Source: a virus. Taken from it: a stretch of DNA of 31,846 bases. Below are positions 1 to 31,846 of this stretch, piece by piece; position 1 is the stretch's first letter; each line of letters begins with the position of its first letter. The notes below the pieces were generated by a model. It searched no databases. It saw nothing but the letters and a program-made list of their open reading frames with translations, and had not been told where the DNA came from. The DNA is taken from positions 1 through 31,846 of the IMG/VR virus record IMGVR_UViG_3300030061_000069; one strand, given 5' to 3'. The translations under genes were made by a program, and so were the position numbers.

Positions 1-143
1 ATTAATTCTTGATCTGATTCAATCTCTTTTATATTAGAGGTAAGAACAAACGTATCTAAAGTTCCTGTAACTGCTTTCCTGGTTACAGTTTTTCTGTTCT
101 TTATCTGGTAAGATACAAATACTCTAAAGATTGGTTTTTTCAT
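1..143 (-). CDS. Hypothetical protein, 3' end beyond left edge
   Basis: An open frame begins at an ATG at 143 and runs off the left edge after 47 codons. The start overlaps the end of the DUF3310 gene by 20 bases, the same tight packing as the rest of this operon. The visible part starts MKKPIFRVFVSYQI and is basic, then becomes polar (NIKEIESDQ). I do not recognise a family. It is the last visible gene of the leftward replication operon. Confidence 0.55.
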   Translation of the reverse strand, partial: MKKPIFRVFVSYQIKNRKTVTRKAVTGTLDTFVLTSNIKEIESDQEL

Positions 144-489
144 TTTTAATTTTATCTAACTCAAACTCTAAATGATTAATTGCTTTTTGTATGCAATCAA
201 TACTTGTAGAGTGCTTACGCTTTGCTCTAAGAAGATAAGTAACAGCAGTTCCAACATTGTAAGATAAATCAAAATCCTCAACAACCTTCCTTGCTTCATA
301 GCCATAAACTCTACCTATATAATAGTTTGGTGTTTTATCTTTACTATAATCTATTTTAAGTTCTTCTTTTGTTAAAAGCATTTTAGGATTTATTTTTGAT
401 AATTCTTTTTCTTCCTCCCAAGTGGTTGTTGGTGTCCAGCCATTCCTCCCTTTTTCGTAGTAATACTTATTGTGCTTATGGTCTTTCAT
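124..489 (-). CDS. DUF3310 domain protein
   Basis: This 121-residue protein carries a DUF3310-like domain over about residues 54-115. The core matches the family pattern of an aromatic/glycine entry (YYIGRVYGYEA), an acidic helix (VVEDFDLSYNVGTAVTYLLRA) and a final helix of the KKAIxxLExEL type (QKAINHLEFELDKI). DUF3310 proteins are common in phage replication and nucleotide-metabolism regions and are sometimes labelled nucleotide kinases, but no activity is established. The N-terminal 50 residues are charged and contain a Tyr/Trp-rich patch. The gene starts inside the end of the membrane protein gene at 476-664 (14-base overlap), so the two are probably translationally coupled. Confidence 0.7.
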   Translation of the reverse strand: MKDHKHNKYYYEKGRNGWTPTTTWEEEKELSKINPKMLLTKEELKIDYSKDKTPNYYIGRVYGYEARKVVEDFDLSYNVGTAVTYLLRAKRKHSTSIDCIQKAINHLEFELDKIKNEKTNL

Positions 490-664
490 TTAATCTATCG
501 TTTTCTAACCCACCAGTTCTTGTTACGTGTTTATTCATGTTTCTTTCTAACTCTGCGTTTTGCTTCTTTTTTATTCTACCTTCAACGTAACTAAGTACAA
601 TTATAAAAAAAATTGCAATAAAAAATAACAATTCTATAAGTAAAAATATTTTACTACTTTCCAT
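476..664 (-). CDS. Small single-pass membrane protein
   Basis: This 62-residue protein has one strong hydrophobic segment near its N-terminus (about residues 7-26, LLIELLFFIAIFFIIVLSYV), followed by a basic, polar tail rich in Lys, Arg and Asn. No signal-peptidase site or lipobox is evident, so an inner-membrane protein with a cytoplasmic tail is the simplest reading. It overlaps the DUF3310 gene by 14 bases. It resembles no lysis gene I can name, and its place in the replication operon argues against a lysis role. Function unknown. Confidence 0.6.
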   Translation of the reverse strand: MESSKIFLLIELLFFIAIFFIIVLSYVEGRIKKKQNAELERNMNKHVTRTGGLENDRLNERP

Positions 665-669
665 TTAAT

Positions 670-813
670 TTAATTTTCTTGTTCGTACCATACAGCATAA
701 ACCTTAACACCTTTTGGTTGACAGGCTAATATCTTTTTCTTTATTTTAGGTTCTTTTATTAGGTCTTTAGACCAGTATTTGGGGTTTTTACTGTTTAATT
801 TAGTTTTTTTCAT
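670..813 (-). CDS. Small basic hypothetical protein (47 aa)
   Basis: A 47-codon frame starts at ATG 813 and stops with TAA at 670-672. It fills the gap between the 28-residue membrane peptide (stop 816-818) and the gene at 664. The product is very Lys-rich (MKKTKLNSKNPKYWSKD, then EPKIKKKILACQP), with an aromatic C-terminus (VYAVWYEQEN). The exact packing, with a 2-base gap upstream and a 5-base gap downstream, supports a real gene. Family and role unknown; a nucleic-acid contact is possible from charge alone. Confidence 0.5.
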   Translation of the reverse strand: MKKTKLNSKNPKYWSKDLIKEPKIKKKILACQPKGVKVYAVWYEQEN

Positions 814-815
814 TG

Positions 816-902
816 CTACTCATCCATAAATTTAGTACAGCAATAAGCCTCAATTAAGCACGCAATTATTATTACTCCCCATATTATTAATAATGTTTTC
901 AT
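816..902 (-). CDS. Micro membrane peptide (28 aa)
   Basis: A 28-codon frame runs from ATG 902 to TAG at 816-818. Residues 4-19 are almost entirely hydrophobic (LLIIWGVIIIACLIEA), followed by Cys-Cys and a short charged end. A TATATTTG box, matching the Bacteroidota -7 consensus, lies on the minus strand at 914-907, only four bases before the ATG, but no -33 element lies at the right distance. The gene sits 2 bases upstream of the 47-residue gene. Similar micro membrane peptides recur at 4907-4993, 16002-16094, 30382-30471 and 31449-31553. Confidence 0.45.
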   Translation of the reverse strand: MKTLLIIWGVIIIACLIEAYCCTKFMDE

Positions 903-938
903 TTTACAAATATATAAAAATATTTCAATTTTATATAA

Positions 939-1307
939 CTATGTTAAAAGTTTTGGCTCTGGTCTGTAATGAGGAACAGACTTAGGATCATCACCCCTAT
1001 CAACTTTTGCTCTTGCATCCCATATTAAATCTTTGTGTTTCCTTAGCCATTTCATATATGTAGGCACAGTAAGATGAATAAAATCTCCATTAATTGGGCT
1101 TCTCACACCAAGATTAAAAGCATTTTGAGCATCTTCAAAATAAAAATTTTTGTAAGTCTTATACAAATCTTCTGCTAAACTTTGTGACATTATCATTATT
1201 GTATCTTCCTCAATATTGTTTTGACCTAACTCTATATATGTTTTACTTATTAAATCTACAGAACTCATAAGCAAATCTTCTTTTGTCATTTTTTTTATCT
1301 GTTTCAT
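939..1307 (-). CDS. Hypothetical protein paired with replication initiator
   Basis: This 122-residue protein is predicted to be mostly helical: an N-terminal half with repeated Leu/Ile/Met, then a conserved-looking block (FYFEDAQNAFNLGVR, then FIHLTVPTYMKWLRKH) and a short polar C-terminus. Its ATG overlaps the stop of the winged-helix initiator gene by 4 bases, so the two are probably co-translated. In phages, an initiator-like protein is often followed by a helicase loader or similar accessory factor. That position is the only evidence for such a role here, as I see no P-loop or other catalytic motif. Confidence 0.65.
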   Translation of the reverse strand: MKQIKKMTKEDLLMSSVDLISKTYIELGQNNIEEDTIMIMSQSLAEDLYKTYKNFYFEDAQNAFNLGVRSPINGDFIHLTVPTYMKWLRKHKDLIWDARAKVDRGDDPKSVPHYRPEPKLLT

Positions 1308-1951
1308 TTTTTAAATTGTTTTTTTAGTCTTTCTTTTACATTAACATTTTTTTGTAGGTGCATGTGTATTTTACTTATACCTGAATTATTGTTTTTAGTT
1401 TGTCTTTTCTCCCAAGTGCGAACACAGGCTTTCCATGCCTTCATTTTGTTCTTACCAATTTTCCAATCTTTACTTTCATAAAAATCATAAAAGGTTTCTG
1501 CATCTATATTATTTTTTCTTTCAATACAGTAATTAGCAATTTCATTAATAGTTGGTTTATTAAAACGCCCTTTATTATTACTATCTGTAAGATTAATATT
1601 AATACTTGTATTATTATCCTTAAACTTTTCTTTAATACCCTCCCTATCGTTTTCTTTAATACCCCCTTTAAGAATACTTAAATACCTCCTATCAATTTCT
1701 TTAGTACCCCCTTTGTAGGTGTAAATAGATGATACATAGCCATTTGAGATTAATTCGCTTATCCATTTAGAAATAGTAACAACACTCTTTCCATAAAGAT
1801 TAGAAAAGTATTTGTTAGTTGCAAAGCACTCACCATTCATATTTAGTAGTGCGGTAATTTCAGCATATAATAACTTAGCATTAGCAGTTAGGTTTTTATC
1901 ATACCTAACCTCTGCACTTATTATAGCATAGTAGTTTGGTTGCTGTTTCAT
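1304..1951 (-). CDS. Winged-helix replication initiator-like protein
   Basis: This 215-residue protein has an N-terminal winged helix-turn-helix (about residues 10-95). It contains the helix LTANAKLLYAEITALLN, a recognition-helix region KSVVTISKWISELISNGY and a wing with basic residues. A low-complexity Asn/Ser linker follows (about 105-128). The C-terminal block (about 129-182) reads FNKPTINEIANYC, then FYDFYESKDWKIGKNKMKAW and KACVRTWEKR. The final part matches the W-x-x-(A/C)-V-R-T-W-E motif seen in many phage DnaD/DnaT-like replication proteins, which recruit or load the helicase. It lies downstream of SSB and nuclease-like genes and is preceded by the conserved leader ACTAAAACTATA four bases before the ATG. 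Confidence 0.75.
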   Translation of the reverse strand: MKQQPNYYAIISAEVRYDKNLTANAKLLYAEITALLNMNGECFATNKYFSNLYGKSVVTISKWISELISNGYVSSIYTYKGGTKEIDRRYLSILKGGIKENDREGIKEKFKDNNTSININLTDSNNKGRFNKPTINEIANYCIERKNNIDAETFYDFYESKDWKIGKNKMKAWKACVRTWEKRQTKNNNSGISKIHMHLQKNVNVKERLKKQFKK

Positions 1952-1955
1952 TGTT

Positions 1956-1967
1956 TATAGTTTTAGT
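1956..1967 (-). promoter_or_regulatory. Conserved translation leader ACTAAAACTATA (copy 3)
   Basis: Minus strand ACTAAAACTATA ends four bases before ATG 1951 of the initiator-like gene and partly overlaps the end of the nuclease-like gene. Confidence 0.5.
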
Positions 1968-2472
1968 TGTGTTTTGGTATTTCTAATTCATAGCACTCTG
2001 TATAGGTTGACATAACAATAGGCCACTTACTTACATCTTCGTGAGGCACCCAACAAAATCTTGCATATAAAGCGTTCAATGGCTGTATGAACAAATAGTA
2101 CGTAACCTTCTTGTTAGGGTTGTTGTGGGCTTTAAAATTAACCCTAAGGACATTCCCTGCAGTTTTTACTCCCTTAACGTCAATATAATACAATTCACCA
2201 ACACCTTGCATAATTAGATCAGCACTAACTACTGGTCGTTCTTCAAGCAATGGTGCTGCCTTGTATTTAACACCATTATTGTTTTCCATTAAGTGTCTTG
2301 CAATAAGTTCTGCAAATATTCCTAACTGTTGTATTGAGTGTTCTTGTTTACCCCTATATTTCTCTGTGTTTTTGTTGTAAATTTTAGCAGATAGCATACT
2401 TCTTACCTTAGCAAGTTCATCAGATAATTTGATGAAAGTGCTAGGATAAGTTGTTTTTTTCCATTTAATCAT
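1963..2472 (-). CDS. Putative PD-(D/E)XK nuclease
   Basis: This 169-residue protein shows the spaced acidic residues of the restriction-endonuclease-like fold: Glu55 in a helix (GIFAELIARHLM), Asp85 after a strand (VVSADLIMQG) and the D-x-K signature Asp98-Val-Lys100 (YYIDVKGVK). A basic strand follows (NVLRVNFKAH) and the C-terminus is aromatic. Such small phage nucleases often act as Holliday-junction resolvases or recombination exonucleases. The gene lies between SSB and the initiator, and its ATG overlaps the SSB stop (TAATG). The fold call rests on motif spacing alone; the substrate is unknown. Confidence 0.5.
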   Translation of the reverse strand: MIKWKKTTYPSTFIKLSDELAKVRSMLSAKIYNKNTEKYRGKQEHSIQQLGIFAELIARHLMENNNGVKYKAAPLLEERPVVSADLIMQGVGELYYIDVKGVKTAGNVLRVNFKAHNNPNKKVTYYLFIQPLNALYARFCWVPHEDVSKWPIVMSTYTECYELEIPKHN

Positions 2473-2744
2473 TAGAATGGTAAATCATCATCTACTTTTG
2501 CTGTTGATTTTTTAGCAGCAGGCTTAGAATCTTTTGGCGGCTCGTAATCATTTACATAAGAATAATGAGTTGCACCCTTTTCAGATGGCTCTCTCCTTTC
2601 TGCAATAACCATAGAAACCCAGCCATTCTTTGAGTTTGCTTGTAGTTCATCCATTTTAAAGTTAGCAACCATCATTGTACCATACTTCGTATTAATGTTT
2701 TTAATACTACTCGGTAAGTAAACTTTCTCTTTTTTGTCTGTCAT
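2472..2744 (-). CDS. ssb: Minimal single-stranded DNA-binding protein
   Basis: The 90-residue product ends in DDDLPF (residues 85-90), the acidic tip that bacterial and phage SSBs use to recruit partner proteins. It is preceded by a flexible Lys/Ala/Pro linker. The first 65 residues alternate beta-strand-like segments (YGTMMVANFKMDE, GWVSMVIAERRE, THYSYVNDYEPP) as expected for a small OB fold, though this is much shorter than the usual SSB of about 110-180 residues. It should coat single-stranded DNA during replication and recombination and recruit host or phage partners through the tip. The gene overlaps the DnaA-like gene by 38 bases and the nuclease gene by one. Confidence 0.65.
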   Translation of the reverse strand: MTDKKEKVYLPSSIKNINTKYGTMMVANFKMDELQANSKNGWVSMVIAERREPSEKGATHYSYVNDYEPPKDSKPAAKKSTAKVDDDLPF

Positions 2745-3147
2745 TTTTTTGTTTTTTAATTTTATATAATTTAGTTAATGATTCCTTAATTTTATTTAAT
2801 TGTGTTTCAAGTCCTAATATCTCCTCATCCACTTCAACCTCAATAATTCTATTTTCTATTCTTTTAAAAGTATCAGTATCGTGTTGATAGTTATTGTAAA
2901 AAAACTTAAACTTTCTTGTATGGTGAAGTATAGATGCATGATGTAAATTTGTAACTACTCCTATCTCGCTAAGAGTCAAACCAAACATCTCTCTTAGTAT
3001 ATATATATACATTCTTTTAGCAAATATAATATTTTTCTTTCTGCTTCCTAAAAACATTCTATCTTTATCTATGTCATATATCTTTGCCAGTTCTTCTGTA
3101 ATTACGTTGTGATAATAATCACTAAATTTTAATCTTCTTCTTTTCAT
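2707..3147 (-). CDS. DnaA domain IV-like DNA-binding protein
   Basis: Residues about 35-80 of this 146-residue protein resemble the C-terminal DNA-binding domain of the chromosomal initiator DnaA. There is a basic helix (SRKKNIIFAKRMYIYILR), a helix with G-L-T-L-S-E-I-G (like the DnaA GLSLPEIG segment), and the signature N-L-H-H-A-S-I-L-H-H-x-R-K at 67-79, equivalent to DHTTVLHACRK. The AAA+ ATPase domain of DnaA is absent. The C-terminal 60 residues form a charged, probably coiled-coil helix. A free domain IV could bind DnaA boxes in the phage or host origin, or compete with host DnaA. It sits directly upstream of SSB, overlapping it by 38 bases. Confidence 0.7.
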   Translation of the reverse strand: MKRRRLKFSDYYHNVITEELAKIYDIDKDRMFLGSRKKNIIFAKRMYIYILREMFGLTLSEIGVVTNLHHASILHHTRKFKFFYNNYQHDTDTFKRIENRIIEVEVDEEILGLETQLNKIKESLTKLYKIKKQKNDRQKRESLLTE

Positions 3148-3158
3148 TTTTTATAATT

Positions 3159-3401
3159 TTAATTTAAGTCGTACACTATTGTATCAACTATGTCTTGTGT
3201 TTTTAATCCAATAAAATCTGCCAACACTTTAGCGTGACTAAATCTAAGTGATGGTGGATTCTCTATAAACTTCCTGCTTGTTGCGTAATTAACCCCAAGT
3301 ATCTTGCAGAGTTTTAAATTAGATATGCCATATATTCTTAGCAAAGCCTCAAATTCGTTTCTTGATTCTCTAATCTGTACTAAGGTATATTTATTAGTCA
3401 T
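3159..3401 (-). CDS. Small helix-turn-helix protein
   Basis: This 80-residue protein has a probable helix-turn-helix of the Xre/lambda-repressor type. It contains a helix (FEALLRIYGI), a turn (SNLKLCKILGVNYATSRKFI), and later helices (FSHAKVLADFIGLKTQDIVD). The pattern LCKILGVNYATSRKFIE resembles a short recognition unit. It begins inside the end of the gene at 3394-3690 (8-base overlap) and precedes the DnaA-like gene. It could autoregulate the replication operon or act as an anti-repressor or Cro-like factor. The regulatory role is inference from fold alone. Confidence 0.5.
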   Translation of the reverse strand: MTNKYTLVQIRESRNEFEALLRIYGISNLKLCKILGVNYATSRKFIENPPSLRFSHAKVLADFIGLKTQDIVDTIVYDLN

Positions 3402-3690
3402 TATTAATTATTTTTTTGTATTTATTATACTCTCTTGATCGTTCTTCACTAATAATTTTTTCATATTTTTCTAATTTTCTATTTAATATATGTCTATTGT
3501 TATTATGAAATTTATCAAACTTATTTATTTTTTTTTCATAAATAAGATAATTATCATTAGGCTTTTCTACTTTTCCGCTATACTTAAAGTAATCGTCAAA
3601 CTCAATAAAGTTCTGCTTGTATCTTTTTTTAAACTCTTGTTGCTGTTTACATTCTAAGATGACGTTGTTATATATTTTTCTATTTTCCAT
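3394..3690 (-). CDS. Hypothetical Lys/Asn-rich protein
   Basis: The 98-residue product is rich in Lys, Asn, Tyr and Glu (for example KKRYKQNFIEFDDYF, then EKYEKIISEERSREY) and is probably helical. No family is recognised. It overlaps the neighbours on both sides by a few bases (37 upstream, 8 downstream), which supports its being a real member of the operon despite the skewed composition. Confidence 0.5.
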   Translation of the reverse strand: MENRKIYNNVILECKQQQEFKKRYKQNFIEFDDYFKYSGKVEKPNDNYLIYEKKINKFDKFHNNNRHILNRKLEKYEKIISEERSREYNKYKKIINND

Positions 3691-3920
3691 TTATCAATTT
3701 TAAACTTAGTTTTACCTGCAAAATAAAAATCTATTAGTTCATCTTTTTTTAGAATTTGTATAATGTTATCTTCATTGGCCTCTCCTAAAACATCATCTTT
3801 ATGCCATAAAACATAAGAGTGCGGTTTTTTAAAGTGACTATAAATCTCTATGACCAAATACTCCGTCTTTGAACATTTTTTCCCATTGTTTTTTTGGGTC
3901 TGTTTCATATTTGTTTTCAT
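3654..3920 (-). CDS. Hypothetical protein, start uncertain
   Basis: The frame encodes up to 88 residues. The ATG at 3920 would give an 83-base overlap with the preceding gene (3838-4104), unusually long for this operon. A TTG codon within TEYLVIEIY, about 15 bases before the upstream stop, would give a more typical overlap and a product of about 67 residues. The C-terminal part (VLWHKDDVLGEANEDNII, then FYFAGKTKFKIDKWKIEKY) looks like a small alpha/beta domain. I do not recognise it. Confidence 0.45.
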   Translation of the reverse strand: MKTNMKQTQKNNGKKCSKTEYLVIEIYSHFKKPHSYVLWHKDDVLGEANEDNIIQILKKDELIDFYFAGKTKFKIDKWKIEKYITTSS

Positions 3921-4104
3921 TTATAATAGTTATTATTTCTTCTGCTTCTAATTCTGTTAGATCGTTTATTCTTTTTAGAATGTCCTCTTTAGTTGTAGAG
4001 GTTAATGTTGTGTATTGAATTTTAGACTCAATGATAAGCCATTGGGTATTCGTAATACCACTAGGCTCACCATCAAGCAAATTATCTAACCAATCTTCAT
4101 TCAC
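3838..4104 (-). CDS. Hypothetical acidic helical protein
   Basis: An 88-residue acidic protein (MNEDWLDNLLDGEPSG..., ILKRINDLTELEAEEIITII). It starts with GTG at 4104, overlapping the stop of the upstream annealing-protein gene by one base (TAGTG), which suggests termination-reinitiation. An ATG at 4100 is out of frame. The C-terminal segment KKQWEKMFKDGVFGHRD is basic and aromatic. Family unknown; it may partner the upstream recombination protein. Confidence 0.5.
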   Translation of the reverse strand: MNEDWLDNLLDGEPSGITNTQWLIIESKIQYTTLTSTTKEDILKRINDLTELEAEEIITIINENKYETDPKKQWEKMFKDGVFGHRDL

Positions 4105-4610
4105 TAATCAACAATCTCATCTTGACCAAACACTCCTTGCTCATAGAATCCAGCAATCTTTAATACAACTCTTGACATTGCTCTCTTTTCTGCCATAGCA
4201 ACAGGAAACTTTTTACCACCTCCCATTAAATTAACATCAGAAGCCTCACCAAAACTCATAGCATTTCTAACATCATTACCTACTTTCATGGTTGCTGCTG
4301 CTCTTAATACGCAAATACATTTTTCTATATCCATATTAATTACTTCATAAGCAACTGTAATGTTATTTTTTGACACAATCTTATCTATACCAGTTCTTGT
4401 GATAATTACAAAGCCTCGCTTGTCTTTGTATATATCTTCTTCTGTTAAGCCATTCTCTTTGTAAAGCCTTCTTAAAGCCTCTTTTCTTGTTTCTACGATT
4501 GGTTCAGGTTGCTTTTTTAATTTTTCCTGCATTGTTTTTTTTGACATTTTGTTATTGTTTAATTGATTATTATTTATTTGCTGTTCATACATTTGTTTCA
4601 TTTTGCCCAT
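4104..4610 (-). CDS. Probable single-strand annealing (Rad52/ERF-like) protein
   Basis: The 168-residue product has an N-terminal Gln/Asn-rich stretch and then a domain (about residues 45-160) with strands GFVIITRTGIDKI and ITVAYEVINMD, a central CICVLRAAATMKVGND, and a C-terminal helix AMAEKRAMSRVVLKIAG. The A-E-K-R-A-x-x-R-x-x-L helix is common in phage Rad52/ERF-type annealing proteins and related DUFs. Such proteins pair single-stranded DNA during recombination-dependent replication, consistent with SSB and nuclease genes nearby. The ATG at 4547 (residue 22, MSKKTMQEKL) has a better A-rich leader and removes the Asn-rich prefix, so it may be the true start. Family assignment is tentative. 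Confidence 0.45.
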   Translation of the reverse strand: MGKMKQMYEQQINNNQLNNNKMSKKTMQEKLKKQPEPIVETRKEALRRLYKENGLTEEDIYKDKRGFVIITRTGIDKIVSKNNITVAYEVINMDIEKCICVLRAAATMKVGNDVRNAMSFGEASDVNLMGGGKKFPVAMAEKRAMSRVVLKIAGFYEQGVFGQDEIVD

Positions 4611-4797
4611 TTGGTTCTTTATTTATTATTTCTAAAATTGTTTTAAGTTTTTTTCTTGATTCAATAAGTTGAAGTTTTAATTTCAAGTTATTTTCTCTTA
4701 CTCGCACATTTTCTTTTTTAAAATACTCAATTTCTTCTGTCCTATCTAAAGGAGTATTAATACTGTTTTTTGGTATTGCTGTTTCTAATTTTTCCAT
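4585..4797 (-). CDS. Hypothetical coiled-coil protein
   Basis: A 70-residue protein, mostly one amphipathic helix with heptad-like Leu/Ile spacing (ENNLKLKLQLIESRKKLK, TILEIINKE), suggesting a dimeric coiled coil. It overlaps the following gene by 26 bases if that gene starts at 4610. Its ATG is preceded by the leader ACTAAAACTATA at a 4-base distance, shared with the genes at 4907-4993 and 1304-1951. It is the first sizeable gene after the structured element at 4828-4898. Function unknown. Confidence 0.55.
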   Translation of the reverse strand: MEKLETAIPKNSINTPLDRTEEIEYFKKENVRVRENNLKLKLQLIESRKKLKTILEIINKEPNGQNETNV

Positions 4798-4801
4798 TTT
4801 A

Positions 4802-4813
4802 TATAGTTTTAGT
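4802..4813 (-). promoter_or_regulatory. Conserved translation leader ACTAAAACTATA (copy 2)
   Basis: Minus strand ACTAAAACTATA ends four bases before the ATG at 4797. Identical 12-mers at the same spacing precede ATG 4993 and ATG 1951. Confidence 0.5.
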
Positions 4814-4827
4814 TAGTTAAAAAGGAA

Positions 4828-4898
4828 GTGAAAGAGGAACTGTAATTACACACAAGTATAACTGCTGAGTTATTAATTAAATTACTAACCTCTCTCAC
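4828..4898 (-). ncRNA. Nested stem structure, candidate structured leader RNA
   Basis: On the minus strand a 10-bp outer helix (GTGAGAGAGG at 4898-4889 with CCTCTTTCAC at 4837-4828, one G-U pair) encloses a 6-bp helix (GTAATT 4885-4880 with AATTAC 4847-4842) and an inner hairpin (ATAACT-CAGC-AGTTAT, 4873-4858). It lies between the stop of the 28-residue peptide and the leader of the gene at 4585-4797, downstream of the promoter at 5022-5052, so it should be transcribed. No U-run follows directly, so it does not look like a terminator. I recognise no known RNA family. Confidence 0.4.
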
Positions 4899-4906
4899 AA
4901 CCTATA

Positions 4907-4993
4907 TTATTGATTGACTTCTAATTTGTCTTGTTGAATAATGTATATTATCATAAGTATTATGATTGTAGGTACTGCTATTAGTGTTTCCAT
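4907..4993 (-). CDS. Micro membrane peptide (28 aa)
   Basis: A 28-codon frame from ATG 4993 to TAA at 4907-4909 encodes METLIAVPTIIILMIIYI followed by a polar end (QQDKLEVNQ). Residues 4-19 form a single membrane helix. It is the first gene after the strong promoter at 5022-5052, and the ATG has the shared ACTAAAACTATA leader at 4 bases, so expression is likely. The peptide may be a membrane effector or a leader peptide for the structured element just downstream. Confidence 0.5.
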   Translation of the reverse strand: METLIAVPTIIILMIIYIIQQDKLEVNQ

Positions 4994-4997
4994 TGTG

Positions 4998-5009
4998 TAT
5001 AGTTTTAGT
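4998..5009 (-). promoter_or_regulatory. Conserved translation leader ACTAAAACTATA (copy 1)
   Basis: Minus strand ACTAAAACTATA ends four bases before ATG 4993. It lies within the predicted 5' leader of the transcript from the promoter at 5022-5052. Confidence 0.5.
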
Positions 5010-5021
5010 TATTAATTGAGG

Positions 5022-5052
5022 CAAAGATATAAAATTGGAATTAACCAGCAAA
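5022..5052 (-). promoter_or_regulatory. Bacteroidota-type promoter of the replication operon
   Basis: On the minus strand TTTG (5052-5049), a 19-base spacer and TATCTTTG (5029-5022) match the Bacteroidota primary sigma consensus TTTG-N19-21-TAnnTTTG. The predicted start is near 5015, giving a leader of about 22 bases before ATG 4993. It lies in the gap after the metallophosphoesterase gene and should drive the leftward replication operon. Confidence 0.7.
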
Positions 5053-5120
5053 TGTTTTTAACAATTTTTTGAAAAATGTTTGCCTACTAGGTATAAAATG
5101 TATGAAAATTGTGTGTTTTT

Positions 5121-6212
5121 TTAGAAATAATGCACTAAACGAGCCACTTGGCCACTTGTTTTTTCGTGCAAAAATCCTTCAACCGCTTTAGGAACTCCTG
5201 TATATCCTTTTCTTGAGTGCCAACTATCAGTTCCTGATGGACTACGCATATACTCTACAGTAACTCCTATAAAGTCTTTTGCATCTCTCCATTTGTGTTT
5301 TACTTTATGGTGTAAGTGATGTAAGTACCAATATCTGTATTTGGTTTCACTCCACATCTCTGGCCTTTCTTGTGCCATCAACAAAGGTAAGTTATCCATC
5401 TTAGCACCATCTCCATGCTCTAATCCAATTAGATTCTTACCATACTTATAATACTTTCTGTGTGCAACTCCTATGTCAAAAGAAACTTCTCTATCGTTCC
5501 TAAACCAACTCTTTAATGCGTGTGCTAAATGAAACCCACTTTGGTAATCGTGATTACTCATACAATGTATTACATCTACAGGCGCTATCTCTCGCAACAT
5601 CTCCACACACTTAACATATAGTGCCAATGCAACCTCAAAATGTTCCCACCACTTACCATCAACATCCTGTCCAGTACCTGCTGTTGTTTGATTATATACA
5701 TTGTCAATATGCAAAACATCATTACCTATGCAAAATAAGACTCTCTCTACATCAAACCCCTCTGACTTATACATAAGCCCTTCCAAGCCCTCTAAAACAC
5801 GCATACAGGCAGTTTCAACGTCATACCCATCGCCAGTTTCAACTCCGTTAGAATATTTACCTATATGTATGTCTGCAGGATTTATTATTAATAAATGATT
5901 GTTATCTTTTTTTTCTCTTTTTACTGAAGGGTAATAAGGAGAGTGATTTTCAATGAAGTCACTAATCTTATCTAGCATATCATTTTCATTAGCAGTTATA
6001 TCTTCTTTGGTTACAATACTGAATCTGTATTCACCACTAGCGGATTGCCAATGCTTAACACTTACAACGTCATCTTTCTTTATTCCCCTCTCTGAAAGAT
6101 GTATGTCTAGTGCTGTGTTACCATTAATGTTTGTTGTGCTTTCTGCTCTGTTTTCATAAACCATCTCAACTTCTTCTTTGGACAGTCTAAGCCTTTTGCC
6201 ATACTTTTTCAT
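5121..6212 (-). CDS. Calcineurin-like metallophosphoesterase
   Basis: The 363-residue protein carries the ordered metal-binding motifs of the calcineurin-like phosphoesterase superfamily: D-I-H at 114-116 (standing for DxH), G-N-D at 163-165 (for GDxxD/GND), S-N-H-D at 219-222 (for GNHD), H-G-D at 266-268, and a His cluster at 298-302. The N-terminal 100 residues are a separate domain, starting with a basic KRLRLSKEEVEMVYE helix that could bind DNA. Family members include Mre11/SbcD-type nucleases, phosphodiesterases and protein phosphatases; the target here is unknown. It lies alone between the lysis genes and the replication operon, flanked by a terminator upstream (6271-6296) and a promoter downstream. 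Confidence 0.75.
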   Translation of the reverse strand: MKKYGKRLRLSKEEVEMVYENRAESTTNINGNTALDIHLSERGIKKDDVVSVKHWQSASGEYRFSIVTKEDITANENDMLDKISDFIENHSPYYPSVKREKKDNNHLLIINPADIHIGKYSNGVETGDGYDVETACMRVLEGLEGLMYKSEGFDVERVLFCIGNDVLHIDNVYNQTTAGTGQDVDGKWWEHFEVALALYVKCVEMLREIAPVDVIHCMSNHDYQSGFHLAHALKSWFRNDREVSFDIGVAHRKYYKYGKNLIGLEHGDGAKMDNLPLLMAQERPEMWSETKYRYWYLHHLHHKVKHKWRDAKDFIGVTVEYMRSPSGTDSWHSRKGYTGVPKAVEGFLHEKTSGQVARLVHYF

Positions 6213-6265
6213 AGTCTTATGTGTTGGTTACTATGCAATTATACAAAAAAAAACACCTGTAAATA

Positions 6266-6296
6266 TCAAAAGTGAGATGTTTTTGAACATCCCACT
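6266..6296 (-). terminator. Intrinsic terminator between lysis genes and metallophosphoesterase
   Basis: Minus-strand RNA forms an 11-bp stem, AGUGGGAUGUU/AACAUCUCACU, with one G-U pair and a 4-base loop (arms 6296-6286 and 6281-6271), followed by UUUUGAUAUUU. It lies 68 bases after the stop of the last holin-like gene and 59 bases before the metallophosphoesterase ATG. It probably ends the late transcript; because promoter-like boxes lie upstream of it, attenuation is also possible. Confidence 0.6.
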
Positions 6297-6322
6297 CTTG
6301 AAAACTATAAACCTCATGAAAA

Positions 6323-6388
6323 CAAAGATAGGCACAACCCTACCTTGTAGATTGCAAATATAATTATTTTTTGCAATTATCAGTACAA
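6323..6388 (-). promoter_or_regulatory. Possible promoter boxes upstream of metallophosphoesterase
   Basis: Two TAnnTTTG boxes occur on the minus strand: TATATTTG at 6362-6355, with TTG 23 bases upstream at 6388-6386, and TATCTTTG at 6330-6323, with TTTG 24 bases upstream. The spacers are longer than ideal and the hairpin at 6271-6296 follows, so activity is uncertain. Confidence 0.3.
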
Positions 6389-6654
6389 TCTTTCTTGCAA
6401 TTACATTCGTTTTTCTCAAATACTGAAAAACATAATGGTAAAACTCCTAAGCCAGTCAATATTAATGCGTTAGTATCAATACCATTTTTTTCAATATATA
6501 AACTAGCAGCAACAACTATTACTCCACTAATGGTTCTTTTACTACTCCACTTACCCTTAGTATCTGTAAAAAGTTCTTTTACTGCTTTAAGTAATTCTGT
6601 TATTGGTTTTACACTACCACTTAGCAACGCATCCCCTATCCATTTCTTAAGCAT
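6364..6654 (-). CDS. Holin-like membrane protein with Cys-rich tail
   Basis: This 96-residue protein has a basic amphipathic N-terminal part, then two hydrophobic segments (about 41-54, TISGVIVVAASLY, and 62-79, NALILTGLGVLPLCFSVF) joined by a short polar turn. The C-terminus is short and Cys/Lys-rich (CNCKKDCTDNCKK). Two short membrane helices next to an endolysin gene suggest a holin, but the four-Cys tail (Cys84, 86, 90, 94) is unusual for one and may bind metal. The ATG overlaps the stop of the 57-residue gene by one base (TAATG). Confidence 0.5.
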   Translation of the reverse strand: MLKKWIGDALLSGSVKPITELLKAVKELFTDTKGKWSSKRTISGVIVVAASLYIEKNGIDTNALILTGLGVLPLCFSVFEKNECNCKKDCTDNCKK

Positions 6655-6827
6655 TACTTCTTAATGTCTGCTATTCCCTGACCTAATATAAGCGTCAAGA
6701 TTGCGTAATAAACCTTCTCAATCTCACTCTCAGTAAGACCTAATTTTACTGCTGCAACAGGAACAAATATAGCACCTATTGTGTACCAGAACTTTTTTGA
6801 ATCAAAAATCTTTTTTAACATTTCCAT
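6654..6827 (-). CDS. Small holin-like membrane protein (57 aa)
   Basis: A 57-codon frame starts at ATG 6827 and stops at 6654-6656. The product has a basic N-terminus (MEMLKKIFDSKKFWYT), a hydrophobic helix (IGAIFVPVAAVKLGL), a polar turn (TESEIEKV) and a second hydrophobic helix (YYAILTLILGQGIADI). This is a two-helix hairpin typical of small holins. It lies between the M15 endolysin and the Cys-tailed membrane protein and overlaps the latter by one base (TAATG), so the pair may work together in lysis, for example as holin and antiholin. The pairing is inference. Confidence 0.6.
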   Translation of the reverse strand: MEMLKKIFDSKKFWYTIGAIFVPVAAVKLGLTESEIEKVYYAILTLILGQGIADIKK

Positions 6828-6850
6828 AATATATTTATTTTAATTATTAA

Positions 6851-7261
6851 TTAATACAACCAAATCACAGGATTTGATTTTTCGTTATCTATATCCACAT
6901 GAATAAAAGACTTGGCTATTCCAAACCTTCTAAACCCTACATATCCTAAAGAATCCATAATAATTGCTCTAGTTTTACTGTCAGTACATTTAATGTCTAC
7001 TGCTAATCCTTTTATATGTGATGATGTTGGATTTTTCTTGCTTTCAGGATGATTCTCACATCTATATGCACTAGATATTACAAAGGGTACTTTAGCAAAT
7101 TCTCTAGCCTCATCTAAAGAATATAGCAAGTCGTCACTAATAACAGTTTCACCACATCCACACTTGCAAGTGAACTCACTTTTTTTGAAATACTTTAGAT
7201 TCACCCTATCTTGACTTCTTAAGATTTTTAATAATCTCATCAAAATACTCACCAAATTCAT
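6851..7261 (-). CDS. Peptidase M15-family endolysin
   Basis: The 136-residue protein matches the small zinc D,D-carboxypeptidase-like M15 (M15_3) endolysins. It has an N-terminal FTCKCGCG block (Cys32, 34, 36), the A-Y-R-C substrate region (VISSAYRCENHP), the zinc motif S-S-H-x-x-G-x-A-V-D (His82, Asp89) and the second zinc motif F-I-H-V-D (His121, Asp123). It should cleave peptide cross-links in peptidoglycan at the end of infection, acting in the periplasm. There is no clear signal peptide; export would rely on the holin-like proteins encoded directly downstream. ATG 7240 (residue 8) is an alternative start; either overlaps the preceding gene. Confidence 0.85.
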   Translation of the reverse strand: MNLVSILMRLLKILRSQDRVNLKYFKKSEFTCKCGCGETVISDDLLYSLDEAREFAKVPFVISSAYRCENHPESKKNPTSSHIKGLAVDIKCTDSKTRAIIMDSLGYVGFRRFGIAKSFIHVDIDNEKSNPVIWLY

Positions 7262-7877
7262 CTTTTATATCTTCTTCTTCTGGGTTATATTCCTCTGTTT
7301 GCTCCACATCATAAGTAAACATAATTAACATCTCCTGTCCATCTTCTTCTACTTTTACTTCTAATTCACCATCATGATGTAATGTTTCCATCATTTCTTG
7401 TGTAAAATGAAAGTGATGATCGTGTTCTTCGTCAGAATAATATTTTCTTTTTTTTGCCATATTTTTTTTATCTATTTCGTCTAATTTTTTTATTGCCCAA
7501 TTTATACCTGCATCACCTCCCCAGCAATCCCAAGCAATACCCCCACATCCTTCATCATAGGGAACGTCTTTATGCTGCTGGTGTCTTTTAAAAGAAGCCA
7601 TCCTAGCGATAGTATCTCTACTCAAATTTTCTCTGTTTTTGAGTTGATTGGCTCTTGCAAACCCTACAGAAGTTAGGCAGTCATTAGGATTGTCATTTTC
7701 TTCTAACCATTTTAATGCCCTCTTAGCATTGTTGCTTGCTGCTTGAGGGTAATCATTATAAGTTTCTTGAGCATAATAATCCTTATTTGCTTCTTCGCAA
7801 TCTGATTTAGTAGAATACTCGCACTTGCCAGTTTCTCCAAACCTCCACTTACCACTTTCACATTCGTAACAAGGCAT
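7206..7877 (-). CDS. Two-part virion-associated protein with RA-x(n)-GGDAG domain
   Basis: The 223-residue product has three parts. Residues 1-35 hold four Cys (MPCYECESGK, KCEY, SDCEE), perhaps a zinc knuckle. Residues 44-136 contain a motif I know from phage proteins of several host groups: A-K-R-A-L, then V-G-F-A-R-A-x-x-L, L-S-R-D-T-I-A-R-M-A-S-F-x-R-H, and W-D-x-W-G-G-D-A-G-x-x-W-A. Its function is not established. Residues 140-223 are His-, Asp- and Glu-rich (DEEHDHHFHF) and begin at an internal Met (ATG 7460) with a strong A-rich leader, so an 84-residue product may also be made. It overlaps the endolysin gene and follows small virion genes. Confidence 0.6.
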   Translation of the reverse strand: MPCYECESGKWRFGETGKCEYSTKSDCEEANKDYYAQETYNDYPQAASNNAKRALKWLEENDNPNDCLTSVGFARANQLKNRENLSRDTIARMASFKRHQQHKDVPYDEGCGGIAWDCWGGDAGINWAIKKLDEIDKKNMAKKRKYYSDEEHDHHFHFTQEMMETLHHDGELEVKVEEDGQEMLIMFTYDVEQTEEYNPEEEDIKDEFGEYFDEIIKNLKKSR

Positions 7878-7881
7878 ATTA

Positions 7882-8334
7882 CTATGAAGCAGTTGTTACA
7901 GCCATTATTTCAATATCACATGCTGCAGTATTTGCATCTGCTAATATTTCAGTTATGTCTGCAAACGCAGCAAAAGTTCTTGATGCATCAATAGCATCCA
8001 TCTCATTAGACATTAAAAGCAAAGTATCTCCTGCGTTTAATTTATAAAAGAAACTATCTGCTCCATTGTATAGTGTAAGCATAACAAAGTTAGTGTCATC
8101 TAAATTAGTAATTCTAAAGTAAGAGTATTTTGATTTCAATACTGTACCAGCACTTTCTGCTGTACCAAAATTGATAATTGTAGGATCAGATATGCTGACG
8201 TTCATTACTCTTTGCAAGATTGTTGCTTGAGAAGCAAATGTTTTATTAAGGGTGTTCCCATAACTTACATCATTTAGAGTATAACTCTCTGTTATTGTTA
8301 CTGTTAAGTTTGCTGGGGTTACTGTTGTTGCCAT
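7882..8334 (-). CDS. Beta-rich virion protein (hypothetical)
   Basis: The 150-residue protein is rich in Thr, Ala, Ser and Asn with alternating hydrophobic strands (ANLTVTITESYTL, YSYFRITNLDDTNFVMLTLY, GDTLLLMSNE), typical of small capsid-decorating or fibre proteins. There are no Cys-rich or catalytic motifs. Its ATG has the AAAAAAATATGGCA context also found at the internal start at 7460. Placed in a run of small beta proteins after the connector, so a virion role is likely but inferred. Confidence 0.55.
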   Translation of the reverse strand: MATTVTPANLTVTITESYTLNDVSYGNTLNKTFASQATILQRVMNVSISDPTIINFGTAESAGTVLKSKYSYFRITNLDDTNFVMLTLYNGADSFFYKLNAGDTLLLMSNEMDAIDASRTFAAFADITEILADANTAACDIEIMAVTTAS

Positions 8335-8352
8335 ATTTTTTTATTTTTTATT

Positions 8353-9027
8353 TTATAAGGATGATAACCTTTCGTTTATGTTATATGTTAATTCTGTACT
8401 GCTTGAACTATATATTTCAACTTCTTTCATAGTTCCATTAAAGGGGTTTGTATCAGTTCTTCTAACTCCTAAGGCATCTATGTCTGCTGTTCCTGATAAG
8501 GTTTCTGTATCTGCCTGTGCCACCCCATTCTTATGAAGTGTTATTAGATTTGAACCATTCCTAGTTATAATCAAGTAATCATCACCAAAAGTACCACTAT
8601 CTAAAGTTATATCTACTTGACTATTGTCTATTTTAATTCTCATTTGACTGCTTGTAGTGTATTTAATAAACTCCCCAACAGTAGTATTGTCTGCTATTGG
8701 AACTCCACCTGCTGCAAGCATATTAATTCTCATAGCAATAGTAAATGCTCCAGATAAAGATATTTGACTGGTTGTTTGAAGATTATTAGAATCTGCAGAA
8801 GCAAAAGTTATAATGCCTGTTGCAGCACTATAAGCAGGTTGCTCAGTTGCAGTAGCCTGAACCATATCATGACTATTGCTAGAACTATCAGCCCAAGCAG
8901 AAACATCAGTACCATTTAAAGTAATGCCTGTTTGGAATTTATACCAAGCCTCTAAAGAAGTTTCATCATAAGGACTCCATAGAGGATTAATACTACTTAA
9001 ACTTAAACCTTGTTTTAAACTTAACAT
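8353..9027 (-). CDS. LamG/concanavalin-like lectin-domain virion protein
   Basis: The 224-residue protein is essentially one LamG-like jelly-roll domain (about residues 22-220). Recognisable elements are LEAWYKFQTGITL, VSAWADSSSNSHDMVQAT, then the Q-P-A-Y segment, alternating strands (YLIITRNGSNLITLHKNG), and the terminal FNGTMKEVEIYSSS block. Such domains bind carbohydrates and often serve as phage adhesins. The motif VSAWxDxSxNSx(4)QxTAxxQP is shared with the C-terminal half of the tail protein at 24766-25905, so the two domains are probably paralogous. The position, between portal-proximal genes and lysis genes, suggests a capsid- or neck-bound adhesin. Confidence 0.7.
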   Translation of the reverse strand: MLSLKQGLSLSSINPLWSPYDETSLEAWYKFQTGITLNGTDVSAWADSSSNSHDMVQATATEQPAYSAATGIITFASADSNNLQTTSQISLSGAFTIAMRINMLAAGGVPIADNTTVGEFIKYTTSSQMRIKIDNSQVDITLDSGTFGDDYLIITRNGSNLITLHKNGVAQADTETLSGTADIDALGVRRTDTNPFNGTMKEVEIYSSSSTELTYNINERLSSL

Positions 9028-9032
9028 ATTAT

Positions 9033-9311
9033 TTATATATCTCTATATCCAATTCCAATTCCACTCGTGAGTGTAATGGCTGTAATATTCATGAACAATG
9101 TCGTTCCAGCAGGAAGTGTTGTTTGTAGAGCAGTTTCACCTGAAACTCCATCTGCTGCAATACTTGAAACAACAGAAGTAACTGGAAAATATACGCAAAC
9201 CCAATCTTTTCCTGTTTGTGCTGCAGTAGTGAAAACCTCAGTACCACCACCCTTTCCTAATTGCATCATTAGAAGTGCATTGTCTGTATCAAAACTTGTA
9301 CCTGTACCCAT
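9033..9311 (-). CDS. Small virion-type protein (hypothetical)
   Basis: A 92-residue Gly/Thr/Ala-rich protein, with strands such as DWVCVYFPVTSVVSSIA and TLFMNITAITLTSGIGIG. It resembles a small decoration or trimeric stabilising protein, but no family is recognised. It sits directly upstream of the LamG protein gene, with a 5-base gap, and may form a unit with it. Confidence 0.5.
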   Translation of the reverse strand: MGTGTSFDTDNALLMMQLGKGGGTEVFTTAAQTGKDWVCVYFPVTSVVSSIAADGVSGETALQTTLPAGTTLFMNITAITLTSGIGIGYRDI

Positions 9312-9344
9312 TTTATTTTATTTTAAATTGTTATTATTTTATTT

Positions 9345-9578
9345 TTATTCTGTAAATATTTTTATTAATGCTCCTAGAGTTATAGTATATATTACCCACA
9401 TTGCCTTAACTAAAACCTTTCTCATTGATGTGTTTCTGTTTACTCTAGCGGCAACTCCCTTGTCTGGGTTTAATAATCTATCTGTAAGCATATCTAATTT
9501 ACCATCAAGATTATCAATTTTTTCATTAATTGATTGTATGTCTTTTTTCATAGATACTATCTCCTCTTTAGTTGTCAT
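9345..9578 (-). CDS. XhlA-like coiled-coil membrane protein
   Basis: This 77-residue protein consists of an N-terminal coiled coil (about residues 5-37, heptads in EIVSMKKDIQSINEKIDN and LDGKLDMLTDRLL), a short linker, and one C-terminal membrane helix (about 55-74, LVKAMWVIYTITLGALIKIF). This layout is that of XhlA/haemolysin-type phage proteins that work with holins. It lies away from the other lysis genes, among small virion genes, so it could alternatively anchor a virion component or act in early membrane events. Its ATG overlaps the stop of the preceding gene by one base. Confidence 0.5.
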   Translation of the reverse strand: MTTKEEIVSMKKDIQSINEKIDNLDGKLDMLTDRLLNPDKGVAARVNRNTSMRKVLVKAMWVIYTITLGALIKIFTE

Positions 9579-10216
9579 TAGAATGTAGTTGTTTGTATAG
9601 TTAAATTAATATATATAGTTGAACCTCCACTCGCTTCTTTTATCATTGGGAATACAATATCCCCTGCTGCTAATGCTGCTGTCGTTATTGTTGTTTCATT
9701 AAACCTAGCCAATTTACTGTTATTATTAAGTCCTGTTACTGCAATTTCATCAATTACAACAGGAACAACTGCGGCAGAAGCATCTGCTACTGGTGTTATT
9801 TTAACTAAGGCAATGGTAACTACATTTGTGCCATTACTCGTCATCCACCCACTTATTGACGTAACAGCAGCAGTTTCAGGTATTACAACCCCTTGACCAA
9901 TTCTAAAAAAATTAGTCGGACTTAAACTTCCTGAAGAAACAGTACCTGTACCATAATCAACAGCCATCTCAAAAGGAGATTTAGTATCTGCTATATCTTC
10001 TCCATAGAAGTAGTTTGTTGCACCAGTAGTAAAGCCCTGCATTTTATAGTTAGTAACACCCATAAAAGCCTTACCCTTCCATTGTAAGTTTCCGTCAGTA
10101 CCAGTTGCTGATGTACCAAAAGTTTTACTTAAAACAGTATCATTTGTAGCAGTTTCAAATTCCTTTGGATTGTGTCTGTTTATACTACTTAAATTTTTAT
10201 GTTCGTTTGCAGCCAT
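9578..10216 (-). CDS. Probable virion or fibre-type protein
   Basis: The 212-residue product has an N-terminal polar stretch (AANEHKNLSSINRHNP), a Gly-rich middle with aromatic residues (ATGTDGNLQWKGKAF, GATNYFYGEDI), and a C-terminal beta-rich domain (about 105-212; VTSISGWMTSNGTNVVTIAL, AVVPVVIDEIAVTG). It looks like a trimeric fibre or head-decoration protein. No family is recognised. It follows the connector gene by 13 bases. Confidence 0.5.
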   Translation of the reverse strand: MAANEHKNLSSINRHNPKEFETATNDTVLSKTFGTSATGTDGNLQWKGKAFMGVTNYKMQGFTTGATNYFYGEDIADTKSPFEMAVDYGTGTVSSGSLSPTNFFRIGQGVVIPETAAVTSISGWMTSNGTNVVTIALVKITPVADASAAVVPVVIDEIAVTGLNNNSKLARFNETTITTAALAAGDIVFPMIKEASGGSTIYINLTIQTTTF

Positions 10217-10229
10217 TTATATATTTTTT

Positions 10230-10814
10230 TTAACAATCATCACAAGGACAGTAATTCTTCCAACTATCATAATTTCTAGTAGGTCTTGAATAAATACTGT
10301 CATACATTATTATACCATGATTTTTATATGTAGCCCCATTACAAGGTTTATTAGACTCATAAGTTGGGTAATCCCCAGACTGATCGTCATCATTCATAAA
10401 ATCTAACATATCTTGTAAATATATCTCAGCCTTTCTATAAGTATCTTGCTTATAAGCATTTAACTCTGCAGGGTCTATAATAGTAGCAAACTCATCAATA
10501 TTATGAACGATACCTGCACTACTACTATTGCTTTGAACTTCATTAATAACCTCAAATCTAACAAACCAACACAAACATCTGGTTAAAAAATCATCCATCA
10601 AAATTTGATTTTTAGCACTTAAAGTACCATTATTGTGTTCAGTTTTTATTTCCTCATAAAACTTTTGACCAATCGCTGATTTTAAATGTGCCAATTCAGC
10701 AAGTAGCAATGTGCTATTAGAAATTAAAGCAGTATCAGTATTAGCATTAGTAAAACTATTACTTATAACTTCTTCTGCTGTTACTAAAGGGATATATTGG
10801 TTTACATTTGCCAT
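10230..10814 (-). CDS. Head-tail connector-like protein (gp6/DUF6712-like)
   Basis: The 194-residue protein begins with a region typical of adaptor proteins that sit below the portal (VNQYIPLVTAEEVISNSF, then helices AELAHLKSAIGQKFYEEI and QILMDDFLTRCLCWFVRFE). The middle contains a helical AYKQDTYRKAEIYLQDML segment and the C-terminus ends CPCDDC. Similar proteins in Bacteroidota phages are called gp6-like connectors. It lies 2 bases after the portal gene, where such an adaptor is expected. The assignment rests on position and general helical pattern. Confidence 0.55.
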   Translation of the reverse strand: MANVNQYIPLVTAEEVISNSFTNANTDTALISNSTLLLAELAHLKSAIGQKFYEEIKTEHNNGTLSAKNQILMDDFLTRCLCWFVRFEVINEVQSNSSSAGIVHNIDEFATIIDPAELNAYKQDTYRKAEIYLQDMLDFMNDDDQSGDYPTYESNKPCNGATYKNHGIIMYDSIYSRPTRNYDSWKNYCPCDDC

Positions 10815-10816
10815 AG

Positions 10817-12151
10817 TTATTCTTTTTCTATTTCAGTTACTTGTAAGTCACCTGCCTCATCATCACCAACTCCATCTGCATCATCATCTCTTGTTACAAT
10901 GATTTGCTCTCTATCTGTCAAGAACATATTACCTTCTTCCAACATTGGTAAATCCTCGTCTAACATTCTTCTTTGTTCGTTTATAGTAAGAACTTGTTTA
11001 GGATCAATTTGAGTCGCAAAACTAATTGGTGGCTCATAATGAATAACTAATTCTTCAGGCAAGAATCCTAACTCTTTATATAAAACTACTCTGATTCCAT
11101 TTAATAATAAATCAGAAGTGTCTTTAATTACAGTAGTCATTGCTAAATCATAAGCAATTCTAATCTCACTACCTGTATTGTTCATTTTACCAGAACTAAC
11201 TAAACCACTTAATGATGGCTGCCATCTATGAGCAGTTACAATATTTTGGTCTGTAATTCGTTGTAAATCTATCCAACTACCTTCTTGGTCGTCTTTGATA
11301 ATTTGAACATTAGCACTTGAAGTATCTCCATTCTTAACGATAAACATAATTTTACCATTATTACCATCCCCAACAAACTTCTTTTGTGCCTCTCTTACTA
11401 ATTTCTTTGCTTCTTCTTCACCCATATCTCCATTAATCTCAACGATTGCTGAAGGCTGAAACCCATTCTTGAATTTAGTGTGATTCCATTTACCAATTTC
11501 ATAATCAACTGCAATATGCTCTAGTGCAGCAACATAATCTGGTAAACCATAGAATTGGAATGTAGGCTCGTAATCTTTAAATTGAAGAACAAATCTATTT
11601 CTTTTTACATTTGGATAAAGAGGAATGATAGACAATTTGTCTTTCATAGTATTATACTTAGCCCAGTCTGGGTGTATATACACCTCTTTTTTATTTTTAG
11701 ATGCTCTAACAGTAGTTGCATCTATATGGTAAAGGTTTAACCCACCATCATATAAAACACCTTCTAAATATGCGTTTCCAAAAGTGTAATAATCATCTGC
11801 TAATTTCTTAAAAACCTCTCTTAAAGACTCTCCGTCAGCATTTACATCTTTAATGTATTCTTTAACATCATCATTATTCGTAACAAATTTAGCACCACTT
11901 GTAAAAATAGTCTTTTGTGCTAATACACTTCTGTGAGTGGAAGATTTACGCTTTAATTCTGCTAAATACTGAGGAAATAAGTTATTAGTTCCAAAAGGAA
12001 TAAACTTAGTTCTTACCTTTGATAAGTCTTGAGGTTCTTCAATATGTTCAGGAATTGCTAAATTAAAAACTCCAAATTCAAATGTACTACTCTTTTGAGT
12101 CTGAAGATTCTTTACCTGACTTTTTCTTTTTGGTTGCTTTCTTTGGCTCAT
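10817..12151 (-). CDS. Portal protein
   Basis: The 444-residue protein fits the HK97-type portal family. It has an N-terminal arm with basic residues, FIPFGTNNLFPQYLAELK, the characteristic FKKLADDYYTFGNAYLEGV core with LYHIDATTVRAS, a stem/clip region (YGLPDYVAALEHIAVDYE), and a C-terminal crown with an Asp-rich stretch (TRDDDADGVGDDEAG). It forms the dodecameric vertex through which DNA is packaged and to which connector and tail attach. The start at 12151 overlaps the preceding gene by 65 bases; I see no better start downstream. It is transcribed after the capsid gene and far from terminase, which is atypical. Confidence 0.85.
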   Translation of the reverse strand: MSQRKQPKRKSQVKNLQTQKSSTFEFGVFNLAIPEHIEEPQDLSKVRTKFIPFGTNNLFPQYLAELKRKSSTHRSVLAQKTIFTSGAKFVTNNDDVKEYIKDVNADGESLREVFKKLADDYYTFGNAYLEGVLYDGGLNLYHIDATTVRASKNKKEVYIHPDWAKYNTMKDKLSIIPLYPNVKRNRFVLQFKDYEPTFQFYGLPDYVAALEHIAVDYEIGKWNHTKFKNGFQPSAIVEINGDMGEEEAKKLVREAQKKFVGDGNNGKIMFIVKNGDTSSANVQIIKDDQEGSWIDLQRITDQNIVTAHRWQPSLSGLVSSGKMNNTGSEIRIAYDLAMTTVIKDTSDLLLNGIRVVLYKELGFLPEELVIHYEPPISFATQIDPKQVLTINEQRRMLDEDLPMLEEGNMFLTDREQIIVTRDDDADGVGDDEAGDLQVTEIEKE

Positions 12152-12365
12152 CTTTTGTTTTTGTAGTTGATAATTTTTCTACTAATGAAGTCATACCTAA
12201 ATCTTCATAAGCATAGGCTAATTCTTCTTGAGTTGCTGTAGCCCATTTAATTTTAAAACCATTCTTATAACAAGTACCTGATGATACTGTTGCTCTGTAT
12301 TCTGCCATAACTGTATATATTTTTAAGTGTGATAAATCTACTACTTTTTTTCCACAATCACACAT
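12087..12365 (-). CDS. Small hypothetical protein before portal
   Basis: A 92-residue protein with an N-terminal CDCGKK motif, a compact middle (AEYRATVSSGTCYKNGFKI, EELAYAYEDLGM) and a highly basic Lys/Ser tail (KKATKKKKSGKESS). The Met at residue 20 (MAEYRATVSSG) is an alternative start. The Lys tail lies in the 65-base overlap with the portal gene, whose own N-terminus is also basic. It might be a small neck or DNA-contacting virion protein. Function unknown. Confidence 0.5.
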   Translation of the reverse strand: MCDCGKKVVDLSHLKIYTVMAEYRATVSSGTCYKNGFKIKWATATQEELAYAYEDLGMTSLVEKLSTTKTKDEPKKATKKKKSGKESSDSKE

Positions 12366-12446
12366 ATTATAAAAAAGATATTAATAGGGAAATGTTGTTA
12401 AACTTTTTTACGAACAAAGTCCAACCTATTTCTATATCTTTAAATA

Positions 12447-13022
12447 TTATGCCCCTGCAGTTGCAGTTAATGCCGCAGTATTAACAGTAACAGTACCAGC
12501 ATATTCTCTAGGTAATTCAAACTGTCTTGCCATTAAATTAACAGTCAGACCATTTTGATCAGAATAAGCAGCCCCTGTACCACCTTCCATAGTAGAAAGA
12601 TTCAAAAAAGTTTGACTTTTTGCAGCCACATTTTCATTTGCATATAATGCACTTACACCTAGAACAAACCAATTACCATTAGTATCTAATACTAACCCCA
12701 TCATACACTCACTTAGCATGTTTTGAAACTCATTAAATTTCGCTAGATCTATATTTGGAACCGTGAAAGATAACCCACACTCAAAAGCAGTTGAGCCATT
12801 CTCTTTAGTTGCGTTTATATTTAATATTGGAGTTTCATTTTTAAATTCATAAACAAACCAAGCGGAATCACCACCTGACTGTATATTTGTAATAGTATGT
12901 ACACCTGCTGCTCCGTAAGTAATTACGTCAGCAGTCAACCAAGACCTTAGTAGTATTTGAGAAATACCACCAGTTGCTTGTAAATCAGCACAAACTACAC
13001 CTAAACCTGTATCTATTGCCAT
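12447..13022 (-). CDS. Probable major tail tube protein
   Basis: The 191-residue protein starts AIDTGLGVVCADLQATGG and is rich in beta-strand-like segments (AWFVYEFKNETPILNINAT, CGLSFTVPNIDLAKFNEF, NWFVLGVSALYAN, LTVNLMARQFELP). Its size and all-beta nature, with a central segment around a FNEFQNML helix, fit a tail tube monomer. It is next to the capsid gene but beyond a terminator, and has an A-rich leader ending AATAACAAA. An alternative is a capsid decoration protein; I rate tube higher because no other tube candidate was found in the window. Confidence 0.5.
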   Translation of the reverse strand: MAIDTGLGVVCADLQATGGISQILLRSWLTADVITYGAAGVHTITNIQSGGDSAWFVYEFKNETPILNINATKENGSTAFECGLSFTVPNIDLAKFNEFQNMLSECMMGLVLDTNGNWFVLGVSALYANENVAAKSQTFLNLSTMEGGTGAAYSDQNGLTVNLMARQFELPREYAGTVTVNTAALTATAGA

Positions 13023-13049
13023 TTTGTTATTATTTTATAAATTATTAAA

Positions 13050-13083
13050 AAGTAAATAAGAGAGGAGGACTAGCCTCCCCTCT
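13050..13083 (-). terminator. Intrinsic terminator after major capsid gene
   Basis: On the minus strand a 10-bp GC-rich stem, AGAGGGGAGG/CCTCCTCTCT (arms 13083-13074 and 13068-13059, one G-U pair, loop of 5), starts 16 bases after the capsid stop and is followed by a T-rich tract, TATTTACTTTTT. It is the most GC-rich hairpin I saw. Partial termination here would raise capsid transcript relative to downstream portal genes. Confidence 0.75.
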
Positions 13084-13098
13084 GTCATTACATTATTT

Positions 13099-14106
13099 TT
13101 ACTTCAACATTCCCCATTGAACAAGTGAAGCATACAAGAATTGTACACCTAACTTGAAGTAACCTCTGAAGAACATTTTTTCTTCTAAGTCATCATAAAA
13201 TACTTTGAAAGAACCTTGTGGGTCTGTTACGTCAGAACCTATAATTAAGTTCTCAACTGCACAGTAACATAAACCTTCTGTACCCTCATGAGTACCAGAC
13301 TTCATGATTGTTGGGTTTAGGTCTGCTAAAATAGTATCCCACTCATACATAGGTACTAATTCAACACCTCTAAAAGATACTGTTCTTAAACCATCCTGAG
13401 TATTAACGATTGCTAAGTCAGCAGAAGAACCCTCTAAGTTTGCTAAATAAGCGTTAAACATTTTAGGAGTTACAAAGATTTTCTTATCACCTGCAGGAAC
13501 TTGTTGAAGTGCTGCTGGTGCTGCATCATAAGCCTTTCTTATTAAATTAATAGACTCTGCTGCTGTTGGTGCTGCAGGGTCAACTACAGTAAGAGTGCTT
13601 TTTGCATTGTTAACAGCGGTAGTATCACCCATTAACTTCATCCAACCAGTTACTCCTTTATAGTTTGCAGTAGAATCATCTCCACCCCATGCTAATCTTA
13701 CTACATCTTGTCCGATACCTTTTACAGCACGATTTACAATCGCATCTGATAATTGAGTTCCCTCTACATTCATTACATCTACACCAGAACGGTACATTTC
13801 TTCAATGTAAGTTCCAAAAAACTCATCAGTACATTGCTCAAGAGCAACTCTCATTCTACCTGCTGTAATTGTTTTCTCATCAATATCAAATTGAGTTGAA
13901 CCACTTGCTGTGGCACAACCAGTATATTCATCTACTATTTTTGTTAGAGCAGCAGAAGTGTAAACATTCATTTTTTCTTTTACATTAGGAATAACTCTAT
14001 AGTTACGCATAATATCATCACTTCTAAATACTGGCTCATAAAATATTTCGTTAAGGTTCGCCCCTGAGTAAGTTGCGAAAGTTCCTTTTTTTGCTACGTT
14101 TGCCAT
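13099..14106 (-). CDS. Major capsid protein
   Basis: The 335-residue protein follows the protease/scaffold gene by 12 bases and is followed by a terminator, as expected for the most abundant virion protein. The sequence has the features of an HK97-fold capsid: an N-terminal extended arm (GTFATYSGANLNEIF), a spine helix with acidic and amide residues (LSDAIVNRAVKGIGQDVVRL), a Gly-rich loop, a P-domain strand pattern (KKIFVTPKMFNAYLANLEG), an A-domain (FRGVELVPMYEWDTILADL), and a terminal block that contains FKVFYDDLEEKMFFRGYFKL. The assignment rests on context, length and these patterns. Confidence 0.85.
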   Translation of the reverse strand: MANVAKKGTFATYSGANLNEIFYEPVFRSDDIMRNYRVIPNVKEKMNVYTSAALTKIVDEYTGCATASGSTQFDIDEKTITAGRMRVALEQCTDEFFGTYIEEMYRSGVDVMNVEGTQLSDAIVNRAVKGIGQDVVRLAWGGDDSTANYKGVTGWMKLMGDTTAVNNAKSTLTVVDPAAPTAAESINLIRKAYDAAPAALQQVPAGDKKIFVTPKMFNAYLANLEGSSADLAIVNTQDGLRTVSFRGVELVPMYEWDTILADLNPTIMKSGTHEGTEGLCYCAVENLIIGSDVTDPQGSFKVFYDDLEEKMFFRGYFKLGVQFLYASLVQWGMLK

Positions 14107-14118
14107 TTTTTTTATTTT

Positions 14119-14529
14119 TTAATTATTAAATTTATTTCTCATTCTTTCTGCTATTGCATTGTAAAAACCTGCATTAACATCTTCTTTCTTGTTTTCAACT
14201 ACTGCAGGGTCTGCTTCAGTTACAATTTCCGTACCCCTAGCATCTGCTTTGTTGATTTTAGCGTTTAACGCTTCGATCTCTACTGTTAAAGTTTCGTTAG
14301 TTCCTTTTGAAGCAACTAATTCTTCTTCTAACAAAGAAATCTTGTTTGATAACTCTATGTTATTAGTTTCAAATTCAGAAATCTTATTCATGATTTCGTC
14401 ATTATCTCCTAGATTAACAGTTATCGCAGTTTGCTCAGCAACTTCTTCAGAAACCTTTACATCACCTTTTACAGCAGTAACAATCTCCTCAACTTTATTG
14501 CTAAACCATTCTTTTAACTCGTTAGTCAT
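14119..14529 (-). CDS. Nested capsid scaffold protein (internal start)
   Basis: An in-frame ATG at 14529 (Met209 of the protease) is preceded by AAATAACAAAAAA, which closely matches leaders of other genes here (AATAATAACAAA before 13022; AACAATAACAAA before 4547). In the protein this leader reads ININNK, a low-complexity linker between protease and scaffold. The product would be 136 residues, acidic, with predicted coiled coil. This mirrors lambda Nu3, made from an internal start in gene C. Expression of the separate product is an inference. Confidence 0.5.
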   Translation of the reverse strand: MTNELKEWFSNKVEEIVTAVKGDVKVSEEVAEQTAITVNLGDNDEIMNKISEFETNNIELSNKISLLEEELVASKGTNETLTVEIEALNAKINKADARGTEIVTEADPAVVENKKEDVNAGFYNAIAERMRNKFNN

Positions 14530-15153
14530 TTTTTTGTTATTTATATTAATACTTAATTTATTCTGTATTTCTTCCTGTGTGATGTTCTTAAATTTAGAAA
14601 CATCATACTTTGCAGCCACTTTAATAGAATCAGATATAGTATCAATAAAACCTAATCTATATGCTTCATCAGCATTTAACCAAGTTTCTTCATTCATCAT
14701 ATCCGCAAGAGCATCATAAGACAATCCTGTCTTTTTTCTATAAATGTCTGTAAGTTCACTTGTAATTTTATCAAGAGTATCTGCAGTTTTTCTCATATCT
14801 TTAGACTCACCCATTGTTCCACCCCAAGCGTTATGTATCATAAATAAAGAGTTTTCTGCCATTATAACCTCATCAGCACCAAGAGCAATAATAGTAGCAA
14901 TACTTGCTGCTATACCCTCAATATAAACTGTAGTTTTAGCCTCTCTCCTTTTGATTACATTGTACATTGCCATACCATCAAATACATCCCCACCTAAACT
15001 ATTAATTCGTAAGTTGATTGGCTTATCTTTTAAATCTTTAATTTCACTAATAAAATCTTGGGCTGTTACACCATAAGTTCCTATTTCATCAAAGATATAA
15101 ATATTGGCAGTTTCATCTGCCTTGTTTTGAATGTTATACCATTTTTCGTTCAT
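14119..15153 (-). CDS. ClpP-type prohead protease with C-terminal scaffold
   Basis: Residues 15-190 of this 344-residue protein are a ClpP/S14-like serine protease domain. It has N-S-L-G-G-D-V at 51-57 (family S-x-G-G), the nucleophile motif G-I-A-A-S with Ser84, and F-M-I-H with His107, followed by an acidic region holding the likely Asp. The last 136 residues (from Met209) are acidic and coiled-coil-like (EEIVTAVKGDVKVSEEVAEQ; NIELSNKISLLEEELVASKG), typical of a scaffold. Thus it encodes protease and scaffold in one frame, as in lambda C/Nu3. It should mature the prohead before DNA entry. A TATTTTTG box sits at 15166-15159, just before the ATG. Confidence 0.85.
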   Translation of the reverse strand: MNEKWYNIQNKADETANIYIFDEIGTYGVTAQDFISEIKDLKDKPINLRINSLGGDVFDGMAMYNVIKRREAKTTVYIEGIAASIATIIALGADEVIMAENSLFMIHNAWGGTMGESKDMRKTADTLDKITSELTDIYRKKTGLSYDALADMMNEETWLNADEAYRLGFIDTISDSIKVAAKYDVSKFKNITQEEIQNKLSININNKKMTNELKEWFSNKVEEIVTAVKGDVKVSEEVAEQTAITVNLGDNDEIMNKISEFETNNIELSNKISLLEEELVASKGTNETLTVEIEALNAKINKADARGTEIVTEADPAVVENKKEDVNAGFYNAIAERMRNKFNN

Positions 15154-15209
15154 AGACGCAAAAATAGAAGTAAAATAAATTAATTTTACCTAATTTTCTT
15201 ACAAAACTT

Positions 15210-15542
15210 TTAATAGGTGATGTTATTAGCAGGAATAGATTTTTTTCTTTCTTTGTAGACTATGTTTTGTGCTTGACTTTCACTTATATTGTATTTTATA
15301 GACAAGTCCATCCAAGTGTGTGTTCTGCTACCCTCATTGCCAACTAACATTCTGTCAAAGTCCACAATAATCATATAATTCCTTAATCTTTTTGGCTCTA
15401 TTATACCTCTCTCAACAAGATGTCGTATCATATCCTTGCAGGTTGGTGACTGACCAAATCGCTTTTCTAATTCAAGACCAGAAATATCAATAAAGTCTTT
15501 AACTACATCTACCTTATTTTGTCTTTCTTTTTTTTGGGGCAT
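15210..15542 (-). CDS. Small helix-turn-helix-like protein
   Basis: The 110-residue product from ATG 15542 (PQKKERQNKVDVVKDFID) is helical and ends in a region like a helix-turn-helix (WMDLSIKYNISESQAQNIVYKERKK). An upstream extension would need a TTG and overlap the neighbour deeply, so I rejected it. With this start the overlap with the gene before is 29 bases. It lies between tail and head modules. It may be a DNA-binding regulator or a small virion-assembly protein; no family is recognised. Confidence 0.55.
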   Translation of the reverse strand: MPQKKERQNKVDVVKDFIDISGLELEKRFGQSPTCKDMIRHLVERGIIEPKRLRNYMIIVDFDRMLVGNEGSRTHTWMDLSIKYNISESQAQNIVYKERKKSIPANNITY

Positions 15543-15807
15543 TTTTCTTTTTAGGTGTTTGTTCAGTTTCAATCCATTCATCCACCATAGTTTCCCAGAA
15601 CTTACAAACTGCTGCTCTACAAGAGGTGCAATTAATATCTTGCTTGTTTTGAGGAAACAGTAAATGCCATTCTGCAAACATTAATGATAACGATTCAGAG
15701 TGATAGTGAGTAAAGTTCTTTGTGTAGTTTCTGTTAGCGACAACAGCATTTGTCATCATACTTCTTTTTTGCTTACTGTAATTTTCAGCGATTTCTTTAA
15801 AATTCAT
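15514..15807 (-). CDS. Hypothetical protein with C-x-x-C motif
   Basis: The 97-residue protein starts at ATG 15807 (MNFKEIAENYSKQ), 10 bases after the previous stop; a TTG at 15846 would lengthen it by 13 residues. The middle reads SLSLMFAEWHLLFPQNKQD, then C-T-S-C-R-A-A-V-C, and it ends in a basic Lys tail (TPKKKNAPKKRK). The three Cys plus a nearby His may bind zinc. It is one of three small genes between tape measure and protease. Function unknown. Confidence 0.55.
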   Translation of the reverse strand: MNFKEIAENYSKQKRSMMTNAVVANRNYTKNFTHYHSESLSLMFAEWHLLFPQNKQDINCTSCRAAVCKFWETMVDEWIETEQTPKKKNAPKKRKTK

Positions 15808-15817
15808 ACGTAAAGTT

Positions 15818-16012
15818 TTACCATTTATTTTGAGGACACTTACCAAAGAAGTCCTTTGTTAATGATGTCTTTGCATCTAGGAAGCACTTACAATCAGCAC
15901 ATCTTGCACCTCTTGCTATCTTTGGTCTTTTAAGTAACATAAAGTTTCGGTAAAAACTACAACTTTTACATATACTTAACCTCTCTAATTTTGTTTTTTT
16001 ATCAACGAACAT
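15818..16012 (-). CDS. Small zinc-ribbon-like protein
   Basis: A 64-residue basic protein with two Cys pairs, I-C-K-S-C (Cys15, 18) and C-A-D-C-K-C (Cys38, 41, 43), plus Cys59, arranged like a zinc ribbon. Basic and aromatic residues lie between them. The ATG overlaps the end of the micro membrane peptide gene by 11 bases. Such short Cys-rich proteins recur in Bacteroidota phages next to tape measure genes, but their role is not known to me. Confidence 0.6.
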   Translation of the reverse strand: MFVDKKTKLERLSICKSCSFYRNFMLLKRPKIARGARCADCKCFLDAKTSLTKDFFGKCPQNKW

Positions 16013-16094
16013 TTGTTAATATCCCAATGGTTAATACTATTATTAATATAGCCATGTAAATTGCTGATATTAAAATATCTTCTTTTCTTTTCAT
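16002..16094 (-). CDS. Micro membrane peptide (30 aa)
   Basis: A 30-codon frame from ATG 16094 to TGA at 16002-16004. The ATG overlaps the tape measure stop by one base (TAATG), a coupling arrangement seen elsewhere here. The product is KRKED followed by a membrane helix (ILISAIYMAILIIVLTIGIL) and NVR, so a basic N-terminus with a single span. It could be a late small membrane factor; no family is recognised. Confidence 0.5.
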   Translation of the reverse strand: MKRKEDILISAIYMAILIIVLTIGILTNVR

Positions 16095-18703
16095 TATATA
16101 GTAGCCTCAGATTGAATTACATTTACTGTGTTTTGACTGTCGGTAATGTCTGACTCAACAACTACAACCTTACCTGAACTTCCCATTGCACCCATCATCT
16201 GACTCTGTCCAAGTGCGTTAAATTGCTGTTGAGAGAATGAAGGCATATTAAGCAATCCACCATCTGCAAACTTAACACCACCTCCTGCAGCGTTCATTGC
16301 TGATAATTGTCTACTAAACATTGCTGTACTTCTTTTATTAATAACAGCCTCACCACCTTCTAACTCAACTACTCTACCTCCTACTGCAAACTTCTCACCA
16401 CCCTGTGCGTGTGATTTACCATGCACCATACCACCATTTGCAAAAGTTTCTACAATCCCTCCATCTCCAAAAGCACCTTTCATTGCTTTAATATTAGCAA
16501 GTAAAGATACAACTGTACTTAAAGTAGTAACCATTCCTATTATATTAGCAGGAAAAGGAAGTTTTGCTTGTGATGTAACCCCAAGTGTCATCTCTGATAA
16601 TGCTTGAATGTTATTTGCTATTGCAGCAGCAGAAGAAAGTGCAATACCTGCCTTTTTAATTCCTTGCATTTTTTCATCTTCACCTGCTAAGTTTATAAGT
16701 TGGTCGCCTAATTGAGCAACACCATCTATTTGTTCTTGTCTTGCTGTTTTTTCATCAGAAATACCCTTGAGTTTCAAGTCAATTAATTCTTTTTCAAGTT
16801 TAGTTCTTAATTCTAAATCTGAGTAAATCAAAGGCATTGCATCTAAAGCATCTTGTATAGCCATCATTCTTTCAAGCCTTAATGCTTCTTCTGCTTCCTT
16901 CTGAGTCATTGTGCCATCAAGAACTAAATTCATTATATGGAAATAATCTCTGTCAGCCTCAGCCTGCAATTCAGTTGCTTGTTTATTATCTTTCTTTGCC
17001 TGAGTGTTTGCTGTTGTTGCTGCTGTTGATTTATTAGTTTTTTCTGTGGAAACATCTAAAGATTTCATTAACTCATCAACATTAACACCCAATTCAAGAG
17101 CAACCTTTGAGGCAGTTTCATACTCTTTATTTAATTCTTCTGATTCATTTTTGTTATTTTGTATAGCGTTTGTATTGTCGGTTATAGCAGCAGTAATCCC
17201 TTGCTCTACACTAAGTCTTGCTTGTTGAGATTTTACATCTTCATTGATATTTTTACTATGTTCTGATAATAATATGTTATTAGTTTCTAATTGTTTATTT
17301 GCAAGTTCTTGTTTTTTAACTATTAAATCAGCAGCCTCAATTTCATTGTCAATTTGTTTTTTTCTAATCTCGGTTAATCTTTCTTCAGCAGCAAGAATAG
17401 TAACTCTTTGCAGCATAGCAGCATTTGCCTCAACCTGAGCCTTTTTTAAATCTTCTAAACTTGTTTTCTCTGTAACTAGACGAGGTAAGTACTCCCCATA
17501 TTCTAAGTTTAGTTTAGCAAGTAATTTATTTCTTGTATCTTGAGATATATTCGTTTCTTGAAGTGCGTTAAATAAATTATTCATTGACAATCTATCTTCT
17601 TCAAGTTTTTCAGAAATTGGTATTGCTACAAAATCAGTTAATACATTAACAAAAGAAGCAAAACCATCAACTATATTTTGAAAAGTTTTACCAAATGTAT
17701 CCATAAAGGCTATAGCAAAACCTTGCGTTGCAGATTCAGATCTTTTTAACGCCCCCTCTAAAGTATCTCCAACAATTCTAGCCATCTCCTCTGCAGCACC
17801 ATTAGCATCTTTCAAGGCATCTCTTAATTCAACAGTTCTTTTTCTACTGGTAATCATTTGCTCAAATGCAGCAGCCTGTCTTGAATCAACCACCTCCATA
17901 ATCTCTGCAAGACTACCACCTTCTTCGCTAAATTTTGTTAATGCTGGTACTAATTCATCTAAAGAGTGAATTGTTTTACCAAAAGATTTTACTAAGTCAG
18001 AATTAGGGTCTTGCATTTTAAGTAAAATATTTCTTAAAGATGTACCTGCAATAGAAGCCTCAATACCAGAATCTGCTAGTTGCGACATAATTGCTGTTGT
18101 ATCTTCTATAGAAAATCCTGCTGATTTAGCAATAGGTGCAACTTTAGTCATAGATGTTTGAAACTTCTCAATATCTAATGCAGAACTTGTAAACGCTACA
18201 GCCATTACATCTACCACTCTTTGAGTTTCACTTGCGTCTAATCCAAAACCTCTAACAGCAGAACCTGCTACAATGGCTGCTCTAGCCAAATCACTATCTG
18301 TTGCTGTTGCTAATTGTAATGTCGCTTCTTGAGCATTTAAAATTTCTTTAGTTGAAAATCCTAATTTACCAAAATTTGTTTGCAGTTCAGCAACTTGCTG
18401 TGCGGTAAAGAATGTTGAACGACCTAAATCCTGTGCAGTTTTTGATAATTTTAAAAACTCAGTTCTGTTTGCACCAGTAATTGCCTTTACTTTAGCCATC
18501 TGAAACTCGTAATCTCTAAAACTTTTTATTGCAGAACTTATAGATTGACTAACTTGTCTAAATGCAGCAACAGCACCCAAAACACCTGCCGCCATTCTAC
18601 CAAAACTCTTAGTTGTACTGCCAGTTCTTTTTTCTAATCTTTGTAAATCCTTTTCGCCTTGTACGACTACCTGTACTACTATTTTTTCTGTATTTGTTGC
18701 CAT
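16094..18703 (-). CDS. Tail tape measure protein
   Basis: The 869-residue protein matches the TP901/phage-minor-tail tape measure family. The N-terminal domain (about residues 70-320) has the typical sequence FQMAKVKAITGANRTEFLKL, LGRSTFFTAQQVAELQTNFG, and IAGTSLRNILLKMQDP with DSRQAAAFEQMI. A long coiled-coil rich middle follows (about 400-640), then a hydrophobic segment (about 680-760, with FPANIIGMVTTLSTVVSLLA), and a Gly-rich C-terminal region (ETFANGGMVHGKSHAQGG, GGRVVELEGGEAVINKRST). It sets tail length and aids DNA entry. It comes after the baseplate genes in transcription order, the reverse of the usual. Confidence 0.9.
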   Translation of the reverse strand: MATNTEKIVVQVVVQGEKDLQRLEKRTGSTTKSFGRMAAGVLGAVAAFRQVSQSISSAIKSFRDYEFQMAKVKAITGANRTEFLKLSKTAQDLGRSTFFTAQQVAELQTNFGKLGFSTKEILNAQEATLQLATATDSDLARAAIVAGSAVRGFGLDASETQRVVDVMAVAFTSSALDIEKFQTSMTKVAPIAKSAGFSIEDTTAIMSQLADSGIEASIAGTSLRNILLKMQDPNSDLVKSFGKTIHSLDELVPALTKFSEEGGSLAEIMEVVDSRQAAAFEQMITSRKRTVELRDALKDANGAAEEMARIVGDTLEGALKRSESATQGFAIAFMDTFGKTFQNIVDGFASFVNVLTDFVAIPISEKLEEDRLSMNNLFNALQETNISQDTRNKLLAKLNLEYGEYLPRLVTEKTSLEDLKKAQVEANAAMLQRVTILAAEERLTEIRKKQIDNEIEAADLIVKKQELANKQLETNNILLSEHSKNINEDVKSQQARLSVEQGITAAITDNTNAIQNNKNESEELNKEYETASKVALELGVNVDELMKSLDVSTEKTNKSTAATTANTQAKKDNKQATELQAEADRDYFHIMNLVLDGTMTQKEAEEALRLERMMAIQDALDAMPLIYSDLELRTKLEKELIDLKLKGISDEKTARQEQIDGVAQLGDQLINLAGEDEKMQGIKKAGIALSSAAAIANNIQALSEMTLGVTSQAKLPFPANIIGMVTTLSTVVSLLANIKAMKGAFGDGGIVETFANGGMVHGKSHAQGGEKFAVGGRVVELEGGEAVINKRSTAMFSRQLSAMNAAGGGVKFADGGLLNMPSFSQQQFNALGQSQMMGAMGSSGKVVVVESDITDSQNTVNVIQSEATI

Positions 18704-18715
18704 TATATACTTATA

Positions 18716-19219
18716 TTAAAATGCCTCTACGACATTTGTTTTTGGATTATTTTTTTTAATTTGTTTTGCTATCATACTAGCCACATCCACACCTATAGAT
18801 GGTGCTAACTTACCTGCTACCTCTTTACTAAATTTATTTGCTACATAACCTGCAAAGTTTGTTCTTCTTAAATTATTACCTTCTGTCCAATACACGTATG
18901 GTTTACCATAAAAGCCTCTTAATTTTTTAAAGATTGGCTCTGCAGAACTTAAAGCAAGTCCTTTTGCTTGTACCCACTTTAAAACTTCTCTAAAATTAGG
19001 TGCTTTAGCAAACTTAGGATTATTAACTGCCTTCCAATAAGCAACTGATGAGGTTACATTTAAAATACTTAAACCTTTCTTGATGACTTGATATTTCAGC
19101 CCTCTACTCAATCTTCCTGTAGCGTTATGCTTTTGAAACTTTAATTCATCTTGAAGTTTCACTCTTAGCATATCACCCACCTCTCTTAAAGCCCTATTTG
19201 TGTGTTTAAATTTAAGCAT
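18716..19219 (-). CDS. Tail completion/neck protein (HK97 gp10-like)
   Basis: The 167-residue basic protein fits the HK97 gp10-like family. It has a helical N-terminus (ALREVGDMLRVKLQDELK), then RLSRGLKYQVIKKG and SILNVTSSVAYWKAVNNP, typical of this fold, followed by a C-terminal segment with VANKFSKEVAGKLA. These proteins form the ring between connector and tail tube. Here it lies 12 bases upstream of the tape measure gene and overlaps the preceding fibre-like gene by 8 bases. Confidence 0.65.
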   Translation of the reverse strand: MLKFKHTNRALREVGDMLRVKLQDELKFQKHNATGRLSRGLKYQVIKKGLSILNVTSSVAYWKAVNNPKFAKAPNFREVLKWVQAKGLALSSAEPIFKKLRGFYGKPYVYWTEGNNLRRTNFAGYVANKFSKEVAGKLAPSIGVDVASMIAKQIKKNNPKTNVVEAF

Positions 19220-19937
19220 CTTGTATTACATTATTTACATTTTTTCTTAATATTTTATGGTCATTTCCATACTTATCAGTAGCATAAACAGGAACTAAAT
19301 ACTCTTGTTTTTCTTTTATTGATATACTTGCTACTGGAACAACCACAGAAGATGTTGAGGTTGTTGTGAAATACAACACAATAATATCATTGGCAGTTTC
19401 TGCTGTAAATGTAGTTGTGCTAAGCGCAGTAGATGTATTAGTTAAAGGATATGTTATTGATGATGTTGAGGTTAATAAATAAGAATCCCCATCAGGTTTA
19501 TAAGTGTTTACGTACAAAGTACCAGCACTAGCACCAATAGCCCCCTGAATTGACACTTGATATTGATTGTATGGGATTAAATTTAATTTTTGATACATAC
19601 CACTATATGATGGTAATCCGCCAGTTTTTTGACCATAGAAAATAAAAGCACCAGAAGCACTTGTGGGTGCTGATATAGATGTATATGGTGCGCCACTTGT
19701 ATGGTATCTATACCACCTTCCTATTGTAGACGCAGGACTGTTTACTAAAGCATCAACATGAGGGTCTGCTGCTGTTGTAGCATAATCTGTGTCTGATCCA
19801 AGTTGAGTTCCATAATCTACAGCATTTCCCCAGTTCATATATTGCCCATTAAAAGTTGTTACACTAGAAAAAACTTCTAGCCCACTTTGCTGTGCTATTC
19901 CCCTTGTTGTTATTTGTTTACTATCTATCTTTGGCAT
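19212..19937 (-). CDS. Fibre-like or carbohydrate-binding tail protein
   Basis: The 241-residue protein begins MPKIDSKQITTRGIAQQSG and continues as a Ser/Thr/Tyr/Gly-rich beta protein (TIGRWYRYHTSGAPYTSIS, YNQYQVSIQGAIGASAGT, TANDIIVLYFTTTSTSSV). The middle resembles a carbohydrate-binding jelly-roll, and the C-terminus is polar and basic (KYGNDHKILRKNVNNV). It may be a receptor-binding fibre or tail-tip accessory. It follows the 986-residue tail protein and overlaps the neck gene by 8 bases. The family is uncertain. Confidence 0.5.
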   Translation of the reverse strand: MPKIDSKQITTRGIAQQSGLEVFSSVTTFNGQYMNWGNAVDYGTQLGSDTDYATTAADPHVDALVNSPASTIGRWYRYHTSGAPYTSISAPTSASGAFIFYGQKTGGLPSYSGMYQKLNLIPYNQYQVSIQGAIGASAGTLYVNTYKPDGDSYLLTSTSSITYPLTNTSTALSTTTFTAETANDIIVLYFTTTSTSSVVVPVASISIKEKQEYLVPVYATDKYGNDHKILRKNVNNVIQDA

Positions 19938-19965
19938 AATCTAATATTCATATCATATTTTATTG

Positions 19966-22926
19966 TTATAACTCATTATCTGGCTCTCCAGTATGACTAC
20001 CAGTATCAGGATTCCAACCACCCCACGGATTTGTATATCCATTGTAAGCAGGTGCTGTTGCTGCAAAAGTACCTAATTGAGGATATTCAATTAATTCTAC
20101 TTTTGTTGATTGGTTTTTGTTTGGCTGATAATCAACTATTTTAATTACTCTCCAATAAACACCATCTATATATATTAATTTTCTAAAGTCTAAATTAACA
20201 ATATCAGTAATTTTTAAATCTACATAAACATTTCTTACTCTTGGTTGTGATTTTAACATCTCAAACATAGTTCTATAGTATGTCTGATACAATCCCTCTC
20301 CTGTTGTTGCTCCTGCGTATGTCCTATCTACATCATCAAAATTACGTATCCAAACATTACCATAGGTTAATACTGGGCTTAAAACATCATCGCTATTGAC
20401 TGATGTTGCTTGAGGATATACATTTGAAATTATAGAACCAGCAATACCTGAATCTGCATTTGGATTTAAATAATCTATGTCACTAGCCCAAGTTTGAACT
20501 GTAGCAAATTTATACATGTCAAAACTAGAAAAAGGACTAGGCATACCTGTAGGTGAATATTTATTCCAATATAAAAGTCTTGGTTGAAAATCATACCCCT
20601 TGTCTGGTCTACCATTATCGTTAGTTGAGTAATTTTCCTCCCATAAAATAGCAGAATACGCTGTGTCTGTTGGGCTAAACTGAACTGTGTCTTGATCTAT
20701 ACCATTATAAGTACCTGCAAAGAAAGGATTTTCAAATTTACTTTCTCCCTTTTCAAAAGTTTTAGGTAGTGTTTTTTGGTATGGATATTCGTCTTTTATT
20801 CCATCAAAATGTTGCTCACCTCTAGCCTCAACTTTCTTATCTTTACTATCAGTTTTATACTTAAAAATAACATTTCTTTTTAAATCGCTTTTAAGCCATT
20901 TATCTTTTATTTCCTTATTTCTGTCTAACTTATAAGTCCAATCCAACGCCTTTGAATAAGGCTTGTAAAAATCATCAAAAGGCTCAATACTTACAGACCT
21001 AGTGGTTGAATCAGTAGTCATTTTTAGGTTAAAAGCGTGAGAAACACCCTTAATAAAATCAACCTGCTTGTAATTTTTATTAATCACATCTTTTAAATCA
21101 TAAGTTTGCCCATATTCTACCCTTCTAGTATCAGCCTCAATAACATACTCCGCATTTGCCGAATCAGATGCAGTAGTTGATGTTGGAGTGCTAGAACCAA
21201 AAACATATAGACCTACGACGTTATTGCTATAACCAACGTATTTGCTTTTCACTTTGATTCTCAATCTTAACAAATCACCTTTATTTAACCAATGGCTACC
21301 ATCTATTGATGGGAATATAAATTTTGCTTCAGTATTGCTTCCTGATAGGGTTGCACTTCCTGATGTAGAAGCCTCTATAGTAGTCCACGCAGAACCAGTT
21401 GAATGACCTACTGTTCGTACTTGTAACTCTAACTTAACGTAATCAATAACACTACCACCTCCATTATATGTTGTGTGTTTAGCAAATACACCAAAATTTG
21501 TTAATCTTATGGAATAATATCCATATTCCTGTGCTGTAAATATACCATTTGAAACATCCCAACCATTATTTTCATAGGCTGTACCTAAAACAAAATCAGC
21601 ACCAGCATCATTTAAATCTATACTATAAGAACTCCAATGATAATCATCTGTAGTTACAACTAGCGAAATAACATTTATAAAGCCTTCCCCCTTAAACTTA
21701 TTAGAATAAGAAAATAAAGATATTCTTTCGTCAGCGTTGTTATATTTAAAGTTAGGCAATAACCAAACTAACCTTTTAAACAAATCTGTATTCATAAAAG
21801 TTGAGTTTATTGAATACCCAACATCATCAAAAATTCTCTCTAATGTGTCTTTAACAAATATTGCAGGTCGCCAGTCTGGTGATGGTAGTGGTGTTTCGTA
21901 ACTATCTCCACTATCATTAAAACCAAAATAACCTGTACTACCAGTACTAATAGCGTTACTTGCGGTGTCTAAAAGTTGTATGGTTTTTTCAGTACCACTT
22001 GGATTGTAGTCACCATAAGATGTTACTGGATATACAATTAAAGAATCTGATGAGTCACAATCGCTATCAGACCAAGTTTGCATAATGCTTGCTCTGTTAT
22101 AGGTCAAATTTTCTGCTTTAACGCCCCAGTTTACTTCATTCAAATACTTGCCATCCAAATCATTAGACCATGATAGATTGTTGCCAAAAAACACACAATC
22201 ATAATAAGATGGTGTTTCTCCGTATCCTCCTATACCAGTAACTTTAATTAAGCCAATTAAAGAAAAAAGATTATTTACTAAAATTCTACATTTTTTGTTT
22301 TCAGTAATATCTGTAGTTTTCTTTATGTTGGCAATGTAAGGGTGTTTTAATAACTTATTATTATGCTTAGTAGCAGGAATCTTAAATGTTTTGCTGTAAT
22401 CTCCAGTTGTTGCTGTTAAATCTTTTATGTCTGATATTTGGAACGTCATTGCTAAAGGAAAGTCAGAGTGGTCTGTTACGTCTAATTCACCAATTACGCT
22501 ATATTCCCAATCAATAGCATTTGCGTTTGTTACTCTAATATGAGATATAGTAGCAGTATTGTTAGTGTATGCAAATAAATCAGGGAAACTTGTTGCTGTT
22601 GCAACGAAAGTATGATCTATCACTCCATTACCTGCAAGTCTTGCTGATGTTCCAACACCACTAGATGAAGAAAAACCCACATTATCAGTTCCAACTTTAT
22701 TAGTTATCTCACAATGTATATTATAGGTTTGACCTATAACAAGATCAAATGAAGAAGGGTTAGATAGAAAATGAAAACCACCCCCACCGCCTCCGTTCCA
22801 ATTCACACTTGTAATTGAATTTACAGTAAACTTTGTTGCTGATAGCCCACTAGATGCCAAATTAACATTAACTAAATTTTCGCCCTCATCATACCTATAG
22901 TCTAATATTTCAATTTTTACTGACAT
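19966..22926 (-). CDS. Large tail-tip protein (Tal/hub-like)
   Basis: This 986-residue protein is the largest in the window. After an N-terminal beta domain that resembles a small carbohydrate-binding fold (about 1-150) comes a region with FPLAMTFQISDIKDL, DYSKTFKIPATKHNNKLL and later KKCRILVNNLFSLIGLIKVTG, which I associate with tail-associated hub proteins of Bacteroidota siphoviruses. The C-terminal third contains KDKWLKSDLKRNVIFKYKTD, then VDLKITDIVNLDFRKLIYID and VYWRVIKIVDYQPNKN. It probably forms the tail-tip hub that contacts the cell surface. The assignment is by pattern and context. Confidence 0.6.
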   Translation of the reverse strand: MSVKIEILDYRYDEGENLVNVNLASSGLSATKFTVNSITSVNWNGGGGGGFHFLSNPSSFDLVIGQTYNIHCEITNKVGTDNVGFSSSSGVGTSARLAGNGVIDHTFVATATSFPDLFAYTNNTATISHIRVTNANAIDWEYSVIGELDVTDHSDFPLAMTFQISDIKDLTATTGDYSKTFKIPATKHNNKLLKHPYIANIKKTTDITENKKCRILVNNLFSLIGLIKVTGIGGYGETPSYYDCVFFGNNLSWSNDLDGKYLNEVNWGVKAENLTYNRASIMQTWSDSDCDSSDSLIVYPVTSYGDYNPSGTEKTIQLLDTASNAISTGSTGYFGFNDSGDSYETPLPSPDWRPAIFVKDTLERIFDDVGYSINSTFMNTDLFKRLVWLLPNFKYNNADERISLFSYSNKFKGEGFINVISLVVTTDDYHWSSYSIDLNDAGADFVLGTAYENNGWDVSNGIFTAQEYGYYSIRLTNFGVFAKHTTYNGGGSVIDYVKLELQVRTVGHSTGSAWTTIEASTSGSATLSGSNTEAKFIFPSIDGSHWLNKGDLLRLRIKVKSKYVGYSNNVVGLYVFGSSTPTSTTASDSANAEYVIEADTRRVEYGQTYDLKDVINKNYKQVDFIKGVSHAFNLKMTTDSTTRSVSIEPFDDFYKPYSKALDWTYKLDRNKEIKDKWLKSDLKRNVIFKYKTDSKDKKVEARGEQHFDGIKDEYPYQKTLPKTFEKGESKFENPFFAGTYNGIDQDTVQFSPTDTAYSAILWEENYSTNDNGRPDKGYDFQPRLLYWNKYSPTGMPSPFSSFDMYKFATVQTWASDIDYLNPNADSGIAGSIISNVYPQATSVNSDDVLSPVLTYGNVWIRNFDDVDRTYAGATTGEGLYQTYYRTMFEMLKSQPRVRNVYVDLKITDIVNLDFRKLIYIDGVYWRVIKIVDYQPNKNQSTKVELIEYPQLGTFAATAPAYNGYTNPWGGWNPDTGSHTGEPDNEL

Positions 22927-22929
22927 TAA

Positions 22930-24762
22930 TTAGTTTCTTTGTGTTATTATTTTGTGTGCTAAAGTATATTCAATATTAAACTTAACCAATCCTTGCTCTT
23001 GATTAATAGTTTGAATATCACTATTTGTTATTATAACAGGCACATATTCTGTGTCTGATGGTCTTAGGTATGGATTCATAGTATGACCTCTTGCTGTTCC
23101 ACTATCATCCATCTCTATCCAAACATTAGGAGATAACATTATTTCTTTTAACCATTCTGCACCGCTTGTATTTATTGGCTCTGTGTAAACACTTTGTGTT
23201 TTTTCTGCGTTTATATTAGAGACCTCTCTACCTCCTTTATATATATCACCACCCCTCATTGTGTCTGAAATATATGCAGCGTCAGGAACAGGAGTTGATC
23301 CACTACCTCCAGTACCACCTGAATCATCTTGATACCAAGTTCTGTCACCACTTTTTCTTTCAACTATATCTCTACTTATTGAATATCCTTCAACTATATC
23401 TCTCTTTGCTGTATAACTATCAATACCACCCATAGAGTTTAACCAATGAAATCTAACAAAACCATAAGGTATTTTCTCATCTTCTCTGTCTATGTTGTAG
23501 TATCTATATTCACTACACCTTCTTTCTGCAAAATTATTTACTGCAAACTTAGAAATACTAACTCTATAATAAGAAGTTGATGCTGTTATTTTATCACTTG
23601 AGTATGTATTCCAATATGGAAATGAACCTGCAGAAGGTGTTGTTTTTGTTGCTGCAGTATTATTAATAAAATATGGAGAGATATTTTGAATAAACATATT
23701 TAGTTGATTAGCCTTCCAATGCGTACCGCCAGTTAGTGTAGCATTATCTTCAAATTCTCTTACATAAAAAGTGTTTTCTGCACTTCCATCTGATAAAAAT
23801 GTTTCTATTTTTAAGCCAATAGAGCCTACAGAGTTATTACCTGTCCCCCCTATATTGTTTGAATCCCCTTCGTGCATATAGAATTGTAAAAATTCAGCCT
23901 GATCATCTACTCTTATAGGTTTTTTGAATGGAATAGTTGAAGATGAACTTGTATTATGACATCTTGATAGGAATTTAAAACTATTTCTTGTGCTAGAAGT
24001 TGGTGAATCAGTCATTAGAAAACTACCTGTTCCACTAACTGTATTGTAATATAAATTATCTTTACCAAATTGATTTACTGAATTTATAACAGTTATGGTT
24101 TGAAAAGAATCTGAACCAGAAGCACTAACAATTTCACCAGCACCATTTATAACCTCATAATTGGCTACAACTCTTAGCCTTCTAAAAGTTCCGTTCTTTG
24201 AAACATTGTACTGGCTTACTGGAGTACCAAGAGCCAAATTTTTATTAAGAACGTTATCTTGCATTGTTAGCCCCCCATTCATACCTCCATAAAAATTGCT
24301 TTGCCAAGTGCCTTTATTTATTGGGCATAAACTATAAGAAAGTTCGTCTGCTACTAATTCACTTACATCTACTGTAAATCTATGTAAACCTGCTACATTC
24401 TCCTCATCTGCGTAATTTACATTTGCTACATCTCTTGATTTTTTAATACTACCCAATAAATCCCATTTTGCTGGGAATACATTATTATTATCTGTAGTAG
24501 CATAAACTTTAAAAATTACATTTACTAAATCTCCACTTCCATTTGGATCATCTAGGCTTGTGCCTATCCAGTTATTTTTAGAAGGCTCTACTCCTTCTGT
24601 TAAACTATTTCCATTAAACCATTGAATTTGGTATCTTAATTGGTCATTTGCACTTTTAAGTAGATTACTCCTATAAGTAAAAAAAGCACCTGCTAAATTT
24701 GAGTTGGTAACATCGTAAGGTGCAAAACCCCTGCTTGGTGTTCCGTTTATTCCTATTGCCAT
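22930..24762 (-). CDS. Tail-tip structural protein (distal-tail-like)
   Basis: The 610-residue protein is beta-rich. Around residues 433-450 it has YGFVRFHWLNSMGGIDSY, followed by FxAKRDI-type sequence, a motif common in baseplate proteins of Bacteroidota phages (W-L-N-x-x-G-G-x-D). The C-terminal part (about 510-610; VYTEPINTSGAEWLKEIMLS, VPVIITNSDIQT, FNIEYTLAHK) looks like a distal-tail or ring-forming domain. It is followed after 3 bases by the 986-residue tail-tip gene, so the two likely assemble together. Residues 490-505 contain a Gly/Ser-rich hinge. Confidence 0.6.
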   Translation of the reverse strand: MAIGINGTPSRGFAPYDVTNSNLAGAFFTYRSNLLKSANDQLRYQIQWFNGNSLTEGVEPSKNNWIGTSLDDPNGSGDLVNVIFKVYATTDNNNVFPAKWDLLGSIKKSRDVANVNYADEENVAGLHRFTVDVSELVADELSYSLCPINKGTWQSNFYGGMNGGLTMQDNVLNKNLALGTPVSQYNVSKNGTFRRLRVVANYEVINGAGEIVSASGSDSFQTITVINSVNQFGKDNLYYNTVSGTGSFLMTDSPTSSTRNSFKFLSRCHNTSSSSTIPFKKPIRVDDQAEFLQFYMHEGDSNNIGGTGNNSVGSIGLKIETFLSDGSAENTFYVREFEDNATLTGGTHWKANQLNMFIQNISPYFINNTAATKTTPSAGSFPYWNTYSSDKITASTSYYRVSISKFAVNNFAERRCSEYRYYNIDREDEKIPYGFVRFHWLNSMGGIDSYTAKRDIVEGYSISRDIVERKSGDRTWYQDDSGGTGGSGSTPVPDAAYISDTMRGGDIYKGGREVSNINAEKTQSVYTEPINTSGAEWLKEIMLSPNVWIEMDDSGTARGHTMNPYLRPSDTEYVPVIITNSDIQTINQEQGLVKFNIEYTLAHKIITQRN

Positions 24763-24765
24763 ATC

Positions 24766-25905
24766 TTAATATATTTTATATTTTAAATTCAAGTACCCTT
24801 TAACATCAGCAATTTCAACGTCAGTTAATGATCTATTAAAAATTATTAATTCGTTAATTTCTCCGTTTATGTAATTAGAACCATGCAATCCTACAGTAAA
24901 CTTATTTCCATTAAATGTGTCTGCAGCATCAAACGCACCTTGAATATCACTTGAGGTGTGAGATGTTGAAGCGTCATAATATTCTAAAGTAACTCTTGTG
25001 CCAGTTTTCTTTAATATTGCAATGTGAGCATCATCCTTGTTATTAGACCCTGTTCTTGTTGTTGCTTCTACTCCTGCATCATCACTTACGTGGACAGCGT
25101 ATTGGTCACTAGCATTTAATCCCATTTTTATCTTAGAATCAACATTAGTGTAACCAAAAACCACTCCACTTGTATTTGTTATTTTACTTACTTCAAATAT
25201 TGTAAAGTCTGTTGTTATTGGAGAGTTATTATTTGAAATAAAACTATCATTTGTGCCATCAAATTTAAGATATGCCTTATCGTTAATACCATCATATCCA
25301 TATCTTAGTGGTTGATTTGCTGCTGTTGATTGAGCAACACTATTACTATTCCCTGATTGGTCAGACCAAGCACTTACCCTCTTAGATGCTATGTCAAATG
25401 TAGCACCACTATCTGATTTTAACCATACTTTTAAGTCAGCAAAGTCTGATGGGTAGTGAGAAACTGGTCTAAAGCATTTAGTAAAGGCACTCATAGTGAA
25501 AGTTAGTTTTACTTGCACTAATCTGTCATTTGCAACTTCCTTTACTCTCTCTATTTCAATGCTCTCATCATTTAGGTATGCTTCTACTGTAGTGTCTTGA
25601 TAATGTTTTAACACAAAGTCTAACCATTCATTAGCCAAGTCTTGTAAATTATCCCATCTCTTTTGTAGTGTAACTACTGATTGTGCTGCTTGAGAGTATA
25701 AATTATAGAAATTTACCTCAAATGTGTATTCCTCTCTACCATCATATACTACTGGTATAGTTGATTCTGGTGGCTCAACTAGCATTAATGGATATTTAGT
25801 GTCGTGTTCTTGGTTTACCTCTCCTTCGTAACCAAACTTCACATCACCATAAGTCCATTTGCTGTCAAATACTGTTATTATATCTGTTAATCTTGTTATT
25901 GCCAT
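24766..25905 (-). CDS. Tail protein with C-terminal LamG lectin-like domain
   Basis: In this 379-residue protein the first about 150 residues are a tail protein domain (FGYEGEVNQEHDTKYPLMLV; LQKRWDNLQDLANEWLDFVL; RLVQVKLTFTMSAFTKCFRP), possibly a tail terminator or ring. Residues 152-379 are a LamG/concanavalin-like domain (FADLKVWLKSDSGATF; VSAWSDQSGNSNSVAQST; INGEINELIIFNRSLTDVEI). The fusion places a probable glycan-binding module on the tail. The LamG part resembles the free-standing LamG protein at 8353-9027. It starts 3 bases after the chaperone extension. Confidence 0.65.
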   Translation of the reverse strand: MAITRLTDIITVFDSKWTYGDVKFGYEGEVNQEHDTKYPLMLVEPPESTIPVVYDGREEYTFEVNFYNLYSQAAQSVVTLQKRWDNLQDLANEWLDFVLKHYQDTTVEAYLNDESIEIERVKEVANDRLVQVKLTFTMSAFTKCFRPVSHYPSDFADLKVWLKSDSGATFDIASKRVSAWSDQSGNSNSVAQSTAANQPLRYGYDGINDKAYLKFDGTNDSFISNNNSPITTDFTIFEVSKITNTSGVVFGYTNVDSKIKMGLNASDQYAVHVSDDAGVEATTRTGSNNKDDAHIAILKKTGTRVTLEYYDASTSHTSSDIQGAFDAADTFNGNKFTVGLHGSNYINGEINELIIFNRSLTDVEIADVKGYLNLKYKIY

Positions 25906-25907
25906 TA

Positions 25908-26228
25908 TTACAATGTTATATTATTTTTATTATGTATTTTCTCTTGAACAGCATTTTCATAGTCATTTTTAGCAGTATTCCAACTTAAATAAGTTAAAAC
26001 CTTATATAAGTCAGTTCTTTTTACACTATCTATTTCGTTTTCACCACTCATTTTAAATACTCCTTTTTCTGCAACCATATATAGACTATTAAGCCATCCG
26101 TATGGTTTTATAAACTTGTTGTAGAGTCCAACTGTAGAAACTCTATTTTTGCCTCCTCCACTTGTTCCTCTGTTTTGCCCAAAAACATTTGGAAAGTCCT
26201 TGTTAATTTTACGCTTTGCATTGTCAAA
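25908..26228 (-). CDS. Frameshift extension of the tail assembly chaperone
   Basis: This frame lies at -1 relative to the gene at 26108-26788 and has no ATG near its open start; its apparent start is a TTG. It would be joined after codon 187 through the T9 run, giving a fusion of about 293 residues. The extension contains DNAKRKINKDFPNVFGQNRG, then GLYNKFIKPYGWLNSLYMVA and LSWNTAKNDYENAVQEK. This matches the G/GT-type chaperone layout found before tape measure genes in siphoviruses. In translation order it directly precedes the LamG tail protein. Confidence 0.6.
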   Translation of the reverse strand, partial: FDNAKRKINKDFPNVFGQNRGTSGGGKNRVSTVGLYNKFIKPYGWLNSLYMVAEKGVFKMSGENEIDSVKRTDLYKVLTYLSWNTAKNDYENAVQEKIHNKNNITL

Positions 26229-26788
26229 AAAAAACTGAACTCCCAAACGTAGTCCATTGTTAATTCTTTAAACTTTTCAGTTTTGGCAGGTATTGCATCA
26301 TCATCATATTCCTCACCAGCCTTTCTGCAAAGTATTGCCATTTGCTCTGGTAATACATCAAACCTACCATGTTTCATTATTTCTATTGTACTCTCTAGGT
26401 GAGTTGACTCAATATAATCTCCAAATGTGTTCCTTCTTAAAAATTCTTTTGGAAATAAGTACTCATCCCCCTCAAATTCAAATTTCTCTATCCCTTTTGG
26501 CTTATATTCTTCTAATGTTTGTGAGAATGTTGCTACTGCAGCATTTACACTATCAACATCAAGCATATTCATCTCATTAGCAGTAAGACCAGTAAGATAT
26601 ATAAAAATATCCCTATTCATCTTTAATAACTCTACTTCTGAGTGTTCTGCCTCAATAATTTCACCATTTTCATCTCTTTTGTTATACTGGCTAATGATTG
26701 CGTACAATCCACACCAATATCTAAGTGTTATGTCTTTCCACTCTGTTGGAATTTCATAACTTTTGTCTTGAATTTTAATTTCTACCAT
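26108..26788 (-). CDS. Tail assembly chaperone (G-type)
   Basis: The 226-residue acidic, helical protein (WKDITLRYWCGLYAIISQYN; VELLKMNRDIFIYLTGLTAN; MDYVWEFSFFLTMQSVKL) resembles tail assembly chaperones of Bacteroidota siphoviruses. These hold the tape measure during tail assembly and are absent from the virion. The zero-frame product ends at 26108 after a 40-residue tail. A minor -1 frameshifted product likely includes the downstream frame. It is separated from the tape measure gene by about 7 kb of other tail genes, which is unusual for this pair. Confidence 0.65.
   Translation of the reverse strand: MVEIKIQDKSYEIPTEWKDITLRYWCGLYAIISQYNKRDENGEIIEAEHSEVELLKMNRDIFIYLTGLTANEMNMLDVDSVNAAVATFSQTLEEYKPKGIEKFEFEGDEYLFPKEFLRRNTFGDYIESTHLESTIEIMKHGRFDVLPEQMAILCRKAGEEYDDDAIPAKTEKFKELTMDYVWEFSFFLTMQSVKLTRTFQMFLGKTEEQVEEAKIEFLQLDSTTSL
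26226..26234 (-). promoter_or_regulatory. Programmed -1 frameshift site (T9 run)
   Basis: Nine consecutive T on the minus strand are read AGT TTT TTT TTG in the zero frame, providing the slippery heptamer T TTT TTT. Slipping back by one gives TTT GAC and enters the open frame to 25908. The two frames overlap by more than 100 bases. Confidence 0.6.
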
Positions 26789-26794
26789 ATTATA

Positions 26795-27223
26795 TTAATT
26801 TTGAGTAATTTTAACACCTTCAATATCCTTCAATAATTGGATATTTTCTTTTGCATCTATAATTATATCTGCTAACTCTCCTGTTGCTAACTCGCAATAG
26901 TGTCCGATACTTTCTAGGTGATATTGTAATTCCAAATTATTTTTACCATCTTTCAATGCAGTTAAAAAACCAATAGCAGTATAAAAGGTCATATTGGGTA
27001 TTAAAAAAATAAATTCAGAAACAACCCCATCATCTTTTTCTTTTTTCAGTATAGTGTCGTGAAAATTATTAGAATATATGTAAACTGTAGTCAACATGTG
27101 TAAAAAGTCCTGATATTTACCCTCACTTACATTTTCTGTCGCAAAATACATTACTTTCTTGATCTTTCTCTCAAGATTCTCAACAATTACTTTATGTTCT
27201 TCGTTAAGGTAAGATATTTTCAT
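26795..27223 (-). CDS. Hypothetical protein between terminase and tail genes
   Basis: The 142-residue protein from ATG 27223 (MKISYLNEEHKVIVENLE) is mostly helical and acidic (MYFATENVSEGKYQDFLHML; LELQYHLESIGHYCELATGE). A GTG at 27232 is a less likely start. No family is recognised. Two TAnnTTTG boxes lie upstream (27262-27279), so it may be the first gene of the tail transcript. Its position next to the chaperone might mean a tail role. Confidence 0.55.
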   Translation of the reverse strand: MKISYLNEEHKVIVENLERKIKKVMYFATENVSEGKYQDFLHMLTTVYIYSNNFHDTILKKEKDDGVVSEFIFLIPNMTFYTAIGFLTALKDGKNNLELQYHLESIGHYCELATGELADIIIDAKENIQLLKDIEGVKITQN

Positions 27224-27261
27224 ATTTTTCACAATTTACTTACAATTTTTTTTGAATTACT

Positions 27262-27279
27262 CAAAACTATGCAAAAATA
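27262..27279 (-). promoter_or_regulatory. Tandem -7 boxes, possible tail-operon promoter
   Basis: Minus strand TATTTTTG (27279-27272) and TAGTTTTG (27269-27262) both fit TAnnTTTG and lie 40-50 bases before ATG 27223. The nearest TTG is 25 bases upstream of the first box, longer than ideal, so this is a weak call. Confidence 0.3.
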
Positions 27280-27330
27280 GTAAATATACTATGAAATATT
27301 TTCACAATTTTTAAACAAACTGAAAAAAAC

Positions 27331-28773
27331 TTAATTAAAGTAAACTACCTTGCCTCCACCGCCCCAAATCTCCTTATTTACAGCCATAACCAAGCAATCT
27401 ACCATATCATCATGTTTTGCTGCTGGAAATCTAGTTAATTGGTCAAGAAATTCTCTATTCCAATCTCCATTTAACAAACTTACCCTTCCTGACTCTAAAG
27501 AAGCACTAATATCACTAACTCTTGCTACCTTATCTTTAGTTGGTGGCTTATCCTCCTTAACATTAAGCCCTGTTTCCCTAATTAGTGTTTGAACAATAGA
27601 CTTACCTGATGCTTTAGGTTCTACATATATTCTGCTTTTGGTAGTATATCCATTCTTTTGCACCCATTGAGGAATGAATTTAACAAGTTCAGGAAACTCT
27701 TTATGTACATTAATGCAGTCTACTATCTGCCATTTGTTATCTTGGTAGGTATATGCTAGTAGTGCTGAGGGGTCATTCTTTTGATTTGCAGTATATGCAG
27801 GGTCAATAACAAAGTTTATTGTTGCGTCATCTTTCCTATACCTATCTATCTTAAACCAATCTTTATGAATCATACCACTATCTAGCGGTGTTGGTGTTTG
27901 TTGTAGTTGTCCTGCATAGCCATAAGTACCTAACGCACTCTTATAGTCATCTAATACTTCTTTGCTAAATCTATCTTCCCAAAACAAGCCATTTTCTTTA
28001 TTGTAAAACTTCTCTAGTGATTTTGGTTTTATATTGCCATCATGATTTGTTGCTGGTATGCAAATATGTTTATATTTTATTCTTGTTTCCCTATCTAATA
28101 AGAATCCACTTAAATCTTCTTCGTGTACTCTTTGCATAATTATAATTCTAACTCCAATGTCTGCCTGATTAAGTCTTGAGTAGAATGTTGTCCTATACCA
28201 TTCATTAGCGTTCTCTCTTTCTGTTGCTGAGTTTGCCATTTGAGGTGATAGAGGGTCATCCACTATTAGGAAATCTCCACCTTGTCCTGTTACAGTACCC
28301 CCAACAGATGTTGCCCTTCTCATTCCAATATGATTATTCTCATATCTCTCTTTTAGGTTTTGGTCTTTTTTAATGTGAAACACACTACCCCATCTTTTAC
28401 TAAACCAATCGCTAAATATTATATCTCTGGATTTAGTTGCTAGTTCAATAGATAGTGCAGCAGAGTAAGATGATGTAATGAATCTAAGTTTTGGTGATTT
28501 TATCCAAGCCCATACTGGAAACATAACAGTAACTATTAAAGACTTTGTTGAACGGAAGGGTACGTTAATAATTATATCTTTTGTTTTTGGCTTTTGTGCT
28601 ATTATCCTCTCACATTCTTCTTGGAGTGTATCGCATATATATTTATGATGCCAATTAGTAGATAAGGGTACTGCTGGTTCTACCACATGCCATGCTGCTT
28701 TAAAGAACTCATAGAAACTCATCTCACTAAGTTTCTTTTCAAGAGCAAACTTTAGCAGTTTTTTATTCGTCAT
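27331..28773 (-). CDS. terL: Terminase large subunit
   Basis: The 480-residue protein has both terminase domains. The ATPase part shows a Walker A-like loop N-V-P-F-R-S-T-K-S (70-78, without the usual second Gly), Walker B F-L-I-V-D-D (168-173), and the coupling motif M-Q-R-V-H-E-E-D-L (213-221). The nuclease part has V-I-D-P-A-Y (Asp324), V-E-P-K (Glu385) and H-D-D-M-V-D (Asp455, 456, 459), the acidic metal-binding set. It packages DNA through the portal and cuts it. It overlaps the small subunit gene by 11 bases. The type of DNA end (cos, pac) cannot be told from the sequence. Confidence 0.9.
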   Translation of the reverse strand: MTNKKLLKFALEKKLSEMSFYEFFKAAWHVVEPAVPLSTNWHHKYICDTLQEECERIIAQKPKTKDIIINVPFRSTKSLIVTVMFPVWAWIKSPKLRFITSSYSAALSIELATKSRDIIFSDWFSKRWGSVFHIKKDQNLKERYENNHIGMRRATSVGGTVTGQGGDFLIVDDPLSPQMANSATERENANEWYRTTFYSRLNQADIGVRIIIMQRVHEEDLSGFLLDRETRIKYKHICIPATNHDGNIKPKSLEKFYNKENGLFWEDRFSKEVLDDYKSALGTYGYAGQLQQTPTPLDSGMIHKDWFKIDRYRKDDATINFVIDPAYTANQKNDPSALLAYTYQDNKWQIVDCINVHKEFPELVKFIPQWVQKNGYTTKSRIYVEPKASGKSIVQTLIRETGLNVKEDKPPTKDKVARVSDISASLESGRVSLLNGDWNREFLDQLTRFPAAKHDDMVDCLVMAVNKEIWGGGGKVVYFN

Positions 28774-29182
28774 CTATTTCAGTAAAATCAATATCTTCTG
28801 CATCCTCAAGACCTCTTATTTGTTTTTTAATATCTTCAAGAGTTGCCCCTTCATTTAAATTAATCTCAATCTTAGTATCAGTATCTTTTTTAATTTCCGT
28901 TGATTGTAGTTTAGGCATAGCATAGTTCATTAGTTTTGCTATAGCATCTATATATGCTCTGGGATCTTCATCAAATAATATATCTAATGCCATCTTGATC
29001 TTGACAGGCTGCCCTTCTAAAGCATAGGCAAGTGATTTCCTAGTCATCTTGGCCACTTGTCTTACTTCATTATTTTTAGGTTGCAATGCCTTTGGAGTCT
29101 TATTATAATTCTCATCTATTTTACCTACAGAACTCCTTTTCTTCAAAGCCTCACTACCTATTTTCTTGCCTTCTTCTTTCAT
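28763..29182 (-). CDS. terS: Probable terminase small subunit
   Basis: The 139-residue product starts at ATG 29182 (MKEEGKKIGSEALKKRSSVG); an upstream TTG at 29203 is less likely. After a basic N-terminus there is a helical core (VAKMTRKSLAYALEGQPVKI; MALDILFDEDPRAYIDAIAK) and an acidic C-terminus (LEDIKKQIRGLEDAEDIDFT). It overlaps the large subunit gene by 11 bases, the usual small-large arrangement. It would recognise the packaging site and load the large subunit. A TATTTTTG box at 29215-29208 may provide a promoter about 19 bases before the ATG. Confidence 0.65.
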   Translation of the reverse strand: MKEEGKKIGSEALKKRSSVGKIDENYNKTPKALQPKNNEVRQVAKMTRKSLAYALEGQPVKIKMALDILFDEDPRAYIDAIAKLMNYAMPKLQSTEIKKDTDTKIEINLNEGATLEDIKKQIRGLEDAEDIDFTEIDDE

Positions 29183-29203
29183 TATTACCTTTAAAAATGG
29201 CAA

Positions 29204-29854
29204 GATACAAAAATAATCTAAACCCTTTTCCTAATTATTATATAAAATTGAACTACTATATTTTAACATTATTGTAAATTGTAAAGAAATTATGCAAAAC
29301 TATAATTTCAAACCACTACCTTCGTTCCTCTTATAAGAGTATATATATAACTCTAAAAAACCTTATAATCGTCACATCTTATAGTAAACATCATTGCTCA
29401 TATCGCAAAGTATGTTACAAACTCTCCAAATAGATGTTTATTCTAAAACATAGTATTTATAAAATTGAACTTTAGATTGGTCTGTGTACGTTTGTGTGGC
29501 TAAAAGCCCCTCCCCTCTTGGTTTACGGAAATGAAACCCAGAACCCAAAAAACCAACTAAAAAACCTTTTTTGTTAAAGTTTTTAGAAAAACTTACAAGA
29601 ATTGAACCAAAACAAACCAAAAACCGTTTAAAGTTCGTTGAATCTGCACAAAATGTATGTTTTTTTATTAAAAAGTCTCTTTTTTTCTTGCAATTTATGT
29701 ATAAAAAAAGAAATTGCCAATCATACAAAGGAAATAACATCTAATATAATCAACCCTAGTCAAATAATAACTAAGTATTTTAATGCTATTTAAGGGCTTT
29801 TAATAGTGTTTATATACTATTATATTAATGTTTTGTTTGCTTATCTTAGAGCAT
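29204..29854. other. Intergenic region with palindromes and -7 boxes, no supported gene
   Basis: No convincing gene is present in this 650-base stretch. A 100-codon minus-strand frame (29438-29740) is Phe/Lys-rich with no recognisable domain and I do not accept it. The sequence holds a perfect 12-base palindrome CTCTTATAAGAG (29328-29339), sharing AGAG with an inverted repeat AGAGT-N9-ACTCT (29336-29354), and a second inverted repeat TAATAGT-N8-ACTATTA (29801-29822). Minus-strand TAnnTTTG boxes lie at 29302-29295 and 29215-29208 without a clear -33 element. It separates the early operon terminator from the terminase genes. Confidence 0.5.
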
Positions 29855-29882
29855 AAAAAAAGCACCTTAAAAAAGATGCTTT
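29855..29882 (-). terminator. Intrinsic terminator of the early operon
   Basis: Minus-strand RNA forms a 10-bp stem AAAGCAUCUU/AAGGUGCUUU (arms 29882-29873 and 29868-29859) with one G-U pair and a UUUU loop; the stem runs directly into a tract of seven U (29861-29855). It lies about 23 bases after the stop of the SH3-like gene and ends the small-gene operon. Confidence 0.8.
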
Positions 29883-29905
29883 AATATATTAATATATGTC
29901 TTTAT

Positions 29906-30187
29906 CTATTCAATATGATATATATTTTTATTTATTATAAGCGTTTGCAAAGTGTTTAAGTTAATCATTCTATAACCTTTGTTGACCATATCAAATACAC
30001 ATAATAAATCATATTTACTAGGATCATAGGGCTGAGGCTTTGCGTCTTTCTTTAGATGCTTTGTTACTTTAATACGTGCATTGATTAGCCTATGCTCTCC
30101 ATTCTTCTTAATAAATACGCTAGAGAATATCCTGCCGTTGCTATTATTTATTAACTCTTTTGCTCTTTCTTTGTTTATTGTTTCCAT
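29906..30187 (-). CDS. SH3 beta-barrel-like phage protein
   Basis: The 93-residue protein shows a pattern I know from many phages: F-x-x-V-F-I-K-K-x-G-x-x-R-x-x-N-A-R (here SSVFIKKNGEHRLINARI), V-T-K-H-L-K, Y-D-P-S-K-Y-D-L-L-x-V-F-D-M, and G-Y-R-M-I-N-L-x-T-L. Such proteins are annotated as SH3 beta-barrel fold proteins and their role is not established. It is the last gene of the early operon. Its ATG has the leader AAAACATTAAA-N3 shared with two neighbours. Confidence 0.65.
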   Translation of the reverse strand: METINKERAKELINNSNGRIFSSVFIKKNGEHRLINARIKVTKHLKKDAKPQPYDPSKYDLLCVFDMVNKGYRMINLNTLQTLIINKNIYHIE

Positions 30188-30360
30188 GTGTTTAATGTTT
30201 TTAAATTAATAAATTGTTTTGCCCGTTCTTTTATTTCTTCTTTGCTTATTTCTATCTCAATATTTCCTAGATTTAAAAATATTTTATTATCTTTTATAAA
30301 AGTATTGATTTGATAAAGTTTAAATAGTTCGTTTGCTTGTGTTAAAGTTTTTGTGTCCAT
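30175..30360 (-). CDS. Hypothetical protein (61 aa)
   Basis: A 61-residue protein with a helical N-terminus (LTQANELFKLYQINTF) and beta and helical parts after it (KIFLNLGNIEIEISKEEIKE). It overlaps the following gene by 13 bases and has the AAAACATTAAA leader three bases before its ATG. No family is recognised. Confidence 0.55.
   Translation of the reverse strand: MDTKTLTQANELFKLYQINTFIKDNKIFLNLGNIEIEISKEEIKERAKQFINLKTLNTWKQ
30191..30201 (-). promoter_or_regulatory. Early leader AAAACATTAAA before ATG 30187
   Basis: Minus strand AAAACATTAAA, three bases (CAC) before the ATG. Identical copies at identical spacing precede ATG 30360 and ATG 31196. Confidence 0.5.
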
Positions 30361-30363
30361 TTG

Positions 30364-30374
30364 TTTAATGTTTT
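30364..30374 (-). promoter_or_regulatory. Early leader AAAACATTAAA before ATG 30360
   Basis: Minus strand AAAACATTAAA, three bases (CAA) before the ATG. Confidence 0.5.
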
Positions 30375-30381
30375 AAGTTGA

Positions 30382-30471
30382 TTAGCACCCTCCAAAGAGT
30401 AACGCCAATATAAAAAGAAATGTTAGTTGTAAGTCTGACCAATTTGTTAAAGGTAATTTTCCGTTAGCCAT
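30382..30471 (-). CDS. Micro membrane peptide (29 aa)
   Basis: A 29-codon frame from ATG 30471 to TAA at 30382-30384. The product starts MANGKLPLTNWSDLQL and ends in one hydrophobic helix (TFLFILALLFGGC). Upstream, AAAACACTAAT three bases before the ATG is a two-mismatch variant of the early leader. It fills the gap between two accepted genes, which supports it. The role is unknown. Confidence 0.5.
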   Translation of the reverse strand: MANGKLPLTNWSDLQLTFLFILALLFGGC

Positions 30472-30497
30472 TTTATTAGTGTTTTATAGTTAGTAAA

Positions 30498-30935
30498 TTA
30501 ATTGTTTATTTTGTCAAGTTCTGGCGCTACAAATTCGTAAAATTTGTTTTCTCTTTCTCTTGATGCGTGTAAACTTGCTAAGGCTTCAGAGTTTAAATGC
30601 TCAAAAGTAAAGCCCATTTCTCCGGCTAATTCTAAAGACTCAGACAAAGAGCAATCTTTTTCTCTTAGATATTCCATTGCTTTATGATAGTAAATTATTT
30701 CAACATCAAAAAAACTATTATCTTGCAACTCTTCTTGTATTTCGTTAATGTCATAATTTAAAATTTCATGTTTAAATGTAGCGCTTAAAAAGTCGGTTGC
30801 GTCCTCGTCTAAATATTTAATACTTAAAGTTTGCAAAGTGTCAAGAATTAATTCTTTTTTTGCGTGTTCTCTATCTTCTGCGCTTTCTTTGTAGTTGATA
30901 GGGTTGTTTGTGTTGTTTGCTGTGTGTGTGTCCAT
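30498..30935 (-). CDS. Acidic hypothetical early protein
   Basis: The 145-residue protein is strongly acidic and helical (NYKESAEDREHAKKELILDT; LNYDINEIQEELQDNSFFDV; LREKDCSLSESLELAGEMGF; LNSEALASLHASRERENK). The block CSLSESLELAxExGF-x(4)-LNSExLASL recurs, as I recall, in proteins of Bacteroidota plasmids and phages with no known function. Strong acidity in an early operon is compatible with DNA mimicry (for example anti-restriction), but no sequence motif proves this. The leader AAAACTTTAAA is a one-mismatch variant two bases before the ATG. Confidence 0.6.
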   Translation of the reverse strand: MDTHTANNTNNPINYKESAEDREHAKKELILDTLQTLSIKYLDEDATDFLSATFKHEILNYDINEIQEELQDNSFFDVEIIYYHKAMEYLREKDCSLSESLELAGEMGFTFEHLNSEALASLHASRERENKFYEFVAPELDKINN

Positions 30936-30959
30936 TGTTTAAAGTTTTTAAAGTTTATA

Positions 30960-31196
30960 TTAGTTTATTAAATTAATTGCGTGTAATATCTCACAAAGTC
31001 CAAAATATAACGCCAACATAATTACAACACCTGCAATATTTAAAATTATATTGTCATACTTTTTTCTTTTTGTTTGTGTTAGATCTTCAATAATATATTT
31101 TTTTCTATCGTTTCTAAATATAAAATTTGCTAGTTCTGTTCCGTTCATAAATTGAACAGTATTTGTCTTTTTGTTTGTAATTTTAAAATCTGTCAT
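30960..31196 (-). CDS. Hypothetical early membrane-anchored protein
   Basis: A 78-residue protein with a soluble N-terminal part (FKITNKKTNTVQFMNGTELA; RNDRKKYIIEDLTQTKRKK) and one C-terminal membrane helix (ILNIAGVVIMLALYFGLCEI). The basic KRKK before the helix suggests the N-terminus is cytoplasmic. The ATG has the AAAACATTAAA leader at 3 bases. No family is recognised. Confidence 0.6.
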   Translation of the reverse strand: MTDFKITNKKTNTVQFMNGTELANFIFRNDRKKYIIEDLTQTKRKKYDNIILNIAGVVIMLALYFGLCEILHAINLIN

Positions 31197-31199
31197 TTT

Positions 31200-31210
31200 T
31201 TTAATGTTTT
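31200..31210 (-). promoter_or_regulatory. Early leader AAAACATTAAA before ATG 31196
   Basis: Minus strand AAAACATTAAA, three bases (AAA) before the ATG. Confidence 0.5.
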
Positions 31211-31437
31211 TATTTATTAAATTCGTTTTCCATGTGTTTGTAATGTAAAGATTTAATAACCTTTTGCAAATCTTTTTTTAATCCATACAAAATTTCTTTT
31301 TCTCTTTCCTTTTCATACTTGTTTAATGTCAATCTAATATCTAAGCGATTGTAAGAAATCATTAATCTGGTTTTGTCGTAGCATTCTTCTAAAATTTCTA
31401 AATCTTCGTAAGATGGGGCGTAATTGTTTTTTGTCAT
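31210..31437 (-). CDS. Hypothetical early helical protein
   Basis: The 75-residue product from ATG 31437 (MTKNNYAPSYEDLEILEECY) is helical and charged (DIRLTLNKYEKEREKEILYG; LKKDLQKVIKSLHYKH). A longer frame starting with GTG at 31599 would overlap the promoter and another gene, so I rejected it. The leader is A-rich (TTAAAAATTAAAAAA). It is the second gene of the early operon and has no recognised family. Confidence 0.55.
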   Translation of the reverse strand: MTKNNYAPSYEDLEILEECYDKTRLMISYNRLDIRLTLNKYEKEREKEILYGLKKDLQKVIKSLHYKHMENEFNK

Positions 31438-31448
31438 TTTTTTAATTT

Positions 31449-31553
31449 TTAAGCGTTTATAATTTGTATTAGTGTAAAAGTGAAGAGAGATAAAAAGCCC
31501 CCCACATAAATAAAGTCGATAATTTTTGTTGATAGTGTTTTTTGTGTTTTCAT
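31449..31553 (-). CDS. Micro membrane peptide (34 aa), first gene of early operon
   Basis: A 34-codon frame from ATG 31553 to TAA at 31449-31451, 11 bases before the next ATG. It encodes KTQKTLSTKIIDF followed by a hydrophobic helix (IYVGGFLSLFTFTLIQII). It starts about 26 bases after the predicted transcription start of the promoter at 31586-31616, so it should be the first product. Its role is unknown. Confidence 0.45.
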   Translation of the reverse strand: MKTQKTLSTKIIDFIYVGGFLSLFTFTLIQIINA

Positions 31554-31585
31554 TTTTTTGTGTTTTTTGGTTTCTAATTATACTG

Positions 31586-31616
31586 CAAATATACAACACT
31601 TTTACACATTACCAAA
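31586..31616 (-). promoter_or_regulatory. Bacteroidota-type promoter of the early operon
   Basis: Minus strand TTTG (31616-31613), a 19-base spacer and TATATTTG (31593-31586) fit the Bacteroidota consensus. A second TTTG lies directly upstream (31620-31617). Transcription should start near 31579 and run leftward through the small-gene operon. Confidence 0.7.
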
Positions 31617-31733
31617 CAAAATGTTAAAAAAGATTGATAAATATGCTAATTTATATTCATTCTAAATAAATGAGTATCAACGCTTTATATATAGAAACAG
31701 GCGTGTGGGCGTGTGTGTGCGTATAGAGCAGAC

Positions 31734-31793
31734 CCAGCAGTTTCACCAGCAGTTTCAGGGCAGTTTCACCAGCAGTTTCGCTGAAGCAATTTC
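31734..31793. repeat. Phased GCAGTTTC repeats (iteron-like)
   Basis: Four perfect GCAGTTTC units begin at 31737, 31749, 31760 and 31772 (spacing 12, 11, 12), with a degenerate GCAATTTC at 31786. Three lie in CCAGCAGTTTC(A/G) 12-mers. The spacing of about one helical turn would place bound proteins on one face of DNA. The array lies in the non-coding right end (31617-31846), upstream of the early promoter, beside a GT-rich run (31701-31722). Confidence 0.7.
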
Positions 31794-31846
31794 AAAATAA
31801 AAAAATTTTATAAAAAGTTTTATGGAATCTTCATGTACCAATCAAG

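Follow-up and report, generated by a model that had tools for sequence, protein, structure and literature searches.

The stretch of DNA analysed here, henceforth the window, comprises positions 1-31,846 of the IMG/VR record IMGVR_UViG_3300030061_000069 (31,846 nt in all), and the phage from which it derives probably has a host among the Flavobacteriia. The phages in which we find the free DnaA domain IV described below constitute a family of marine bacterial viruses. The genes and sites at issue are the following:

939..1307, minus strand: 122-aa protein after rep, detected at E 1e-3 in 10 of 81 loci
1304..1951, minus strand: Rep, an HTH_36 winged-helix initiator-like protein (PF13730, E=3.5e-13)
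1626..1709, minus strand: direct repeats inside rep, two copies of GGGTATTAAAGAAAA and one of GGTACTAAAGAAA, then AT-rich DNA; candidate lambda-O-like origin
1963..2472, minus strand: nuclease-like protein with a PD-(D/E)xK-like pattern by eye (SADLIMQG...YYIDVKG)
2472..2744, minus strand: SSB-like protein, 90 aa, with a DDDLPF tip; assigned by tip and gene place
2707..3147, minus strand: free DnaA domain IV, 146 aa; assigned by PF08299 and an AlphaFold2 model
3159..3401, minus strand: Cro/C1-like HTH protein, 80 aa, upstream of DnaA-IV (HTH_26, E=9e-4, under the curated cut-off)
4104..4610, minus strand: conserved 168-aa protein, found in 72 of 81 loci; annealing-protein-like by eye only
5121..6212, minus strand: DNA repair exonuclease (phrog_704, E=1.2e-69), presumably calcineurin-like
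31586..31615, minus strand: promoter-like site of Bacteroidetes type (TTG, 19 nt, TATATTTG), lying downstream of the array
31737..31779, minus strand: four GAAACTGC iterons (consensus TGAAACTGCY) at spacings of 12, 11 and 12, also present in relatives

An earlier sequence-only reading had given the coordinates and order of the four cassette genes from dnaA-IV to rep correctly, all of them on the minus strand. The wider order hth26-dnaAIV-ssb-(nuc)-rep runs across 81 loci (fragments counted), with the Cro/C1-like HTH detected in 80 of them, the window's own piece included. The SSB-like gene overlaps dnaA-IV by 38 nt, as it does in 79 of 79 loci. The SSB-like protein fetched 80 loci, of which 72 were examined; DnaA-IV is present in 71 of these, and the remaining one starts at ssb. 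Searches of Pfam, NCBIfam and PHROG returned no significant family match for the 168-aa protein.

The central component is the 146-aa protein, for which the earlier proposal of a DnaA-type DNA-binding domain without an ATPase is borne out. It matches PF08299 (Bac_DnaA_C) with E=1.3e-10 and 41.5 bits, above the curated cut-off of 31.5 (a second score is 43.5 bits), and this is its sole Pfam match at E up to 1. The AAA+ ATPase domain III was absent in the same search, and the protein is accordingly not a full DnaA initiator. Structure prediction points the same way: the AlphaFold2 model (pLDDT 85, pTM 0.70) retrieves domain IV of bacterial DnaA in Foldseek (3pvp, E 2.3e-4; 1j1v, E 1.7e-3), and VIA-align superposes residues ~11-105 with Z 12.7 (3pvp) and 12.5 (1j1v) and an rmsd of 2.0-2.1 across 93-95 residues, against Z 5.9 for the top non-DnaA chain. 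The fold is thus shared with bacterial domain IV over ~95 residues, and by alignment the minor-groove arginine position is kept: R36, invariant in 27 of 27 relatives even though the helix signature has changed, aligns to R399 of E. coli DnaA, which we take to be that arginine. The protein differs from bacterial DnaA in being without domains I-III, in having HHASI for DHTTV, and in a long C-terminal helix of 58 residues (88-145 in the model).

Stand-alone DnaA-IV proteins are not new to annotation, as Cellulophaga phages show. The 'DnaA protein' of phi19:3 and phi10:1 and the 'DNA replication initiation' protein of pelagiphage HTVC204P are free domain IV versions of 131-178 aa encoded by early genes; they share 16-24% identity with the window protein, and the GAAACTGC array was not found in the parts of these genomes searched. 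Those of phi19:3 and HTVC204P keep the DHxxV signature, while phi10:1 has NFSTV. A further version of 153 aa (WYD67201; PF08299, 64.3 bits) occurs in Leeuwenhoekiella phage vB_LaeS_Arctus_1, directly 3' of a gene annotated 'DNA replication protein'; it shows 26% identity to the window protein over 62% of the query and keeps DHATV, and GAAACTGC was found nowhere in this phage. Scanned with the query A1, genome contigs yielded a single relative, at 30%, from a Streptococcus record. We found nothing in the literature on the function of free phage DnaA-IV proteins. A comparable reuse of a DnaA-IV-like domain outside DnaA is described for some TnpA-REP-like HuH proteins, which end in a Bac_DnaA_C-like domain and whose flanking repeats are, according to that account, unlike DnaA boxes (PMC6006769). 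There the domain is fused to a HuH nuclease, whereas that of the window is a stand-alone phage protein.

The sequence-only reading had also raised a hijacking of host initiation factors or the blocking of host DnaA boxes; the evidence runs against blocking, and against capture, of these boxes. By alignment, positions D433 and T435 of DnaA, presumably the residues that read the box, correspond to H69 and A71, within the HHASI that stands where the DnaA proteins of E. coli, Mycobacterium and Aquifex have DHTTV. A DHTTV-type signature is not universal, since the true DnaA of T. maritima (2z4r) has SHPVV at this place; together with the retained fold and R36, this would be compatible with an occupation of host boxes (TTATCCACA) that blocks or hijacks host initiation. 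However, the window holds no excess of DnaA boxes (5 observed against 11.1 expected). A strict TTWTNCACA scan gave raw counts of 7 in Arctus_1, 6 each in phi10:1 (50 kb) and phi19:3 (50 kb), 2 in HTVC204P and 5 in the window, the sites being scattered in all five sequences with no group of three. Because the reading residues differ and boxes show no enrichment, we regard occupation of host boxes as very improbable; DnaA-box capture was rejected because no box excess was seen in the window. The operon does not look built for either, and the protein, its DNA grip altered, probably acts at viral sites and not at those of the host. Of the earlier interpretation, the placement of a free DnaA-IV in a phage replication operon is supported, and the action on host boxes is not.

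The product of the overlapping gene owes the name SSB-like solely to its acidic tip and its place. All of the 27 relatives retain this tip, D-L/M-P-F, and to this extent the earlier description of a very short SSB holds; the OB fold was not confirmed. The AlphaFold2 model is poor (pLDDT 55, pTM 0.29) and gave no convincing match in a PDB search; Pfam, NCBIfam and PHROG have no family for the window's protein, and tblastn at E up to 0.1 against 50,697 phage records recovered no relative. Across the 27 members of the family, the sole Pfam match is RRM_2, which appears in 12 at E no better than 0.034, and PHROG gives only weak unnamed families; related stretches number 310 in all. In distant relatives a DUF3127 protein with the same DLPF tip is encoded beside DnaA-IV, and phi19:3 likewise has a DUF3127 protein, with an LPF tip. 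The DUF3127 protein is not detectably related to the SSB-like protein: hhalign, with both profiles shallow, aligned only 7 tip columns at a probability of 4.5%.

The winged-helix initiator-like protein was correctly recognized, as indicated by its HTH_36 match and by hits to PHROG replication-initiation families (phrog_270, 1.6e-20; phrog_186, 1.5e-14). It shares a winged-helix N-terminus with the lambda O and DnaD-like initiators (phrog_186, 270, 678), but the similarity is at the HMM level only, and helicase loading by Rep is putative. The lambda origin consists of repeats inside the O gene beside AT-rich DNA, and by analogy the repeat block at 1626..1709, next to AT-rich DNA, is probably Rep's own origin. 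The 15-nt repeat of the window's rep was matched by 1 of 200 synonymous shuffles. Elsewhere the signal varies: type B Rep genes give a mixed picture, type E and two of three type D genes a weak one, and one type A gene is unexceptional (29 of 200 shuffles). The neighbouring nuclease-like protein is present in 53 of the 81 loci and has conserved columns in its alignment; the name it had been given stands on the pattern seen by eye, and Pfam, NCBIfam, PHROG and PDB offered no convincing match. The nuclease profile (A7) merges window-type and distant proteins through a doubtful alignment, and its PDB search was without a significant match. Thus, of what had been observed at the locus, the free DnaA-IV, Rep and the distal repeats are confirmed, and the SSB fold and a nuclease family are not.

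The best explanation, to which we give an even chance, is that this is a phage replication/recombination operon in which the solo DnaA-IV acts as an accessory of the initiator Rep at a phage-specific site, with the SSB-like protein as partner and no role at host boxes. The domain would work without the ATPase of DnaA, binding dsDNA at that site, and would probably form dimers or oligomers through its long C-terminal helix; it is possible that it marks the phage origin. Rep would probably act from the repeat block within its own gene, as lambda O does. Once the origin has opened, the 90-aa protein may bind the ssDNA there; at a minimum, its acidic tip would recruit those host proteins that partner the tip of the host SSB. 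Here the DNA-binding end of DnaA has become a separate phage protein whose reading residues differ, and gene overlap links it to a protein with an SSB-type tip; the target of this DnaA-IV, if found, would provide a test of how domain IV specificity evolves.

One candidate target is the TGAAACTGCY array. The repeats reported at 31734-31793 are real: they form the one cluster of same-strand 8-mers in the window (at least 3 within 100 nt, with low-complexity words excluded) and recur in relatives as 27 distinct arrays. The constancy of the core is partly by construction, since the core served as the search term, with the flanking T and Y lying outside it. We consider it unlikely that DnaA-IV reads the array, and perhaps scattered copies of the motif, as a phage-made replacement of the DnaA box at the phage origin. 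In favour, when 50 records from an array-only scan of IMG/VR (80 listed loci, 114 stretches) were tested, 34 had DnaA-IV, among them relatives at 24-43% identity whose helix retains [HN]HA[ST]; the DNA-binding part of Rep is swapped or replaced where the array is unchanged; and the asymmetric, head-to-tail unit of 9-10 bp fits a DnaA-IV monomer. However, shared descent alone may explain the association, and three records of one clade (G008, G010, G044) have the arrays and the operon with DnaA-IV absent. Hence, DnaA-IV is not essential to the system and is probably not the sole reader of the array. Two further records (G001, G009) share the array and have a very different DnaA-IV-like helix, DRDRSS. 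The proposed link between DnaA-IV and the repeats is weakened accordingly, and a small HTH protein, arm-HTH, tracks the arrays better. Rep was also considered as the reader; this is unlikely because its winged helix comes in several types against one array core, with G019, G021 and G016 aligning only to Rep residues 129-187.

Of 104 distinct arrays, 90 have an arm-HTH gene within 1.6 kb on their upstream side; conversely, of 90 arm-HTH genes 89 have an array downstream. The gene is found also in the clade without DnaA-IV and in G001. That another factor reads the array and the scattered motif, either this upstream-encoded protein or one supplied by the host (a Chi-reading recombinase, for instance), with DnaA-IV acting elsewhere, seems to us slightly short of evenly probable, and is compatible with the best explanation given above. 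The scattered copies, lying in genes and on one strand only in the window, agree with it: opposite-strand copies number zero in the window and in 6 of 7 long relatives. Against it, most loci were fetched for holding the array or the operon, so that linkage of arm-HTH and array is expected from descent; the recognition helix of arm-HTH varies too (SQPLMYQL versus SQPIINML); and a search of the window found no arm-HTH gene. The motif is missing from the flavobacterial phage Arctus_1 and from the parts covered of two others, phi10:1 and P2559Y, which speaks against a general host Chi.

A Bacteroidetes-type promoter lies within 400 nt downstream of 58 of 100 arrays, which are interrelated; the corresponding figures are 77 of 1299 for control windows and 31 of 231 for those rich in AT. 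DnaA is also a transcription factor, and the DnaA-IV gene adjoins that of a Cro-like HTH; DnaA-IV might regulate phage operons transcriptionally rather than take part in replication. We deem this improbable, as the genes conserved alongside it are those of the SSB-like protein and Rep, and its reading of the array is doubtful.

More tentatively, and with rather less than even probability, the array beside its AT-rich tract and promoter, along with the one-orientation single copies in genes, may constitute a phage-built DNA address system read by a phage HTH protein (arm-HTH, DnaA-IV or both) that would direct initiation, recombination or packaging, in the manner of a DnaA-box or Chi system reserved to the phages. 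Literature searches on this marine phage group turned up no functional study, and the oriented motif with its arrays offers, within it, a signal that stands apart and can be tested directly. On the address-system reading, coding sequence would repeatedly change to E-T-A (GAA-ACT-GCY) so as to create the scattered copies: counting genes of 70 codons or more, 43 of 57 sites in eight genomes lie in this frame, 7 in another frame and 7 outside such genes.

The four genes within 1304-3147 follow the order dnaA-IV, ssb-like, nuclease-like and rep, as the sequence-only reading had described, and three further genes stand upstream of dnaA-IV:

1304-1951 (-), winged-helix initiator-like protein, Rep
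1963-2472 (-), nuclease-like protein
2472-2744 (-), SSB-like protein
2707-3147 (-), free DnaA domain IV protein, DnaA-IV
3159-3401, Cro-like HTH protein (hth26)
4104-4610, conserved 168-aa protein
5121-6212, exonuclease (phrog_704, E=1.2e-69)

In this 31,846-nt IMG/VR virus sequence, almost all coding in frames of at least 150 aa lies on the minus strand (7579 vs 371 residues). For the large terminase, Croceibacter and Chryseobacterium phages are the nearest, followed by others including Cellulophaga phages; for the exonuclease, Synechococcus phage S-CBS2 is nearest, with Flavobacterium phages next. The likely hosts are Flavobacteriia.

The 146-aa DnaA-IV matches PF08299 above the curated cut-off. 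An AlphaFold2 model built with 27 relatives as input (pLDDT 85) bears out the predicted similarity to DnaA domain IV: its best eleven Foldseek PDB matches are all DnaA, and VIA-align of residues 11-105 gives Z-scores of 12.7 (3pvp) and 12.5 (1j1v), the top non-DnaA chain reaching 5.9. In the model a helix (88-145) extends beyond the domain. R36, aligned with E. coli R399, is invariant in 27/27 relatives. The recognition helix reads H-H-A-S-I vs D-H-T-T-V in the four DnaA chains compared (E. coli, M. tuberculosis and Aquifex twice), with E. coli D433 replaced by H69 and T435 by A71; here we assume the E. coli numbering and the DNA-contact roles of R399, D433 and T435. T. maritima DnaA (2z4r) has S-H-P-V-V at this place, so the recognition helix varies among true DnaAs too; the T. 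maritima DnaA box reportedly differs as well. The window holds no excess of DnaA boxes with one mismatch allowed (5 matches vs 11.1 expected). The earlier interpretation is thus supported in part: a lone domain IV among phage replication genes stands, a role in marking the phage origin is possible, and the changed helix and the lack of box excess speak against host DnaA boxes. The likeliest role of DnaA-IV, to which we give an even chance, is to assist phage replication by binding DNA at a phage-specific site.

Free DnaA-IV proteins are annotated in the Cellulophaga phages phi19:3 and phi10:1 ('DnaA protein', 131 and 153 aa) and in pelagiphage HTVC204P ('DNA replication initiation'), so the kind is already known by annotation; our literature search found no paper on their function. 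In Leeuwenhoekiella phage Arctus_1 (L111:7120-8423) the free DnaA-IV directly follows a gene annotated 'DNA replication protein', and in phi19:3 (L112:3989-7391) a gene so annotated (COG1484-like by annotation) lies ~2 kb away; such pairs may be split DnaA-like initiators. The protein here is a variant of that kind, set apart by changed reading residues, a long helix and an overlapping, tip-bearing partner.

That partner, the 90-aa SSB-like protein, ends in DDDLPF as noted earlier, with DLPF or DMPF as the last four residues in 27/27 relatives and DLPF in 11/11 of a wider set. Unlike the domain IV, gene order and repeats, its identity as an SSB stays putative: family and structure libraries returned no confident match, and its predicted-structure model is poor. 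Its gene shares a 38-nt overlap with dnaA-IV in 79/79 loci. A search with it gave 310 related stretches (80 loci kept), and DnaA-IV is present in 71 of the 72 new loci examined, the remaining locus starting at ssb. In G021, which is distantly related, dnaA-IV overlaps a gene for a DUF3127 protein (PF11325, E=2.6e-22) with the same DLPF end; DUF3127 genes with DLPF-type ends also occur in G009, G016 and G019, and in G001 one immediately precedes a DnaA-IV-like gene. DUF3127 reportedly occurs inside the SSB of phage AAS23 (PMC8004638). As hhalign joins the two families, both with shallow profiles, at the tip only, the slot beside dnaA-IV may be filled by unrelated proteins with a common tip.

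Rep matches HTH_36 and PHROG initiator families, upholding its description as a winged-helix initiator-like protein; at least four winged-helix types occur among relatives. Close Rep relatives (A3) swap these types, and their in-gene repeats differ as well. Adjoining AT-rich DNA within the window rep is a 15-nt repeat, GGGTATTAAAGAAAA, reached by 1/200 synonymous shuffles. Eight of nine other type A genes were reached by at most 11/200 and one (L005) by 29; among six type B genes, three were reached by at most 4 of 200 and three by at least 84. The type C repeat, AT-rich and different, was reached by 5-10 of 200, type D genes by 4, 158 and 171 of 200, and type E by 58 of 200. The type A repeats look like a candidate lambda-O-type origin.

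An oriented motif with arrays, a side finding, may be more interesting than DnaA-IV itself. The repeats at 31734-31793, outside any gene of 70 codons, are four cores in a single orientation:

31737-31779 (-), array of four GAAACTGC cores

In relatives the array stands past the end of a gene (VRR-NUC in G008, PF08774), mostly after an AT-rich tract. The consensus TGAAACTGCY comes from 131 units (27 distinct arrays, 48 loci), its core partly given because the arrays were chosen by three exact cores. Spacing in these 27 is mainly 9, 11, 12 or 13; a spacing of 10 is not seen, nor are inverted copies within 300 nt. A near-palindrome, TTTAGAATGAATATAAA (31650-31666 (-); TTTAGAATGATTCTAAA in relatives), presumably Fur/PerR-box-like, lies between array and promoter, and follows 34/100 arrays with up to 3 mismatches.

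An IMG/VR scan requiring three units turned up 114 stretches, and DnaA-IV was found in 34 of the 50 array records tested (of 80 listed). DnaA-IV is thus not needed for the array. Among the other 16 (G046, G047 and G050 left aside), a weak PF08299 hit below cut-off (13.9 bits) occurs in G001 and G009; the operon (exonuclease, 168-aa protein, hth26, ssb, rep) is present but DnaA-IV absent in G008, G010 and G044; that portion of the operon is missing from G002, G014, G015, G018 and G049; and G005, G040 and G042, with no window gene matched and spacings of 12 or 15, probably have coding repeats. In a sister clade (L276, L287, L288), one or two arrays persist together with hth26, ssb and rep, but DnaA-IV is missing.

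A better array companion is arm-HTH, an HTH protein of 65-71 aa that bears a basic arm, DRKDxRGGGYxxRKF, and shows weak likeness to resolvase/invertase-type HTHs:

L276:8478-8690, arm-HTH
L271 (-), arm-HTH
L266:8841-9038, arm-HTH

Its gene lies at most 1.6 kb upstream of 90/104 distinct arrays with 1.3 kb of upstream sequence, and an array lies downstream of 89/90 distinct arm-HTH genes with 1.1 kb of downstream sequence, counts biased because many loci were fetched via array or operon. The 14 arrays without it comprise seven that are the second of their locus, two within genes, three also without a VRR-NUC gene (L125, L179, L188), and L161 and L201. Where an arm-HTH locus extends 4.5 kb upstream, DnaA-IV is present in 74/77 cases, G008, G010 and G044 being the exceptions. 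Possibly arm-HTH reads the array. Its gene was not found in the window; relatives have ~0.7 kb extra between the positions of the contig ends, so it probably lies in sequence missing there. Positions 1 and 31846 seem to fall within a single gene block that is uninterrupted in relatives.

The motif also recurs singly across the window:

5809, 9130, 9870, 10149, 15107, 17112, 19393 (-), scattered GAAACTGC, mostly TGAAACTGCY

With the array these make 11 sense-strand copies and none opposite (0.63 and 0.27 expected). This one-strand pattern recurs in 6/7 long relatives, with 4, 9, 10, 11, 7 and 6 scattered copies (G020, G025, G027, G028, G031, G032) and no antisense ones; G030 has three of each. 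Some shorter or more distant array records have antisense copies (G001 2, G002 1, G005 1, G014 1, G040 4). Counts by strand are 2 and 0 in HTVC204P and 4 and 1 in phi19:3 (first 50 kb), and no copy occurs in Arctus_1, phi10:1 (first 50 kb) or P2559Y (first 22 kb). With nearly every gene pointing in the same direction, the orientation is not assignable to transcription, replication or packaging.

The E-T-A frame holds 43/57 scattered copies in eight genomes. In the window 7/8 E-T-A tripeptides are coded GAA-ACT-GC (2.3 expected); a C or T comes next in all seven (background 0.39), and a T stands before six of them (background 0.40). Many copies occupy differing orthologous places between the eight genomes, one in the exonuclease gene being common to all. 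In G016 and G021 whole arrays sit in frame within ORFs; examples are:

L267 near 890 (-), in-ORF array as ETA repeats
L266:1369-1405, in-ORF array as ETA repeats

The frame use, the differing places and the in-ORF arrays together point to a motif kept by selection on the DNA.
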